Of a stretch of DNA of 64,000 nucleotides, positions 1-64,000 are shown one piece after another. The notes under the pieces were generated by a model. The model saw only the letters and a list, made by a program, of their open reading frames with translations. It did not search any database and was not told the origin of the DNA. Source of the DNA: Melioribacter sp. GTDB lineage: Bacteria; Bacteroidota; Ignavibacteria; Ignavibacteriales; Melioribacteraceae. A program made the position numbers and the translations under genes. How positions within the stretch are numbered: the first letter of the stretch is position 1; each line of letters starts with the position of its first letter. The stretch covers positions 62,001 to 126,000 of the forward strand of contig JAHEZQ010000009.1 of NCBI GenBank assembly GCA_023250955.1. Direction: 5' to 3'.

Positions 1-792
1 GATCTAAAATTTATTACAACTCTTCACGGTACAGATATAACTCTGGTTGGACTAGAGCCTTCTTTTATGCCTCTCGTAAAATTTAGTATTGAAGAAAGCG
101 ACGGTGTCACAGCAGTTTCAAGATTTTTAAAAGAAAAAACTCTTACTAATTATAACATCGAAAAAGATATTGAAGTAATCTACAACTTTATTGATATAGA
201 AAAGTATAAACCAAAAGAGAGTGAATTGTTTAGGAAGCATATCGCGCCATGTGGTGAAAAGGTTTTAGTTCACACATCTAACTTTCGCCTTGTAAAAAGA
301 GTTGCAGATACGATTCGAGTTCTTGATAAAGTGAAAAAAGATGTACCTACAAAGTTGGTTTTAGTAGGAGATGGCCCTGATCGTTCGGACTGCGAACGAC
401 TTACACGTGAACTTGATTTACAAAAAGATGTTATTTTTCTAGGCAAACAAGATGGTTTAACAGAAATCTTAAATGCAGCAGATATATTTTTAATGCCGTC
501 ACAATCAGAAAGTTTTGGTCTATCTGCATTAGAAGCAATGTCGTGCGGTGTTCCTGTTGTAAGTTCATCTGTTGGCGGTTTGCCTGAATTAAATATTCAT
601 AATGAAACCGGATACATTGCTGAGATTGGTGATATTGATAGAATGGCTAAGTATGTTGTAGAACTTTTGACAAATGAAAAGAGATATAAATCATTTTCAA
701 AAAATTCCCGCGAGCGTGCAGTAAAGAATTTTGATAAAGATTTAATTGTTCCAAAATATGTGGCGTATTACGAAAAGATTCTTAATTCATAA
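1..792 (+). CDS. bshA: N-acetyl-alpha-D-glucosaminyl L-malate synthase BshA (5' partial)
   Basis: GT4-family glycosyltransferase that joins GlcNAc to L-malate in the first step of bacillithiol synthesis, in the cytosol. The reading frame is open from base 1, so the true start lies upstream; 263 residues are visible and roughly the first 115 of a usual 375-380 are missing. The visible start reads ITTLHGTDITLVG, a BshA signature. The GT4 donor-site motif ESFGLSALEAMSCG (E-x7-E) follows. The first in-frame ATG (67) is internal. It converges with ugd, with 30 bases between them and no clear terminator. Assignment to BshA rather than another GT4 rests on the HGTDITLVG motif and overall fit. Confidence 0.88.
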   Translation, partial: DLKFITTLHGTDITLVGLEPSFMPLVKFSIEESDGVTAVSRFLKEKTLTNYNIEKDIEVIYNFIDIEKYKPKESELFRKHIAPCGEKVLVHTSNFRLVKRVADTIRVLDKVKKDVPTKLVLVGDGPDRSDCERLTRELDLQKDVIFLGKQDGLTEILNAADIFLMPSQSESFGLSALEAMSCGVPVVSSSVGGLPELNIHNETGYIAEIGDIDRMAKYVVELLTNEKRYKSFSKNSRERAVKNFDKDLIVPKYVAYYEKILNS

Positions 793-822
793 AAATATAT
801 TTCAGCAAAAAAAGAATAAAGC

Positions 823-2151
823 TTATACAACAACCGTTTTCCTTCCAATACTGTAATATGTAAATCCTAATTCTTCCATTTTCTTTATTTCAAAAACATT
901 CCGTCCATCAAAAATGATTGGCGATTTTAAATCAGTTTTTATCCGATTAAAATCCGGATTCCTAAACTCATTCCATTCAGTTAGAATTAATAATGCATCT
1001 GCATCTTTCAATATACTATATTGATCTTGAGTGTAATCGAGAATATCATCTAAATAAAATTTTGCGTTGTCCATCGCTGCTGGATCATAAGCTGAAACTT
1101 TGGCACCAAGTCGGATCAATTCTTTTATAATGTATATTGATGGTGCTTCGCGCATATCATCAGTATTCGGTTTGAATGCTAGCCCCCAAACAGCAAATTT
1201 TTTCCCTTTTATATTTCGGTCAAAATGTTTTAAGATTTTTTTTACAAGAATTAATTTTTGAAGTTTGTTCGCTTCGTCAACAACTTTGAGAAGTCTTATC
1301 GGTGAATTATTGTCCTCGCTAGTTTTGATGAGCGCATTCACGTCTTTAGGAAAACAAGATCCCCCGTAACCAATGCCCGGAAATAAAAATCTTTTTCCAA
1401 TCCTAGTATCGGCACCCATTCCTTTGCGGACCATCTCAACATCAGCTCCCACAACTTCACAAAAATTCGCAAGCTCATTCATATAAGTTATACGCATAGC
1501 TAAGTAAGAATTTGCAGCATACTTTGTTACCTCTGAACTTTCTGGGTTCATTTCGAAGATTGGATTACCTTGGCGGACAAATGGTTCATAAAGAGTACGC
1601 ATTCGATCAAAAACATTTTGAGAGCTTGCACCAACAATAATCCTATCCGGTTTCATAAAATCATCAACTGCAAATCCCTCGCGTAAAAATTCCGGATTAG
1701 ATACTACTTCAAAATTATTTACACCATGCTTTTCAATAATTTTTGTAACGGCTTTTGAGGTTCCAACAGTAACCGTACTTTTATTAACAATGATTTTGAT
1801 ATTCTTTGCAGCAGATTCTTTCAAGATCTTTCCGATCTCATCTGCTACTTCAAACACATATTTTAAGTCAGCTGAACCATCTTCTCCTTGAGGCGTGGGA
1901 AGACAAAGCATAATTATTTCAGACTCAAGGACAGCTTTTTTTAGATCATCTGTAAATGTTAATCTTTTCTTCTCGATGTTACGGTGGAATAATATTTCCA
2001 AACCCGGTTCATAAATAGGAACTATTCCCCTTTTCAATTTTTCCAGCTTGTCTTTGTTATTATCAACACAGATAACATTATTTCCCATTTCAGCGAAACA
2101 AGTCCCGCTTACAAGACCTACGTAGCCGGTTCCAATAACAGAAAGATTCAT
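823..2151 (-). CDS. ugd: UDP-glucose 6-dehydrogenase
   Basis: Oxidises UDP-glucose to UDP-glucuronate with two NAD+, supplying precursors for surface polysaccharide. 442 residues, full length for the family. The N-terminal Rossmann motif GTGYVGLVSGTCFAEMG is at residues 7-23, and the catalytic cysteine is C266 in GYGGSCFPKDV. The C-terminal UDP-binding part includes AVWGLAFKPNTDDMREAPS. The start is supported by AAGGAG five bases upstream of ATG. It is the last gene of the galE-rfbC-ugd operon, 14 bases after rfbC. Confidence 0.95.
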   Translation of the reverse strand: MNLSVIGTGYVGLVSGTCFAEMGNNVICVDNNKDKLEKLKRGIVPIYEPGLEILFHRNIEKKRLTFTDDLKKAVLESEIIMLCLPTPQGEDGSADLKYVFEVADEIGKILKESAAKNIKIIVNKSTVTVGTSKAVTKIIEKHGVNNFEVVSNPEFLREGFAVDDFMKPDRIIVGASSQNVFDRMRTLYEPFVRQGNPIFEMNPESSEVTKYAANSYLAMRITYMNELANFCEVVGADVEMVRKGMGADTRIGKRFLFPGIGYGGSCFPKDVNALIKTSEDNNSPIRLLKVVDEANKLQKLILVKKILKHFDRNIKGKKFAVWGLAFKPNTDDMREAPSIYIIKELIRLGAKVSAYDPAAMDNAKFYLDDILDYTQDQYSILKDADALLILTEWNEFRNPDFNRIKTDLKSPIIFDGRNVFEIKKMEELGFTYYSIGRKTVVV

Positions 2152-2165
2152 TACAACTCCTTAAT

Positions 2166-2714
2166 TCAAAATTTAAAATCTTTTTCGATATCCTTAAATC
2201 GTTTTGCTTTTAAGTCTTTGGCAGATACAATCGGGTTATTGATTTTCCAATCAATCTTCAAATCGGAATCGTTATATAAAATTGCCCGTTCACTTTCTTT
2301 ATTATACAACGCAGTGCATTTGTAATTAAAAATTGCACTGTTAGATAGAACTGAAAATCCGTGAGCAAATCCTGGCGGTATCCAAAGCTGATTATTATTT
2401 TCTTCACTTAATTCAATCGCAAAATATTTTCCGAAAGTTGGTGATCCAAAACGGATATCAACAGCAATGTCTAAAACTTTTCCTATTACAATGCTGCATA
2501 ATTTACCTTGAGCATACTTTCCAGCCTGATAATGCAATCCTCGTATTGTTCCTTTAACTGATTTTGAAATATTGTCCTGAATAAAAGTTTGATTAATTCC
2601 ACCGTCAGAAAATTTCTTTTTATTAAATGATTCAAAGAAATAACCGCGGTCGTCGGGATAAACATCGGGTTTTACTAAAATTAATCCTTCAATAAATGTT
2701 TTTTCGAATTCCAA
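2166..2714 (-). CDS. rfbC: dTDP-4-dehydrorhamnose 3,5-epimerase
   Basis: Epimerises dTDP-4-keto-6-deoxyglucose at C3 and C5 in dTDP-L-rhamnose synthesis. RmlC cupin motifs are visible: DDRGYFFESF near the N-terminus, the catalytic RGLHYQ histidine, and WIPPGFAHGFSVLS. I chose a TTG start at 2714 (protein MEFEKTFIEG...) because GAGG lies six bases upstream and the product then begins where RmlC proteins usually do; an in-frame ATG at 2753 would add 13 unlikely residues and overlap galE. The gene starts 8 bases after the galE stop. RmlA, RmlB and RmlD are not in this window. Confidence 0.9.
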   Translation of the reverse strand: MEFEKTFIEGLILVKPDVYPDDRGYFFESFNKKKFSDGGINQTFIQDNISKSVKGTIRGLHYQAGKYAQGKLCSIVIGKVLDIAVDIRFGSPTFGKYFAIELSEENNNQLWIPPGFAHGFSVLSNSAIFNYKCTALYNKESERAILYNDSDLKIDWKINNPIVSAKDLKAKRFKDIEKDFKF

Positions 2715-2722
2715 TCTTAACC

Positions 2723-3697
2723 TCAAAATTTTGGATTTGAATGCCAATTCCAAGCTGTTTCTATAATTTTTTCAACTGAATACTTCGGAATCCACCCTAA
2801 AAGATTTTTTGCTTTCATATTATCTGCAACAAGTATTGCCGGATCTCCAATTCTTCTTGAAACAATTTCAAATGGAATTTCTTTTTTTGTGATAGCTTTT
2901 GCTTTTTCTATAATCTCAAGAACAGAATTTCCTTTACCGGTTCCTAAATTAATAACATTTGATTTACCGCCATTGATCAAATATTCCAATGACTTCAAAT
3001 GCGCATCCGCCAAATCATTTACATGAATATAGTCGCGGATACAAGTGCCGTCTTTAGTATTATAATCGTTTCCAAAAACAAAAACTTTTTCTCTTTTTGA
3101 AAGAGCTGTTTGTAATACAATTGGAATAAGATGCGGTTCCGGATTATGGCTTTCGCCGATTATCCCTGATGGATCAGCTCCTGCTGCGTTGAAATAGCGC
3201 AGTGAAATACTTTTGAGACCTGATGAAACCTCAAAATCTTTTAGCAAAGTTTCGATCATTAATTTTGTATTTGCATAAGGATTTATCGGTTGCACCGGCT
3301 GATCTTCCGAGATCGGCACTTTAGAAGGATTCCCGTAAATTGAACATGTTGATGAAAAAACAAAATTCTTTACTCCATTTTCTGCGCAAACTTTTATCAA
3401 GTTAAAACTTCCCACAACATTGTTTTGATAATATCTGTCCGGATGTTCAACTGATTCTCCCACATAAGCAAAAGCAGCAAAATGAACAACAACACTCGGC
3501 ATTTGTGTTTGTATGAAATAAGAGAGTGATCCGGCATCAAGAAGATCAATATCTTCAAAATGAATATTCTTTGGCACCGCCTCTCTGTGTCCTCTTGATA
3601 AGTTATCAAGAACAACCGGTTGGTAACCCTTCTCAGAAAGAAGTTTCACGAAATGTGAACCAATATATCCAGCACCGCCAGTGACAAGAACTTTCAA
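2723..3697 (-). CDS. galE: UDP-glucose 4-epimerase
   Basis: Interconverts UDP-glucose and UDP-galactose; short-chain dehydrogenase fold. The NAD motif VTGGAGYIGSHF is at the extreme N-terminus and the catalytic YANTK (YxxxK) follows. A TTG start at 3697 gives MKVLVTGGAGYIGSH, the classic GalE beginning, with GAGGG four bases upstream; the in-frame ATG at 3745 would add 16 residues with no family counterpart. About 324 residues. First gene of the operon with rfbC and ugd. The 154 bases to the divergent NTPase gene should hold both promoters, which I could not assign. Confidence 0.93.
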   Translation of the reverse strand: MKVLVTGGAGYIGSHFVKLLSEKGYQPVVLDNLSRGHREAVPKNIHFEDIDLLDAGSLSYFIQTQMPSVVVHFAAFAYVGESVEHPDRYYQNNVVGSFNLIKVCAENGVKNFVFSSTCSIYGNPSKVPISEDQPVQPINPYANTKLMIETLLKDFEVSSGLKSISLRYFNAAGADPSGIIGESHNPEPHLIPIVLQTALSKREKVFVFGNDYNTKDGTCIRDYIHVNDLADAHLKSLEYLINGGKSNVINLGTGKGNSVLEIIEKAKAITKKEIPFEIVSRRIGDPAILVADNMKAKNLLGWIPKYSVEKIIETAWNWHSNPKF

Positions 3698-3851
3698 TAT
3701 TCCCTCGTTAGATTTACTGGAGTTAAAAATACAAAAATTATTCACGTTTGAGAATTATTGATTTTGTCTGTTTTCACTACAGTCCTGATTGTATCAAAAT
3801 TAAATTTCGATTAATTTGAATTATAAAAGAACTCAAAAACAGTCACTAATA

Positions 3852-4319
3852 ATGAAAAATCTCTTTATTCTCACTGGTTCTATTAATTCCGGTAAAACAA
3901 CTAAATTAATGCAGTGGGCGGTGGTTCAAAAAAATATTGATGGAATATTCCAACCTGTAATTGATGATAAAAGATTTATTTATCATATCAGTTCACGCAC
4001 ACTAAAAATTTTAGAAACCACTAAGACCAAACCAGAAAATGAAATAATTATAATCGGAAAATATAAATTCCGTAAAAGTGTTTTTGATTGGGCTCAAAGT
4101 ATTCTAATTGATTGTTTAGGTAAGAAATTTGATTGGATAATTATTGATGAAATTGGTCCCCTCGAATTAGAGGGGAAGGGATTAGAACCAACTATTTCAA
4201 AAATCTTTAATGAAATTGATAAACTGAATGCAAATGTATTGTGTGTGGTTCGTGATTCAATACTTGAAAAATTTGTAAAACATTATAAACTTGAAAATAA
4301 ATATGAGTTGGTAAATTAA
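3852..4319 (+). CDS. THEP1-like nucleoside-triphosphatase (NTPase_1 family)
   Basis: Small P-loop NTPase of about 155 residues. The Walker A is GSINSGKTT at the N-terminus; the Walker B is IIIDEIGPLELEG, where the DEIGPxEL signature is typical of THEP1/NTPase_1 (PF03266). These enzymes hydrolyse NTPs in vitro; their cell role is unclear. The start at ATG 3852 (MKNLFILTGS) places the P-loop as in relatives; an upstream in-frame ATG at 3816 would add 12 residues. No good ribosome site is seen. It is a single gene between two leftward units. Confidence 0.75.
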   Translation: MKNLFILTGSINSGKTTKLMQWAVVQKNIDGIFQPVIDDKRFIYHISSRTLKILETTKTKPENEIIIIGKYKFRKSVFDWAQSILIDCLGKKFDWIIIDEIGPLELEGKGLEPTISKIFNEIDKLNANVLCVVRDSILEKFVKHYKLENKYELVN

Positions 4320-4469
4320 GAGCTAACTTAAAGATTTCAGCAAGACATTGTATTTATCTGTACCGCTAAGAATTGTCTTCAAAATATATGATTTCGTTAG
4401 GATCCATTATCTACATGGTGCAAAAGTTGTCAGAGAAATAAATTCAATGACAACTTTCATTTATTAATT

Positions 4470-4589
4470 ATGATTATCGCATTGATGACCATCTTCGTGA
4501 CGGTTGTGCTGCTCATGCTAGTTATTCCAATTCGTCAATATCAAGAATTATTTCTTCCAGGTTGGATAACGGAATGGCACGCGGCTTAA
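4470..4589 (+). CDS. Possible small single-TM protein (39 aa)
   Basis: ATG-initiated ORF of 39 codons in an otherwise empty region. The protein starts MIIALMTIFVTVVLLMLVIP, one membrane-length hydrophobic helix, followed by a short polar tail ending WITEWHAA. No Shine-Dalgarno site is seen upstream. The stop lies inside a perfect 8-bp hairpin. It could be a small membrane peptide or a chance ORF; I recognise no family. Confidence 0.25.
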   Translation: MIIALMTIFVTVVLLMLVIPIRQYQELFLPGWITEWHAA

Positions 4590-4602
4590 AGTAATAAGCC
4601 GC
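4581..4602. terminator. Hairpin, possible terminator
   Basis: GCGGCTTA and TAAGCCGC form a perfect 8-bp stem with a 6-base loop. On the plus strand a T-run begins about 20 bases later, too far for a classical intrinsic terminator. It may instead end transcripts through pausing or act as an RNA 3'-end stabiliser for the NTPase or small-ORF transcript. Confidence 0.35.
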
Positions 4603-4736
4603 TGGATTACATTTAACAGTCCTATTTTTTTTGTCTGGGCATAAATTTTAATTACGAGCATATGCTCATATTAAATTTTTAGCTATATTCTATATAAGTC
4701 AAATATGATTACTATAGTGAGTTGTTGCGAGGACTA

Positions 4737-6098
4737 TTAACTATTAAGTCTTTCCAATCTCGATCTTAAATGTCTTTCGCTTATTCCAAGAATTCTTGCA
4801 GCAGCACTTTTATTTCCATTGGTTTTGTTTAATGCTTCTTTGATCATAGTTAGTTCAAACAATTTTGTCTTTTCTTCATATCCATCATCAAGATTATAAG
4901 GATTCATCTTTTTATCAAACTTTTCTTGTGCGGCAAGTATTGGTAAATCTTCATTTGTTATTAATTTATTTCGAGTTAATACTACTGCCCGTTCAATTAT
5001 ATTCTCAAGTTCACGAACATTCCCTGGAAAATGGTATTTCATTAATTCATCCAACGCTTCGCGATTGATTCCTTTAATATCTTTCTTGTTTTCACTTGCA
5101 TACTTTTTAATAAAATGATCAACCAAAACCGGAATGTCTTCCTTTCGCTGTCTAAGAGAGGGAATCATAATAGCTACAACATTTAACCGGTAGAATAAAT
5201 CTTCTCTGAATTCGCCGTTCTTTATCATCTCATCTAAATTTCTATGAGTAGCTGCAATTATTCTAACATCAGTTTTAACCGTTTGGTTGCCGCCAATTCT
5301 TTGAACTTCGCCAAATTGAATTGCCCTCAGAATTTTTACTTGAACAGAAAGCTGTATGTCGCCAACTTCATCAATAAAGATTGTTCCGCCCGTTGCTTCT
5401 TCAAATCTTCCAATTCTCTGGTTAGTAGCTCCGGTAAAAGATCCTTTCTCGTGTCCGAACAATTCACTCTCAAGTAAGTTTTCAGAAAGCGAAGCGACAT
5501 TTACTGTAATAAATGGTTTATCTTTTCGCGGACTCGCATAGTGAATTGCCTTAGCAATCAGTTCTTTTCCTGTTCCGCTTTCACCTCTGACTAAAACAGT
5601 TGCCTTGGAATTTGCTACTCTTCCGGCAGTATTTAAAACATTTTCCATCAAACTACTTTGTGAAATAATCTTTTCAAACCGGAATTTACCCTGAAGCTGT
5701 TCTCTTAATAATCTATTTTCTCCAATCAAAAGTTTCCTTTCTTGGATTTTTCCAAGAATACTTTCCAATTCATCTAAATCTATCGGTTTTGTTAAATAAT
5801 CAAACGCGCCCGCTTTCATAAGATTCACTGCACTTTCAATAGTTCCGAATGCAGTCATTACAACAACATCTATTTCCGGATTTAATTCTTTCATTTGCTG
5901 AAGAACTTGCATCCCATCCCATCCTGGCATATTAAAATCAGTCAGAACAATATCAATCAAATTCACTCCCGCAATTTTGTAACCTGTTTCACCGTTATTA
6001 GTAGTATAAACTGTAAATCCTCGTTTACCTAAAAAACTTTTAAGCGATTGAAGTTGAGATTCTTCATCGTCTATTACTAAAATGGAAAAGTTAGTCAT
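4737..6098 (-). CDS. Sigma-54-dependent response regulator (NtrC/AtoC/ZraR type)
   Basis: Enhancer-binding activator, 453 residues. The receiver domain (1-120) has phospho-acceptor D54 in VLTDFNMPG and the acidic pair in VIDDEE. The AAA+ domain (about 145-380) has Walker A GESGTGKE at 172-179, the sigma-54 contact loop GSFTGA at 219-224, and Walker B GGTIFIDEVGD at 237-247. The C-terminal Fis-type helix-turn-helix is at about 418-452. All key residues are intact, so it should activate sigma-54 promoters when phosphorylated by the kinase encoded 9 bases upstream. Target promoters were not identified in the window. Confidence 0.95.
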   Translation of the reverse strand: MTNFSILVIDDEESQLQSLKSFLGKRGFTVYTTNNGETGYKIAGVNLIDIVLTDFNMPGWDGMQVLQQMKELNPEIDVVVMTAFGTIESAVNLMKAGAFDYLTKPIDLDELESILGKIQERKLLIGENRLLREQLQGKFRFEKIISQSSLMENVLNTAGRVANSKATVLVRGESGTGKELIAKAIHYASPRKDKPFITVNVASLSENLLESELFGHEKGSFTGATNQRIGRFEEATGGTIFIDEVGDIQLSVQVKILRAIQFGEVQRIGGNQTVKTDVRIIAATHRNLDEMIKNGEFREDLFYRLNVVAIMIPSLRQRKEDIPVLVDHFIKKYASENKKDIKGINREALDELMKYHFPGNVRELENIIERAVVLTRNKLITNEDLPILAAQEKFDKKMNPYNLDDGYEEKTKLFELTMIKEALNKTNGNKSAAARILGISERHLRSRLERLNS

Positions 6099-6107
6099 GT
6101 CTTCCTC

Positions 6108-8135
6108 TTACGAATAATACTTCGGTAATAATATTGTAAAAACTGTTCCTTTATCCGGTTCGCTATGAACAGATATTAATCCGTTATGCTCGGAAATAAT
6201 TTTTTGAACAACACTTAGTCCGATACCGCTACCCTTTGATTTGGTAGTAAAGTAAAGATTAAAAATTCTTTTCAGATTATCACAGGAAATTCCTTTTCCG
6301 TTATCAGCAAATTTGATATCAACTTGATTGTTCTTCCCTTCTGCAACATCAATATTTATTTCTCCATTCTCGATTAATGCATCAATAGCGTTCTCAAATA
6401 GATTTATAAACAATTGAGTCATTTGTGTCCTATCCCAAACTACTTCGCCAATATCAACTATTCTTAAACTCAGTTTAATATTTTTATCTGCAAGAAGTGT
6501 ACGATACTGTTTCTCCAATTGTTGGAATAATTCATTAACTTTAAATTTCTCGGCTTTAATCGGTTGTGGTTTAGCAAATCTTAAAAAACTTTCTATGGTC
6601 TCATTAATTCGTTTTACTTCTTTATAAACCACTTGAGTCAAACTTTTATACTCCTCCTCATCTTCTTTTGGATTAAAGTCTTTACCCAATTGTTGTGCTA
6701 TTGTTCCAATAGAGTTCAACGGATTTCTAATTTCATGAGCTACAGATGAAGCTAATTCACCCATAGCAACAAGTCTTTCACTTCGTTCAATCTGTTTCTC
6801 AAGTAATTTTAGTTCTGTTAAATCTCTCAAAACCAATATTGTGTTAATTTCTTTTTTCTCATCGTAAAATTCACTTTTGGAAACTAAAAACACTTTATCC
6901 TTTCCGTCAATATTGCATTCAATTTCTTCAATCGTTGATGATGAGTATATTATTCTTTCACACTTACCGTCTGCAAATAAGGAAAAGAATTCCTTCCCTT
7001 TTGCTTTCCCATCATTAACGCCTAACAGAATTTCACCGGGTCTATTAATGGTCTGAACTCTTTTACTGGAGTCCAGAACAATAATGCCATCACTTACATT
7101 ATTTATTATTCGGCTTGAGTAAGATTCAATTGCCGAAAATCTTTTAGAGAGGAGATTGAAATTTTGTTTCAAAAAAACCAATGTGATAGTTACAAATCCA
7201 AAAATGAAAAGAACTATTCCTAAAAAGATAATTCTTCGTGTTAATCTTTCATTAATATTATTCAGCGGTTCTAAGGAAATTCCCAAACGGAATATTCCTA
7301 TAGTTTGGTTATTGTGAACAAACGGATGCAGTACTTCAAAAACTTCTAACGAACCAATTTTAGCAATCCGCCAGTTATATAAATTCTGATCGAGCGTTCT
7401 TAATAAAACTTTAGATGAATCAACATCTTCTAAATTTCGAATCTCTCCGGAGCCTGCAATTATTCCCACTTTATCTTGAAGAGCTGCATAAATAATCTGG
7501 CTATTCTCAGTTACCTTTTTTAGAAGAACACCAAAACCAACTTGTTTTCTGAAGTTTAATAATTCGGCGGCATCAACATTAAGTACAATTGCCCCACCCT
7601 CAATTGTTGATACAGCGACAGCAAATCTTTCTCCTTCTTGAAACCGTGCTTCTTTTATACCAATTATTAGCGTATCTGCTTCACCATTCAATATCGGTCC
7701 AATATATTTCTTGGGATTTTCTTTTTCAGTTAGATTAGAATGTATTTCTTTATGGCTGCCGAATATTTTTATTCCATCCTTATTAAAAACATTAATCCGG
7801 TAAATCTGGTTATTCTTAGTAATATCTTCTAAAAGGGAATTATTAACTAATCCTTTCTCGTACATCATTTTTATCATTACTGCATTGCTCAGTAATCTTT
7901 GTTTTAATTCATCTTCAATTTTCTGGTAGGAAAGAAGAGCATTGTTCGATGAGTATAGAAGAGTTTCAAGTAAGGAATGCCCTTGCTTTTCCATCAACTC
8001 CATCATCTCACTTTTGCTTTGGTTTAATTCGATAAGGACAGATGAAATAACAATTATTGCAGTAACTAAAAAGATTAGGATTAGACTTCTGGGTTGTACA
8101 AAAAAATTCTTAAAAAGCTTCACTTCTGTCCTCAA
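6108..8135 (-). CDS. Membrane sensor histidine kinase, NtrB/ZraS-like
   Basis: 675 residues. TM1 is at about 17-36, then an extracytoplasmic sensor region to about 300, TM2 about 302-323, a PAS domain about 335-440, a HisKA helix with H467 in SSVAHEIRNP, and a HATPase domain with N582 (NLFENAIDA), DNGKG (611-615) and GSGIGL (635-640). The sensor region looks Cache-like in layout; the ligand is unknown. It is encoded just upstream of its response regulator and downstream of a beta-barrel gene, which suggests that the signal comes from the envelope. Confidence 0.93.
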   Translation of the reverse strand: MRTEVKLFKNFFVQPRSLILIFLVTAIIVISSVLIELNQSKSEMMELMEKQGHSLLETLLYSSNNALLSYQKIEDELKQRLLSNAVMIKMMYEKGLVNNSLLEDITKNNQIYRINVFNKDGIKIFGSHKEIHSNLTEKENPKKYIGPILNGEADTLIIGIKEARFQEGERFAVAVSTIEGGAIVLNVDAAELLNFRKQVGFGVLLKKVTENSQIIYAALQDKVGIIAGSGEIRNLEDVDSSKVLLRTLDQNLYNWRIAKIGSLEVFEVLHPFVHNNQTIGIFRLGISLEPLNNINERLTRRIIFLGIVLFIFGFVTITLVFLKQNFNLLSKRFSAIESYSSRIINNVSDGIIVLDSSKRVQTINRPGEILLGVNDGKAKGKEFFSLFADGKCERIIYSSSTIEEIECNIDGKDKVFLVSKSEFYDEKKEINTILVLRDLTELKLLEKQIERSERLVAMGELASSVAHEIRNPLNSIGTIAQQLGKDFNPKEDEEEYKSLTQVVYKEVKRINETIESFLRFAKPQPIKAEKFKVNELFQQLEKQYRTLLADKNIKLSLRIVDIGEVVWDRTQMTQLFINLFENAIDALIENGEINIDVAEGKNNQVDIKFADNGKGISCDNLKRIFNLYFTTKSKGSGIGLSVVQKIISEHNGLISVHSEPDKGTVFTILLPKYYS

Positions 8136-8221
8136 TCATCAAATTTAATTTACGCAAAAAATCATTATTAATATGAAGCAAAGCTCTTAAATAGGATTCA
8201 GATCTTTCTGATTTATTTTCC

Positions 8222-9361
8222 CTAAAACTCAAATCCTACATTTAGATTAATTGAATTGCTTTTATAATTGAATAAAGTGCTGTTCGATTTATTATCTATC
8301 AGTTGGTAGTTCAGTCCTACCGAAAGTTCAGTGTCGCTTAAAAACCCCAATGGAATATTTTTCTTAATCGAAAAATTGAAAATATTTTGAGTATCGCTAC
8401 GCATTATACCGGTGTTGTAATTGTAAAGTGCATCATAAACTCCTTGAGACGGATAGTGTTTTTCATTTAGATTAAATCTCATTTTTATCTCAAGGTTTTC
8501 AAAAAATATCTGAGTAAGTTCAAAAGAAAGACTATTACCCTCATAATTCACCGGATCATCAAACATTTCTGATTCGTCGCCGTAAATCATATTTAGATCT
8601 TTGACAAAAGCTCCAAATCCGTTTAAAATACTTCGATTTGTAAACTGTAATGCTATTCCAGTTGTGGATGTAATAGATTGAGCAATTCTTCCGAAAGAAA
8701 CCACTTGTGTTATAGATGAAACATTTTTGTCGGTATAGGATTCAGTAGCAAGCAAGTTATTTTCATCAGTGTAAGTATATATTCCGGATTGTACCGGATT
8801 TAGATACTTTTTATAATTAAATGAGCCGCCAAGAATCAATGTTGTTCCACTATCAAAACCACGATTAACGTTTAGACTTAGACTTCCTTTGTAATTATCC
8901 ATTATACTAATATTCTTGTACTTAGTGAGACTAACATTAGGAGAGAATGTTATAAATACATTTTCCACATTAATTTGCTGTTGGTAAAATGCTGTGATGT
9001 TTGAGTAATCATAGTATGTGTATATATCTTTATTCAATCTTTGCTCGGCATACACACCTATGGCAGAGTTTTCAAAACTTTTCCACATTGCTAATTGATG
9101 CCAGTAAAAATTTCTCTCCGGTATTACATCAAAATTTAGATAGCTTCCGTAATAGCCAATGGAGAAATTTCCCAAATTATTTTCTAATCCATAATCTATT
9201 GACGATAAAAATGTTTTTGTTGAAAGCTGGGAGCGGAATGGATTGTCGTTATATTCCTGATCAGTTGATAATTTGAAACTCCACTGTGCAGAACTAAGTG
9301 TACTAATCGAAAACAAAATGATTAAGAAATATTTTAATCTATAACTAACAACTTGATACAT
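8222..9361 (-). CDS. Outer-membrane beta-barrel protein, unknown function
   Basis: 379 residues. A signal peptide ends near SISTLSSAQ (about residue 26). The rest is rich in alternating aromatic/polar strands typical of barrels, and it ends LNVGFEF with a C-terminal Phe as in BAM substrates. No specific family is recognised. The start has GAGG followed by TGAAAA before ATG. It lies between a small secreted protein gene and the kinase gene on the same strand; an 86-base gap separates it from the kinase. It may be the surface arm of the signalling module, but that is inferred from position only. Confidence 0.75.
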   Translation of the reverse strand: MYQVVSYRLKYFLIILFSISTLSSAQWSFKLSTDQEYNDNPFRSQLSTKTFLSSIDYGLENNLGNFSIGYYGSYLNFDVIPERNFYWHQLAMWKSFENSAIGVYAEQRLNKDIYTYYDYSNITAFYQQQINVENVFITFSPNVSLTKYKNISIMDNYKGSLSLNVNRGFDSGTTLILGGSFNYKKYLNPVQSGIYTYTDENNLLATESYTDKNVSSITQVVSFGRIAQSITSTTGIALQFTNRSILNGFGAFVKDLNMIYGDESEMFDDPVNYEGNSLSFELTQIFFENLEIKMRFNLNEKHYPSQGVYDALYNYNTGIMRSDTQNIFNFSIKKNIPLGFLSDTELSVGLNYQLIDNKSNSTLFNYKSNSINLNVGFEF

Positions 9362-9371
9362 TTTTCACCTC

Positions 9372-9397
9372 AAAAAAATGGGACTCCGAAGAGTCCC
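9372..9397 (-). terminator. Intrinsic terminator with UUCG loop, directly before a ribosome site
   Basis: On the minus strand GGGACTC-TTCG-GAGTCCC is followed by ATTTTTTT. The loop is the very stable cUUCGg tetraloop. The U-tract runs straight into the GAGGTG ribosome site of the beta-barrel gene. It should end most transcripts of the upstream small secreted-protein gene and let a fraction read into barrel-kinase-regulator. Confidence 0.9.
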
Positions 9398-9417
9398 GAT
9401 TAAATAACTCTTAAATA

Positions 9418-9846
9418 TTACTTGCCGCCTCTATATCCGCGGCCATTTGTTCCTTGTGTTCCTGTACCTGGTTGTGTGCAGTCGCCAGGTCCATTTCCGG
9501 TTCCGTTCTTAGGACCAACACCATTATTACCAGTGCCGTTGCCCGGTCCGTATCCGCCTTTACTGCCTTTACCACCGCGTTTACCTTTGCCTGCATTATC
9601 GTTGATTCCATCACCGTTCAAATCAACAAACTTATTTCTCTGAAGCTTCGGACCAGTGTAATCTGGATCAACTCCGTTTGGTATTCCATCGCCGTCATGG
9701 TCAGGAGCGTTATCATTATAACCGTCACCGTTTTTGTCAACAAATCCTTTACCATGTTGTGTAACCGGATTTTGTGTTTGTGCATTAATATTGGAATAAG
9801 CAAATACCAATACTAAAACCGAGAGAAGAACAACTACCTTTTTCAT
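9418..9846 (-). CDS. Small secreted protein with EF-hand/thrombospondin-3-like repeats
   Basis: 142 residues. A signal peptide (MKKVVVLLSVLVLVFAYSNINAQ) precedes a mature part with two acidic loops of the DxNxDGxxD type: DKNGDGYNDNAPDHDGDGIPNG and DLNGDGINDNA, like calcium-binding thrombospondin type-3 repeats. The C-terminal third is Gly/Asn-rich with a single Cys and a basic end (GRGYRGGK). GAGGT lies four bases before ATG. It is first in the row secreted protein, barrel, kinase, regulator, and a strong terminator follows it, so it is probably the most abundant product. The metal binding is inferred from motifs; the function is unknown. Confidence 0.78.
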   Translation of the reverse strand: MKKVVVLLSVLVLVFAYSNINAQTQNPVTQHGKGFVDKNGDGYNDNAPDHDGDGIPNGVDPDYTGPKLQRNKFVDLNGDGINDNAGKGKRGGKGSKGGYGPGNGTGNNGVGPKNGTGNGPGDCTQPGTGTQGTNGRGYRGGK

Positions 9847-10234
9847 ATTTACCTCTTTATGTTAGTGAGTATAATTTGATTTCATCACTCATATATGAAA
9901 AAGTATGCCAAGAAGTTTTTTTGTGTTTATTAAAAGAATTCAGCGGATACAATAATTTGAATATACTATTTTCAACTGAATGGTCGCTTACTTCGCCATT
10001 TTGGTCGAACTCAAATTCATCTGGAGTTATATAACTTAATTAGTGATGAGAATGTATTTTGGGATTGATGCAGTTTAGTTTTTTAGAATTTTACAAATAG
10101 AAATAGCAGTTTATAATTTGAAAGACAAAATACATTTTGAGCTGCATTGTGACTTTGTATTCAAGTTTTCCTCTTCACTTAATTGATCAAAAATTATTTG
10201 GACTGTAATTTCACAGAAATAAAATATTGAAACA
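9847..10234. other. Intergenic/promoter region upstream of the surface module
   Basis: The gap between the small secreted-protein gene and the next gene is about 434 bases, ending in a terminator. It should carry the promoter of the leftward surface module. On the minus strand TTGGCA near 9905-9900 resembles half of a sigma-54 site, but the -12 GC is missing. TGGTCG occurs twice (about 9979 and 10002). I see no gene in it. Confidence 0.5.
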
Positions 10235-10260
10235 AAAAGGACATCTCTCGATGTCCTTTT
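10235..10260. terminator. Bidirectional intrinsic terminator
   Basis: AAAAGGACAT and ATGTCCTTTT form a 10-bp stem with a 6-base loop, with A/T runs on both sides. It lies 20 bases after the stop of the leftward membrane-protein gene and should end that transcript. Confidence 0.88.
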
Positions 10261-10280
10261 CGGAAAAATCTTATAATCTG

Positions 10281-10709
10281 TTAAGCCGATTTAGCCTCAG
10301 CCGGTTTATAAATAAATGCTGTGACAACACCAAGCAACACCATTTGGATTGATCCATAAATGAACCATTGAAGAGCTAGTGAAAACGGAATTGGGTAAAC
10401 AACATTCTGAGCAACAGATGCAGAGAAGTTCATGAACAATGCAATATAAACTCCATATCGCACACCTTCCAAAATTCCTTTATTTTGATAACCTTTTATG
10501 AAAATGAAAACAAAGAAAAATGAAAAGACAAAATCTGCTACCATCATTCTCCACATCATCGCATCCATTTCCGCCATCGGACGAAATGCTTTAGAGATTG
10601 TTTCTTCCATATACGTTGATGAGAGCAAGACACTGTGAATAAGATATCCTGTAACTTCCAACAGAACAAAAACAACAAGAACTGCGATGATGAGTCTTTT
10701 TGTGTTCAT
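10281..10709 (-). CDS. Four-TM membrane protein, unknown function
   Basis: 142 residues from the chosen start, with four hydrophobic segments: IIAVLVVFVLLEVTGYLI, FVFSFFFVFIFIKGY, a segment around GVYIALFMNFSASVAQ, and a C-terminal SIQMVLLGVVTAFIY. A polar, Met-rich loop (AEMDAMMWRMM) lies between the first two. The ATG at 10709 is preferred because GAGG lies six bases upstream; an in-frame ATG at 10721 overlaps that site. It is a stand-alone gene with its own terminator. I do not recognise a named family. Confidence 0.7.
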   Translation of the reverse strand: MNTKRLIIAVLVVFVLLEVTGYLIHSVLLSSTYMEETISKAFRPMAEMDAMMWRMMVADFVFSFFFVFIFIKGYQNKGILEGVRYGVYIALFMNFSASVAQNVVYPIPFSLALQWFIYGSIQMVLLGVVTAFIYKPAEAKSA

Positions 10710-10773
10710 ATAGAACCTCATTTAAATTAATGATGCAGTTGTTTAGTCAATGACGGAGGAATTTATAAAATAA

Positions 10774-11460
10774 TTAAATATTTAAATACCTATTCCAAAT
10801 TTTGAATAATTCATAAGTCGCTTGAACGTCTTGCCCGCAGTAAATAGCAATATCTTTATTTCTTCCTGCTTTATAAAGTTCTTTAACTTCCATTCCGGTT
10901 ATGCCTTTAGATTTAGGCGATTCGATTCCGAAAGCATAACAGTAAAAATCAAGATTAAATTTTTTTGTTAATCCATAAAAGGTTAGTTGTTCTAACAGGT
11001 CAATATGACGAGAAGAATCATATCTATATTTCATGAGATTTACTGTGGGTTTAATTTTTTTCAAAGCTGAGCGAATCATAATAAAAGGCAGATCAAAATA
11101 TCTTCCGTTAAATGATATTACTTTTTCTGCTTTCGAAATATATTTCCAAAAATATTTCAGCATTTCTTCTTCATCAAACGGTTTGTACTTAATTGTTTTT
11201 TCCTCAGCTCTCCATTCTTCATCTTTACAGCCATCGTATAATACCAATGATTTTTCAGTTTCAGTATTCAACAATCCTATGGCAACAATCTTGGCCGTAT
11301 AAGGATATAAACTAATGTATCTCTTAGCTTCGTCAATCAGTTCTTCTTTTTTAATTGGATCTTTTTCAGATTCAGTATATCGAAGAAGAAACTCTTTTTG
11401 TGAATCAGATAGTGTTTCGAATTCTACACCAACAGTTTCAATATCAAAAACAAGGTTCAT
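10774..11460 (-). CDS. Predicted 3'-5' exonuclease, DEDDy superfamily
   Basis: 228 residues with a ribonuclease-H-like fold. Exo I is FDIET (D6, E8), Exo II is SFNGRYFDLPF, and Exo III is YCGQDVQATYELF (Y-x3-D), which defines the DEDDy class. It resembles the family of predicted exonucleases related to the proofreading domain of family-B DNA polymerases (PF10108/PF13482). It has no polymerase domain and no Zn-ribbon. The substrate may be DNA or RNA and cannot be told from sequence. It is transcribed away from the acyltransferase-like gene at 11607. Confidence 0.8.
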   Translation of the reverse strand: MNLVFDIETVGVEFETLSDSQKEFLLRYTESEKDPIKKEELIDEAKRYISLYPYTAKIVAIGLLNTETEKSLVLYDGCKDEEWRAEEKTIKYKPFDEEEMLKYFWKYISKAEKVISFNGRYFDLPFIMIRSALKKIKPTVNLMKYRYDSSRHIDLLEQLTFYGLTKKFNLDFYCYAFGIESPKSKGITGMEVKELYKAGRNKDIAIYCGQDVQATYELFKIWNRYLNI

Positions 11461-11606
11461 TTGCCCCCCAACTTTATTCTTGTTGTTGATTGAAACTAAT
11501 GAAAAAAATATTGATTTAATAGAATTAAAATTATTTTTTAGCTTCTTCTAAGCTTTGAAAATTAAGATTATTGATTATTTTGCAATAAATCAAAATTGAG
11601 AAAGGT

Positions 11607-12737
11607 ATGCAAACAAAGAACCGTGCTTTGTTCATTGATATGCTCAAAGGCCTTGCACTTATTATTATGATCGAAGTGCACGTCGTTAATTCTATGCTTT
11701 TGCCAGCTCTTAAAGAATCTTGGTGGTTCCCATCTTTAAATTTTATAAATGGTTTAGTTGCACCCTCTTTTAGTTTCGCTTCTGGAATGGTATTTGTGCT
11801 TTCATTACAAAAAGGTGTTGATCAATTAAGAACTTTCGGGAAAGAATTTTGGCGTAAGTTATCCAGAGTTGGATTAATATTTTTCGTCGGATATTCTCTT
11901 CATCTTCCATACTACTCACTTACTAAAATACTCAACAATCAAACACAGGAAAATCTTAATAGTTTATTTACGGTAGATATCCTTCAAATAATTTCTACAG
12001 GACTGATTGTTTTATTGTTTGCCCGAATATTTATCAAATCCGAAAAACGCTTTTATAATTTTCTATTAATATTAACAGCAATTATTTTAATTATTAGCCC
12101 GTTGATGTGGCAAATAGATTTTGCGAATTATTTACCGTTATTCTTTGCTAATTATTTTAATAAAATGCACGGTTCTTTATTTCCAGTTTTCCCCTGGTGG
12201 GCATTTGTTTTTAGCGGCGCTTATGTAGCTAAATTTTATCTTGAAGCCAAACAAAATAACTCCGAAAAAGCATTTGCAAGAAAAATAATAATTACTGGCT
12301 CGTTGTTTTATCTATCAAGTGTTTTGATTATGTATGTTTTCTTCCCGCAAGCATTAGCTAAAATGATTCCAAATCCATTTTTCTTTTTAGAAAGGTTTGG
12401 ATTAATTCTTTTGTTCCTTGGAGTATTTTGGTTTTATCTTAACAACAAAGAAAATTACACATCATTGATCTTAGATGTAAGCCGTGAATCACTTTTAGTT
12501 TATTGGGTGCACTTGCAATTAATTTATAGAGAAATCTTTTGGGGAAAAAGTCTTATTGATATTTCAGAAAGAAATTACAACGCGGTTCAATGTTTGATCG
12601 TAACTGCAATTTTAATTGTATTAATGTTAATCATGGCTAAGGTGTGGGGCAAACTGAAAAGAAACTATCCTAATTATTGCCGTTGGGTTACAGCAGCAGT
12701 TTTAATTATTGGAACAGCAATATTTATTATACGTTAG
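11607..12737 (+). CDS. Heparan-alpha-glucosaminide N-acetyltransferase-like membrane protein (DUF1624/YeiB type)
   Basis: 376 residues with about ten TM helices. The N-terminal signature RALFIDMLKGLALIIMIEVHVVN fits the HGSNAT/DUF1624 group, where a histidine after TM1 is thought to carry an acyl group across the membrane (here the H in EVHVVN). The PVFPWWAFVFSG motif also fits. The likely job is transmembrane acylation of an envelope glycan, with no substrate evident. Its 3' end overlaps the convergent thioesterase gene by 11 bases. Confidence 0.75.
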   Translation: MQTKNRALFIDMLKGLALIIMIEVHVVNSMLLPALKESWWFPSLNFINGLVAPSFSFASGMVFVLSLQKGVDQLRTFGKEFWRKLSRVGLIFFVGYSLHLPYYSLTKILNNQTQENLNSLFTVDILQIISTGLIVLLFARIFIKSEKRFYNFLLILTAIILIISPLMWQIDFANYLPLFFANYFNKMHGSLFPVFPWWAFVFSGAYVAKFYLEAKQNNSEKAFARKIIITGSLFYLSSVLIMYVFFPQALAKMIPNPFFFLERFGLILLFLGVFWFYLNNKENYTSLILDVSRESLLVYWVHLQLIYREIFWGKSLIDISERNYNAVQCLIVTAILIVLMLIMAKVWGKLKRNYPNYCRWVTAAVLIIGTAIFIIR

Positions 12738-13185
12738 CTGATCTTTGAATTACAACATCTTTCTCAAACTTCAGAACCGCATCATAAAATTCTTGCGGTA
12801 GTGGTAATGATTTATTATTACTTCGATCTATATGGACAACAACTCCTCCACCTTTTGCGATTATATCTTTTGTTGCTGATTTTTCAATTAAATGCCGGAA
12901 TCCGAAACTGGAATTTTTGATAAATTCTACACGCGTATAAATATTTAGTTCATCATCAAGTTGTGCGGGTTTTAAATAATCGCATTCATTGTGAACCATA
13001 ATAAAAAAAGAATATCCTTCTAAAATTTCTTCCAAAGCATAATTCTTTTTAATGTCTTGCATATATTTTATTCGAGCATCTTCAAAGTAGTTAAAATAAA
13101 CAGCATTATTACAAACACTAAGCATATCAACTTCACGAAATTTTACTACTTCAATTATTTTGTGTCTGTAGTTTGAGATATCCAC
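12727..13185 (-). CDS. Acyl-CoA thioesterase, 4HBT hotdog family (YbgC/FcbC-like)
   Basis: 152 residues. The N-terminal hotdog active-site block reads VKFREVDMLSVCNNAVYFNYFEDARIKY. The catalytic Asp (VD) is kept, but the usual GHVNN is changed to SVCNN, so the common His is absent. Such enzymes hydrolyse short acyl-CoAs or acyl-ACPs. It lies 30 bases downstream of the ltaE stop and is probably the last gene of the era operon. The start MDISNYRH fits the family length. Confidence 0.8.
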   Translation of the reverse strand: MDISNYRHKIIEVVKFREVDMLSVCNNAVYFNYFEDARIKYMQDIKKNYALEEILEGYSFFIMVHNECDYLKPAQLDDELNIYTRVEFIKNSSFGFRHLIEKSATKDIIAKGGGVVVHIDRSNNKSLPLPQEFYDAVLKFEKDVVIQRSANV

Positions 13186-13215
13186 TTAAACCTCTAATTC
13201 TTATTCCTTAATTTT

Positions 13216-14256
13216 TCACAAAAATGAAGAAACTATTTTTTCTATAATTTGTATTGCTTGTTCAATATCTTCAAAGGAAACATCCATATGGGTTACAGCT
13301 CTAATAACGCCGACTTTTCCTGTTCCTAGATATAATCCATTCTCTCTACATTTAGTTAAGAAATCATCAACCGATAGTTTTTGAGGAGAGAGCATAATAA
13401 TATTTGTTTGAACACATTCAGTATCAACAAAAAGATTTGGTAATTGTGAAAGTTTATCTGAAAACAATTTCGCCTTATCATGATCTTCTTTCAAACGGGG
13501 AATATTATTTTTAAGTGCATACAATCCGGCAGCAGCAAGAATTCCTACTTGCCGCATCCCTCCGCCCCAACCTTTACGAACACGGTAAGCTTGTTTAATA
13601 AAATCTTTTGTCCCAGCTATTATGGAACCAATCGGTGCACCCAAACCTTTAGACAGACAACAAGACACCGAATCAAAATGTTGGGCATATTCTGCTGGAG
13701 AAATTCCAGTTACAACAGATGCATTCCAAATTCTCGCTCCGTCAAGATGAAAATAAAGATTATGTTTTTTTGCTAATAAACTTAGTGCTTTAATATTTTC
13801 AATCGGATTAATAGTTCCACCTGCACGATTGTGTGTGTTTTCAACTTCAATTACTTTCGTTCGTGCCATGTAATACGCGCTTTCAGGTCGGATCAATGAT
13901 TCAACTTGTTCAGGTGTAAACACACCTCGAACGCCATCCACCAAACTTAATTGTAATCCACTTAAAGCAGCAGGCGATCCGGATTCGTACTGAAAAATGT
14001 GAGCATCTTTTTCGCAGATAACTTCATCGCCGGGTTGTGTTAAAACATTTAAGCAAATTTGATTTCCCATAACTCCGCTAGGAACATAAAGTGCGGCTTC
14101 CTTGCCTAATAGTTCTGCCGCATATTTTTCAAGTTCATTTGCGGTCGGATCTTCTTTGTAAACATCATCCCCGACTTCAGCATTGCACATTGCTTTGCGC
14201 ATTGCTTCAGATGGTTTAGTAACCGTATCGCTTCTTAGATCAATAATTTTTTTCAT
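13216..14256 (-). CDS. ltaE: Low-specificity L-threonine aldolase
   Basis: PLP fold-type I enzyme of 346 residues that cleaves L-threonine and L-allo-threonine to glycine and acetaldehyde. The N-terminus IDLRSDTVTKPSEAMRKAM is the family signature. The PLP lysine is K203 in SCCLSKGLGAPIGS, and HLDGARIWNA carries the Asp that contacts the pyridine nitrogen. It overlaps the lnt stop by 4 bases (ATGA), which suggests translational coupling. Confidence 0.93.
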   Translation of the reverse strand: MKKIIDLRSDTVTKPSEAMRKAMCNAEVGDDVYKEDPTANELEKYAAELLGKEAALYVPSGVMGNQICLNVLTQPGDEVICEKDAHIFQYESGSPAALSGLQLSLVDGVRGVFTPEQVESLIRPESAYYMARTKVIEVENTHNRAGGTINPIENIKALSLLAKKHNLYFHLDGARIWNASVVTGISPAEYAQHFDSVSCCLSKGLGAPIGSIIAGTKDFIKQAYRVRKGWGGGMRQVGILAAAGLYALKNNIPRLKEDHDKAKLFSDKLSQLPNLFVDTECVQTNIIMLSPQKLSVDDFLTKCRENGLYLGTGKVGVIRAVTHMDVSFEDIEQAIQIIEKIVSSFL

Positions 14257-15908
14257 GATTGTTTTTTTGTTTTAGTTGATAATTTTTTAAATATAAAAAT
14301 CATAATTGTAACGATAGAAATAAAAGAAGAGAACAAAGGAAATATCCACGGAAAGCGTGAATAAAAAGTTTGTCCTTCGTTAATAATCACATCGCCCACA
14401 AGTATGTCCCGCGTATAAAGTTTAGTCGATGCTATTGTATTACCAAGCGGATCAATGATACAACTAATCCCGCCGTTAGCAGCACGGATAACAGATTTTC
14501 TATTCTCAACGGCGCGTAATACGGATATCTCTTTATGCTGAAACGGTCCGCTTGAATATCCATACCAGCTATCATTCGTAACAACAGTAATTAAGTCCGC
14601 GCCTGTTTGAATAAATCCGGCAACAAATTCCGGATATATTGATTCGATGCAGACAACACCTGCAACCTTTACAATAGAATTATTGGTTTCATTTAGATTA
14701 AACACAACCTGATCTTTACCAACATTCCAACTTGAAATACCAACTTCCCATTTTATGAATTCGCCGAGAAACGGTAATTGTTCAACAAAAGGAACGTGCT
14801 CTCCAAACGGAACGAGTTTTATCTTTCCATACTTTTCAACTTTTGGTGAGTTAGGCTTGAAAAGTAAAATTGAATTGTAAGAAGTATATGAGGTTCCGCT
14901 TCTAGTTTCTTTGGCATCTTTCGGAGCTTCACTTTTGTTGAAATAAAAATTAGCATCTGGCATTCCGGTCATCAAAAAAATATTATTCGATGTAACAAAT
15001 TGATGAATTCTGCTAACTTCGAAATCATAATTACCGGAGAGAAGATAAACCGGTAAAGCAGATTCCGGCCAAACAATTAGTTTAGCTCCCTTATTAATCG
15101 CTTGTTCCGACAACATAATATAAATATCAAGTTGTTCATCTAAATTTTCGATTCGCCATTTGGACCACGGATTATAATTGGGCTGAACTAAACCAACTTT
15201 TATTTTTTTGTCGGATAAATTGACGCTATTTATTCTTATAAATCCATAAGCAACTACTAATAGAAAAATTATTAGTGCCGAAGACAAATATTTATAATTT
15301 AATTTTTTATTTGTTTTGAATTCTTTTATTGAGAGATAAAGAAAAATATTAATGAATAAAATAATAAGCGAAAGACCATAGACTCCGACAATATCCGAAA
15401 TCTGTATAAAGAGCTTAAAGTATGGTGTGCTGTTACCAAGAGTAAGCCATGGAAAGCGAAGGTCGGTCAAACTGTATAAAAATTCAAAAGAGACCCAATA
15501 AAATGGGAAGAGAAAAAGAGCAATATTTTTTCCAAATGTTTTTTTCGAAAAATGATAAAGTGTTGTAATGATCAGATAAAAAAGCGGATTAAAAAATAAA
15601 AGAGCAGCACCGGAGATCATAAGAAATGTATCGGCTTCTTTAGTCCAACTTCCTACCCAATACAGCGTTATTAAATTGAAGAAGAAAAGAGTGTAATAAG
15701 TAAAACGATTTATTGATAACAATGTTTCTCTTTTTTCTAAAACAAATAGAAAAGGAACCAATGAGACAAAACTTAGAAATGGTAGTGGCACCGGCGGGTA
15801 AGATAAACCGAGTAAAATTCCACTTAACAATCCGAGGAATAAATCTCTGTTACGTTCTTTTTTTTGATTAGGAGTTAGAGGCGCTATGTATTTCTTGAAA
15901 AATATCAT
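14253..15908 (-). CDS. lnt: Apolipoprotein N-acyltransferase
   Basis: Adds the third acyl chain to the N-terminal cysteine of lipoproteins in the inner membrane. 551 residues: N-terminal TM helices to about 225, then a nitrilase-fold periplasmic domain with the triad E282 (VWPESALP), K362 (KIKLVPFGEHVPF) and C420 (GVVCIES), and a C-terminal TM at about 520-545. It overlaps dedA and ltaE by 4 bases each. It fits the lipoproteins encoded nearby at 56119 and 58176. Confidence 0.95.
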   Translation of the reverse strand: MIFFKKYIAPLTPNQKKERNRDLFLGLLSGILLGLSYPPVPLPFLSFVSLVPFLFVLEKRETLLSINRFTYYTLFFFNLITLYWVGSWTKEADTFLMISGAALLFFNPLFYLIITTLYHFSKKTFGKNIALFLFPFYWVSFEFLYSLTDLRFPWLTLGNSTPYFKLFIQISDIVGVYGLSLIILFINIFLYLSIKEFKTNKKLNYKYLSSALIIFLLVVAYGFIRINSVNLSDKKIKVGLVQPNYNPWSKWRIENLDEQLDIYIMLSEQAINKGAKLIVWPESALPVYLLSGNYDFEVSRIHQFVTSNNIFLMTGMPDANFYFNKSEAPKDAKETRSGTSYTSYNSILLFKPNSPKVEKYGKIKLVPFGEHVPFVEQLPFLGEFIKWEVGISSWNVGKDQVVFNLNETNNSIVKVAGVVCIESIYPEFVAGFIQTGADLITVVTNDSWYGYSSGPFQHKEISVLRAVENRKSVIRAANGGISCIIDPLGNTIASTKLYTRDILVGDVIINEGQTFYSRFPWIFPLFSSFISIVTIMIFIFKKLSTKTKKQS

Positions 15909-16513
15909 TTACTCTTTTTCTTTTTCACCCAAAATCTAACCAAAACAATTATTATTATTATAGCAGTTATTGCAAGAATAATCTGTGAATATTCGGAAAG
16001 ATATTTATCAACTAATTCAAGATTGTTTCCGAGTTGAATGCCAAGAAAAATCAAAATGGCATTCCAAACAAATGAACTGACGCCGGCATAAATAAATGTA
16101 CGTGTTGGTTTTAATTTGTGAACTCCGGAAAAGAAACTAACAACAGCGCGTGTACCGGGAAGAAATCTGTTAATAAGGATAATATTGTAGCCATATTTGT
16201 GAAAAAAACGATCGGCTTTATCAAGTGATTCTTGTTTAATAAATTTGAATTTGCCGGAGCGTAAAACTTTTTCACCAAAAAATTCACCGATTAGATACAT
16301 TACTATAAAACCAATTGCACTTCCAACGCTTGTCAGCAAAAGAATTGGGATAAATCCCAAAGTAGATTTTGAAATTAACGTTGCGCCGACAAGTAGTACA
16401 AAATCACTTGGAGATGGTGGAAATATATTTTCTATAAATGCGAAAAAGAAAAGCACGACGTAAATTAGTGCGGGATCTAAAGTGCTGATATAAGAGATAA
16501 TTTCCTGAAGCAT
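15905..16513 (-). CDS. DedA-family membrane protein (VTT/SNARE-associated domain)
   Basis: 202 residues with about five hydrophobic segments. The N-terminal FAFIENIFPPSPSDFVLLVGA carries the acidic residue typical of DedA, and NRFLPGTRAVVSFFSGV carries the essential F-x-R-x3-P-G-x-R motif. DedA proteins work in membrane lipid homeostasis; some move polyprenyl phosphate or phosphatidylethanolamine across the membrane. Its start shares one base with the ispF stop. It sits well between isoprenoid (ispF) and lipoprotein (lnt) genes. Confidence 0.9.
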   Translation of the reverse strand: MLQEIISYISTLDPALIYVVLFFFAFIENIFPPSPSDFVLLVGATLISKSTLGFIPILLLTSVGSAIGFIVMYLIGEFFGEKVLRSGKFKFIKQESLDKADRFFHKYGYNIILINRFLPGTRAVVSFFSGVHKLKPTRTFIYAGVSSFVWNAILIFLGIQLGNNLELVDKYLSEYSQIILAITAIIIIIVLVRFWVKKKKSK

Positions 16514-17004
16514 TATTTATCTTGTTTGTTTAATAGAACAACAGCTTGTGCGGCACAACCTTCTTCATGCCCAACAAAACCTAAACCTTCGGTTGTTGTA
16601 GCTTTCACAGAAATTTGATCAATAGTAATATTCAAAATGTTCGCAATTACTTTTCTCATCTCCGGAATGAACGGTGCAAGTATTGGTTTTTCAAGAAGAA
16701 TGGTTGAATCAACATTTCCAATTTCGTAATGAAAATCTTTCATAAGGTAATAAACATGATTAAGCAATTCTTTGCTATCAGCATTTTTGTATTTTGAATC
16801 TGTATTGGGAAAATGAATACCGATATCTCCCAAAGAAAGTGCACCAAGTATAGCATCACAGATTGCGTGGAGAAGAACATCCGCATCGGAATGGCCTAGT
16901 AATCCTTTTGTATGAGGAATTTCAACACCGCCCAAAATTAATTTGCGGCCATCAACGAATTTATGAACATCATATCCGAATCCGATCTTATGTTGTAAGT
17001 TCAA
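16513..17004 (-). CDS. ispF: 2-C-methyl-D-erythritol 2,4-cyclodiphosphate synthase
   Basis: Fifth step of the MEP isoprenoid pathway; a Zn-dependent trimer. 163 residues. Metal ligands are in GYDVHKF (D12, H14) and the conserved [18 protein letters not shown] block. The C-terminal [25 protein letters not shown] is also typical. It overlaps acyP by 4 bases (ATGA). The window therefore points to a MEP rather than a mevalonate pathway. Confidence 0.96.
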
Positions 17005-17279
17005 TGTCTTATCTCAAATCTTGTGAATTCATTTTTTGATTCGCTCCATTTAATCGAAGCGTTTTTTATCTCTGCACGTATGGGACCAATTTTAATTTCC
17101 TTATACAATTCCTCAATCATTGCAAGTTCGCCTTCCACAACTGTATAAACTTCACCGCTATATAAATTCTTCGTATAACCTTTTAAATAAAGTTGTTCAG
17201 TATTACGTGCAACAAAATATCTAAACCCGACACCCTGAACAAATCCGTTAACAATTATTTCAGCCCTTTGAATTGCCAT
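17001..17279 (-). CDS. acyP: Acylphosphatase
   Basis: 92 residues. Hydrolyses acyl phosphates such as carbamoyl or acetyl phosphate. The phosphate-binding loop VQGVGFRYF carries the catalytic Arg, and the second-strand Asn is in [16 protein letters not shown]. It overlaps the EamA gene by 20 bases and ispF by 4. Confidence 0.93.
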
Positions 17280-18207
17280 TTTTCATAAACAATGTATCAT
17301 ATAGTTCTGATATAATTAAACCTGTAAATATTATTCCAGCACCGATATAACCCAAATTAGTAATTTCTTCATGTAATAAAAAGAATGTAAAAATTGCAGC
17401 CAAGACCGGCTCGAGTGAAAATATTATTCCGGCCTTTGTAGGACTAATTAATTTTTGATATTTAGTTTGCATCACCGTTGTAATTAATGTGGTAAATATT
17501 GAAGTATATAAAAGACCAACCAATAGATTATTTGTAAATTCAATTCTAATTTTTTCAATTCCCGAAAGTGAAATTATAAATGCTGCCATGAAAGCTAGGA
17601 TTGAAGTTACACCCGTCTGCATAATTACCATTAACCAGAGATTATGGCGTTTGGTAAAAACATCAATATATATTATATAAAAGGCAAATAAGAGCGCACT
17701 GATTATTGTAAAAAAATCTCCAATCGTAAAATTATCTTTAAATTCTTGAAAAATTAAAAATATAGACTTGCTGTTGCTGGAAAGAAAGAATATTCCGATA
17801 AAAACAAGAATTACTCCAATTATAGCTCCAGTATTAGGTCTTCTTTTTTCAATTATTATTTGAAGAAAAGGCACAATGATAACAGCAGAGCCTGTAAGAA
17901 AACCGGATTTAGTTGCTGATGTATATTTTAGACCAAATGTTTGAGTTGCGAATTCCCCGAATAAAAATAAGCCGAGAATTGATCCGGCTATAATTACTTC
18001 CTTAGAAAATTCTTTCCTTAGTTTTAGAAATACCGGAATTAATAAAATACTTACAATGGAAAATCTTATAGCTACAAAAAGCATTGTTGAAACATCGTGG
18101 ATGGATAATTTTACAATTGCAAATGTGGCTCCCCAAAGCAAGGTAACAACCAGCATTGCGCCTTCACCTAAAAATTTTCCGGTAGATTTTGGGGATGTGT
18201 TATTCAT
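17260..18207 (-). CDS. EamA-family drug/metabolite transporter
   Basis: 315 residues with ten TM helices in two EamA repeats. The first starts AMLVVTLLWGATFAIVKLSI, and the second half ends SLEPVLAAIFTFFLLHEEIT, the usual EamA signature. Substrate unknown (amino acids, metabolites or drugs in relatives). It overlaps the era stop by 8 bases, so it is co-translated with a housekeeping GTPase; this says little about its substrate. Confidence 0.88.
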   Translation of the reverse strand: MNNTSPKSTGKFLGEGAMLVVTLLWGATFAIVKLSIHDVSTMLFVAIRFSIVSILLIPVFLKLRKEFSKEVIIAGSILGLFLFGEFATQTFGLKYTSATKSGFLTGSAVIIVPFLQIIIEKRRPNTGAIIGVILVFIGIFFLSSNSKSIFLIFQEFKDNFTIGDFFTIISALLFAFYIIYIDVFTKRHNLWLMVIMQTGVTSILAFMAAFIISLSGIEKIRIEFTNNLLVGLLYTSIFTTLITTVMQTKYQKLISPTKAGIIFSLEPVLAAIFTFFLLHEEITNLGYIGAGIIFTGLIISELYDTLFMKNGNSKG

Positions 18208-19114
18208 TATCGGTAGTATAACCGAAATTTTTTAACATGTTTGGATTAGAGCGCCATTTTTCACGGACTTTCACACGTAGCGCAAGATAAACTTCTCTCT
18301 GTAGAAATTTTTCTATTTCCTTACGTGCCGCTTCTCCAAGTTTCTTTATTGACTCGCCTTTAGCGCCAAGTATGATTGGCTTTTGAGTTTCCTTTTCAAC
18401 AACGATTACCGCGCTGACATAATCTTTTGCATTTTCCCGTTCAATAAATTCTTCAATGAGAACTTCCGTACTATAAGGAATTTCTTCCCGGTATCTTTCA
18501 AAAACTTTTTCACGTATTATTTCTGTTACAAAGAATCGTTCGTTTTCATCTGTGATTTGGTCTTCGGGAAAATATTTAGGATGTTCCGGCAATAGCTCAA
18601 CAATTGCATCAATTACAGTTTCAAGATTGAATCCTTCTTTTGCCGAGAGCGGAATTACTTTTTCAAAATTACTCTTTTCAGAATATTGATTAATTAGCTT
18701 GTCAATATTCGTTTGATTTGAAAGATCAATTTTATTCAGCAGTAAAATTTTTTTTGTACCGCTTTCTTTAAGTACTGCCTCAACACGTTCATCCGAAAAG
18801 GTTTTTAATCCGTTTGGATCCGAATCAACATCAATTATAACTAGAATAACATCGGAATCTTTTACGGATTGAACAACATATTCAAGCATTCTTTTTTGAA
18901 GCAGATATTCCGGATTAAGAATGCCGGGTGTATCAAGAAAAATTATCTGATAGTCAGTTGCATTTAAGATTCCTAGAATCCGCTTGCGAGTAGTTTGAGG
19001 TTTGTTCGTAATAATAGAAAGCCGCTCGCCAATTAAGGCGTTCATCAATGTTGATTTACCAACATTCGGTTTACCAATTATCGAGACAAAACCGGATTTA
19101 ATAGACATGCTCAT
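18200..19114 (-). CDS. era: GTPase Era
   Basis: Ribosome-assembly GTPase that binds the 3' end of 16S rRNA. 304 residues. G1 is GKPNVGKST, G3 is DTPG (FLDTPGILNP), G4 is NKID, and a KH domain with GAKGESIKKLG ends the protein. MSMSIKSGF and MSIKSGF are both possible starts (19114 or 19108). It is the first gene of the leftward era operon. Confidence 0.96.
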   Translation of the reverse strand: MSMSIKSGFVSIIGKPNVGKSTLMNALIGERLSIITNKPQTTRKRILGILNATDYQIIFLDTPGILNPEYLLQKRMLEYVVQSVKDSDVILVIIDVDSDPNGLKTFSDERVEAVLKESGTKKILLLNKIDLSNQTNIDKLINQYSEKSNFEKVIPLSAKEGFNLETVIDAIVELLPEHPKYFPEDQITDENERFFVTEIIREKVFERYREEIPYSTEVLIEEFIERENAKDYVSAVIVVEKETQKPIILGAKGESIKKLGEAARKEIEKFLQREVYLALRVKVREKWRSNPNMLKNFGYTTDNE

Positions 19115-19201
19115 TTATTTTTATTGTGGAAGTGAAAATATCGAAAGAAACGTAGATACGCCAATTAGTGTGGAAAACAATACAGTTATGTGCTGAGGAT
19201 T

Positions 19202-19732
19202 TTAGCGCGTATAATGATTTAATTTATTTTTAAAATTTTTGTGAGCTTCGAAAGTTAAATATACCGTGATAAGTAAAATTAATGTCAATATTGAAACAAT
19301 CAATAACACATTTTTATTTGAGAAGAAATTTTGAAATTCAATTAAGTTCTTGCCAATTAACTCTTTTGCTTTATCTACATACGGAGCCATTGTCGGTTGA
19401 CCATTTTCATTATCAATAGATTTGAAGGCCGCAATAATAACTCCCAAAACCCCAATCGAGAAAAGCGTAATAATTGATACAAAGAAGTAACTAACCTTTG
19501 GCTTAACTGCTTTAGAAACATCTGAGATTGCTTTCATTACTCTCTCTGAAAAATTTACCGGTGCTTGTTCAACTTCCATCTGCTTTAAGGAATTATCAAC
19601 TAGGCGTAATGCTTTCAATCTTGCCAGAGTTTCATCATTCTTTTCAATTTCATTTTTCACTTCAGCAAGTTCAAATGATTCCAGCTCGCCGTCAATGTAT
19701 TTATTCAAAATTTCATCGGTTAACTTATTCAT
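19202..19732 (-). CDS. Membrane anti-sigma factor-like protein
   Basis: 176 residues. The N-terminal part (1-90) looks like an anti-sigma domain (LTDEILNKYIDGELESFELAEVKNEI) but has no HxxxCxxC zinc motif. It is followed by TM1 around 98-119 and TM2 around 146-166. The start overlaps the sigma-factor stop by 4 bases (ATGA), the usual arrangement for a regulator and its ECF sigma. The role as anti-sigma is inferred from position, the N-terminal helices and topology. Confidence 0.75.
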   Translation of the reverse strand: MNKLTDEILNKYIDGELESFELAEVKNEIEKNDETLARLKALRLVDNSLKQMEVEQAPVNFSERVMKAISDVSKAVKPKVSYFFVSIITLFSIGVLGVIIAAFKSIDNENGQPTMAPYVDKAKELIGKNLIEFQNFFSNKNVLLIVSILTLILLITVYLTFEAHKNFKNKLNHYTR

Positions 19733-20295
19733 AACATTTCCTCCTGATAGTTATGCTTAAGGAGCAAATCCTTCAAAGCATTACGTGAACGATGCAATAA
19801 AACTTTTGTATTTACTAATGATGTTCCCATCACTTGACTAATTTCATTCAACGAAAGTCCATCCATATAAAATAATATTACCACAAGAGCACCACGAACG
19901 GGAAGTTTATCTACCATTTTAAGAATGTATTGCCGTACATTTTCTGTGGTACCGTAAATTTCATTATCATAATTGCCAAGATCATATTCTTCATCTATCG
20001 AACTCATCTCTTGTTCAATTTTTCTTTTCTTAGATGACAATACGGTTAAACCGGTATTGAAAACTATCTTATACAGCCATGTTGAGAACTGGGCATCTTT
20101 ACGAAAATCTTCTAAACCGTTAAATGCTTTTAAGAAACTGTCTTGAAGCGCTTCCTCGGCATCCAGTTCGTTTTTCAAAATTCTCCTTAATAAGGAAAAC
20201 GCCCTGTCTTTATATCTATTTATCAGAAGGGAAAAATCAGACGAATTCCCTCTTTTAATAGACTCAATAATTTCTGTGTCACTTAAGTGTCTCAT
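19729..20295 (-). CDS. ECF RNA polymerase sigma factor (sigma-70 family)
   Basis: 188 residues. Region 2 (about 10-85) includes LINRYKDRAFSLLRRILKNELDAEEALQDSFLKAFNGLEDFR and FSTWLYKIVFNTG. Region 4 (about 125-180) includes LVVILFYMDGLSLNEISQVMGTSLVNTKVLLHRSRNALK. There is no region 1 or 3, as in ECF factors. A TGTAACC-N17-GTC promoter lies immediately upstream, suggesting autoregulation. The predicted transcript start is within a few bases of the ATG, so the mRNA may be leaderless; no Shine-Dalgarno is seen. Confidence 0.93.
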   Translation of the reverse strand: MRHLSDTEIIESIKRGNSSDFSLLINRYKDRAFSLLRRILKNELDAEEALQDSFLKAFNGLEDFRKDAQFSTWLYKIVFNTGLTVLSSKKRKIEQEMSSIDEEYDLGNYDNEIYGTTENVRQYILKMVDKLPVRGALVVILFYMDGLSLNEISQVMGTSLVNTKVLLHRSRNALKDLLLKHNYQEEML

Positions 20296-20305
20296 TACTG
20301 CATTA

Positions 20306-20332
20306 GACTAATAACTTTCTTCCAAGGTTACA
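20306..20332 (-). promoter_or_regulatory. ECF-type promoter of the sigma/anti-sigma operon
   Basis: On the minus strand TGTAACC (20332-20326), a 17-base spacer, then GTC (20308-20306). It matches the ECF layout (AAC -35, GTC -10) and is almost identical to the promoter-like site at 20449-20474 facing the other way: AATTGTAACCTT at the -35 and A-GTC at the -10. The sigma start codon is 11 bases beyond the GTC. Confidence 0.7.
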
Positions 20333-20350
20333 ATTAAATTGAAAATAATA

Positions 20351-20378
20351 TGTAACCTTTTAACCATTGAACCTTGTC
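20351..20378 (+). promoter_or_regulatory. Possible second ECF-type promoter
   Basis: TGTAACC with an 18-base spacer to GTC on the plus strand, 100 bases upstream of the better site. It shares TGTAACCTTTTA with that site, but the spacer is long. It could be a weaker promoter or an unused duplicate. Confidence 0.35.
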
Positions 20379-20448
20379 AAAAGAAGTGAGATAAATAATT
20401 CTCTGTTTAAGATAGCAGAATCATTACTTAAGAAAAACAAAAATTAAT

Positions 20449-20474
20449 TGTAACCTTTTAGAAAAATTATAGTC
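20449..20474 (+). promoter_or_regulatory. ECF-type promoter of the small membrane-protein gene
   Basis: TGTAACC (20449-20455), a 16-base spacer, then GTC (20472-20474). It is followed by AAAGGAGG and ATG at 20504. Its close likeness to the sigma gene's own upstream site suggests that the neighbour is a direct target of this sigma factor. Confidence 0.7.
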
Positions 20475-20503
20475 ATAAGTAATAAATAACAAAAGGAGGA
20501 AAT

Positions 20504-20848
20504 ATGCATGGCGGAGACGTAGTAGGAATGGTTTTTTTCTTAGTAACAGGTATTGTAATTGTTACTTTTATTTATTTCCGTTCAAGAGAAAAACAAATGA
20601 TGATCGAAAAAGGACTTTCTTACGAGCAGATGGTTGAGCTCTTAAGAACAAAACGCGATCCTTATCTTTTATTAAAGTTAGGTGTTCTCACATTATTTGT
20701 TGGACTCGGTTTAGGCGCCGGATTTCTTTTCAGCAATTGGACAGGTTATGAAGAATGGATTCCATTTTGTATCGTAACTATGACAGGTCTGGGATTTGTT
20801 GGAGGTTTTCTCTTAACAAGAAAATTGAAAAACGGAAACGGAAATTAA
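20504..20848 (+). CDS. Small membrane protein, likely ECF-sigma target (DUF6249-like)
   Basis: 114 residues. One N-terminal TM (VVGMVFFLVTGIVIVTFIYF), a charged cytoplasmic stretch with REKQMMIEKGLSYEQMVELL, then two TMs (LLKLGVLTLFVGLGLGAGFLF and IPFCIVTMTGLGFVGGFLL). The layout and the MIEKG motif resemble DUF6249 proteins, a family without known function. A strong AAAGGAGG site supports the start. It is divergent from the sigma/anti-sigma pair and shares their promoter motif, so it may belong to an envelope-stress response. Confidence 0.75.
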   Translation: MHGGDVVGMVFFLVTGIVIVTFIYFRSREKQMMIEKGLSYEQMVELLRTKRDPYLLLKLGVLTLFVGLGLGAGFLFSNWTGYEEWIPFCIVTMTGLGFVGGFLLTRKLKNGNGN

Positions 20849-20878
20849 TATTGTAAAATATTCTGTATTGCATCTACA

Positions 20879-20907
20879 AAAAAAGAGACGCTCATTAGAG
20901 CGTCTCT
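20879..20907 (-). terminator. Intrinsic terminator after trxB
   Basis: AGAGACGCTC and GAGCGTCTCT form a 10-bp stem with a 4-base loop. On the minus strand it is followed by a run of T. It lies 10 bases after the trxB stop and also serves the convergent membrane-protein gene, though with a poor U-tract in that direction. Confidence 0.9.
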
Positions 20908-20917
20908 ACATTTTAAA

Positions 20918-21868
20918 TCAAGCTAACTCGTGTTCTTCAAGCCAATGTTGTACATCAATTGCAGCCATGCATCCGCTTCCAGCAGCAGTGACAGCTTGTC
21001 GGTAAGTTTTGTCAGCAACATCACCTGCAGCAAAAACTCCTTCAATGTTTGTTTTAGTTGTTCCTGGTTTTACAATCAAATAACCGGTTTCATCCATATC
21101 TAAAATACCTTTGAAGAGAGAAGTATTTGGTTGATGACCAATTCCCATAAAAATTCCATCTGCAGAGATTTTCCACGTAGAGCCATCTTTTGTGTTTTTA
21201 AGAAGCGCACCTGTTACAAATTTTTTGCCATCTTCCTCTTTACCAAGTACTTCTTTAATAACTGCATTAGTTATGAATTTAATTTTAGGATTCTTCTTCG
21301 CGCGGTCATACATAATTTTTGAGGCGCGGAATTCATCTCGGCGATGAATAATTGAAACTTCAGATGCAAACTTTGTTAAATAATTTGCTTCTTCCATAGC
21401 GGTGTCGCCTCCGCCAACGACTAAAACTTTCAAACCTTTGAAAAAGAAACCATCGCAAGTTGCACATGCAGAAACTCCGTAGCCCATATACTTTGTTTCG
21501 CTATCAATGTTAAGCAACTTTGCTGATGCACCGGTAGAAATAATAACTGAATCAGCTGTGAATGTTTCAGATTCAGATTTTACAACAAACGGACGATCAG
21601 AAAAATCAACTTCAGTTATGTTCTTAAAAAAGCATTGTGCACCAAATCTCTGAACTTGTTTGCGCATAACATCCATTAATTCCGGACCCTGAATTCCATG
21701 TTCAAATCCTGGATAGTTTTCAACTTCTGTTGTAATTGTTAATTGTCCGCCGGGCTGCATTCCTTCAAAAACTACAGGATTAAGATTTGCACGTGAAGTA
21801 TAAAGTGCTGCCGTTAATCCTGCCGGGCCTGAACCTATTATTATTACCTTATGATGATTATTTGTCAT
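20918..21868 (-). CDS. trxB: Thioredoxin-disulfide reductase
   Basis: NADPH-dependent FAD enzyme that reduces thioredoxin in the cytosol. 316 residues. FAD motif IIGSGPAGLTAA at 10-21; redox cysteines C135 and C138 in ACATCDG; NADPH motif VGGGDTAMEEA; C-terminal FAD motif GVFAAGDVADK. Single gene with its own terminator. Confidence 0.96.
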   Translation of the reverse strand: MTNNHHKVIIIGSGPAGLTAALYTSRANLNPVVFEGMQPGGQLTITTEVENYPGFEHGIQGPELMDVMRKQVQRFGAQCFFKNITEVDFSDRPFVVKSESETFTADSVIISTGASAKLLNIDSETKYMGYGVSACATCDGFFFKGLKVLVVGGGDTAMEEANYLTKFASEVSIIHRRDEFRASKIMYDRAKKNPKIKFITNAVIKEVLGKEEDGKKFVTGALLKNTKDGSTWKISADGIFMGIGHQPNTSLFKGILDMDETGYLIVKPGTTKTNIEGVFAAGDVADKTYRQAVTAAGSGCMAAIDVQHWLEEHELA

Positions 21869-21958
21869 TAGTTAATCTCCAAATTTTAATAAACAAAATT
21901 ACCTAAATGTGGTCAATTATTATAATGATTAGATGGAATTATTCTGAATTGGATTCTA

Positions 21959-22897
21959 TTAATGAATTGAATCAGAGTTTTTAATTAGGAACTCAGCGTT
22001 ACGTTTGATACCAGTTAATTTTGCACGTTTGATTGGGCTGGTTTCAAATCTCTTTTTGAAATCTTCAGAATTCATTTCGATAATTTCTTGAAGAGCTATT
22101 TCTTTATTCCCACTTGGCTCAAATTTTTTTTCATGTGTTTGGGTTGGAAATTTTTTATTCCACGGACATACATCCTGACAAATATCACAACCAAATAACC
22201 AGCTATCAAATTGATTTTTGAATTCATTGGAAATTTCCCCTTTGTTTTCAATTGTTAAAAAAGAAATACATTTATTAGCATCAACAACATATTCATCAAC
22301 GATTGCTTTAGTAGGACAGGCATCAAGACAAACTCTGCATGAGCCGCAGAAATCTTCTATCGGTTTGTTGTAATTAAATTCTTGATCGCAAATGATTGTA
22401 GCTAAAAATATCCAGCTTCCAATTTCTCTTGTTATAACATTTGTGTGCTTTCCCAGCCAGCCGATTCCGGAACGGACTGCCCAAGCTTTGTCCATAACAG
22501 GACCAGTATCAACATATGTTAAGCAATTGAAAGAAGAATCAATTTCCTTAAGTTGTTCTTCAAGGATCTCTAACTTTTCCCAAATGACTAAATGATAATC
22601 TTTTCCCCATGCATAGCGGGATACTTTTCCAAAATCTTTTTCATTAGAGTATTGATGATTAGTATAATAATTCATCGCAAGTGAAATTACACTTTTAACA
22701 TCAGGTAAAACATTATTTACGTCTAACCGTTTTTCAAAATTGCGTTCCATATAATCCATAGAAGCTTGAAATCCTCTATTTAACCATTCTTTTAATTTTT
22801 CTGTTTCGTTTTGAAGAAGATCAGCTTTAGCAAAACCAACTAGATCAAATCCTAATTCTTTTGCTTTTCCGACTACTATTTGGTTAGTGAGCTTCAT
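21959..22897 (-). CDS. queG: Epoxyqueuosine reductase
   Basis: Last step of queuosine synthesis in tRNA: reduces epoxyqueuosine using cobalamin and two 4Fe-4S clusters. 312 residues. YVDTGPVMDKAWAVRSGIGWLGKH (about 128-151) is the QueG active-site block. Cluster cysteines are C184, C187, C190 and C194 (CGSCRVCLDACP), with a second set in CDICQDVCPWN. It has no HEAT repeat at the C-terminus, so it is the short form. Confidence 0.95.
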   Translation of the reverse strand: MKLTNQIVVGKAKELGFDLVGFAKADLLQNETEKLKEWLNRGFQASMDYMERNFEKRLDVNNVLPDVKSVISLAMNYYTNHQYSNEKDFGKVSRYAWGKDYHLVIWEKLEILEEQLKEIDSSFNCLTYVDTGPVMDKAWAVRSGIGWLGKHTNVITREIGSWIFLATIICDQEFNYNKPIEDFCGSCRVCLDACPTKAIVDEYVVDANKCISFLTIENKGEISNEFKNQFDSWLFGCDICQDVCPWNKKFPTQTHEKKFEPSGNKEIALQEIIEMNSEDFKKRFETSPIKRAKLTGIKRNAEFLIKNSDSIH

Positions 22898-22902
22898 TAT
22901 TG

Positions 22903-22936
22903 AAGTGCCTAAGTGACTGAGTGCCTAAGTACCTTA
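22903..22936. repeat. Short dispersed repeat (AAGTGACTGAGTGCC family)
   Basis: An AAGTGCCTAAGTGACTGAG unit with partial tandem copies between queG and the Rieske gene. The 15-mer AAGTGACTGAGTGCC (22911-22925) recurs exactly, on the other strand, at 32449-32463. Confidence 0.6.
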
Positions 22937-22971
22937 GAATTAATAATCTTTCCTTCATTCCTTTTTCTTTA

Positions 22972-23307
22972 TTACCACCTTAATTCCCTTCTAAAAACTT
23001 TTATATAAATATCCTCTTCAATAACTTTTACTTCATACGAATCTAATCCCTTAACTCCATGAGGAACTTTTCCAGTTTTCAAATTAAACTGCCAGCCATG
23101 AGAAGGACAGGTAACTTTTCCGTCTTCAATAAATCCATCATAAATAATAGCTGCTTTTTGATGGATGCAAACATTATTCAAAGCATAAATTTGTCCATCA
23201 ACTTTAAATAGAGCAACATCAACATCATCAACAAAAAACCGTCTTCCGATTTTTTCTTTGAGTTCCGAGTTTTTACAAACTTTAATAAATCCGTCATTAT
23301 GTTTCAT
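22972..23307 (-). CDS. Rieske 2Fe-2S protein
   Basis: 111 residues, a single Rieske domain. Cluster ligands are C47 and H49 (CIHQ) and C67 and H70 (CPSHGW). Length and layout resemble NirD-like or dioxygenase-type ferredoxins rather than the membrane bc1 Rieske, as no TM anchor is present. It overlaps the MBL hydrolase stop by 4 bases and is probably co-translated with it. The electron partner is unknown. Confidence 0.9.
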   Translation of the reverse strand: MKHNDGFIKVCKNSELKEKIGRRFFVDDVDVALFKVDGQIYALNNVCIHQKAAIIYDGFIEDGKVTCPSHGWQFNLKTGKVPHGVKGLDSYEVKVIEEDIYIKVFRRELRW

Positions 23308-24155
23308 TTAATCATCTCGGTAAAAACTTGATCAATAGAAAATTTTCCTTGTGATTCAGCAACTGTTGCCATAATTACTTCGGGGTCGTGTTCAAAAAAT
23401 AATTTCCAATTCTGTTCGATTGCAATAGGAAGGATTTTTTTCTTTTCTTGAACTGTAACAAGCGGCTGGAGATCATAACCCATTACATAAGGAATAGGAA
23501 TATGAGAAGTGAATGGGAAAAGATCGCCGCAGTAGAGAACCGTGTTCGAACTATCATGAACTTTGATCATCTGCTGAAAGGTTGTATGCCCACTGATTGT
23601 TAGAAATTCAATCTCGTCATCAAATTGAACGTCACCATCAATAAAATTTAATAAACCTTCTCTGTGAAGTGGTAAAAACCTATTTTGAATAAAACTTCCG
23701 CGATCCTTCTCTGTAGGACTTAATGCCCATTCAAAATGTTTTTTCTGAACATAATATTTTGCATTTGGAAAAGTTGGAATCCAATTACCGTTTTTTAAGT
23801 AAGTAGAACCGCCAGTATGATCAAAATGAAGATGAGTTAAAAGAACATCGGTAATCTCATCTGGTTTGATACCATATTTATTGAATGAGTTGGACAAAGT
23901 ATTTTCAGATTGATCAAGCCGATAGTTTCGTATGAACTTTTCATCCCAGTCAGAGCCAATGCCGGTATCAATTAAAATTTTACGAGAATCACTTACGAGT
24001 AGCAAATTGCGGGCATGAAGAGAAACTCTATTTTGCTCATCAGCGGGATTAAATTTACTCCAAAGTGGTTTGGGAATTATTCCAAACATCGCACCGCCGT
24101 CCAACCCGAATACACCTGTTTCTATTACTTTTAATTCATATTTACCGATTTTCAT
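23304..24155 (-). CDS. MBL-fold metallo-hydrolase
   Basis: 283 residues. The metal-binding motif THLHFDHTGG gives H108, H110, D112 and H113; the later histidine is in ISGHTTFQQM, and an aspartate is in YCGDLFPF. It is similar to quorum-quenching-lactonase/N-acyl-homoserine-lactonase-like hydrolases, but the substrate cannot be stated. The start MKIGKYELKVIETG fits that group. It is coupled to the Rieske gene. Confidence 0.85.
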   Translation of the reverse strand: MKIGKYELKVIETGVFGLDGGAMFGIIPKPLWSKFNPADEQNRVSLHARNLLLVSDSRKILIDTGIGSDWDEKFIRNYRLDQSENTLSNSFNKYGIKPDEITDVLLTHLHFDHTGGSTYLKNGNWIPTFPNAKYYVQKKHFEWALSPTEKDRGSFIQNRFLPLHREGLLNFIDGDVQFDDEIEFLTISGHTTFQQMIKVHDSSNTVLYCGDLFPFTSHIPIPYVMGYDLQPLVTVQEKKKILPIAIEQNWKLFFEHDPEVIMATVAESQGKFSIDQVFTEMIK

Positions 24156-24231
24156 TTTTGATCTTTATCTTTATTTTATGATTGATATCTTTAAGTTACA
24201 AATATCTAAGGAAATTTTTAAGGCTAACAAT

Positions 24232-25116
24232 ATGATAAAAAAATTTGTCCAAAGTGCAGCGATATTTTCAATAAACATTCTTTTTGTTGCTCTATTGTTG
24301 AATAGTTCTATTGCAACAATAAGTTATTCTCAACAAAATAATAATGATGAATTAAAGGTAATGACTTTTAATATTCGTTATGGAACGGCGAATGACGGTG
24401 AGAACAGTTGGGAGTATCGTAAAAATAATGTTGTTGGAACCATTAAAAATTTTAATCCGGATCTGTTAGGATTACAGGAGGCTCTTCAACTTCAAATAGC
24501 TGAAATTCTAAAACAAATGCCCAACTATTCTTACGCTGGCGTTGGACGTGACGATGGAAAATCAGCTGGAGAACACTCTTGTATTTTTTATTTAAAAAAC
24601 CGTTTCGATGTGGATTCATCCGGAACATTTTGGTTTTCTGAAACACCAAATATTGTAGCATCAAAAAATTGGGGGAATAATATCACACGCATTTGCACGT
24701 GGTGCCTATTAAGAGATAAACTTTCCGGCAAATCATTTTACATGTTCAATGTACATCTCGATCATGAATCTCAACCATCAAGAGAAAAAAGTGCTGAATT
24801 TCTTGTAAGAAAGATTAACCAAAAATCTTTGCCTGTAATCTTAACTGGTGATTTCAACTGTGGGGATGATAATGCTGCTATCAAAACCATTCTAAAATCT
24901 AGATTGATTGATTCATTTCGAAAACTTCATGTTAAAGATCTAAATGAAGGTACCTTTAATTCATTTAAAGGAGAAACAAACGGAGATAAAATTGATTTTA
25001 TCTTTGTTACAAAAGATTTTAAAGTGAATAAGTCAGAAATTGTTAGAACAAATTATAACGGCAAGTATCCTTCAGATCATTTTCCTGTAATTGCTATTTT
25101 GAAGTTTGTCAAATAA
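24232..25116 (+). CDS. Secreted endonuclease/exonuclease/phosphatase-family hydrolase
   Basis: About 294 residues from ATG 24232, which has AAGG upstream and begins a signal peptide (MIKKFVQSAAIFSINILFVALL...SYSQ). Earlier in-frame ATGs give less likely N-termini. EEP motifs: LKVMTFNIRYG, LLGLQEAL (catalytic Glu), MFNVHLDH, ILTGDFNCGDD and the terminal PSDHFPVIA. It may act on phosphodiesters or sugar phosphates outside the cytoplasm. It is divergent from the MBL gene and ends at a bidirectional terminator. Confidence 0.85.
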   Translation: MIKKFVQSAAIFSINILFVALLLNSSIATISYSQQNNNDELKVMTFNIRYGTANDGENSWEYRKNNVVGTIKNFNPDLLGLQEALQLQIAEILKQMPNYSYAGVGRDDGKSAGEHSCIFYLKNRFDVDSSGTFWFSETPNIVASKNWGNNITRICTWCLLRDKLSGKSFYMFNVHLDHESQPSREKSAEFLVRKINQKSLPVILTGDFNCGDDNAAIKTILKSRLIDSFRKLHVKDLNEGTFNSFKGETNGDKIDFIFVTKDFKVNKSEIVRTNYNGKYPSDHFPVIAILKFVK

Positions 25117-25137
25117 TTTTTTCTCATCTAAAACAAA

Positions 25138-25162
25138 AAAGGCGACCTTATGAGTCGCCTTT
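25138..25162. terminator. Bidirectional intrinsic terminator
   Basis: AAAGGCGAC and GTCGCCTTT pair around a 7-base loop between two convergent genes; A-run on the left and T-run on the right. It serves both the EEP hydrolase and the ferredoxin. Confidence 0.9.
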
Positions 25163-25183
25163 AATCCAACTATAATTTAAAAA

Positions 25184-25516
25184 CTATCTTCCTAATCCAT
25201 CCAAATATTCTTTTCTTTTTAACAGTGTATCTTTATCTTCGACATGTTTAGGATCCGGAATACAGCAATCAACCGGACAAACTGCCGCACATTGAGGTTC
25301 ATCGTGGAATCCGACACACTCAGTACATTTATCTGGAACGATATAGAAAAAATCTTTTGAGAAAAATCCATCTGCACCGGAAGGAGCTGGCTGACCTTCT
25401 CCGTAATTTTTGCCTGCAAGTTTCCATTCAGCACCGCCTTCATAAATTGCAGTATTTGGACATTCCGGTTCACATGCGCCACAGTTGATGCATTCGTCAG
25501 TTATCCTGATTGCCAT
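25184..25516 (-). CDS. Ferredoxin with two 4Fe-4S clusters
   Basis: 110 residues. Cluster motifs [12 protein letters not shown] and [22 protein letters not shown], the second with an eight-residue insertion between the second and third cysteines as in YfhL/Allochromatium-type ferredoxins. There is also a long loop between the motifs (about 23-55). GGAGG-like bases precede ATG. Electron partners are unknown. Confidence 0.92.
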
Positions 25517-25733
25517 AATTGGCCTCCTTATTTATTTAAAAATTTAATCGTTGAGTTTAATCTTAGGAAATTTGTTCTAAAACATTTGCGGGTCTTGTTC
25601 AGAAAAAAAATCATTTAACTCTTGGATTATGAATTCTACAATTCAAACCTTCAGAAATATCTATCAATACGGTCGAAATAATACTAAAACAAGGCTAGAA
25701 CTTCAAGACAAATTGGGCTTTTGAATTAATATT

Positions 25734-26480
25734 TTACCAGCTTCCGCTTGCTCCGCCACCGCCAAAACTACCGCCACCCCCCGAAAATCCACCAAAACCG
25801 CCACCACCGCCCCCAAAACTACCAGATCCCCATCCCCCACCTCTTCGGCTGTTTCCCATTGAACTTAATATTATCCAAGGCAAAATTCCGCCACCACCGC
25901 CACGTCCGCCTTTTCGAAAAATGGTCGAAATAATAATAAATAGTATCACAACAAAAATAAAAGGTATTCCCGTACCTGTACCTTTTCCTTTTTTACCCCC
26001 ATCTCCTTGATATTCCCCGCGTGTAGCTAAGAATATTGCATTTAATCCGGCAGCTATACCTGAGTAGTAATCACCTTGCTTAAAGTAAGGACGGACTTCA
26101 TTTCTAATAATTGAGTTGGCAAGTGCATCCGGTAACGTTCCTTCCAATCCATAGCCGACTTCAATTCTCATCTTGCGGTCATCCTTAGCAACAAAGAAAA
26201 GAACACCATTATTATTTTTCTTAGAACCAATTTGATTTTTAGTCGCTGTCTGATAAGTAAAATCTTCTAATGAAGCTCCATTAAGAGCAGAGATCATTAG
26301 AAACACAATTTGATTGGAGGTTGAATCGTCAAATTTCTTGAGTGCAGTATTTAAAGTGTAGAGTTCAGAGCTTGTTAGGGTGTTTGTAAAATCATTTGCA
26401 TAATTTTTTAATACCGGGATCTCAACTTGAGCTTCAAGAATTAAAATCGGTATTAGAATAAACAGAAAAATTTTTTTCAT
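25734..26480 (-). CDS. TPM-domain membrane protein (YgcG family)
   Basis: 248 residues. A signal peptide, then a TPM domain (about 20-155) with YANDFTNTLTSSELYTLN and VGYGLEGTLPDALANSII, one TM (PFIFVVILFIIISTIF), and a Gly-rich tail ending GGGGASGSW. TPM proteins often pair with LemA, as here (38 bases apart). A role in respiratory-complex or photosystem repair is known for some relatives; the role here is unknown. The 217 bases downstream hold no gene. Confidence 0.9.
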   Translation of the reverse strand: MKKIFLFILIPILILEAQVEIPVLKNYANDFTNTLTSSELYTLNTALKKFDDSTSNQIVFLMISALNGASLEDFTYQTATKNQIGSKKNNNGVLFFVAKDDRKMRIEVGYGLEGTLPDALANSIIRNEVRPYFKQGDYYSGIAAGLNAIFLATRGEYQGDGGKKGKGTGTGIPFIFVVILFIIISTIFRKGGRGGGGGILPWIILSSMGNSRRGGGWGSGSFGGGGGGFGGFSGGGGSFGGGGASGSW

Positions 26481-26518
26481 TTATTTTTCACTCTGGGTTC
26501 GTTGCTCTACACTTTAAG

Positions 26519-27124
26519 TTAAAACTGCACTTTTGGTACTTGTTCAGAACCCGCTGCCGCTTTGAAATATTCTTTCTCCTTAAAACCGCCAAAGTTGGCA
26601 ATTATTACTCCGGGGAATTTCTTAATTGCTGTATTATATTCTTGCGCAACTTGATTATACTTTTGTCTTTCAACGGTAATACGATTTTCCGTTCCTTCTA
26701 ACTGAGCTTGAAGCTGTAAAAAGTTTTCATTCGCTTTTAGTTGAGGATAATTTTCGGATACAACTAATAACCTAGATAAAGCACTTCCCAAACCATCTTG
26801 AGCAGCTTGAAATTTTTGAATCATTGCTGGATCACTAAGTTGATCGGCTGTAAGTTTTATTTGTCCAACTTTTGCGCGAGCTTCAGTAACTGCTGTATAA
26901 GTTTCTTTTTCAAAATTTGCTACACCTTTTACTGTTGCAACTAAATTTGGAACTAAGTCCGCTCTTCTTTGATAAACATTTTCTACCTGGCTCCAAGCAG
27001 ATTTTACGTTCTCATTCAATCCAACAAAACTGTTATATTTACTAGTAGCCCATGATACAGTAAGAATAATAAAAAGAACTACTACAGCAAGAATCCCCAG
27101 CCCAATCTTTAACCCTTTACTCAT
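26519..27124 (-). CDS. lemA: LemA family protein
   Basis: 201 residues. An N-terminal TM (about 5-25), then a long helical periplasmic or cytoplasmic domain with the LemA signature YNSFVGLNENVKSAWSQVENVYQRRADLVPNLVATVKG. Also ENYPQLKANENFLQLQAQLEGTENRI. A good AGGAGG-type site precedes ATG. It is paired with the downstream TPM gene. Confidence 0.94.
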   Translation of the reverse strand: MSKGLKIGLGILAVVVLFIILTVSWATSKYNSFVGLNENVKSAWSQVENVYQRRADLVPNLVATVKGVANFEKETYTAVTEARAKVGQIKLTADQLSDPAMIQKFQAAQDGLGSALSRLLVVSENYPQLKANENFLQLQAQLEGTENRITVERQKYNQVAQEYNTAIKKFPGVIIANFGGFKEKEYFKAAAGSEQVPKVQF

Positions 27125-27164
27125 TTGTCCTCCTTTTATCTTGAAACCTTTTAAAATACATATT

Positions 27165-28526
27165 TTAATTGGTAAGACTTCTCATAGGTGCAGGGATTCT
27201 TCCGCCTCTTCCAACAAACCCTGCACTACTTAATGTTCTAACCTCCATAATTGGTGCTTTACCTAAGAGTCCGCCGTAATCAACAAAGTCTCCTATCTTT
27301 TTTCCATATGCTGGAATAATTCTTACCGCTGTTGTTTTATCATTAATTATTCCAATTGCTGCTTCATCTGCAATTATTCCGGCAATAGTTGTAGCAGCAG
27401 TATCACCAGGTACTGCAATCATATCAAGTCCAACGGAACAAACTGCAGTCATAGCTTCTAATTTTTCTAATGAAAGATTTCCTGCTTGAACCGCACGGAT
27501 CATTCCCATGTCTTCACTAACCGGAATAAAAGCACCGCTCATTCCACCAACAGAAGAACTTGCCATCAATCCGGCTTTCTTAACTGAATCATTCAACATA
27601 GCGAGAGCAGCCGTTGTTCCGGGTGCACCAACATCTTCCACGCCCATAGCTTTCAAAATATCTGCAATACTATCACCTTCAGCTGGAGTCGGAGCTAAAG
27701 AAATATCAACAATACCAAATGGAATTCCATTTTTCTCAGCTACTTTTCTTCCGATCAATTCTCCGGCGCGTGTAATTTTGAAAATAGTTTTTTTGATTAT
27801 TTCCGAAAGCTGTTGTAGATCAACATTTCCTGCTTCGCGAATTGCTTCTAATACAACACCTGGACCACTTATACCAACATTTAAAACTATTTCAGGTTCT
27901 GATACACCGTGAAATGCGCCGGCAACAAAAGGATTATCTTCGACAGCATTTGCAAAGACAACTAGTTTAGCACATCCGATTGAATCGTTTTCTTTTGTTT
28001 TCTCTGCAGTTAGTTTTATAACTTCGCTCATCATGTTTACAGCATCCATATTAATACCGGCTTTTGTAGAACCAATATTGACGCTTGAGCAAACTCTTTT
28101 TGTTTGTGAAAGTGCAAATGGAATTGATTTGATAAGTTCACGTTCGCCGTTTGTCATTCCTTTTTGAACTAATGCAGAATAGCCAGCAATATAATCTATA
28201 CCTATTTCTTCGGCAGCTTTGTCAAGAGTTCTTGCGATTTCAATAAATTCTTCCAAGTTACAGGCATCGAACGGAATTGAGATTGGTGTTACGGATATGC
28301 GTTTATTTGCAATTGAAATTCCGTATTGCGATTCCACTTCTTTGGCAAGTTTTACATGCTGTTTTCCATAACGAAGAATCTTATCATATATTTTTTGTTT
28401 GGTTACTTCAATATTTCTATCATGGCAATCACGCAGACTAATTCCCATAGTTACAGTTCTAATATCGAAATGCTCGATCTCGGTCATTCGGATAGTTTCA
28501 AGTATTTCGCCGAATTCGTATGGCAT
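27165..28526 (-). CDS. PFL/UPF0210 family protein (DUF711)
   Basis: 453 residues, the usual length. Family signatures include [25 protein letters not shown] at the N-terminus and the glycine-rich end [20 protein letters not shown]. It is related to glycyl-radical-enzyme folds by structure, but the activity is not known. It lies downstream of a UPF0237 ACT-domain gene, the pairing seen across many bacteria and archaea, so the two likely work together. The 55-base gap before it carries a short AACTAAC-type repeat. Confidence 0.92.
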
Positions 28527-28532
28527 CTGTAT

Positions 28533-28560
28533 TAGTTGTCCGTTGTTAGTAGTTAGTTCT
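28533..28560. repeat. AACTGACAAC-like short repeat (weak copy)
   Basis: On the minus strand it reads AGAACTAACTACTAACAACG, then GACAACTA. It is similar in rhythm to the in-gene copies at 30632-30661 and 45172-45202. It is intergenic here. Confidence 0.4.
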
Positions 28561-28581
28561 AATTTATTAATTCATCAACTT

Positions 28582-29007
28582 TCAAATTCTGTGCATATAT
28601 CGGAATACATCTTCATGCTGTAAATAAATTTTTATCTTCAGCAATTCTGCAATTTTATTCATCTCTTCTTGAATTTCTTTTAAATCTTTTTGTGAAGCGG
28701 AAATATCAATAACCATTATCATTGTAAAAAAATCGCCAAGAATTTTCTGGCTAAGATCTTGAATATCACAATTTGCATCGCCCAGCGCTTTAGTTACACC
28801 AGCAACAATACCTGGATGATTTAAACCAAACGATGTTAGAATTACACGTCCAGAGGAGACATCATTTTTCTCTAATTTGTAATCGCCACCCATTGATTCA
28901 ACTTGTTTTCTTACTAACTCTTTTACTGCTTCCGGAGTTGCTTTATCCCCTAACTCTCCAATAGCTTCAAACGTTATTTTTCTAACTTCTTCTTCTGAAA
29001 GTTTCAC
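28582..29007 (-). CDS. ACT-domain protein, UPF0237 type
   Basis: 141 residues. An N-terminal helical extension (1-50) with a charged EEEVRKITFEAIGELGDKATPEAVKELV, then an ACT domain starting VILTSFGLNHPGIVAGVTKALGDANCDIQDLSQKI, the UPF0237 signature. ACT domains bind small ligands, often amino acids. It overlaps the upstream TPR gene by 4 bases and precedes UPF0210. The ligand is unknown. Confidence 0.9.
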   Translation of the reverse strand: MKLSEEEVRKITFEAIGELGDKATPEAVKELVRKQVESMGGDYKLEKNDVSSGRVILTSFGLNHPGIVAGVTKALGDANCDIQDLSQKILGDFFTMIMVIDISASQKDLKEIQEEMNKIAELLKIKIYLQHEDVFRYMHRI

Positions 29008-29852
29008 GGTTTGATACCCTTATATTCGTTCTGAAGATAACGTAAAGATTTATTTGAAACTTCTAAGTTTTTTTCAAATGCAAATTCTTCTGCGTTCTGG
29101 ATAGCACCTCTATAGAATCTAAGCCAAACTAATTCACCAACTACAATTCCGTCAAATACACGATTTTCTACAAATGAGTTGATCGTCCAATAACCAGAAA
29201 GTAAATTCCAACCTAATGACATTAATCCGGATAAGAAATTGCCTGTATAAATCGCACCTGCACCAGGCAAAATATATGAAATTACCTTTGCAAATGTTAC
29301 AGAAACTTTGGCCTTTTCAGTTTGTTCTGCAAGTTTTATTAATTCATGATTAGAATTAATTTTAGCAAAAGACTTGGCGGCTGCATCCCAATTATCAGCA
29401 AAGATAAATGCCCAACCGCGCCAATAATTAATTTCATCTCTTTTTCCATTAAATCGTTCATCTTTTTCAAGCTCATCACAAAGTTGCAAAGCTCGGTCGG
29501 ATGTTCTTCTTAAAATATTTGTTCGAATAATCTGTATCTTAGAATCAAACAATTCATTATCGGTCCGAGCATTTAATTCTGCCAATGAAAAGTATTTTAC
29601 AGCATCATCATATTTAGCCCCGGCTTTATAACATTCTCCAATTTTATAATTTATTTCGTAATTGAATGTTTTGGTTGAGTCGAAAAATTGAAGACGCTTA
29701 TACTCGGTTATCGCATCGTAGTATTGCTTATTGTTAAATAGATTATTTGCTAAATCTAATTGAATTGATAAATGATCTTGCGCTTTTACAGAAAATACAA
29801 ACATGAACAGAGAAAATATTATCGTTAACCGGATTTTCATATTAGTAATCAA
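29004..29852 (-). CDS. TPR-containing membrane protein with PGAG-x-IYTG motif (copy 2)
   Basis: 282 residues. A signal peptide (IRLTIIFSLFMFVFSVKAQ), TPR-like helices (about 25-185), then a C-terminal hydrophobic block beginning ISYILPGAGAIYTGNFLSGLMSLGWNLL. That block is also present in the next gene upstream, so the two are paralogues. The motif resembles the PGxGxxYxG glycine motif of TM2/DUF5683-type proteins. It is part of the yidD-like operon; its start overlaps the previous gene by 11 bases. Function unknown. Confidence 0.75.
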   Translation of the reverse strand: MITNMKIRLTIIFSLFMFVFSVKAQDHLSIQLDLANNLFNNKQYYDAITEYKRLQFFDSTKTFNYEINYKIGECYKAGAKYDDAVKYFSLAELNARTDNELFDSKIQIIRTNILRRTSDRALQLCDELEKDERFNGKRDEINYWRGWAFIFADNWDAAAKSFAKINSNHELIKLAEQTEKAKVSVTFAKVISYILPGAGAIYTGNFLSGLMSLGWNLLSGYWTINSFVENRVFDGIVVGELVWLRFYRGAIQNAEEFAFEKNLEVSNKSLRYLQNEYKGIKP

Positions 29853-30723
29853 CCTTGGGTAGAAAATAATTCCTTTGTTCGAAAAATAGTTTTACTTCCT
29901 TATCGAAATTAAATTGAATTCTTGCATTATAAATTTGTGCCGATGCAGCAGAGCCGTAAATATTTCCTGCGTAGAAAAAAGCAGCAAGTCCGCTAAATAA
30001 CCATCCTCTAAATTGATGATCCGCATTAAAATTTGTAATTGCTAAATATGTTGTAAGTGCAGTTGCAATTAATGAAGTTATTCCATCACCAATTTCTCCG
30101 GTATATATTTTACCCGCTCCTGGTATTAATGTAGATAAAATTGCAGCAGTTGTGGGACTTTTATGCTGAGGAAATTTTTTCTGCTGATAAAAATTTATCA
30201 ATCTGGATTGAACCGAATCTGGGAAACTTTTTAATACAATATTTTCACTAGGCAAATCAGTATTATCAAGAAAGTAGGATATGTATTTTAATCGCTCTAT
30301 ATCTTTGCCGTAAAGTGAAGAATCAAAATTCCTTTCTTCAGCAAGCACACGGAATAATTTATAATCATTCTGGAAAAAGATTGATTCATAAAACATTAAC
30401 CGCGCTTCTTCAGATAATTGTGAGTTAAAAAACAATCCTTTAAAATTACCAGCCGCTTCTGTATAACGTCCAATTTGGAAATAGCTATTGGCTAATCTGA
30501 ACACAACCGTATCGTTATTTTCACTTCTTAAATATTCTTTGAATTCATCAGCAGCTCTTAAATAATCTTGATCCTTGTAAAGATAATTTCCAAATCGTAG
30601 TCTGTTTTGGAAAGATAAAATATTTCCGTCTGTCGTCAATTGACAGTTGGCAGTTGTCAATGGAATTATAATTAATAAGATTGTAATTAATAATTTTTTG
30701 TTTGGTTTGGTTTTCGAAATCAC
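29842..30723 (-). CDS. TPR-containing membrane protein with PGAG-x-IYTG motif (copy 1)
   Basis: 293 residues. A signal peptide (KKLLITILLIIIPLTTANCQ) whose cleavage zone is built from a short repeat, then TPR-like helices (about 35-185) and a C-terminal hydrophobic region starting LSTLIPGAGKIYTGEIGDGITSLIATAL. It is a paralogue of the next gene. It lies 7 bases after the YidD-like gene. The three probably form an envelope complex or pathway; this is inference from linkage. Confidence 0.75.
   Translation of the reverse strand: MISKTKPNKKLLITILLIIIPLTTANCQLTTDGNILSFQNRLRFGNYLYKDQDYLRAADEFKEYLRSENNDTVVFRLANSYFQIGRYTEAAGNFKGLFFNSQLSEEARLMFYESIFFQNDYKLFRVLAEERNFDSSLYGKDIERLKYISYFLDNTDLPSENIVLKSFPDSVQSRLINFYQQKKFPQHKSPTTAAILSTLIPGAGKIYTGEIGDGITSLIATALTTYLAITNFNADHQFRGWLFSGLAAFFYAGNIYGSAASAQIYNARIQFNFDKEVKLFFEQRNYFLPKVDY
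30632..30661. repeat. ACTGACAAC-type repeat inside a signal peptide region
   Basis: On the minus strand TTGACAACTGCCAACTGTCAA followed by TTGACGACA, in frame within the TPR gene, encodes LTTANCQLTTDG. The same repeat type encodes LTTDNRQLTTYK in the molybdenum hydroxylase gene at 45172-45202. Confidence 0.6.
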
Positions 30724-30730
30724 GATTGGA

Positions 30731-31180
30731 CTACAATTTTATTTTTTCAGAATGAAGTGTATAGTTATTGGCCGGATCAGAAAATTTTCTCGACGTTAGT
30801 AAAGGATAATGATCTGTCCCCTTGAAAAAATTTATGTCTCTTGTAAAACGGTCTGCGAACATCAACGATCCCTTAAAAATACTTGTTTCTTTAACTGACT
30901 GAAGAAAAAAAGCTGAGCATGAAGGTTCAAAAGGACAATTATCACCATCCAAATCCGAAATAAAAAAGTAATATGTATTTCGCAAAACCGAAAGTAATAT
31001 CATTCCAAAACTAGATTTATCCACTGTATTATCATGATGATGAATGGCGGGAAGTTCGTATAAAGTTTCTTTTCCTTCCCACCTTACCCAATCAGTTTGC
31101 GCATTAAGATTATACGTTAAGCTCAATAAGGATAAATAAATACCAACACTAAATATTTTTCTAACATTAACCCTTTTCAC
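30731..31180 (-). CDS. YidD-like protein with signal peptide
   Basis: 149 residues. A signal peptide (IYLSLLSLTYNLNAQ), then a YidD-like core: CPFEPSCSAFFLQSVKETSIFKGSLMFADRFTRD, matching the CPFxPSCSxY...G motif. Normal YidD proteins are about 70-80 residues, cytosolic-side amphipathic factors for membrane insertion near yidC. This one is longer, has an export signal and sits with two TPR-membrane paralogues instead, so a different role is likely. It is 18 bases downstream of the acyl-CoA dehydrogenase gene. Confidence 0.8.
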   Translation of the reverse strand: MKRVNVRKIFSVGIYLSLLSLTYNLNAQTDWVRWEGKETLYELPAIHHHDNTVDKSSFGMILLSVLRNTYYFFISDLDGDNCPFEPSCSAFFLQSVKETSIFKGSLMFADRFTRDINFFKGTDHYPLLTSRKFSDPANNYTLHSEKIKL

Positions 31181-31198
31181 CTTGCACCAAAAAAATGA

Positions 31199-32341
31199 TC
31201 AATCTTTCAACAACTCTCTTGCAATTACAATCCTCTGAATCTCCGAAGTTCCTTCATAAATTTCCGTGATCTTCGCATCGCGTAAATATCTTTCAACTAA
31301 ATATTCTCTAACGTAACCATAACCTCCATGGATTTGAATTGCTTCAAGTGCACATTCTACGGCAATTTTGGAAGCATATAATTTAGCCATTGCCGATTCT
31401 TTAACATATTTCTTATCAGCATCTTTTAATGCTGCAGCTTGTAGAGTTAAAAGTTTTGCTGCTTCAACTTTTGTTGACATGTCTGCGAGCTTAAATTGAA
31501 TTGCCTGATGATGAGAAATTTCGGTACCAAAAGCTTTGCGTGTCTTTGCATACTTAGTAGCAGCATTAAGTGCACCTTCTGCTATTCCGACTGCTTGAGA
31601 TGCAATTCCAATTCTACCGCCGTTCAATGTATTCATTGCAAAGTTAAATCCTTTGCCAACTTCCCAAATAATATTTTCCTCCGGCACTTTGCAGTTTTCA
31701 AAAGTTAATGAACAAGTATCGCTGCTTCTGATACCAAGTTTATCTTCTTTAACTCCATGACCAAAACCAGGCATTCCTTTTTCCACCAGAAATGTCGTGA
31801 TACCGTGATGAGCTTTTTCTTTGTCTGTTTGTGTAACAACTAAATAATAATCTGCGGATGTACCATTAGTAATCCAGTTCTTCATTCCATTGATGACCCA
31901 GTGATTGCCTTCTTTATGCGCTGATGTATTTTGTTTAGTTGCATCACTTCCGGCTTCAGGTTCAGATAAAGCAAACGCGCCAAGTTTTTCTCCGCGGGCT
32001 AACGGTTTTAAATATTTTTCCTTAATTAAATCACTTCCCCATTTTTCCAATCCGTAACAAACCAATGAATTGTTTACGGACATAATTACTCCCAAACTAG
32101 CATCAACTTTCGAAATCTCAATCATTGCTAAAACATAACTTACAGTATCAAGTCCGGCGCCATCATATTGAGGTGCAACCATCATTCCCATAAATCCAAG
32201 ATCACCAAGTTTCTTAACTAATTCAACAGGAAATTTTGCTTCTTTATCCCGTTCAATTGAAGTTGGAGCTATTTCTGATTCAGCAAATTCGCGAGCAGTC
32301 TGCTGAATCATTAGTTGTTCTTCTGTAAAATCGAAATTCAT
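31199..32341 (-). CDS. Acyl-CoA dehydrogenase
   Basis: 380 residues, FAD-dependent. FALSEPEAGSDA is the FAD/substrate motif, and the catalytic base is the Glu in IYEGTSEIQRIVIARELL. It resembles butyryl-CoA/short-chain dehydrogenases. It begins the leftward run that continues into the yidD-like operon. No electron-transfer flavoprotein genes are in the window. Confidence 0.94.
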   Translation of the reverse strand: MNFDFTEEQLMIQQTAREFAESEIAPTSIERDKEAKFPVELVKKLGDLGFMGMMVAPQYDGAGLDTVSYVLAMIEISKVDASLGVIMSVNNSLVCYGLEKWGSDLIKEKYLKPLARGEKLGAFALSEPEAGSDATKQNTSAHKEGNHWVINGMKNWITNGTSADYYLVVTQTDKEKAHHGITTFLVEKGMPGFGHGVKEDKLGIRSSDTCSLTFENCKVPEENIIWEVGKGFNFAMNTLNGGRIGIASQAVGIAEGALNAATKYAKTRKAFGTEISHHQAIQFKLADMSTKVEAAKLLTLQAAALKDADKKYVKESAMAKLYASKIAVECALEAIQIHGGYGYVREYLVERYLRDAKITEIYEGTSEIQRIVIARELLKD

Positions 32342-32448
32342 CCTTTCCTCTTTTTAATCAATTTTGATTTGTTGTTTACATATCAAAACTACTGAAAGGA
32401 TTTCAAATATCAAATCTTCATTCTAATACTCAGACTCATAGGAACTGT

Positions 32449-32463
32449 GGCACTCAGTCACTT
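32449..32463. repeat. Second copy of the AAGTGACTGAGTGCC repeat
   Basis: GGCACTCAGTCACTT on the plus strand, the exact reverse complement of 22911-22925. It lies in the divergent gap between the acyl-CoA dehydrogenase and rlmN genes. Confidence 0.6.
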
Positions 32464-32505
32464 CAATCTTTGTCACTTTCCATCTTGATCTCTATATTTG
32501 TTTCA

Positions 32506-33570
32506 ATGAATACCAACAACAAGAAAATACAACTCAAAGGACTAACACTTCTCGAACTTGAAGAGTATTTCGTTTCAATCGGTGAGTCCAAGTTCAGGGG
32601 CAAACAAGTATATAATTGGATGTATAATCATCTTGCTGTTGATTTTTCTGAAATGCAGAATATTTCAAAAGAGCTAAGAGAAAAACTTTCTTCAATCTGC
32701 GAGCTGCAAACTTTAAACTTAATAACTACTCAAAATTCACCATCAACCGGAACTAAAAAATATTTGTTTGCAACACATGATATACGGAAAATTGAATCGG
32801 TTGTAATTCCGGAAAAAGAAAGAAATACTCTGTGTATTTCCACTCAGGTTGGCTGCCCGCTTGATTGTAAATTTTGCGCAACTGGACTTATGGGCTACAA
32901 AAGAAATCTTTCTGTGGGTGAAGTTGTAGATCAATATCTTTTAACAGCCAAAGAACATGGTAAAAAAAATATTACCAATATTGTTTATATGGGGATGGGT
33001 GAACCGCTTCTCAATTACCAAACAACATTAAAGTCGGTAGAAATTTTTACACACGAGCTTACAAAAGGATTAAGCAGATTGCGCATTACAATTTCAACTG
33101 CAGGCATAGCACCAAAAATAAAAGATCTTGCCGATCGCGGTGTTCGTGTTAAACTTGCCCTATCTCTCCACTCCGGATTTGAAGATGTTAGAAGTATTAT
33201 AATGCCGATCAATAAAAAATATTCTCTTAAAGAAAATCTTGAAGCATTAAAATATTACGCCAAGAAAACCAAGACACGAATTACTTTTGAATACACAATG
33301 CTTAAAGATATCAACGACCGATATGAAGATATTAAAGCGCTTACCAAAATTTGTAGTTCAATTCCGTCTAAAATAAATATCATCCCGTTCAATAGTATAA
33401 AACACATGGCCCCGGAAGGTATTTCTTCTAAACTTGAGCCGACACCATTAACTGAAATTCATCTATTTGCCGACAAACTCCGCAATAACAACATAACTGT
33501 TATGATACGCGAAACACAAGGTGATGATATAGCAGCGGCATGCGGACAATTGGCGGTGAAAACAAATTAA
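32506..33570 (+). CDS. rlmN: 23S rRNA (adenine2503-C2)/tRNA methyltransferase RlmN
   Basis: Radical-SAM enzyme that methylates A2503 of 23S rRNA and A37 of some tRNAs. 354 residues from ATG 32506 (MNTNNKKIQLKG); an earlier ATG at 32470 would add a hydrophobic 12-residue stretch without family support. Cluster cysteines are in CPLDCKFCATG; YMGMGEPLLN binds SAM; the C-terminal catalytic Cys is in AAACGQL. The envelope-protein gene begins 14 bases downstream and may share its transcript. Confidence 0.95.
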   Translation: MNTNNKKIQLKGLTLLELEEYFVSIGESKFRGKQVYNWMYNHLAVDFSEMQNISKELREKLSSICELQTLNLITTQNSPSTGTKKYLFATHDIRKIESVVIPEKERNTLCISTQVGCPLDCKFCATGLMGYKRNLSVGEVVDQYLLTAKEHGKKNITNIVYMGMGEPLLNYQTTLKSVEIFTHELTKGLSRLRITISTAGIAPKIKDLADRGVRVKLALSLHSGFEDVRSIIMPINKKYSLKENLEALKYYAKKTKTRITFEYTMLKDINDRYEDIKALTKICSSIPSKINIIPFNSIKHMAPEGISSKLEPTPLTEIHLFADKLRNNNITVMIRETQGDDIAAACGQLAVKTN

Positions 33571-33584
33571 ATAGGGGGAATTTT

Positions 33585-34361
33585 ATGAAAAGCACTAAGA
33601 TTAATTTTTTATTCTATCTCATTTCTATCATATCACTTCTGAATCCTTCTCTTATAATATCTCAAAACAATTTTTTTAACAGAATAACTTTCAAAGCTGG
33701 ATATCATTCAGGTTTTAATCCTAGTGGAACAAATGAGGCTCCTACTACTCATAGCTCACCTTCTGTGGGTGGTTATCATACAATGAGTTTCCCCAAAAGC
33801 GGTTTCTCTTTTTTATTTTCATCCTCAAAATATCTTGATAAGATAGGCTACATCAACTGGGAACCTGAAATCAAGATAACTTATGCTGGTCATGAACAAA
33901 AATACAGTCTTGCTGTTTATAAAATGGAAATCCAATCAAACATTCAAAAAACTGTTAATGATAAGTTAGTTTTAATATCTCTTGGTTCACCAATTAAGTT
34001 TGTAACTGCGGTTCAGGCGATCGGGTTTTATATTTCTCTAGGACCACAACTAAATGCTATTCTTATTAAAAATTCAGAATATGAATCATCCATTCAAGAT
34101 ATTGCTGATAATTACATAGATGAAAATTCGAAAATCAGTGGGAAATACAACTCAATATTTCTAAGTGGATTTATTGGTTTAGGTGTTCAGTATAATAAAT
34201 CACTCCCATTCGATTTAATTATAGAAGCCCGTTATTCGTTCGACATTACCAACAGATTTCATTTCCACTATGAGATTAAAGATGCATCCGGCAGACCAGA
34301 TATGTGGTACTTTAGTAATAACTGGGAATTGCTAGCTGGATTCAAAATAGAATTGGACTAG
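33585..34361 (+). CDS. Predicted outer-membrane beta-barrel protein
   Basis: 258 residues. A signal peptide (FLFYLISIISLLNPSLIISQ), then strands with alternating hydrophobic and aromatic residues and an end reading WELLAGFKIELD. It looks like an 8-strand PorT/OmpA-like barrel common in Bacteroidota relatives. GGGGG lies eight bases before ATG 33585. It does not end in Phe, so outer-membrane placement is less certain than for 8222-9361. Function unknown. Confidence 0.65.
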   Translation: MKSTKINFLFYLISIISLLNPSLIISQNNFFNRITFKAGYHSGFNPSGTNEAPTTHSSPSVGGYHTMSFPKSGFSFLFSSSKYLDKIGYINWEPEIKITYAGHEQKYSLAVYKMEIQSNIQKTVNDKLVLISLGSPIKFVTAVQAIGFYISLGPQLNAILIKNSEYESSIQDIADNYIDENSKISGKYNSIFLSGFIGLGVQYNKSLPFDLIIEARYSFDITNRFHFHYEIKDASGRPDMWYFSNNWELLAGFKIELD

Positions 34362-34449
34362 AAATAAGTAAATCATTTTGCATTGTTTTTTGAAACTATT
34401 TCTATTAAGATTTGGTAGAAGTGAAAAAAATATTTAGTAAGGAGAGATC

Positions 34450-34893
34450 ATGAAATACAAATCCATATTAACTTCGATTTTACTGTTTCTTACAGTCTCT
34501 ATAGCTTCGTTTGCTCAAAATGCAGAAACAAATTCTAAAACAACTTCTGTTTTCATAATGCCTCTTACTCGTCATATTGAGAACTATGACTTCTCGCTTG
34601 ATAGAGAAAGATTAAGGTTAGTATCAATGTTTTCATCTTTGGGATTTAATGTTGTTGAAGATGAAGCAGCGTGGGATAAAATATCAAAGTTCGATTACGA
34701 TCTCGCAAATCTATCTACGAAAATGTTGATCAAACTTTCCAATGCGGTTAATGTTGACTTAATTGTTTATAAAAATCTAAATCGTATCAGAGTTTATGAC
34801 TGCAATAAAAAATCGTTTGTAAATTTTGAAATGAATCAGCCATATACAAGTTCACAATATGTGGCTCAAAAACTCAAACAGATCGGTTATTAA
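34450..34893 (+). CDS. Secreted/periplasmic protein of unknown function
   Basis: 147 residues. A signal peptide (ILTSILLFLTVSIASFAQ), then a compact domain with ERLRLVSMFSSLGFNVVEDEAAWD and NAVNVDLIVYKNLNRIRVYD. The alternating helix-strand pattern resembles periplasmic domains such as those in TolB/CsgG-type lipoproteins, but I cannot assign it. AAGGAGAG precedes ATG. Its 3' end overlaps the convergent mocA-like gene by 20 bases. Confidence 0.6.
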   Translation: MKYKSILTSILLFLTVSIASFAQNAETNSKTTSVFIMPLTRHIENYDFSLDRERLRLVSMFSSLGFNVVEDEAAWDKISKFDYDLANLSTKMLIKLSNAVNVDLIVYKNLNRIRVYDCNKKSFVNFEMNQPYTSSQYVAQKLKQIGY

Positions 34894-35482
34894 TTTGATT
34901 GAATTTATTTATATCTGATTGAGTATCAAAATCATTTAGAATCTGGGAGTAACCACACTCCCATTTTTTTATCTTTGTATTACCATCATCTCTAATCATT
35001 CGAAGTGAAGAAGAAGGATCAGCTGTTAAAATTTTTTTGAAAATATTTCGTTTGAATATAACCGGATGACCTTCCTTTCCTTTATAACACGGTTGTATCC
35101 AATCTTTGCTGTCATCTATTTGGGAAATTAATTCTCTATAAAATTTTTCTTGATGAAACGGTTGATCTACAAAATGATAGATGATCCAATCGGAATTTTT
35201 AAGTTCTGCTAATCCGGCCTGAAGCGAAGTGAACATACCTTGTTTGTAGTTCGGATTGAAAACACATTCAACTCTATCCGCAAACTGCAAACTACAAACT
35301 GATTTTACTTCATCGCTCTTGAATCCCGTTACAACAACAACTTTTTCGCATACTGTTAAAAGTTTTTCAACGATTGTTACAACAAATGATTTATCCTCGT
35401 AAAGCATTAACGGTTTGAATTGTTCCATCCTTCCCGATAATCCGGCTGAGATTAGCAATCCGTTTATGATCGGCTTACTCAT
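34874..35482 (-). CDS. MobA/MocA-like nucleotidyltransferase (molybdenum cofactor)
   Basis: About 202 residues, NTP-transferase fold. The nucleotide motif INGLLISAGLSGRMEQFKPLM fits LLAAGxSxRMGxxK. WIIYHFVDQPFHQ carries the metal-binding Asp, and KGKEGHPVIFKRN is also typical of MocA/YgfJ. Such enzymes attach CMP or GMP to molybdopterin for molybdenum hydroxylases, which fits the hydroxylases encoded at 43-53 kb. The start at 35482 makes an ATGA overlap with the PLP-enzyme stop. A short A/C-rich repeat is embedded at 35280-35301. Confidence 0.85.
   Translation of the reverse strand: MSKPIINGLLISAGLSGRMEQFKPLMLYEDKSFVVTIVEKLLTVCEKVVVVTGFKSDEVKSVCSLQFADRVECVFNPNYKQGMFTSLQAGLAELKNSDWIIYHFVDQPFHQEKFYRELISQIDDSKDWIQPCYKGKEGHPVIFKRNIFKKILTADPSSSLRMIRDDGNTKIKKWECGYSQILNDFDTQSDINKFNQINNRSV
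35280..35301. repeat. GCAAACTGCAAACTACAAAC repeat inside the mocA-like gene
   Basis: Three imperfect copies of (G)CAAACT(G/A) in tandem. Translated in frame it gives the SVCSLQFAD part of the MocA-like protein. Similar in style to the other in-gene short repeats. Confidence 0.4.
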
Positions 35483-36744
35483 TTGTTGAAGAATTTTTCT
35501 TTTAAGAATTTTGGCGAGCTTGGTTCGATGTTGGGATTCCAATTTTTAAGAGCAGAAGTATCCTTCAATCCATTTCCTGTGAAGAGAAGAAGGGCTGTTT
35601 GTTTATGTAATTTATTTTGGGCAATATATTTTTTATAAGCTGCAAATGTTGATGAAGAAGACGGCTCAATCAATATTCCGTAATTTTGTGCTACAAATTT
35701 TTGTGCTTCAAGAATTTCATTGTCGCTTACTTGAATTGCTTCACCTTTTGTTTTTACAATTGAATCGTAAGTCATGTATAAACACCTCGGTGCACCGGCA
35801 GAAATTGAATCGGCAATACTTTTAGCCGGCTTATATTCAAATTTTTGATTCTTCATATATCTAACAACTGCATTGCTTCCTTCAGCTTGAACAGCAATTA
35901 ATTTTGGAAGTTTTTTAATCCAGCCGAGCTCTTTCAATTCCCATAATCCTTTATACAATCCGCTCAATACAACTCCATCGCCTGTAGGGACAAAAATTAG
36001 GTCTGGCATTTTTCCTTTAGTAGTCATAAAAATATCAAACGCTGCAGACTTTTTACCTTCGATGGTCAGCGGATTATAACCCGTATTCCTATTGTATATT
36101 TTTTTCTCCGAGGAGATTTCCAAACAAGTATCGAATGCCAGATCATAGTCGCCATCAACTAAATAAATTTCAGCTCCGTAAGATTGGATTTGAATCCGTT
36201 TTGCTTCAGGAATAAGTTTTGGGACAAAGATCATTGATTTCAATCCAAGCCTTGCACAAATTCCAGCCAACGAAGAACCCGCATTACCGGTCGAAGCCGC
36301 GGCAATTTCTTTTATACCAAGTTCGATTGCCTTGAGAACAACTAAACTAGAAGCGCGGTCTTTAAACGACAAAGTATGATTACGCGTGTCATCAAGAACA
36401 AAAAAATTGTTTTCTTTAAAAGAATATTTAAATAAACAATTTGACGGAAGAGATAATTTCTCGATGTCATTCCGAAGAAGCGAAGCGACTGAGGAATCTT
36501 TAAAATCTATCGGCCATAATAAATTATACTGCCAAAACCTTCCCGGCTGTAGTTTTAGAAATTCCTTTTTCTTGTATTTCTTTTTGATTGTTTCATAATC
36601 ATATTCAATTAAAAGAACTCCTCGCAATGGTTGGTTCTTTTCAATCATGCCGCAAGATGGGCAGAGATATATCAGATTTTTTTCTATCTCATCTTTGCTG
36701 TAAGTCTTTCCGCAATCAAAACATTTGTAATAATAATTTTTCAT
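35479..36744 (-). CDS. Threonine-synthase-like PLP enzyme with zinc ribbon
   Basis: About 421 residues from ATG 36744 (MKNYYYKCFDCGK), which has GAGAAG just upstream; the ATG at 36765 lies inside a palindromic repeat and is less likely. A C4 zinc ribbon (CFDCG...CPSCG), then fold-type II PLP enzyme: the PLP lysine in HTLSFKDRAS, phosphate loop AASTGNAGSSLAGI, and LLFTGNGLKD at the end. It resembles threonine synthase, but in this purine-degradation context it may act on diaminopropionate or another amino acid. A dispersed repeat is inserted in frame (DFKDSSVASLLRNDIE). Confidence 0.78.
   Translation of the reverse strand: MKNYYYKCFDCGKTYSKDEIEKNLIYLCPSCGMIEKNQPLRGVLLIEYDYETIKKKYKKKEFLKLQPGRFWQYNLLWPIDFKDSSVASLLRNDIEKLSLPSNCLFKYSFKENNFFVLDDTRNHTLSFKDRASSLVVLKAIELGIKEIAAASTGNAGSSLAGICARLGLKSMIFVPKLIPEAKRIQIQSYGAEIYLVDGDYDLAFDTCLEISSEKKIYNRNTGYNPLTIEGKKSAAFDIFMTTKGKMPDLIFVPTGDGVVLSGLYKGLWELKELGWIKKLPKLIAVQAEGSNAVVRYMKNQKFEYKPAKSIADSISAGAPRCLYMTYDSIVKTKGEAIQVSDNEILEAQKFVAQNYGILIEPSSSSTFAAYKKYIAQNKLHKQTALLLFTGNGLKDTSALKNWNPNIEPSSPKFLKEKFFNK
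36464..36507. repeat. Palindromic-repeat half element inside a coding sequence
   Basis: GTCATTCCGAAGAAG...ACTGAGGAATCTTTAAAATC. Read on the minus strand it matches the right half of the elements at 36761-36833 and 46979-47066 (AAAGATTYCTCAGTCG...CTTCGGAATGACAT). It is in frame in the PLP-enzyme gene and encodes about 15 residues. Confidence 0.75.
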
Positions 36745-36760
36745 TTTCTTCTCATTTACT

Positions 36761-36833
36761 GTCATTTCGACCGAAGGGAGAAATCTTAAAGATTTCTCAG
36801 TCGTCCGATAAAACGGGACTCCTTCGAAATGAC
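36761..36833. repeat. Complete dispersed palindromic element
   Basis: The left arm GTCATTTCGACCGAAGGGAG and right arm CTCCTTCGAAATGAC are imperfect inverted repeats; inside, AAATCTTAAAGATTT is also palindromic. It fills the gap between the PLP-enzyme gene and ygeW and could form a long hairpin in the ygeW-PLP transcript. Confidence 0.8.
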
Positions 36834-36849
36834 ATTTTATTACCGAGTG

Positions 36850-37860
36850 TCACATTGTTAATCCCATAATTGCTTTAGCTGTATGCAAACGATTCTCTGC
36901 TTCATCAAAAACAATTGAGATATTCGGGTTATCTAAAATTTCATCTGTTACTTCATTGCCGCGATCTGCCGGAAGTGCATGCATAAGTTTTACATTTTTA
37001 TCTGCAAGTTTTATTCTCTTGTCATTGCAGATCCAGCTCTTAGATTTTTCAAGATTACTTTTCATTTCTTTCTTGCATTGATCTTCATGAGAGAGATAAT
37101 ATTCTTCATCGTAAAATCCAAAACCGCCCCAATTTTTAGGAATAACTATCTGAGCTCCTTCAAATGCTTCATCCATATTATTTGTGAAGTGTAAACTTCC
37201 TCCGCCTTCTTTTGCATTCTTCTGTGCTTTCTCAACTATATTTTTGCTGAGAGGAAATTCTTTTGGATGGGCAACCGTTACATCAATTCCATAGCGCGGA
37301 AAAAGTAGAATTTGTGTTTGCGGAACACTCAACGGTTTTGAGTGTGTGGTAGCATACGCCCAGCTCACTGTTACTTTCAAATTTTTTGTGTTTCTGCCGA
37401 GATGTTCGAAGATTGTCATTAAATCTGCAAGTCCTTGGAAGGGATGATAAACATCATCCTGCAGCGACATGACTGGTTTTCTTGAGTTAGCGGCAAGTTC
37501 ATTTAAATATTTGTTACCGATTCCATAAAAACAATTACGGCATGCAATTCCATGTCCCATACGGCTAAGAATTATTGCAGTATCTTTTGCAACTTCACCG
37601 TGTGTGATCTGCATTTTGTCCGGAGTAAGATCGTGCGCATGTCCGCCAAGCTGCGTCATTCCGGCTTCCATAGAATTTCTTGTGCGCGTTGATTGTTCAA
37701 AAAACATCATGAACAATGTTTTATACGACAGCCAGAGTGTTGGTTCTTCTGCGTAGAACTTTTTCTTCAAATCAAATGCAGTATCAAAAACTATATCGAG
37801 TTCTTCTTTTGTCCAATCGTCTTCAGTTATAAAATGTCTTCCTTTAAATCGAGTTTCCAT
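36850..37860 (-). CDS. ygeW: Knotted carbamoyltransferase YgeW
   Basis: 336 residues, aspartate/ornithine-carbamoyltransferase fold. The carbamoyl-phosphate loop is FEQSTRTRNSMEAGMTQLGGHA (STRTR), and MHALPADRGNEV replaces the usual HCLP. YgeW proteins sit in purine/ureide catabolic clusters and are thought to release carbamoyl phosphate from a ureide (such as a 2,3-diureidopropionate or oxamate type product), allowing ATP formation. YgeY, YgfK, SsnA and molybdenum hydroxylases nearby fit this. Confidence 0.93.
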   Translation of the reverse strand: METRFKGRHFITEDDWTKEELDIVFDTAFDLKKKFYAEEPTLWLSYKTLFMMFFEQSTRTRNSMEAGMTQLGGHAHDLTPDKMQITHGEVAKDTAIILSRMGHGIACRNCFYGIGNKYLNELAANSRKPVMSLQDDVYHPFQGLADLMTIFEHLGRNTKNLKVTVSWAYATTHSKPLSVPQTQILLFPRYGIDVTVAHPKEFPLSKNIVEKAQKNAKEGGGSLHFTNNMDEAFEGAQIVIPKNWGGFGFYDEEYYLSHEDQCKKEMKSNLEKSKSWICNDKRIKLADKNVKLMHALPADRGNEVTDEILDNPNISIVFDEAENRLHTAKAIMGLTM

Positions 37861-37881
37861 TAATCCTCCGAAATAAACAAG

Positions 37882-38817
37882 TTAAGTATTAATTGTTTTG
37901 AATAGTCTTAAGTATGATTCTTTAATCAGACTGATTATATATTCAAGATTTTCATCATTATTAATTCGAATCTCATAATCACCATTACCCCAATGGCCTA
38001 TTGAAGATACATCTTTTGTCAATTTTTTGGGATCATCGAGCTGACCTTTCTTGAGATTTATCCAAACCTTAATAAAACTTTTACTTAGAAGTAAATCACA
38101 TACATTTTTTTTGTTTGTGACAAAGCCGATGTAGAGTTTCGTCGGTCTTATAGTTATTGAATCGTTAATGTTTTGAATAGCTAACTTAAACTTATTATAT
38201 AATTCCTTTATTTCATCAGTAGTTTTGTCAAGATGATCACTTTCAACATAGACTTTAATTTCTTCGATTACTTTATCTAAAGTTCTATTCTTTCTAGAAA
38301 TAGTTTTGATTGATTCTGTGGCACTTGTAGCTCTTATAGGAATGAAACTAATTATTTCATTACTAAAATATTTCACTTCCCATAACTCAATTGGAAGATC
38401 CTTAAAATTGATTGATTCCTTTTGGTAATCAGTGAATGTAGGAGAGACAAATATTACTTTTGATTGTGACCAATCTACGTCTTCACGTTTAAGATTCTTT
38501 TGTAGACTTTCATTGTATTCAAGAATAAAATCTGCTTTGTTATTCAACATAAGCGACAAATATGCATATCCTTGATCAATGACTGAAAAATTCTTGTCTT
38601 TCTTAAATTCAATTATTACAAAAGATTTGCTGGATTCATCAAAAGCAAGTGTATCTATTCTGAAATTATGAAGTTGAAACTCCGTCTGAACAAATTTTAA
38701 ATTAAATATTTTTTCAAGATTGTTTTCGGAAATTCTTTGAATATCTTTCTCTAGCTTGAATTTTATTTCCTTGATCTCTTTAAGCTTACTTTCTTTCTCG
38801 TGCTTAAATAAATACAT
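37882..38817 (-). CDS. PD-(D/E)XK nuclease-like protein with DUF5655 domain
   Basis: 311 residues. The N-terminal part (about 15-150) carries a PD-(D/E)XK-like core, D55 (RIDTLAFD) and E70-x-K72 (VIIEFKKDK), followed by a Q in VIDQGYAYLSLM. The C-terminal half (about 185-308) matches DUF5655 (IRPTKLYIGFVTNKKNVCDLLLSKSFIKVWINLKKGQLDDP...IGHWGNGDYEIRI). It sits between ygeW and ygeY, 9 bases after the ygeY stop, though it has no obvious metabolic role there. It may be a DNA-repair or defence-type nuclease, or a visitor to the operon. Confidence 0.75.
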   Translation of the reverse strand: MYLFKHEKESKLKEIKEIKFKLEKDIQRISENNLEKIFNLKFVQTEFQLHNFRIDTLAFDESSKSFVIIEFKKDKNFSVIDQGYAYLSLMLNNKADFILEYNESLQKNLKREDVDWSQSKVIFVSPTFTDYQKESINFKDLPIELWEVKYFSNEIISFIPIRATSATESIKTISRKNRTLDKVIEEIKVYVESDHLDKTTDEIKELYNKFKLAIQNINDSITIRPTKLYIGFVTNKKNVCDLLLSKSFIKVWINLKKGQLDDPKKLTKDVSSIGHWGNGDYEIRINNDENLEYIISLIKESYLRLFKTINT

Positions 38818-38826
38818 ACAACCTCC

Positions 38827-40023
38827 TTAAATTCTATTTACTAACTCAAACGGGAATAAAGAATAAAACTTTGTTGCCTTTAGCAAATCTTCAAGAACAA
38901 GTTCTTCTTTCGATGAATGAGCAAGTTCCTCTTTACCCGGTGCAAAACCGATGGTTGGAATTTCAAAATGTCCAGCAGTTGCAACTCCGTTCGTAGAAAA
39001 ACTCCACACACCGCTCTTTGCTTTACCTATTGCCGCCTTAGAAGTTTTCATCGCTGCGTCAACAAGCGGATGTTTCTCATCATAAACCCACGTAGGGAAA
39101 TATGCTTCTTGAGAAAACTTTGTTCCCTTCCAGCTTGTGCCTTCAACATTTGGAATGGAAATTTTTGCATCGCTCTTATGTTTTTTAATTATTGCTTTCA
39201 ATTCTTTTACAACAGAATTTTTATTTTCACCTATCGTCATTCTTCTATCAAGATGGATTTGGCAAAAATCAGAAACAGAACAAGTTGACGGTGCTTTGGA
39301 AATAATTTGGCTGACGGTAATTGAACCTTTTCCAAGCGGCTGTTTTGGTTTTAATTTTTTATCCAACTTTTCTATTTCAGAAATTATTGGTTGCATTTTA
39401 TAGATCGCATTAATTCCTTTATGATTGTGCGCACCGTGAGCAGATTTTCCCGTCGCCGTAATTTTCAATTCCATTCTTCCGCGCTGTCCGCGATAAACTT
39501 TTAGATCCGTCGGCTCGCCAAGCACAACAAAATCCGGTTTGATTCCTTCATTAGCTATTATATGATAGAGTGGGTAGCCGTCAGCATCTTCTTCAAGCAC
39601 AGAACCTACTACGTAAAGCGTAAATGGAAAATCATTTCCATAAACCGCTTTCAAAACTTTTCCAGCGATCATAAATCCGGCCATAGCTGGTTTTTCATCA
39701 ACAACTCCGCGTCCATACATTTTTCCGTTCACAATTTCTCCGGCGAACGGCGGATGTGCCCAAGTTTCAGTGTCGGTTACTTTCACAGTATCAACATGTG
39801 CATCGAACATAATTTTTATTGGTCCGTTTCCGATTCTTCCCACCGCATTTCCGAATCCGTCATGAAAAGCTTCGTCAAATCCGTATTCTTTCATCTTTGA
39901 AACAATGAACTCAACAATTTCCTTTTCTTCCCCGCTGTAACTTTTGATTTGAATCAGTCTTTGAATTAGAGCGAAAAGATTTTCTTTTTCGGCTTCTACT
40001 GCATTAAATAATTTTTCTTTCAT
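38827..40023 (-). CDS. ygeY: YgeY-family metallohydrolase (M20 type)
   Basis: 398 residues. Metal ligands and motifs of M20 peptidases/deacylases: FDAHVDTV, GRGVVDEKPAMAG, LEEDADGY with catalytic Glu, GEPTDL and the terminal APGKEELAHSSKEELVLEDL. YgeY is linked to the purine/ureide cluster and to selenium-dependent molybdenum hydroxylases; it likely deacylates or cleaves an amide of a ureide intermediate. It is divergent from ygfK. Confidence 0.92.
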   Translation of the reverse strand: MKEKLFNAVEAEKENLFALIQRLIQIKSYSGEEKEIVEFIVSKMKEYGFDEAFHDGFGNAVGRIGNGPIKIMFDAHVDTVKVTDTETWAHPPFAGEIVNGKMYGRGVVDEKPAMAGFMIAGKVLKAVYGNDFPFTLYVVGSVLEEDADGYPLYHIIANEGIKPDFVVLGEPTDLKVYRGQRGRMELKITATGKSAHGAHNHKGINAIYKMQPIISEIEKLDKKLKPKQPLGKGSITVSQIISKAPSTCSVSDFCQIHLDRRMTIGENKNSVVKELKAIIKKHKSDAKISIPNVEGTSWKGTKFSQEAYFPTWVYDEKHPLVDAAMKTSKAAIGKAKSGVWSFSTNGVATAGHFEIPTIGFAPGKEELAHSSKEELVLEDLLKATKFYSLFPFELVNRI

Positions 40024-40089
40024 GTTTATTCCAAATCTGTTTCGAACTAATCAAAATTACAAAATTGTCTGCACACTTAATACGGGTAT

Positions 40090-40105
40090 ATCTTATATTT
40101 AAGAT
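40090..40105. promoter_or_regulatory. Inverted repeat in the ygeY/ygfK divergent promoter region
   Basis: ATCTTA-TATT-TAAGAT, a 6-bp perfect dyad in the 107-base gap between the two divergent genes. It may be an operator for a cluster regulator, which is not present in the window. Confidence 0.35.
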
Positions 40106-40130
40106 GCTCAAGAAAATAAGCGGGAATTAT

Positions 40131-43100
40131 ATGTCGGATAAAATGCAGCCGGTTCCTTTCCAAAAACTGTTGGTCTGGATATTCCACGAATACACTAATC
40201 AGAAATCAATCTTCGGAATTCCGTCTTCAAAATTTTATTATGTTAAAGAAAAGGGCGATGAAAAGATATTTGATGAATGTCTTGAAACTCCAATCGGTCC
40301 TGCTGCCGGTCCTCATACCCAATTAACTCAAAATATAATTTGCGCATATTTAACTGGAGGCAGATTTTTTGAACTCAAGACCGTACAAAAGCTGGATGAC
40401 TTAAAGATTGATAAACCGTGCATTGATGCAACCGATGAAGGTTATAATGTTGAGTGGTCTCAAGAACTGAAGCTTGATGAATCATATGATGAATATGTTA
40501 AAGCATGGTTTCTAATTCATTTGATAAAAAATCTGTTTGGACTCTCGAAATCCAAAAGAGGATTTGTTTTCAATATGAGTGTTGGTTATGATCTTGATGG
40601 AATCAAAACTCAAAGAATGGATAGATTCATTGAAGAACTAAAGGATGCATCTAAGAATGAATTATTTTCTAATTACAAAACAATTCTAATTAAACAAATA
40701 AGTAACGGTAATTTACTCGAGAGAGATTTCGGCTTCGACAGAATTAAATTAGAAAAATTAATTTCAGAAATTGAAAATATTTCGACGCACATTTCTAATT
40801 CGGTTACGCTTTCAACGATGCACGGCTGCCCTCCTCATGAAATTGAATCTATTGCAAAATATCTTATCAAAGAAAAAGGATTGCATACATACGTAAAATT
40901 AAATCCAACTCTTTTAGGATTCGATTTTGTAAATGATACACTTCATAAACTCAGGTATAACTACATTCAGCTTGATAAAAATTCCTTCGATCATGATATT
41001 CAATACCAAGATGCAATTCCTATGATTAACCGACTAAGGTCATTTGCTTCTGCTTACAATAAAACCTTCGGAATCAAACTTTCCAACACACTCGGAGTGA
41101 AAAATACAATCAAGGCATTACCGGGCGATGACATGTACATGTCGGGTAGATCGCTTTATCCGCTTACAATAAATCTTGCATACAAATTAGCTAAAGAATT
41201 CAACGGTGAAATAAATATTTCTTATTCTGGTGGAGCTAATAACAATAACATAAAAGAAATTCTAGAAACCGGAATAAGACCGGTTACTTTTGCCACAGAA
41301 TTATTGAAACCCGGCGGGTATTTACGTCTTTCACAAATTGCAGAAACGATTGAAAAGAATTCATCAAAGTTTGATAAAAATTTTAGAAAAAATCTTTCTC
41401 AACTGAAAATTTTAGCAGAAGCTTCTTTGTTAGATAAAAATTATTCTAAAGAGAAACGAGAAATTACTTCCATAAAGATTCCCAAAAGTCTGCCGGTTTT
41501 TGATTGTTATATCGCCCCTTGCCAGGAAGCTTGTCCCATACATCAAGATGTTGCATCATATATAAAATTAATTGAACAAAAAAGATATGAAGAAGCATAC
41601 GAGTTGATCGTTTCAAAAAATCCTTTACCTCATATAACCGGTTACATTTGTGATCATCAATGCATGTACCATTGCACGCGCTGGGATTATGATGAGCCGG
41701 TGTTGATTCGCGATCTTAAGAAAGAAGCTGCACTCAATGGTTTTGATTCATATATAAAAAAATTCAAGAATAATTTTTCACTTAATCAGAATAAATTAAA
41801 AGTTGCAGTCATTGGAGCGGGGCCATCAGGTTTATCTGCCGCGTACTTTTTAGCTAAAGCAGGTTTTGATGTAACAATTCTTGAAAAAGAAATGAATGCC
41901 GGCGGTATTGTTCAAAATGTATTGCCGAGATTCCGTTTACCAAAAGAAGCAATAGAAAAAGATATTGGATTTATCGAGAAACATGGGATCAGATTCATTT
42001 TTGGTTTTAATCCAAATTTTTCAATTGATAAACTGAAAAAGGAAGGATATAAATACATTTACATTGCTATTGGCGCTGAATCATCAAATAAAATTAAGAT
42101 TGATGGTAACGATGAAAATATTTTTGATGCAATTGAATTCTTGAAAGATTATCACAATGATCAATCAATAAAACCCGGTAAGAATATTGCTGTAATCGGC
42201 GGTGGTAATTCTGCAATGGATAGTGCGCGTGCCGCAACAAGGTATAAAGGAGTTAAAAAAGTTTACTTAATTTATCGTCGCACAAAAGAACAAATGCCAG
42301 CAGATAAAGAAGAATTTCATTCCGCATTAAACGATGGAGTTGAGTTTAAGGAACTGCTACTTCCGATCAGATTTAACAAAGGACTTTTAGTATGTCAAAA
42401 AATGAAATTAAGCGATACCGGATCTGACGGAAGAAGAAATGTTGTACAGCTTGATGGCGAGTATGAAGAAATACGAATTGATACAGTGGTCTCTGCAATC
42501 GGTGAAAAAGTTGAAGCAGAATTTTTGACAAAGAATAAAATTCAATTAGAAAATAACAGAGTGAAAGTTTCCGAGACAAATGAGACGATGTTGGAAAATG
42601 TTTTTATCGGTGGAGACGCATTGAGAGGACCATCAACTGTAGTAGAATCAATTGCAGATGGAATGAAAGCAGCAGACGCAATTATTAAGAAAGATAATGT
42701 TAAAGTTGGACAGTTCGCTGCTAAAAATTATTTTGTTAATAACCAACAACTTTTCGATGACATAAGAAAAAGAAAAGGTGAAATTGCTAATCAGACTTAT
42801 ACAAATTTTACTCTTGAAGCGGGAAAATGTTTAGGATGCAATTTTATCTGCAACAAGTGTGTTGAAGTTTGTCCGAACCGCGCTAATGTTGCAATAATAT
42901 CAAATTCAGATTCATTCAAGGATCAATATCAAATTATTCATCTTGATCAATTATGCAACGAGTGTGGCAACTGCGAAACTTTCTGTCCCTACCAAGGTGC
43001 GCCTTATAAAGAGAAGTTCACTTTCTTTAAAAGTGAAACTGATTATGCCCACAGCACAAATGATGGATTTTTCTTTGATGAAAATAAAGATCTTACAACG

Positions 43101-43241
43101 GTAAATGTAAGATTAGGATCTGGAAAAGGAACGATCGTTTTTAATAATGGTGGAGAAGTTGTACAAACAACTTTTAGTAATGGATCTGAGTTAATTCTGT
43201 TAATAAAAACCTTCCGGCGAGATTATTCTTTTCTAATTTGA
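40131..43241 (+). CDS. ygfK: YgfK: putative selenate reductase/Fe-S flavoprotein subunit of purine cluster
   Basis: 1036 residues from ATG 40131 (MSDKMQPVPFQKLLVWIFHEY); an earlier ATG at 40065 lacks support. The N-terminal third is like a dihydroorotate-dehydrogenase barrel (ETPIGPAAGPHTQL; STMHGCPPHEIE). The middle is a GltD-like pyridine-nucleotide oxidoreductase (cysteines CQEACPIHQD; FAD motif GAGPSGLSAAYFLAKAG; NAD motif GGGNSAMDSARAA). The C-terminus has two 4Fe-4S motifs (CNFICNKCVEVCP and CNECGNCETFCP). YgfK is thought to reduce a purine-ring intermediate in anaerobic purine degradation. It converges with the xdh small subunit, 6 bases apart. Confidence 0.93.
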   Translation: MSDKMQPVPFQKLLVWIFHEYTNQKSIFGIPSSKFYYVKEKGDEKIFDECLETPIGPAAGPHTQLTQNIICAYLTGGRFFELKTVQKLDDLKIDKPCIDATDEGYNVEWSQELKLDESYDEYVKAWFLIHLIKNLFGLSKSKRGFVFNMSVGYDLDGIKTQRMDRFIEELKDASKNELFSNYKTILIKQISNGNLLERDFGFDRIKLEKLISEIENISTHISNSVTLSTMHGCPPHEIESIAKYLIKEKGLHTYVKLNPTLLGFDFVNDTLHKLRYNYIQLDKNSFDHDIQYQDAIPMINRLRSFASAYNKTFGIKLSNTLGVKNTIKALPGDDMYMSGRSLYPLTINLAYKLAKEFNGEINISYSGGANNNNIKEILETGIRPVTFATELLKPGGYLRLSQIAETIEKNSSKFDKNFRKNLSQLKILAEASLLDKNYSKEKREITSIKIPKSLPVFDCYIAPCQEACPIHQDVASYIKLIEQKRYEEAYELIVSKNPLPHITGYICDHQCMYHCTRWDYDEPVLIRDLKKEAALNGFDSYIKKFKNNFSLNQNKLKVAVIGAGPSGLSAAYFLAKAGFDVTILEKEMNAGGIVQNVLPRFRLPKEAIEKDIGFIEKHGIRFIFGFNPNFSIDKLKKEGYKYIYIAIGAESSNKIKIDGNDENIFDAIEFLKDYHNDQSIKPGKNIAVIGGGNSAMDSARAATRYKGVKKVYLIYRRTKEQMPADKEEFHSALNDGVEFKELLLPIRFNKGLLVCQKMKLSDTGSDGRRNVVQLDGEYEEIRIDTVVSAIGEKVEAEFLTKNKIQLENNRVKVSETNETMLENVFIGGDALRGPSTVVESIADGMKAADAIIKKDNVKVGQFAAKNYFVNNQQLFDDIRKRKGEIANQTYTNFTLEAGKCLGCNFICNKCVEVCPNRANVAIISNSDSFKDQYQIIHLDQLCNECGNCETFCPYQGAPYKEKFTFFKSETDYAHSTNDGFFFDENKDLTTVNVRLGSGKGTIVFNNGGEVVQTTFSNGSELILLIKTFRRDYSFLI

Positions 43242-43247
43242 AAATAA

Positions 43248-43718
43248 TTAGTGAGATGTTAATTCTTTTGCACTTTCATTAATTGCTTCGATGATTTGTT
43301 TGTACCCGGTACACCTGCACAGATTTCCCGCAATTGCATCTTTGATTTCTTCTTCGGTTGGATTTGGATTTTCTTTAAGCAAAGCAAAAGCCGATAATAC
43401 CATTGCCGGTGAACAAAATCCACATTGAACTGCGCCGTACTTTAAGAATTTTTTTTGAATCGGATGTAATTCATTACCGTTTGTAATTCCTTCAATTGTA
43501 ACTATTTCATTACCTTCAATTTGTGCTGCAAGAATCAAACATGAGTTAACAGCTTTACCATTCATCAAAACTGTACATGCCCCACATTCACCTACACCGC
43601 ATCCTTCCTTTGTTCCGGTCAGATTAAATTTATCCCGAAGTAAATCGAGTAAACGAATACTTGGTTCAGTCTCTACTGTAACTTCTTTTCCGTTAAGTAT
43701 GAATTTCAGATTGATCAT
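43248..43718 (-). CDS. Molybdenum hydroxylase 2Fe-2S subunit
   Basis: 156 residues with two 2Fe-2S clusters: the plant-type motif CGVGECGACTVL...NSC and the C-terminal CGFCSP...CRCTGY. Small subunit of a xanthine-dehydrogenase-like enzyme encoded with the FAD and molybdopterin subunits upstream (2-3 bases apart). It relays electrons from the Mo site to FAD. Confidence 0.95.
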   Translation of the reverse strand: MINLKFILNGKEVTVETEPSIRLLDLLRDKFNLTGTKEGCGVGECGACTVLMNGKAVNSCLILAAQIEGNEIVTIEGITNGNELHPIQKKFLKYGAVQCGFCSPAMVLSAFALLKENPNPTEEEIKDAIAGNLCRCTGYKQIIEAINESAKELTSH

Positions 43719-43720
43719 TT

Positions 43721-44587
43721 TTATTTTTTTGTTATTCTCTTAAGCATTTGATAAAACATTTGCTGGACAACCGGTAATTTGTATTCACTCGACCAGCGTA
43801 ATCCTGTTAATTTTATTATCTCTTCTCCCAGTTTGCTTGCAAGAGATTTTATGAAATCGTTATTTGCTTCTTTACCAGCAGCATATTTTTCTAATTCCGG
43901 GAAACGAGTTCCTATAGGAGTTACAGCGCCGGCGGCAATTTTTATTTCATTTATTTTGTTTCCGTTCAACTCCATTAAAACGGCAAATGTAATTCTGCTG
44001 ATTGCTACTGCCTGGCGTCTTCCGAGTTTATAAAAATCTCCTACAAAAGTTTTTGGAGGAACCGGAATATTTATACGGGTTACAATTTCATCTTTCTTCA
44101 ACTGAGTTTTATAAGGACCTTGCAGAAATTCTTGTAGAGATATTTCCCGTTTAGAATTAGTTGATTCAATTTCTATTGTGGCATTGTAAACCAAGAGAGC
44201 TGTAACTGTATCAGCACACGGAGCATTGTTCACAAAATTTCCCGCTATCGTTGCACGGTTTCTTATCTGCAAACTGCCGATTGTTGCAACAGCTTTTTTT
44301 AGAATTGGTAATTCACTCGAAACAATTGGGTTTGTATAAATCTCAGTAAATGTTGAAGCCGCTCCGATTGAGATCTTTCCGTTTCTTTTTTCAATCCCTT
44401 TTACTTCTGCAATGCGGTTAATATCAACTAAAACTTCTGTATTAATAAAACGATTTGATTCTTGTTTTAGTCCTGTAACAACATCTGTTCCACCAGCAAT
44501 TATTTTAAAATTTTTATCTTGATTCGAAAGTATACCAAGTACCTCGTTCAAATTTTTTGGAATTAATATCTCGATTGATGGAATCAT
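43721..44587 (-). CDS. Molybdenum hydroxylase FAD subunit
   Basis: 288 residues, FAD-binding medium subunit. FAD motifs IIAGGTDVVTG and SLQIRNRATIAGNFVNNAPCAD, and the helper region GRRQAVAISRI. It resembles YgfM/XdhB-like subunits. It overlaps the large subunit by 4 bases (ATGA) and is followed two bases later by the 2Fe-2S subunit. Confidence 0.94.
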   Translation of the reverse strand: MIPSIEILIPKNLNEVLGILSNQDKNFKIIAGGTDVVTGLKQESNRFINTEVLVDINRIAEVKGIEKRNGKISIGAASTFTEIYTNPIVSSELPILKKAVATIGSLQIRNRATIAGNFVNNAPCADTVTALLVYNATIEIESTNSKREISLQEFLQGPYKTQLKKDEIVTRINIPVPPKTFVGDFYKLGRRQAVAISRITFAVLMELNGNKINEIKIAAGAVTPIGTRFPELEKYAAGKEANNDFIKSLASKLGEEIIKLTGLRWSSEYKLPVVQQMFYQMLKRITKK

Positions 44588-46965
44588 TGCAAACTTCCTC
44601 TTTTCACTTCAACTGGTCTTAGCTTTTTACCTAACAAAACTTCTTCGAGGTTCAGTGGTAAACTGAAAAATCTTTTTCCAAGAGCATTGCTTACAGCATT
44701 TGAAATTGCTGCTGCTGTTAATTCCAAGGTCGGTTCACCTAAAGACTTAGCTCCCCATGGTCCGTAGATTTCTTTTCCTTCAACAAAGATTGGTTTTATT
44801 TCTCCGATATCTTTTGCTGTTAGAATTAAATACTGATCAAAATTTAATTCACGTATCAATCCATTTTCCGTTGTGGCTTCCTCCAAAATTCCATAACCAG
44901 CTCCTTGTGTAACACCGCCGTATATTTGTCCTTCAGCACCAAGTTTATTTATCACTGTCCCGGGATCGTGTACTGCTGTGATTTTATCTAGATAAACTTC
45001 ACCTGTTCCAAGATTAACACTAACTTCTGCTACCTGGCATCCATACACATAAGTAAAATAAGCGTCTCCCTGCCCGGTATGCTCATTCCAATCAACGTTT
45101 GGACTTTTATACCAGCCGATTGTTGCAAGATTTACTCCGCGGTTTGTTGCGAGTTTGCATAGATCCTTATAAGTTGTCAGTTGCCGGTTGTCAGTTGTCA
45201 GTATTTTATTATCATGAAAAATTATCTCATCACTATTTTTTAACTTCCATTCGGCACGAATTAATTCTTCAAGGCGTCCGCGCAAAATTTCTGCGGCATT
45301 TTTAACAGCGCCGCCGCCCATCAAAGTTGCACGCGATGCAACTGTCGGTCCGCTATCCGGCACCCGTGACGTATCTGTTTCAAGATAAAAAATATTGTCA
45401 GTTGTAATTCCTAATTCTTCCGCAACAATTATAGAAAATGTTGTTCGTAATCCTTGTCCGTTTTCCGCAAGCCCTGAAAGCAAATAAACTGATCCATCAT
45501 TTTGAATTGAGAGATAGCATGCGGCGGCATCAATTCCTTCTGCGCCGAGCGAACAGCCTCGGTAGCTCGCGGCGAGTCCAATTCCTTTTTTAATAAGTTG
45601 ATCAGGCTCAATGAATTGTGAATCATTAAAAACCGGTTTGGTGAAATCATATTTTTGAATTATTGATTTATCTTTTTTGTACTTCTTCCATTTATTTTGA
45701 AAATCAGTTTCCTTAGCTGCAGTATCCAAAACAGTTAAAAGATTTACATCATGGTTCTGAAGTTTTTGTCCGGTTGCAGTTATTGATCCAGCTTTCAATC
45801 CGTTAATTTTTCTTACCTCAACTGGATCAATTCCAAGCTGAAGTGCGATTTCATCCATTAAGGATTCGTTTGCGAAGATTGGTTGAGGCGAACCGAATCC
45901 TCTCATTGCGCCGGTGTATGGATTATTCGTATAAACCGCACGCACATCGGTATGAACATTTTCAATTTCATACGGTCCGGTTGCCTGGACAACAGAACGC
46001 CAAGTTACAAACGGACTCATCGAGCAGTAAGCTCCGCCGTCGGCAAGAATATCAATCTTCATCGCTTTTATCTTGCCGTTATTTTTGAAACCAACTTTGT
46101 AATTTAAAATGTATGGATGGCGTTTATATGATTCTAATATTGACTCTTCTCTTGTGTAACGGATTTTTACCGGACGATTAACTTTGATCGCCGCTACAGC
46201 GGCGCGCGCAGAAAGAATACACATAGTATCATCCTTTCCGCCGAAAGACCCACCAAGTTGCGCTTGAATTACTTGTACTTTATCTAACGGAAGATTTACA
46301 ACCGCAGCTATAATTCTTCTTGCACTAAAAGGATTTTGAATACTGCCGATGATTTTTATTCCATTCTGTCCCAGTGGAATTGCAATAACTGCTTCTGGTT
46401 CAATGTAAGCATGCTCAATTAATTGCGTTGTATAAGTTTGCTCTAATATATGATCGCTCTCGGCAAATCCTTTTTCAATATTTCCTTTGCGCAAAGGATG
46501 ATGAATGATGAGATTACTTCCAAGTTCAGGATGAATTAATATTGCATCTGGTTCAAGTGATTTTCTTGGATCTGTCAATGTTTGAAGGGGCGTGTATTTA
46601 ACTTTTATTTTGGATAGTGCTAAGCGCAGTCTAGCCACATCCTCACCAACTAACATTGCAAGAACATCTCCCGGTGTTACAATTACCTCATCACAGAAAA
46701 TCGGCTGATCGTTTTTGATCATTCCAACTTTCTTGGCACCTGGTATATCCGCAAATGTAATTATCGAATTGACCGCTTGATCGTTTTCTACTTCCGAATA
46801 ATTAATCGAATTGATTTTTGCGTGAGTCTCAGGAATTCTAAGCATAACTGCATGAAGCATTCCATCAAATTTATAATCATCGGCAAACTTAGCTCGACCG
46901 GTAATTTTATCGAATCCGTCTTCACGAATTATTGGTTTGCCTACAACAGAAAATTCTTTTTTCAT
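44584..46965 (-). CDS. Molybdenum hydroxylase molybdopterin-binding subunit (XdhD/xanthine-dehydrogenase-like)
   Basis: 793 residues. FGGKDDTMC and AMRGFGSPQP are the Mo-cofactor loops, and the catalytic Glu is in SLGEPTLELTAAAISNAV. Likely hydroxylates a purine (xanthine, hypoxanthine or urate interconversion) or a related heterocycle. The tandem with FAD and 2Fe-2S subunits gives a complete enzyme. The ACTGACAAC-type repeat is inserted at 45172-45202 (encoding LTTDNRQLTTYK), near residue 600. A related enzyme is encoded at 49.9-53.6 kb. Confidence 0.94.
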   Translation of the reverse strand: MKKEFSVVGKPIIREDGFDKITGRAKFADDYKFDGMLHAVMLRIPETHAKINSINYSEVENDQAVNSIITFADIPGAKKVGMIKNDQPIFCDEVIVTPGDVLAMLVGEDVARLRLALSKIKVKYTPLQTLTDPRKSLEPDAILIHPELGSNLIIHHPLRKGNIEKGFAESDHILEQTYTTQLIEHAYIEPEAVIAIPLGQNGIKIIGSIQNPFSARRIIAAVVNLPLDKVQVIQAQLGGSFGGKDDTMCILSARAAVAAIKVNRPVKIRYTREESILESYKRHPYILNYKVGFKNNGKIKAMKIDILADGGAYCSMSPFVTWRSVVQATGPYEIENVHTDVRAVYTNNPYTGAMRGFGSPQPIFANESLMDEIALQLGIDPVEVRKINGLKAGSITATGQKLQNHDVNLLTVLDTAAKETDFQNKWKKYKKDKSIIQKYDFTKPVFNDSQFIEPDQLIKKGIGLAASYRGCSLGAEGIDAAACYLSIQNDGSVYLLSGLAENGQGLRTTFSIIVAEELGITTDNIFYLETDTSRVPDSGPTVASRATLMGGGAVKNAAEILRGRLEELIRAEWKLKNSDEIIFHDNKILTTDNRQLTTYKDLCKLATNRGVNLATIGWYKSPNVDWNEHTGQGDAYFTYVYGCQVAEVSVNLGTGEVYLDKITAVHDPGTVINKLGAEGQIYGGVTQGAGYGILEEATTENGLIRELNFDQYLILTAKDIGEIKPIFVEGKEIYGPWGAKSLGEPTLELTAAAISNAVSNALGKRFFSLPLNLEEVLLGKKLRPVEVKRGSLQ
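45172..45202. repeat. ACTGACAAC-type repeat inside a molybdenum hydroxylase gene
   Basis: On the minus strand ACTGACAACTGACAACCGG followed by CAACTGACAACT, in frame, encoding LTTDNRQLTTY. Shares its unit with 30632-30661. Confidence 0.65.
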
Positions 46966-46978
46966 TAATCCTCATCCA

Positions 46979-47066
46979 GTCATTCTGAGTACAGACAAGG
47001 TCTGTGCGAAGAATCGCACATTAATAAATTTGAGATTCTTCAGTCGTTACACTCCTTCAGAATGAC
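46979..47066. repeat. Dispersed palindromic element
   Basis: GTCATTCTGAGTACAG at the left and CTCCTTCAGAATGAC at the right; the inner parts GAAGAATCG and GAGATTCTTCAGTCG also pair. It is the same family as 36464-36507 and 36761-36833. It fills the gap between ssnA and the molybdenum-hydroxylase large subunit. Confidence 0.8.
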
Positions 47067-47070
47067 ACAA

Positions 47071-48402
47071 TCATTTTATTTGATGGAATAACCTTTCACC
47101 TTGAACATAAATCTCGTTTTTGATTTTGCTTTCATCAATACCAATAAGTTGAAATTCTTTCATTAAAAAACTTCCATTCTGTACAACAGTTTGGATTGGA
47201 TATTCCAACATACCGAAAATGAAATGTCCCCAGAAATTTTCCTTTGTGAGTGGAGTAGGAGGAACATAATCCCAAACGATTAGGTCAGCACGGTCGTTTT
47301 CATTGAGCGTTGCAAAATCCGGGAAATATTTTTTAGCAAACCCAATCTGATCGAAATAAATCTTTTTTATAAGTGCTGTCGCTTGATCTCCGCTGATGCC
47401 TTGATCTCTAAAAGTTAAGAACATTTGTTTAAGTGAACGGGAAATGTTTGAGTGCATGCCGTCTGTTCCGGCTAATAGCGGAATACTTTTGGGAATCTTG
47501 CTGAAATTCGGAACACCGACAGAATTATTCATATTCGAATCAAGACAAAACGCAATTGCGCTTTCCGACTCGCTGATCTTGTCATAATCTCTTTCTTTTA
47601 GATGAACGCCATGAACTAAAATACTTTTATCATTCATAAGTTTAAATTTTTTCAAGCGGCTAACAGGTAACGAGCCGGTGTATTCAACACTTAATCTATT
47701 ATCACTTTGATCTTCGGCGACATGAATATGAATTCCCCAATCAGATTTCATAAGCATTTTTGATTCGAGGAGAAGATCATCTGAAAGTGTAAACGATGCA
47801 TGCAAACCCAGCATTGCATGGAAATCTTCGTTCATTTGAAACGAGTAAAACTCTTTGTTCTCTGACAATCCTTTTAATGCATTGTCGAGACCGTTTCTAT
47901 CCGTACTTTCGAAACAAAGCACACCGCGTAATTTAAAATCATTTAATACATTTTTTATTGTTTTCAAACTTCCTGCAATTTCGTTTTGCGATGAGTGATG
48001 ATCAAAAATATATGTTACACCGCTTCGGATTGATTCAATCGCAGCCATTTGTGCTGAAGCAGTTATCATTTCCATGTCAAGCACACGGTCGAGTTTCCAC
48101 CAAAGGTTTTTTAGAACGTTCTGGAAATTATCAAACTTGCCTTTGAGCGGTAAACCTTTAGCAAGTCGGGAATAAATGTGATCGTGGAAGTTTACTAATG
48201 GAATTGTTACTACTCTTCCATACGCATTGAAAGAATCTTTATTAACCTTATCGGGATTTTTCAAATAAATATGAAAATATTTAGGACGGATTTTAGAGAT
48301 TTTTCCATCGCTTACAACTATGTCACCAAAGAAAGGAATTATCTCGTTTTCTACAATTGTACAGATCCAAGCATTTTCGATTGTTAGATTTTTTGTTTTC
48401 AT
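47071..48402 (-). CDS. ssnA: SsnA-like aminohydrolase
   Basis: 443 residues, amidohydrolase superfamily. Metal-site motifs: VTIPLVNFHDHIYSRLAKG (HxH), HIHVAEDQSD, and AGTDGMHSN. SsnA belongs to the purine/ureide cluster and is thought to deaminate or open a purine-derived ring. It ends 5 bases short of the palindromic element and starts 18 bases after the PLP-enzyme stop. Confidence 0.92.
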   Translation of the reverse strand: MKTKNLTIENAWICTIVENEIIPFFGDIVVSDGKISKIRPKYFHIYLKNPDKVNKDSFNAYGRVVTIPLVNFHDHIYSRLAKGLPLKGKFDNFQNVLKNLWWKLDRVLDMEMITASAQMAAIESIRSGVTYIFDHHSSQNEIAGSLKTIKNVLNDFKLRGVLCFESTDRNGLDNALKGLSENKEFYSFQMNEDFHAMLGLHASFTLSDDLLLESKMLMKSDWGIHIHVAEDQSDNRLSVEYTGSLPVSRLKKFKLMNDKSILVHGVHLKERDYDKISESESAIAFCLDSNMNNSVGVPNFSKIPKSIPLLAGTDGMHSNISRSLKQMFLTFRDQGISGDQATALIKKIYFDQIGFAKKYFPDFATLNENDRADLIVWDYVPPTPLTKENFWGHFIFGMLEYPIQTVVQNGSFLMKEFQLIGIDESKIKNEIYVQGERLFHQIK

Positions 48403-48420
48403 ATATTATTAATCAAGGTT

Positions 48421-49887
48421 CTATTTTGTTAACCCAACCTGTTTATTAAAATCATCAATTAGTTTATCCCACACTGGAACAATAGCAAATTTTTCCTCCC
48501 AATAATTTTCATCATACCATTGAGCATTTAGTTCTTCAACTGATTTACCCTGTTGTTCAACCCAGGTAAAATATTTTAAGTTGTGAATCCGTTTCTTGTC
48601 GTAATAGTTCAACTCGCTAAAATAATCAATCGTTTGTTTCTTGATTACTGAAGTCCAGTCAACTTCACTTTGGCGATCTGAATATTTTCCCCATTCTTGG
48701 TTCATTTCTTCCAAACGCGAGTTATACATTTCTTTCGAATCAGTGAAGATAGTAAAAATGATATCATTCTCATTCATCTCGTAATACTTTGCAAGCTTAA
48801 TTGAACTAAGCATATTGCTGATTGAAGAAACTCCGAGCCATGGTAATTTTGATATAACTTTTTCTTTCACTCCATTCTTGCGCATCCATTCTTGTCCGGT
48901 GGGCTCATTGAACAATCTTAAAATCCTCAAGGGATCTTCATCGTTAATAGCGGCAACACAATCTGTGTTTTTTACATTGTGAATCCACGGTATATGTTTA
49001 TCACCAATGCCTTCAATGCGGTGGGCTCCATAACCGTTCATAAGTAATGTTGGACATTGCAGTGCTTCTGACGCAACAATTTTTATTTGCGGAAATACCT
49101 CGCGTAGATAATCGCCCGCACCGATCGTTCCGGCAGATCCGGTTGCACTTACATATCCGCTAACTCTCTGGTTTTCTTTTTTAATTTGATTAAAAAGTTT
49201 TTCGATTGTTGAACCGGTAACAGTGTAGTGCCAAATCGTATTTCCAAATTGGTCGAATTGATTGAAGATAACATACTCATCGCTCTTACTTTCTAACTCA
49301 TGACATTTATCATAAATTTCTTTTACATTACTTTCACATCCGGGTGTTGCATAAATTTCTGCACCCATATCTTTCAACCAATTAAATCTTTCTTTGCTCA
49401 TCTCTTCAGGAAGAATTGCTACTCCGTGAACAGACAATAAGCGCGAATTAAAAACTCCACCGCGGCAATAATTCCCGGTTGATGGCCAAACAGCTTTATG
49501 ATATTCAGGATTGAATTTTCCAGTTATCAAATAAGGAACAAGACAACCGTATGAGGCGCCGACTTTGTGTGCGCCTGTGGGAAAAAATTTACCCACCAAA
49601 CCAATTATACGTGCTTTAACTCCGGTAATTTCTTTTGGTATTTCTAAAAAATTTATTCCGCCTATCTTTCCAGTGACAGAATCATTCTGCCAATTGATGC
49701 GGAATAGATTAAGCGGATCTGTTTCCTGCATGTCAACTTTAGGAAGCTTATCTTGAATTTTTTTAGAAATTGTTTCCGGATTTTTCATTTCGGTGAATTT
49801 CGGAAGAATTATTTTTTGTTTCTTACATCGTTCAACGGTCTTTTTCAGAAATTCTTTGTTCTCAATCTGCCATAACCAACTGTTCAT
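48421..49887 (-). CDS. PLP-dependent fold-type II enzyme, lyase-like
   Basis: 488 residues. PLP lysine in GKFFPTGAHKVGASYG; the phosphate loop is ATGSAGTIGAG. It differs from YgeX (diaminopropionate ammonia-lyase), whose N-terminus has KDESKRFGLNAFK. Its start overlaps, as ATGA, a reading-frame tail of the xdh large subunit that lies beyond an in-frame stop (see 49983). It probably acts on an amino acid formed in the purine pathway, as inferred from context. Confidence 0.8.
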   Translation of the reverse strand: MNSWLWQIENKEFLKKTVERCKKQKIILPKFTEMKNPETISKKIQDKLPKVDMQETDPLNLFRINWQNDSVTGKIGGINFLEIPKEITGVKARIIGLVGKFFPTGAHKVGASYGCLVPYLITGKFNPEYHKAVWPSTGNYCRGGVFNSRLLSVHGVAILPEEMSKERFNWLKDMGAEIYATPGCESNVKEIYDKCHELESKSDEYVIFNQFDQFGNTIWHYTVTGSTIEKLFNQIKKENQRVSGYVSATGSAGTIGAGDYLREVFPQIKIVASEALQCPTLLMNGYGAHRIEGIGDKHIPWIHNVKNTDCVAAINDEDPLRILRLFNEPTGQEWMRKNGVKEKVISKLPWLGVSSISNMLSSIKLAKYYEMNENDIIFTIFTDSKEMYNSRLEEMNQEWGKYSDRQSEVDWTSVIKKQTIDYFSELNYYDKKRIHNLKYFTWVEQQGKSVEELNAQWYDENYWEEKFAIVPVWDKLIDDFNKQVGLTK

Positions 49888-49982
49888 CCTTTCTCCTGGT
49901 GTTTTGGTGTATTGTATAATGTAAGCAAAACTTTTTCCGGTGTAAGCGGTGCTGAAAAATTCATTTCGAGATTTGGTTTAAA
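49884..49982 (-). other. Out-of-CDS C-terminal tail of the xanthine-dehydrogenase large subunit
   Basis: Beyond the TAA at 49985-49983, the same frame stays open for 32 codons: FKPNLEMNFSAPLTPEKVLL, then TLYNTPKHQEKG. This has the usual end of molybdenum hydroxylases (FNP..E...PATPEKVL). Its TGA (49886-49884) overlaps the next gene's ATG by ATGA. So the original gene probably ended here. Confidence 0.8.
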
Positions 49983-52160
49983 TTATCTCATTGCATTCAT
50001 TAAAGCAAAGTAAACGCCAATGCCGTACATTAATGGCGGTTCACCGATAGCTTTGGAATTGTTAGGTCCGAATGGATTTGAAACATTTTCCAGAAAATGA
50101 ATTTTCATTTCTTTGGGAACTGCATGTATATCTGGAATCTTATATGTTGAAAGTGCATCCGTTAATAATTTTCCTTCGCTGTTCCATTTCAATTCTTCCA
50201 TTGTCATCCATCCGATTCCTTGTACGATTCCTCCTTCGGCCTGACCCAAATCTATTGTCTTGTTAATCGTATCACCGAAATCATGAACAACTTTCACCGA
50301 ATCAACTTCATATATACCTCTTAAACAATCCAGAGTTACTTCCATAATACCAACTCCGTATGAATGGTAAGCAAACGGTTCACCTTTATTTGTTTTCTTA
50401 TTGAAGTAAATATTCGGCGTTGAATGGTGTGCTTGTGCAGTTAAACTGATTCGTTTTTGATAAGCGATGTTGACTAATTTTGTAAAAGTTAAATCTGTTT
50501 TATCGTTCTTATAAAAAACCATTTCGTTTTTAAGAACAATACGGGAAGTTTTGTACAACTTTAATTCATCGGCTGCAACTTTTTTAAGACGTTCAATCAA
50601 AATTTTACAAGCATCTATAACTGCAAAACCATTTAGGTCTGTACCTTTGCTTGCAGCAGTCGCCGAAGTATTTGAAACACGTGAAGTATTTGTTGAATCA
50701 ATACGAATTCTTTCAATGTTGATTGAGAGTTCGTTTGCTGCAATTATTCTTAATTTTTCATTAACGCCCTGTCCCATCTCGATTGCGGCAGAACTAATAC
50801 TTACACTACCATCGGTGTAAATATGAAGCAGTGCTGAAGCTTGATTCAAAAATGTTGTAGTGAAAGAGATTCCGAAAGTGACCGGCATTATTGCTGCACC
50901 TTTTTTCACCAATTTATTTTTTGAATTAAACTCACGAATTCTATCAAAAACTTCTTCAGGTTTATATTTTTCTTCAACTCCAGCAAAGCATTTTTTGATA
51001 TTGCAATTCAAAGTTTTTTGTCCGTAAGGGAATTCATTTCCTTCTTTTAATAAATTTATTTTCTGAATCTCGGATGGATCAATCCCAAGTTCTTTTGCTG
51101 CTTTGTAAATAGCAGATTCAATCACAAACATTCCTTGTGGTCCGCCGAATCCTCTGAATGCAGTAAAAGGAGTAAGATTAGTTTTACAGCTTAATGCAGT
51201 AGCTTTTACATTTGGAATGAAATAAGAATTTGTACAATGGAAAAGTGTACGATCTAAGATTGCTGGTGAAAGATCAGCTGCCGCACCGGCATTCTGATAA
51301 AAAGTTACATCGTAAGCAAGAATTTTTCCATTCTTAGTTAACCCGATTTTGAAATCAGAAGAATAAGGATGCCGTTTGCCTGTAATTCTAATATCTTCCT
51401 GACGCGGTAAAATTATTTTAACCGGTTTATTTAATTTCAATGCGGCTAAAGCTGCCATAATAGCCCACGCAGTTGCTTGATCTTCTTTACCGCCAAATCC
51501 TCCGCCAAGTCTTGTAACATCTACTTCAATTTTGTGCATTGGCAGATCAAGAACTCTTGCTGCTGTACGTTGAACTGTTGTTGGACCCTGTGTAGATGAA
51601 ATTATTTTTATTCCCCCGCCTTCAATAGGAAAAGCTAACGATCCTTGTGTTTCAAGATAAAGATGCTCTTGTCCGCCGTTTTCGACTGTTCCTTCAAATA
51701 TGTAGTCGCATTTTTTCCAAGCTTTATTAATATTCCCGAGCTCAAATATTCTTTGTGGAATTATTAATTCACCTTTTTCTGCTGCTTCTCGGGGATCAAA
51801 GACAGCGGGAAGTTTTTCAAATACACACTTAATTTTTTTTGCAGCATCGTGTGCTTGAAGAAAAGATTCTGCAATTACCAAAGCAATTGGATGACCTATA
51901 AAGTGAACAAACTCTTCCGCAAATAGATCCTCATCTTGAACTATTCCGCCAATCTGATTTTCGCCCGGAATATCTTTTGCAGATATAATTCCTTTAACTC
52001 CATGTACATGTAAAGCTTCTTCGAAATCTATACTTAAAATTTTTCCGTGTGCTATAGAAGAATAATAAACATAACCGTACAAGGTTCCTTGCGGAGACAC
52101 AATGTCATCAACAAAGAGAGATTCACCGCGAACATGTCTTGTAGAGTCAACGTTTCTCAA
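49983..52160 (-). CDS. Xanthine-dehydrogenase-like molybdopterin subunit, truncated by TAA
   Basis: 725 residues to the in-frame TAA at 49983-49985. Mo-cofactor loops FGGKEDQATAWA and AFRGFGGPQG; catalytic Glu in AIGEPPLMYGIGVYFALM. It resembles the XdhB subunit of two-subunit bacterial xanthine dehydrogenases. The conserved 32-residue C-terminal tail follows the TAA in the same frame. It could be truncated yet active, read through, or a sequence error. It overlaps the small subunit (upstream) by 4 bases. Confidence 0.9.
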   Translation of the reverse strand: MRNVDSTRHVRGESLFVDDIVSPQGTLYGYVYYSSIAHGKILSIDFEEALHVHGVKGIISAKDIPGENQIGGIVQDEDLFAEEFVHFIGHPIALVIAESFLQAHDAAKKIKCVFEKLPAVFDPREAAEKGELIIPQRIFELGNINKAWKKCDYIFEGTVENGGQEHLYLETQGSLAFPIEGGGIKIISSTQGPTTVQRTAARVLDLPMHKIEVDVTRLGGGFGGKEDQATAWAIMAALAALKLNKPVKIILPRQEDIRITGKRHPYSSDFKIGLTKNGKILAYDVTFYQNAGAAADLSPAILDRTLFHCTNSYFIPNVKATALSCKTNLTPFTAFRGFGGPQGMFVIESAIYKAAKELGIDPSEIQKINLLKEGNEFPYGQKTLNCNIKKCFAGVEEKYKPEEVFDRIREFNSKNKLVKKGAAIMPVTFGISFTTTFLNQASALLHIYTDGSVSISSAAIEMGQGVNEKLRIIAANELSINIERIRIDSTNTSRVSNTSATAASKGTDLNGFAVIDACKILIERLKKVAADELKLYKTSRIVLKNEMVFYKNDKTDLTFTKLVNIAYQKRISLTAQAHHSTPNIYFNKKTNKGEPFAYHSYGVGIMEVTLDCLRGIYEVDSVKVVHDFGDTINKTIDLGQAEGGIVQGIGWMTMEELKWNSEGKLLTDALSTYKIPDIHAVPKEMKIHFLENVSNPFGPNNSKAIGEPPLMYGIGVYFALMNAMR

Positions 52161-53566
52161 AGCAGTTTCTCCGGATCAACTAATTGCGGAAATAGTTTTA
52201 GAAAATGTGCAAATAATAATTGTCGTAATAATAAACTTTTATACTCAGCAGAACCGCGTGCATCACTGATTGGTGAAATCTCTTTTGATGAAATTTCTGC
52301 TGCATTTTTTATCGTTTCTGTATTAATCGTTTTGTTCCTTAAATAGTTACATGTGTTGTTAAGGTATAACGGAATTGGGGCTACTCCCCCGGCTGAAATA
52401 TGAATCGTTGTTATTTTTCCGGATTTTAATTCCATATAGATTGATGAATTCACACTTGCTATATCAAGATAAGTGCGTTTAGAAATTTTTTCAAAATTAA
52501 AGAATGAATTTTTTGAAGGGATTTGAAAAGATACTTTTTCAACAATTTCATTTTTCTTCTTATCTAATGATTTATAACCCTTGTAAAAATTTTTTAGAAG
52601 GATTAATCTTTTCTTTTTTCCGTCTCTCAAATGAACAGTTGAGTTAAGAGCAAGGAGTATATTGACCATATCTCCTATTGGAGAAGCATTAACTATATTC
52701 CCCCCTATTGTTGCCCTATTGCGGATTGGAAGAGAACCAAAAAGACTTAAATAGTTGTCCCATTGAGGGAAATATTTTTGAAGAAGTTTAGATGATTTTG
52801 TCTCCTCGATAGTTGTAGCCGAACCAATATTAATTTGTTTCCCCATCTTAGAAATACCGGCAAGCTTTTTATCTTGTGAAATTAAATTTCCTTTACTACT
52901 GACTAAACTTTCCCACCTTTGAACATAAAGATCTGTTCCACCAGAAATAACAATGCTAGATTTGTTATCAACTGATTTATGATTTTCAGAAATTTTCTCA
53001 AGTCGTTTTTTTATATCATGAAAATAAATGGGAATAAATTTTAACGAGATTAGATTTTCAAGATGATTTCTGTCATCTGATTTTCCATCTTCAAATATAG
53101 AAATTGAATCGGAGGCTGCTCGTTTAATCCCACCATAACCGGTGCATCGGCAGACATTTCCGCCAAGTGATTCTATTGCATCATCTGGATTAAGACTTAA
53201 GTTGTTCAAAAAATATCCAGTCATAGAAACAACAAATCCTGGAGTACAAAATCCGCATTGAGTACCACCTTCATCAACCATTGTTGCTTGAACAGGTGAA
53301 AGTTCTTTTTGATTAATTCCTTCAACAGTTACAACGTGTTTGCCGTTGGCATCACCTAACGGCATTAAGCATGAGTTAACAGATTTATATTTCACAGTTC
53401 CTTTAACCAACTCGCCAAGCAGAATCGTACAAGCGCCGCAATCACCTTCTCTGCACCCTTCTTTAGTTCCGGTTAACATTTTTTCTTTTCTTATGAAATC
53501 CAGAAGAACGGTTGTGGGAAACAAATCAGTAGAAATATTAAGATCATTAAGAATAAAGTTGATCAT
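52157..53566 (-). CDS. Xanthine-dehydrogenase-like small subunit (2Fe-2S and FAD)
   Basis: 469 residues. N-terminal 2Fe-2S motifs GCREGDCGACTILLGE, CGFCTPGFVVSM and NVCRCTGYGG; then FAD domain with ISGGTDLYVQ and GSLPIRNRATIGGNIVNASPIGD. This two-domain layout is that of XdhA in bacteria that encode a heterodimer. ATG has GAGG five bases upstream, next to an inverted repeat. First gene of the leftward xdh-PLP-ssnA-hydroxylase operon. Confidence 0.93.
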   Translation of the reverse strand: MINFILNDLNISTDLFPTTVLLDFIRKEKMLTGTKEGCREGDCGACTILLGELVKGTVKYKSVNSCLMPLGDANGKHVVTVEGINQKELSPVQATMVDEGGTQCGFCTPGFVVSMTGYFLNNLSLNPDDAIESLGGNVCRCTGYGGIKRAASDSISIFEDGKSDDRNHLENLISLKFIPIYFHDIKKRLEKISENHKSVDNKSSIVISGGTDLYVQRWESLVSSKGNLISQDKKLAGISKMGKQINIGSATTIEETKSSKLLQKYFPQWDNYLSLFGSLPIRNRATIGGNIVNASPIGDMVNILLALNSTVHLRDGKKKRLILLKNFYKGYKSLDKKKNEIVEKVSFQIPSKNSFFNFEKISKRTYLDIASVNSSIYMELKSGKITTIHISAGGVAPIPLYLNNTCNYLRNKTINTETIKNAAEISSKEISPISDARGSAEYKSLLLRQLLFAHFLKLFPQLVDPEKLL

Positions 53567-53575
53567 TTAAACCTC

Positions 53576-53593
53576 AGTGGAATAATATCCACT
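53576..53593. promoter_or_regulatory. Inverted repeat next to the xdhA-like ribosome site
   Basis: AGTGGA-ATAATA-TCCACT, a 6-bp perfect stem. On the minus strand it lies directly 5' of the GAGG ribosome site (53575-53572) of the operon's first gene, so it could be an operator or a translation-controlling hairpin. Confidence 0.45.
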
Positions 53594-53703
53594 AATGGTA
53601 CAGCAATAACAGAAATAAATATCTTACTTATCAAAAAATTAACATTTTGGAATGCCGAAATCAAAAACTTAATTTTATATGCAAATAATCTAATTCGGGA
53701 TAA

Positions 53704-54891
53704 ATCATCGAAACCTGGAAGAAAAATTTAACGGCTCTTTGCATTAGTCAATTCTTCTACCGTGCAGGTACACGAAGCTTAATTCCTTTTCTTCCTCTTT
53801 TTATTCATGATATTGGCAAGACTACACCCGAATGGACTGCAATATGGAGCGGATGGATATTTGCTGCTCCATTCATTGTTTCATTTTTCACAACTCCTTT
53901 TTGGGGAAGTTTTGGCGATAAATACGGCAGAAAATTAATGACAATTTTTGCTGTGTTTGGTTTTTCTGCCGCTCAGTTTTTAATGGGATTTTCCTCAAAT
54001 TTAACTCAACTAATTTTATTTGCTTCGCTTCAAGAAGCTATGGGCGGATTTTATCCCGCAGCAGTTTCGTTGACGGCTTCTAACACACCGAAAGAAAAAA
54101 CCGCGCAAGCATTAGGGATATTACAGTTTGCAAACGGTGCAGGTAATGTTGTCGGACCAATATTAGGGGGAATTCTTGCAGATCTGGTTGGTCTAAAAGA
54201 GGTATTCTTCTTAATTGCAATAACGGTTGGGCTATCAGGATTTTTAATTGTTTTCTTTATAGATGAAAAAAATTTCACTCGCGAAGATCATAATTATTAC
54301 TCCCTTACTAAAAATTGGAAGTATGTTTTTGAAAACAAAAAATTAATTATTTGCATGTTATTTCTTTTAATTTATTCTTTAGCCGTTACTGTTGTTCGTC
54401 CTACCTTTTCGTTGTTCATTAAGTCAATGAATTTTACATTGAACAATTCTGCTACAGTTACAGGAATATTGCTTGGTATTTTCGGAGGAACTTCTGCACT
54501 TGCTTCAGCTTTAGTTGGTAAATTAACTACCAAAAGAAAAATAAATTCAATTCTACTATTTGCAGCTATCGTTGTAACAGCAACATATTTCATGATTTCA
54601 TTTGCAAGTTCAGCTTATTATTTAATAATAGTTTTAGCTGTCGGTGGATTTGGTTTGGGATTAATACAACCATTGGTCTTCACTTTAGTAAGTCACAATA
54701 CAGATAACGACCGGAAAGCAGGTGTCTTTGGTGTAGGATCGAGTTTTCAAGTAATTGGAAATCTTTTCGGTTCAGTATCTGCGGGATATATTGTTTCAGA
54801 ATTTGGACTGTCTTTTCCATTTGTTACAGCCGGGATATTGTTCTTCTTAGTAATTTTTATTGTTTTATTTGGTTTACGAAAAAACTTGTGA
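53704..54891 (+). CDS. MFS transporter with no canonical start codon
   Basis: Major facilitator with about twelve TM segments; likely purine, ureide or drug-like transport. The coding sequence clearly starts upstream of the first in-frame ATG at 53938: codons from 53710 read ETWKKNLTALCISQFFYRAG and continue with GDKYGRKLM, the MFS motif after TM2. Upstream of it lie a TAA (53701) and ATC ATC GAA, but no ATG, GTG or TTG. A single-base change (ATC to ATG at 53707) would restore a start. It may use an ATC/ATT start, be broken, or hold a sequence error. Confidence 0.8.
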   Translation: MIETWKKNLTALCISQFFYRAGTRSLIPFLPLFIHDIGKTTPEWTAIWSGWIFAAPFIVSFFTTPFWGSFGDKYGRKLMTIFAVFGFSAAQFLMGFSSNLTQLILFASLQEAMGGFYPAAVSLTASNTPKEKTAQALGILQFANGAGNVVGPILGGILADLVGLKEVFFLIAITVGLSGFLIVFFIDEKNFTREDHNYYSLTKNWKYVFENKKLIICMLFLLIYSLAVTVVRPTFSLFIKSMNFTLNNSATVTGILLGIFGGTSALASALVGKLTTKRKINSILLFAAIVVTATYFMISFASSAYYLIIVLAVGGFGLGLIQPLVFTLVSHNTDNDRKAGVFGVGSSFQVIGNLFGSVSAGYIVSEFGLSFPFVTAGILFFLVIFIVLFGLRKNL

Positions 54892-55116
54892 AAATATTTT
54901 ATACAACTCAATTGGGATAGAAAAGGATTAAATACATTTAGATGATAAATTAATGATGTGAACTTAAGCTCACCTTTCATTATATTTTAATGCATAAACT
55001 GTTGGCACTTATATGAGTAAGCTGACACAAGATTCAAAATTGAAATTCCTTTCGAAACAATTTTCATTTCAACGGGCTTCCACATTATTTATAATAAATG
55101 CGAAAAGGAACGAAAT

Positions 55117-55533
55117 ATGAGAACTCGATTCTTAATTATCGCTTTAATATTCTTCACTTTAGATGTTAATCTGTTATTATCACAACCTGTTGAACTTGAT
55201 TATACCAAACCGGAAGAAATAGCTCAAAAATTTCTTGAACTATACTTCAAAGGAGATTGGTTTGGAGCTTGTAAACTTTGTGCATGTGAAGGATGTGAAG
55301 ATCAGATGTCGTTCATGATAAAAAAAATGGATGAAGAAAGTACAATTACAGACGATGCCAAATGCTCGTTCACACTTGATAAGTTTGAACTAGATAAAGA
55401 TGGTATAACGGGCAAATATTATTTTACTAAAAATTGTCCGGACGCTAAGCCCAAGAAAAATCATATTGATATGAAAAAAGTTGGTGATAAATGGATGGTT
55501 GAATATCTTTACAGAAGAGATAAATTTTTATGA
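55117..55533 (+). CDS. Small exported Cys-rich protein (DUF4878-like)
   Basis: 138 residues. A signal peptide (MRTRFLIIALIFFTLDVNLLLSQ), then an NTF2-like domain whose start PEEIAQKFLELYFKGDWFGACKL fits DUF4878-type proteins. It has an unusual cysteine set, CKLCACEGC, plus later cysteines in KCSFTL and NCPD. These may form disulfides or bind metal. AAAAGGAACG precedes ATG. Function unknown. Confidence 0.65.
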   Translation: MRTRFLIIALIFFTLDVNLLLSQPVELDYTKPEEIAQKFLELYFKGDWFGACKLCACEGCEDQMSFMIKKMDEESTITDDAKCSFTLDKFELDKDGITGKYYFTKNCPDAKPKKNHIDMKKVGDKWMVEYLYRRDKFL

Positions 55534-55582
55534 AATCAAAAGGAGGGATAATTTTTCCCTATTAATTTTTAACTGAGCATGT

Positions 55583-55963
55583 ATGAAAAAAAATGGAATA
55601 AAAAAGAGATTTACATTCGAACACAAGAATGAACCGCTTTTACCAAGAAATCTTTTTGTAAAGAGAATGTTTAATCATCTTCTAATTGGCATCTTTACAA
55701 TTTTGTTTTCACTCTTGATTGGAATATTAGGTTATCATTATATAGAAGGGATTGGCTGGGTTGATTCTCTCCTCAATGCATCAATGATTCTTGGTGGAAT
55801 GGGACCAGTGAATGAATTACATACCGATTCAGGAAAAATCTTTGCTTCTATGTATGCTCTATTCTCCGGGATTATTTTTTTAGTTACTGTTGGAATAATA
55901 ATAGCCCCTGCAGTACATCGTTTTCTTCACCATCTACATATAGATGAAAAAGACGGTAACTAA
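55583..55963 (+). CDS. Two-TM membrane protein resembling a K+ channel without its filter
   Basis: 126 residues. TM1 about 31-53, a pore-helix-like segment 58-78 (WVDSLLNASMILGGMGPVN), and TM2 about 84-112 (GKIFASMYALFSGIIFLVTVGIIIAPAVHRFL). The order and the GKIFAxxYALxxG motif are those of 2-TM ion channels (Ion_trans_2), but the TVGYG filter is replaced by GGMGP. It may be a non-selective channel or a structural relative. No good ribosome site is seen. Confidence 0.65.
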   Translation: MKKNGIKKRFTFEHKNEPLLPRNLFVKRMFNHLLIGIFTILFSLLIGILGYHYIEGIGWVDSLLNASMILGGMGPVNELHTDSGKIFASMYALFSGIIFLVTVGIIIAPAVHRFLHHLHIDEKDGN

Positions 55964-56118
55964 ATATTACTGGGACAAATTAATACTTCCCTAAGAGAAG
56001 AAATATTTTTTTCTTATCTTTTAATGTTAGTAATTCATTGATAATTATTTAATCGTTTATTGAATAGAGACTAATAATGATATTGACCAATATGAGCAAA
56101 AGGAAAACTTTATAAATC

Positions 56119-56610
56119 ATGAAAAAAAGAAAATTCATTTCTGTTATCTCAATAATATTATTCCTAATTGTAATTATTAGCTGTAAGAGCAACGGACCAA
56201 AGGAAATCTCTGTTAATATTTACTTGATCGCTTTTGAGGGATCAAATTTAAACGGGAAGAAGATCGGGTGTAATGATATTCTGGTTCCGATTACAAAAAA
56301 TGTTTTAGTGGAAAATAATGAGGTCGAAGCGGCTCTTAATGAACTTTTGGCAACTCCAGGCACAGATGAATTAAAAAATTTTATTAAAGGTCCATCATTA
56401 ATTGTTTATCAAGTTACCATTGCAAACGGAATAGCTGGTGTTTACTTGAAGGGTGATTTTGATATATCCAACCTTTGTGATATACCGCGTATCAAAGAAC
56501 AGCTTTATGAAACTGCAAAACAGTTTTCCGATATTAAAAATGTAGAAATTTATATAAACGATAAAACTCTAGAATCATATCTCTCCGTTTCAGAACAAGG
56601 ATTTAAATAA
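56119..56610 (+). CDS. GerMN-domain lipoprotein
   Basis: 163 residues. A lipobox (LIVIISC) ends the signal peptide; GerMN domain (about 30-150) with ISVNIYLIAFE, VEAALNELLATPGTDELKNF, and IYINDKTLESYLSV. GerMN domains are found in sporulation proteins and in envelope proteins outside spore formers. It lies 2 bases before the SMR gene, suggesting an operon. Confidence 0.8.
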   Translation: MKKRKFISVISIILFLIVIISCKSNGPKEISVNIYLIAFEGSNLNGKKIGCNDILVPITKNVLVENNEVEAALNELLATPGTDELKNFIKGPSLIVYQVTIANGIAGVYLKGDFDISNLCDIPRIKEQLYETAKQFSDIKNVEIYINDKTLESYLSVSEQGFK

Positions 56611-56612
56611 AC

Positions 56613-56936
56613 ATGTCTTGGATCTGGATTTTTATTGCTTCGCTTTTTGAAATATCCTGGGCTGTCGGTTTAAAATACTCACAGGGTTTCACCCAATTAA
56701 AAGCTACGATTTTTACAATCATTACTATGATACTAAGCTACGTATTTCTTTCGCTTGGTGTAAAAAATCTTCCTATAGGAACTGCTTATGCTGTTTGGAC
56801 TGGCATTGGTGCGGTCGGAACTGCCATATACGGAATTATTTTCTTTAACGAACCGAAAGATTTAATTCGTGTTTTTTTTATTTTCTTAATTGTTGTTGGA
56901 ATTATCGGTCTAAGACTTACATATAAAGCCGGTTGA
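56613..56936 (+). CDS. Small multidrug resistance family exporter, Gdx/SugE type
   Basis: 107 residues with four TM helices. N-terminal SWIWIFIASLFEISWAVGLKYSQGF carries the essential Glu and the WAVGLK motif of the SugE/Gdx branch, known to export guanidinium in exchange for protons. The third helix is AYAVWTGIGAVGTAIYG. It is 1 base before the methyltransferase gene. I see no guanidine riboswitch in front of it. Confidence 0.88.
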   Translation: MSWIWIFIASLFEISWAVGLKYSQGFTQLKATIFTIITMILSYVFLSLGVKNLPIGTAYAVWTGIGAVGTAIYGIIFFNEPKDLIRVFFIFLIVVGIIGLRLTYKAG

Positions 56937-56937
56937 G

Positions 56938-57471
56938 ATGAAAAAACTTTCCCACGAAGAAATTTCTAAGAACAGAAGCACATTATCAACATTACATACT
57001 GTAACTAAACTTCCAACTTATATTGTACTGAATAGTATTAGAAGCAGTTACAATGTTGGATCAATATTCCGTACATCAGATGGTGCAATGATCGAAAAAC
57101 TTTTTCTCTGCGGATATACACCTCACCCGCCAAAAAAAGAAGTGCTAAAGACAGCTCTCGGTTCGCAAGATAGTGTTACATGGGAATATGTTCACGATCC
57201 AAAAGAGGTTATTCAAAAATTAAAAGCAAATGGAATAAAGATCTGTGCGCTCGAACTTACAGAATCGAGTATTCCAACTTTTAAGATTAAAAAAGAAGAT
57301 TTCCCTTTAGCATTAATAATTGGAAATGAAATCACGGGAGTTTCACAAGATCTATTGGATATGTGTGATATGTCAATTGAAATTCCTCAATACGGAATTA
57401 AACAATCGTTAAATGTTGCGGTCGCTTACGGAATAGCCGTTTTCGATTTAAGAAGAATTTTTGATTCTTAA
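56938..57471 (+). CDS. TrmH/SpoU-family RNA methyltransferase
   Basis: 177 residues. Motif 1 NVGSIFRTSDGA, motif 2 ALIIGNEITGVSQD, motif 3 IPQYGIKQSLNVAVAYGIAVFDL, giving the SPOUT knot and SAM site. The substrate may be tRNA or rRNA ribose; it lacks the extra N-terminal domain of RlmB/TsnR, so tRNA is plausible. It is convergent with the gene at 57493, 21 bases apart. Confidence 0.9.
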   Translation: MKKLSHEEISKNRSTLSTLHTVTKLPTYIVLNSIRSSYNVGSIFRTSDGAMIEKLFLCGYTPHPPKKEVLKTALGSQDSVTWEYVHDPKEVIQKLKANGIKICALELTESSIPTFKIKKEDFPLALIIGNEITGVSQDLLDMCDMSIEIPQYGIKQSLNVAVAYGIAVFDLRRIFDS

Positions 57472-57492
57472 TTTTTCATTGAACACAACGAG

Positions 57493-58152
57493 TTATCCAG
57501 CATAAGTGAAATAACTTTCACCATTATCTTTTAAATGAATTAAAAGAAGATTAGCACGGACAAGTTTTATTAATGTTCTGGATGCACGTCTTTCGGAGAT
57601 GTTCGCCAGTTTACTTAACTCTTTTACATTTATATTTTCATTTTTATCCAAATATTCAAAAACAATTTTCTCTTGATTACCAACAAAGTAATTCTTGAGT
57701 GACGATCCTGTAGATTGTGTTTGTAAAATCTTTATCATTTCCTTTCCAGCTAAAACGCTTTTATCTTTTATGCGTACATAAACCTGAGCATTATTTAGCT
57801 CCAGTTTATTTTTGTAATCTTGAATTCTATGCGGTTTGGTTTTTGATTCAGCAACTTCTACAATTAGTATATCCTTGCGTTCAATCTCGAGGGTTTCAAT
57901 TTTATAATCAATTGGTGGGGCACAATATTTTTCTGCAGATTCTCTTACAAGTTCAATATCACTTTTCTCACTGGCAATTCCATAGATTAACTTATCATCA
58001 TCAACACCAATGAGAATACACCCGCCGCGAGTATTTGCAAAAGCAATCATTTCTTTTGCAATTTTCTCAAATGAAGAGAATCTCTGCTTAAACTCAACAG
58101 TTAATCCTTCTCCATTCTCAATCATTTCTGCAATTCTTTTCGGGGATAGCAT
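57493..58152 (-). CDS. AlbA_2/Schlafen-type ATP-binding protein with winged-helix tail
   Basis: 219 residues. The N-terminal AlbA_2/Schlafen-AAA_4 domain has GEGLTVEFKQRFSSFEKIAKEMIAFANTRGGCILIGVDDD. The C-terminal 60 residues look like a winged helix (NVKELSKLANISERRASRTLIKLVRANLLLIHLK). Such proteins often act as regulators; DNA binding is inferred. Confidence 0.85.
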   Translation of the reverse strand: MLSPKRIAEMIENGEGLTVEFKQRFSSFEKIAKEMIAFANTRGGCILIGVDDDKLIYGIASEKSDIELVRESAEKYCAPPIDYKIETLEIERKDILIVEVAESKTKPHRIQDYKNKLELNNAQVYVRIKDKSVLAGKEMIKILQTQSTGSSLKNYFVGNQEKIVFEYLDKNENINVKELSKLANISERRASRTLIKLVRANLLLIHLKDNGESYFTYAG

Positions 58153-58175
58153 TTACAGATAAGAATCAAATCAGT

Positions 58176-60551
58176 TTATTTCAGTTCTTCTAATTTCTTT
58201 TTTACTGAATCCGGATTTGCCTTTAATCGCTCTAAAAGTTGAAGCCGATTAAGACGTACTTTTGGTATGCTGTCATTTTTTGCTGTTGAGTCTTTAATAG
58301 CTGTTTGTTTTGGTGGTTCAATTTTATTTAAAATTGGCTGTGCGGCATTATTAATTTTTTCTTTTTCTATCTTCTGCTGTTCTAATTCTTTCTGTTTGGC
58401 ATCATTTTCCGTCTTTATACGTAATCTTTCAATCTGATATTCACTGAATTTTGGAAGCACAGAATTTGTATATGGTGTACCCACATAATTCTTTACAAGA
58501 ATTCCATAAACAGCGGCGGCCGAGTCATACATTTTGAGATCTTTTTCATATATCATCCCGGCATATGTTAAAGATTTTTGAGCAAATATTGATTTAGGGT
58601 AATTATTATAAATTTCACGAAATGATTTTATTGCATCTTCATAATTCTTATCATAATATTTTTTCTCGGCATCTAGATAGAAGTTCTCTGCTGGGTCATC
58701 AGCTTCCTTAACTATAACTTTCTTTTGTTCTTTTTTTATTAATCCAAGTTTCTCCCCTGCGGCACTTCTAAGCGGATCTTTTTCGTAATTATCATAAATG
58801 ATTTTGAATAGACTATCGGCTTTTACAGTATCCTTCATAGTCTCATAATAAATTCCAAGCGAATATAATGTTTGAACTTTTACGGATTTATTCGAATACT
58901 CCATTAAAATTTTGTTATAATAAAAATAAGCTGAGTCCGGCACCTCTAGCTCAGAAAAGAACAAACTGCCAAGTCCGTATAAACTTCTTGCATAAATTGA
59001 CTTCACTGAATCGGCTGAAATACGAGGGCGTTCCGGCTTTTTTATTTTTCCCTGCAATATTAATTGATATGGTGTTAGGATTTTAATGTTGGACTTTGGA
59101 TTTTGGTTTTGCTGTAATGCTTGCTGTCTGTTGAGTTCAATACCGGGATCCACTTGATTTTGATTATTTGAAGCAGCATTCTGGCTTTCCAGTAACCGCC
59201 TATTTTCATCTAAATATTGTCTATAAATAATATCATATTCCAAGGAATCCTGAATAAATTTTGAAGGATTAAGGATGTATTTCAAATTTTGAGATAAATC
59301 ATTTAGCTCTTTCTTATTCGAAAAATATTTATCAAGGTCTCTTGCATGTCTATTCGATTCTGTTTTAATATCAACTGGTGCTAATGAGATTGCTACTTTA
59401 TTATAATACTTATATGAGCTGTCATAATCACGAAATTTTATTTTATATATTTCTCCTAATTTCGCTTGTGCAATTCCGGATGTCGGATTCATTTTATAAG
59501 TTGAATCAACTTCCCGGAAGATATCTACGGCTAACTTGGATTCATTCTTTTCATAATAGATCTGACCGAGTTCAATCATCACTTGATCAACATAATTTTT
59601 GAATTTCCCCGCGTATCTTAAATTATCTAATTCAGCTTCGCTTTCTTCAACTCTGTTTAATTCTTTTAATAGTCTAGCGTGTTCAATTCTACTTTGAAAT
59701 TCAATATCTACAGTTGGAGAATATTTTAATACATCAACGAAAGCCTTTAAAGCATTTTCTTTGTCATTTAAAAACAAATAAATCTTTCCCAACTGATAGG
59801 AAACAAGTGCATTGGTTTCATCATCTTTTGAAATGCCAAGAAAGTTGATGCATTCATTTATTGCTTTCTGATGTTCTTCCCTGAATTCAAAAAAAGCAAT
59901 TCTTGTAATTGCTGCATCATTAAACAATTTTTCTTCGCTTTCCTTTAACGCTTCTTCTTTTACTTCCTCAATAAGTTTCAATCCCTCGTCAAAATTATGA
60001 AGCTGCAAATGAGTTTTTGCCAGCCATAATTTATTTTCTAACCTGTATTTTGTATCGCCAAGTCCCGCAAGTTCAATAAATTTTCTTTGTGCCCGTGCAT
60101 ATTCTGCTTGATAATAAAATGCTTTCCCGGTCATGAATAACGCATCTGGAAAATATGATGAGCTGGTTTCGTACTGAAGAATTTTAGAACACTTTTCAAT
60201 AACCCTTGTTAGATCCTGACTAAGTGAACCGCTTAATTGAGTACCGCTTTGTACTACGGTTTGTCTTCCGGGTTGAGTTTGTAGTTGTGGGCTATATTGT
60301 GGAGCAGGCTGATAAACAGTTGGAGTTGGCGTAGTTAATTGAGCGTTTTGTGTTAGAGTTTCTCGAAAAGCAAAAATATCTTTTTTCTGTTTGAGGATTT
60401 CCTCTTCTACACGATCGAAAAGAGTTTTTGCATTGTAGTAAGTATTGAAGTAGGTGTTAAAATCAGTCCAAACACCGCAACTTGAAAGTGCAATGACAAG
60501 TAATAACAAAGATGCCTGCACAAATAGTTTTTTTGTTTTTTTGTAAGACAT
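58176..60551 (-). CDS. TPR lipoprotein, possible PorW/SprE-like protein
   Basis: 791 residues. A lipobox (ALSSC, residue about 25) and the start CGVWTDFNTYFNTYYNAKTLFDRVEEEI. Many TPR-like repeats (from about 130 to 690) and a charged Lys/Glu-rich C-terminus. Size, lipobox and TPR content resemble PorW/SprE, a lipoprotein of the type IX secretion system in Bacteroidota, and other TPR lipoproteins such as BamD-like proteins. No other T9SS genes are in the window, so the name is uncertain. A Gln/Pro-rich linker lies at about 72-110. Confidence 0.8.
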   Translation of the reverse strand: MSYKKTKKLFVQASLLLLVIALSSCGVWTDFNTYFNTYYNAKTLFDRVEEEILKQKKDIFAFRETLTQNAQLTTPTPTVYQPAPQYSPQLQTQPGRQTVVQSGTQLSGSLSQDLTRVIEKCSKILQYETSSSYFPDALFMTGKAFYYQAEYARAQRKFIELAGLGDTKYRLENKLWLAKTHLQLHNFDEGLKLIEEVKEEALKESEEKLFNDAAITRIAFFEFREEHQKAINECINFLGISKDDETNALVSYQLGKIYLFLNDKENALKAFVDVLKYSPTVDIEFQSRIEHARLLKELNRVEESEAELDNLRYAGKFKNYVDQVMIELGQIYYEKNESKLAVDIFREVDSTYKMNPTSGIAQAKLGEIYKIKFRDYDSSYKYYNKVAISLAPVDIKTESNRHARDLDKYFSNKKELNDLSQNLKYILNPSKFIQDSLEYDIIYRQYLDENRRLLESQNAASNNQNQVDPGIELNRQQALQQNQNPKSNIKILTPYQLILQGKIKKPERPRISADSVKSIYARSLYGLGSLFFSELEVPDSAYFYYNKILMEYSNKSVKVQTLYSLGIYYETMKDTVKADSLFKIIYDNYEKDPLRSAAGEKLGLIKKEQKKVIVKEADDPAENFYLDAEKKYYDKNYEDAIKSFREIYNNYPKSIFAQKSLTYAGMIYEKDLKMYDSAAAVYGILVKNYVGTPYTNSVLPKFSEYQIERLRIKTENDAKQKELEQQKIEKEKINNAAQPILNKIEPPKQTAIKDSTAKNDSIPKVRLNRLQLLERLKANPDSVKKKLEELK

Positions 60552-60620
60552 AGTCTTTTACTATTTAATTATTGATAAAACTGTAAAAACTATTATGCGG
60601 TTTCTCCTTATTATTTTATA

Positions 60621-60632
60621 TGTAAATTTACA
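60621..60632. promoter_or_regulatory. 12-base palindrome upstream of the TPR lipoprotein gene
   Basis: TGTAAATTTACA, a perfect palindrome in the 86-base gap after glnB. It may be an operator site; its T-rich flank could also serve termination of the PII transcript. Confidence 0.3.
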
Positions 60633-60637
60633 AAAAA

Positions 60638-60988
<351 letters not shown>

Positions 60989-63900
60989 TCAAGCATTTTT
61001 ACCATGGCAATTTTTATATTTTTTTCCGCTTCCGCAAGGACAAGGTTCATTTCGGCCGACTTTTGCTTCCACTTTTACCGGCTGTTGCCTTCCTCTTCTG
61101 TCTCCATCTCCTTCAGGTGATGTTGCCTTCAATCCTAAATTATCAGCAGAATCTTTTATAGTCTGCATTCTTTGTGCGGGTGCTGTTTTTCTTCCTTGTA
61201 CTTCTTGTGGAGCTTGAGGCCAAAATTTAAAACAGAAAGAGACAACTTCATTTCTAATCTGTTCTAGTAAACTTAAGAATAATGTATACGATTCAGATTT
61301 GTATTCAAGAAGAGGATCTTTCTGCCCGTAGGCTCTTAATCCAATTCCTTCTTTTAAATCATCCATTTCTCTTAAGTGTTCTTTCCATTTCTCATCAATA
61401 ACGCTTAAGACGGCATATTGCTCAAGACGTGCCATTAACTGAATACCTAGCATTTCTTCTTTTCTTTTATAAAATTCTTTAGCACCTTCAAGAATTTTTT
61501 CTTTCACACCATCTTTACCAAGCTTTTCGAATGTTTCAGCTTCAATCTTAAAATCAACTAAGAAATTTTGTAACACTTCGTTATGAATACTTTCTATATC
61601 GCCTTCATCATAATATTTATCAACAATCTCCTGAACGACTTCTTCAAGATACTCGAACACTTCACTTTTAAGACGTTCACCTTCAAGCGCTTGTTTTCTT
61701 CTCGAGTAAATTACTTCGCGCTGCTGATTCATTACGTTATCGAATTCAAGCAAACGTTTTCTTATCGCGAAGTTATTCTCTTCAACTTTTTTCTGAGCAC
61801 GTTCTACCGACCGGGTTATAAGCGGATGCTGAATTGCTTCACCATCTTCCATACCCATTCTGCCCATTACATTTGTAATCCTATCACTGCCGAATAAACG
61901 CATCAGATCATCTTCAAGCGAAATGAAAAATTTAGTTGTACCCGGATCACCTTGACGTCCTGAACGGCCTCTTAACTGACGATCAATTCTTCGAGCTTCG
62001 TGCCGCTCTGTACCAAGAATATAAAGTCCTCCGGTATCAACAACACCTGCACCTAATTTAATATCTGTACCACGACCCGCCATGTTCGTTGCAATTGTAA
62101 CTGCACCAGGTTGTCCTGCGAATGCTACAATCTCTGCTTCACGCTGATGCTGCTTAGCATTAAGAACATTGTGCGGCACTCCTTGTCTTTTCAAAATCTT
62201 GCTGATCGTTTCAGAAACATCAACACTCGTAGTACCAACAAGAACAGGCCGTTTTTGTTCGCGCAGTTCACTTATCTTTTCTATAATAGCATTGTATTTT
62301 TCCCGTTTGGTTTTATAAATCGCATCATCTTCATCATCTCTAACATTTGGTCTGTTGGTTGGGATAACTAAAACTTCCAATTTATAAATTTCAAAAAATT
62401 CTCCCTCTTCTGTCTCTGCTGTTCCGGTCATACCCGCAAGTTTTCTATAGAGACGAAAATAATTTTGAAGAGTGATTGTTGCCAGAGTTTGTGTGTCGCG
62501 TTCAACTTTGACGCTTTCTTTAGCTTCTATGGCTTGATGCAGTCCATCTGAATATCTTCTTCCGGGAAGAACGCGTCCGGTAAACTCATCAACAATCGCA
62601 ATCTTTCCTTCTTCAGTAATTACATATTCAACATCTTTCTCAAACAAAGTATAAGCTTTCAATAACTGATTTAATGTGTGAATCCGGTCCGATCTTTCCG
62701 AATATATATGATAAAGCTCATCTTTCTTTTTCAATTTATCTTCATCGGAAATCGAAGGATCATTTTCTAATTTACTTATCTCTGTGCCAAGATCAGGCAG
62801 AACAAAAAACTCTTTCCCTTCGGAAGAACCCATTGCAAGTTCGTCTCTTCCCTTTTCGGAAAGATCCATTTGATTGTTTCTTTCTTCTATTGCAAAGTAA
62901 AGTTCTTCGTCAATCTCAGGCATTCGTTTAGCGTTCTCACGGAGAAAATCGAGTTCAGTCTGTTGTAATAATTTTTTGTATTCCGGTTCCGATAGAAGTT
63001 TCATTAAAGCTTTGTTCTTAGGAAATCCTCTATGTGCTCTAAGTAAAAGCATTCCTGCCCGTTCACGGTCTTTAGAATTGTCTGACTCTAATAGTTGTTC
63101 AACTTCTTTTACAATTGTTGCAACTAGATTAGATTGTTTTCTAAAAAGTCTTTCGACACGCGGTTTCATTTCATCAAATTTATGCTCTGTTGAGCCAACT
63201 GGACCGGAAATAATAAGTGGTGTTCTTGCCTCGTCTATTAAAACAGAATCAACTTCATCTACGATGGCAAAATTGTGTCCCCGCTGTACACAATATTCTT
63301 TTGAGCTCGACATGTTATCACGTAAGTAATCAAAACCGAATTCATTATTAGTTCCGTAAGTAATATCACAAGCATACATTTTAATTCGTTGATCGGAATC
63401 CATAGTATTGATAATACAGCCAATAGTCAGCCCATGAAATTTGTAAATCTCACCCATCCACTCACTGTCACGTTTTGCCAGATAATCGTTAACCGTAACA
63501 AGATGAACACCGCGGCCGGTGAGTGCATTTAGATAAACAGGCAGAGTTGCAACAAGTGTTTTACCTTCACCAGTTGCCATTTCAGAAATTTTACCTTGAT
63601 GTAAAACAATTCCGCCGAGAAGCTGAACATCATAAGGAATCATGTCCCATGTAATTTTATTTCCAGCAGCTTCCCATGATTTTCCGGTTAGTCTTCTGCA
63701 CGTGTCTTTAACAACTGCAAATGCTTCCGGCAAGATTTCATCAAGAATTTCTTCATACTTGTCGGTAAGTTCATTCTCCAACCTTTCAACTTCATCATAT
63801 ATAGTGTGTTTATCTTCAACGGACTGTACATCTTGAAGCTTAATTTTTAATTCATCGAGTGGTGTTTTTGTTTCGCGTGTATATTCTTCAATTCTATTTT

Positions 63901-64000
63901 TGAATTCAGTAGTTTTAGCACGTAGTTCATCATCTGTTATATCTTTTAGTTTTTCGTATTCAGCATTAATTTGCTCAACAATAGGCCATAAATCTTTTGC
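60989..64000 (-). CDS. secA: Preprotein translocase ATPase SecA (N-terminus beyond the window)
   Basis: The last 1003 codons are visible; the gene runs off the window, as the frame is open to base 64000 (AKDLWPIVEQINAEYEK). Walker A GKISEMATGEGKTLVA and DEAD-type VDEVDSVLIDEARTPL; the second NBD has TNMAGRGTDIKLG. The C-terminal zinc tail EPCPCGSGKKYKNCHG (C-x-C-x8-CH) binds SecB or ribosomes in relatives. Drives protein export through SecYEG. The first in-frame ATG inside the window (63781) is not the start. Confidence 0.97.
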   Translation of the reverse strand, partial: AKDLWPIVEQINAEYEKLKDITDDELRAKTTEFKNRIEEYTRETKTPLDELKIKLQDVQSVEDKHTIYDEVERLENELTDKYEEILDEILPEAFAVVKDTCRRLTGKSWEAAGNKITWDMIPYDVQLLGGIVLHQGKISEMATGEGKTLVATLPVYLNALTGRGVHLVTVNDYLAKRDSEWMGEIYKFHGLTIGCIINTMDSDQRIKMYACDITYGTNNEFGFDYLRDNMSSSKEYCVQRGHNFAIVDEVDSVLIDEARTPLIISGPVGSTEHKFDEMKPRVERLFRKQSNLVATIVKEVEQLLESDNSKDRERAGMLLLRAHRGFPKNKALMKLLSEPEYKKLLQQTELDFLRENAKRMPEIDEELYFAIEERNNQMDLSEKGRDELAMGSSEGKEFFVLPDLGTEISKLENDPSISDEDKLKKKDELYHIYSERSDRIHTLNQLLKAYTLFEKDVEYVITEEGKIAIVDEFTGRVLPGRRYSDGLHQAIEAKESVKVERDTQTLATITLQNYFRLYRKLAGMTGTAETEEGEFFEIYKLEVLVIPTNRPNVRDDEDDAIYKTKREKYNAIIEKISELREQKRPVLVGTTSVDVSETISKILKRQGVPHNVLNAKQHQREAEIVAFAGQPGAVTIATNMAGRGTDIKLGAGVVDTGGLYILGTERHEARRIDRQLRGRSGRQGDPGTTKFFISLEDDLMRLFGSDRITNVMGRMGMEDGEAIQHPLITRSVERAQKKVEENNFAIRKRLLEFDNVMNQQREVIYSRRKQALEGERLKSEVFEYLEEVVQEIVDKYYDEGDIESIHNEVLQNFLVDFKIEAETFEKLGKDGVKEKILEGAKEFYKRKEEMLGIQLMARLEQYAVLSVIDEKWKEHLREMDDLKEGIGLRAYGQKDPLLEYKSESYTLFLSLLEQIRNEVVSFCFKFWPQAPQEVQGRKTAPAQRMQTIKDSADNLGLKATSPEGDGDRRGRQQPVKVEAKVGRNEPCPCGSGKKYKNCHGKNA

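Follow-up and report, generated by a model that had tools for sequence, protein, structure and literature searches.

A probable self-contained ECF sigma factor circuit with a divergent DUF6249 membrane-protein gene in Melioribacter

Related ECF systems and the genes of the locus

FecI of Escherichia coli is a sigma factor with a single neighbouring target operon; it is not autoregulated, and its partners are FecR and FecA. ECF sigma factors that are paired with an anti-sigma factor and subject to autoregulation form a textbook kind of circuit (PMC8103513). RpoE-RseA of E. coli and SigW-RsiW of Bacillus subtilis each combine a two-domain ECF sigma factor with an adjoining class I membrane anti-sigma factor, autoregulation, an AAC-type -35 element and a -10 element of the CGT/GTC type (PMC8103513). 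In Flavobacterium psychrophilum SM6, the sigma/anti-sigma operon THC0290_1774/1773 lies downstream of a mapped ECF-type promoter whose -10 region contains CGT, and T9SS and Band-7 genes are among the other SM6 genes (PMC9723704). Streptomyces sigJ, which is listed among known leaderless genes, is under the control of another sigma factor and not of itself (PMC3160421).

The locus described here, in a window of 64 kb (the whole stretch of DNA that was analysed), is probably a self-contained ECF circuit in which the sigma factor drives its own operon and a divergent DUF6249 gene. It is like RpoE-RseA and SigW-RsiW in all of the above features, autoregulation being predicted here, and unlike them in that its regulon apparently comprises no more than the sigma operon plus a single DUF6249 gene and in that the sigma promoter abuts the start codon. 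Like FecI, the sigma factor appears dedicated to an adjacent target; however, a Pfam search with the window anti-sigma factor gave no FecR match. An ECF-type promoter precedes the sigma/anti-sigma operon as in SM6, mapped there and predicted here, SM6 differing in having T9SS and Band-7 genes among its other genes, and the ECF sigma gene would have a leaderless mRNA as in sigJ. The type of circuit is already known, and its variant features here are the DUF6249 coupling, the single-locus regulon and the leaderless sigma. What would set the system apart is a close and long-standing tie to a single DUF6249 gene, an apparent lack of any further targets, and a sigma mRNA predicted to be leaderless. 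By title, the literature matches listed for leaderless ECF genes and for ECF circuits of Bacteroidetes/Flavobacteria do not describe this module, and the one listed for DUF6249 concerns a plant gene family.

The sigma factor contains only sigma regions 2 and 4, both over the Pfam cut-off, within 188 residues, as is characteristic of the ECF (group IV sigma-70) family. It matches E. coli sigma-E in the PDB (1or7, E 9.5e-22) and shares 98% identity with a Melioribacter MAG sequence, and its named relatives place the genome among the Melioribacteraceae/Ignavibacteriales; with 77.2 bits against a curated cut-off of 130, it is not a member of the NCBIfam GFO_1088/PG0214 ECF family. An in-frame stop four codons upstream of the ATG leaves no earlier start possible.

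The downstream gene overlaps the sigma gene by 4 nt, and a profile of its product (64 sequences) matches RsiW (6.6e-9), with weaker matches to RseA, RsrA and ChrR, so that the sigma factor has an adjacent anti-sigma factor. The window protein alone scores 23.3 bits against RseA_N, just under the cut-off of 24. The helix-1 aspartate of class I anti-sigma factors is present as D14, invariant in the 64 sequences and judged by eye to be equivalent to RseA D11, a named key contact (PMC7406223). The structure model (pLDDT 81.7, pTM 0.34) had RsiW, RseA and ChrR as its best Foldseek matches (E 0.2-0.9), and long helices C-terminal to the anti-sigma domain appear, by eye, to be membrane-spanning. We infer that the two genes encode a cognate, co-transcribed pair.

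Table 1. Features of the locus, in window coordinates
Feature	Position	Strand	Remarks
Anti-sigma factor, class I type	19202..19732	-	N-terminal anti-sigma domain; 4-nt overlap with sigma stop
ECF sigma factor gene, 188 aa, ATG at 20295	19729..20295	-	Pfam Sigma70_r2 5e-13, Sigma70_r4_2 9e-10
Shine-Dalgarno AGGAGG of anti-sigma gene	19740..19745	-	From sequence; inside sigma 3' end
Predicted sigma autopromoter, TGTAACC-N17-GTC	20306..20332	-	10 nt separate GTC from sigma ATG; kept in 47/47 sigma loci
A+T-rich 18-bp stretch between nearest back-to-back -35 elements, candidate shared UP element	20333..20350		94% A+T
Predicted distal DUF6249 promoter, TGTAACC-N18-GTC	20351..20378	+	Second plus-strand site in 22 genomes
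Predicted proximal DUF6249 promoter, TGTAACC-N16-GTC	20449..20474	+	29 nt upstream of ATG; plus-strand site in 45/45 contiguous intergenics
Shine-Dalgarno AAGGAGG of DUF6249	20493..20499	+	From sequence
DUF6249 membrane protein, 114 aa	20504..20848	+	Pfam PF19762 9.3e-15

Promoter motifs and their conservation

The pattern TGTAACCTT-N12..17-GTC has exactly three matches in the window, all within 20306-20474, with spacers of 17, 18 and 16 nt behind TGTAACC; 100 dinucleotide shuffles of the window gave a mean of 0.07 and at most two. The ECF-type motif that the earlier note had seen before the sigma operon and the small membrane-protein gene is therefore real. The -35 core alone (TGTAACCTT, at most one mismatch) is unremarkable, with 16 matches against 16.4 expected, and what is noteworthy is its pairing with GTC and its position. 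The outer pair of promoters, on the sigma and DUF6249 sides, had been described as facing; they are in fact divergent, standing back-to-back. The third copy is indeed present, but to call it only a weaker one does not do it justice, as a distal plus-strand site occurs in 22 of the 45 intergenic regions with a plus-strand site, the window included.

Conservation was analysed in 57 genomes of the order, including the window's own, by searches with the sigma and DUF6249 proteins. Sigma orthologues were separated from other ECF sigma factors by score (46 at E <=5e-34), and G042 was added, whose sigma gene adjoins its DUF6249 gene though it is cut by a contig end. Both genes are present in the same 47 genomes and missing from the same 10 (Fisher p 2e-11, uncorrected for kinship); in G031 and G032 they lie on separate contigs. 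Every sigma locus (47/47) has a GTAAC-N17..19-GTC site on its sigma side, and every contiguous intergenic region (45/45) has one on the DUF6249 side; these counts are not independent, since the genomes are related. When each of 46 intergenic regions was shuffled 200 times, the mean numbers of loci with a site dropped to 0.21 and 0.29, from 46 and 45 in the real sequences. Both ends of the region retain their -35 and -10 elements, with spacer bases that vary among genomes. This comparison shows that the predicted sites on both sides are conserved as a unit, and such phylogenetic footprinting lends strong support to the autoregulation and single direct divergent target proposed in the earlier note.

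The nearest back-to-back -35 elements are 18 bp apart in the window and 18-21 bp apart in 19 of 45 loci; in the remaining loci, spacings between 10 and 601 bp occur. In the 22 loci where the spacing is at most 30 bp, the DNA between them is 86% A+T, compared to 72% in the rest of the intergenic region, and is the richer of the two in 20, which suggests a shared UP element.

The intergenic region would thus be the control centre of the circuit. The membrane anti-sigma factor would keep the ECF sigma factor inactive until a presumed envelope signal leads to its release, and the freed sigma factor, if it recognizes TGTAACC-N16..18-GTC promoters as supposed, would amplify the sigma/anti-sigma operon through the minus-strand promoter and switch on the divergent DUF6249 gene through the proximal and distal ones. 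The putative sigma transcript would be translated without a Shine-Dalgarno sequence, and the anti-sigma factor and DUF6249 from good Shine-Dalgarno sites.

The association extends beyond the order. Among 296 genomes sampled from the phylum, in the search tool's definition, 89 have a DUF6249 match. From a total of 99 matches, 78 were analysed (four under the Pfam cut-off), 16 belonging to relatives already covered and five, also under that cut-off, being left out. An ECF sigma gene of any kind (profile score >50) lies within 2.5 kb in 75 of these 78 further loci (61 divergent, 11 tandem, three of undecided orientation); in L123, L162 and L168 no sigma gene was found within that distance of DUF6249. 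TGTAAC..GTC has 81 matches in 44.7 kb of upstream windows versus 15 in 756 kb elsewhere. In several families of the class other than the window's own, TGTAAC is mostly absent: 12 of the 23 TGTAAC-less loci have a sigma-side TGAAAC..GTC at a distance of 11-67 nt from the first start codon, a count made without a chance control, and in others no motif was found. Start codons in this set are the first in each ORF, unchecked, with a few negative or long gaps (25 nt at one locus). In one family the spacer seemed to be shorter by 3 bp, but this proved to be a regular-expression artefact of GTCGTC. The uncharacterised DUF6249 family would gain a regulatory home across much of the phylum.

Role of DUF6249 and translation of the sigma mRNA

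The window protein belongs to the DUF6249 family (54.9 bits against a PF19762 cut-off of 33). Its AlphaFold2 model (mean pLDDT 85.8, pTM 0.55) is built of four helices, three of them long and one short, and past the first helix there is a conserved charged stretch in which E29 and G37 are nearly invariant. Searches of solved structures gave no confident match, and no Foldseek hit had E <1. The protein most likely serves either as the circuit's only effector, in the inner membrane, or as a partner of the anti-sigma factor in feedback. Two-protein membrane anti-sigma complexes exist in Bacillus and, by analogy, DUF6249 could be not an effector and instead a second membrane regulator, a co-anti-sigma factor or sensor, that shuts down or tunes the circuit. 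We regard this as a real but tentative possibility: DUF6249 is the sole consistent target apart from the sigma operon, its presence and absence track the sigma factor, and the protein is small and helical, with the charged stretch noted above, whereas Foldseek offers no confident fold match and the interaction is hypothetical. In three genomes (G023, G043 and G050; loci L024, L073 and L074), two adjoining DUF6249-like matches are found next to the sigma gene.

The gap between GTC and the sigma start codon is 9-12 nt in 44 of 47 loci; in the three exceptions the promoter lies 22, 70 and 84 nt upstream of the start codon. In Sinorhizobium, 9 nt separate the mapped ECF promoter of RpoE9 from the start site downstream of it (PMC3616915). 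With this spacing the window sigma transcript is predicted to begin 0-4 nt before the ATG, and the earlier note's own spacing (7-10 nt after GTC) leads to the same start. The sigma mRNA is thus most likely leaderless or nearly so, as judged from the promoter position, a point on which the earlier note is silent. Shine-Dalgarno sequences of at least 4 nt precede 7/46 sigma genes, compared to 42/44 anti-sigma and 43/44 DUF6249 genes. Because only 14 of 42 window genes have such a sequence at their first ATG (control, 37 of 261 internal ATGs), its absence alone is a weak sign.

A similar layout occurs in a second ECF group. Twenty paralogous ECF genes, picked from the order-level sigma matches, fall into nine similarity clusters. 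In one cluster, CGTCTAA is found 6-8 nt upstream of the ATG in 8/8 members, seven of which have GGAAC upstream, so that leaderless sigma mRNAs may recur. The members are L214, L219, L221, L222, L224, L225, L226 and L231. A single further paralogue, L223, has GTC 8 nt ahead of its start, and in five others the distance is 22-27 nt.

It is rather unlikely that the translated sigma mRNA instead has a leader, made from an upstream housekeeping promoter beside which the close ECF promoter would be minor. Some basal source of sigma is needed, and leaderless messages are reported to be rare, making up 5.5% of the mRNAs mapped in F. psychrophilum (PMC9723704), with a leaderless signal in one of 37 Bacteroidetes/Chlorobi genomes (PMC3160421); nevertheless, the constant short gap, the near absence of Shine-Dalgarno sequences at the sigma gene only, and the equal layout in all eight sampled members of the second group argue for a leaderless message. 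The locus would allow a clean test of whether translation of a leaderless message serves to set the sigma/anti-sigma balance in a group reported to have few such mRNAs.

A more far-reaching version, to which we give little credence, would make the module an ancient, phylum-wide, single-output circuit, with a sigma factor solely for the three-helix DUF6249, a shared UP element and a leaderless sigma mRNA. Since the leaderless sigma would be uncoupled from the anti-sigma factor and DUF6249 led by Shine-Dalgarno sites, the sigma/anti-sigma ratio would sense ribosome or initiation status, and DUF6249 would be a hitherto unknown subunit of the anti-sigma complex, acting in the membrane to give feedback.

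Size of the regulon

The genome-wide motif search suggested in the earlier note was carried out at several stringencies. In the window's own genome, the window pattern has 10 matches and the reversed pattern none; five of the seven matches beyond the locus lie inside longer ORFs and two are intergenic in the right orientation. At the order level, a strict pattern (TGTAACCWWW-N13..15-GTCHNA) gave 122 matches in the 47 genomes that have the sigma gene, of which 87 fall at the locus and 35 outside it (reversed control, 37), and five in the 10 sigma-negative genomes (reversed, six). In 14 chosen module-bearing genomes of other classes, TGTAACCWNN-N13..15-GTCNWA had 61 matches, 24 at DUF6249/sigma loci and 37 elsewhere, with no excess over the 37 of the reversed pattern. 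As strict matches beyond the locus are no more numerous than reversed ones, the regulon is predicted to comprise essentially two transcripts, which would make it even smaller than the small regulon that had been envisaged. No targets outside the locus are predicted at strict stringency, and targets with weaker boxes are possible. One sigma factor would accordingly be devoted to a single gene over very long evolutionary times.

A looser pattern (TGTAACY-N16..18-GTCWWA) gave 69 matches in 12 members of the genus, 22 of them at the locus, against 48 reversed, with no overall excess; 30 of the 69 were taken as loci and 27 were readable. Upstream of TolC-like genes in five genomes and of DUF4097-like genes in three (names assigned by eye), among others, TGTAACT..GTC sites recur at a distance of 26-48 nt. 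These loci are L234, L243, L247, L256 and L257 (TolC-like), L235, L236 and L255 (DUF4097-like), and L260. The sigma-negative genomes G002, G009 and G010 also carry such sites before envelope-type genes, among them TolC-like L257 in G002. Their recurrence, also without the window's sigma factor, raises the possibility that another ECF sigma factor reads similar boxes, and suggests a separate ECF regulon.

That such a sigma factor mainly reads the locus promoters too, as part of a wider envelope regulon, is very unlikely despite these recurring sites, because the locus sites in the window's order follow TGTAAC with C and mostly carry A, T or G in front of GTC, strict matches beyond the locus stay at control level, and none of the 10 sigma-negative genomes retains DUF6249.

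Two further genes were considered as targets of the preferred circuit, in which the sigma factor serves its own operon and DUF6249. The MATE gene L008 was rejected, as its -35 box is lost in the close relative G003 and reads TGTAACA in G007. A repeat-protein gene (L005, 465-1469, minus strand), whose product has a signal-like start and a VC2662-family similarity of 34.8 bits (under the cut-off of 140), is preceded by GTAAC..GTC in all four orthologues found among nine genomes, its own included. The boxes are variable and also fit the other sites; this gene may be a further target of the circuit.
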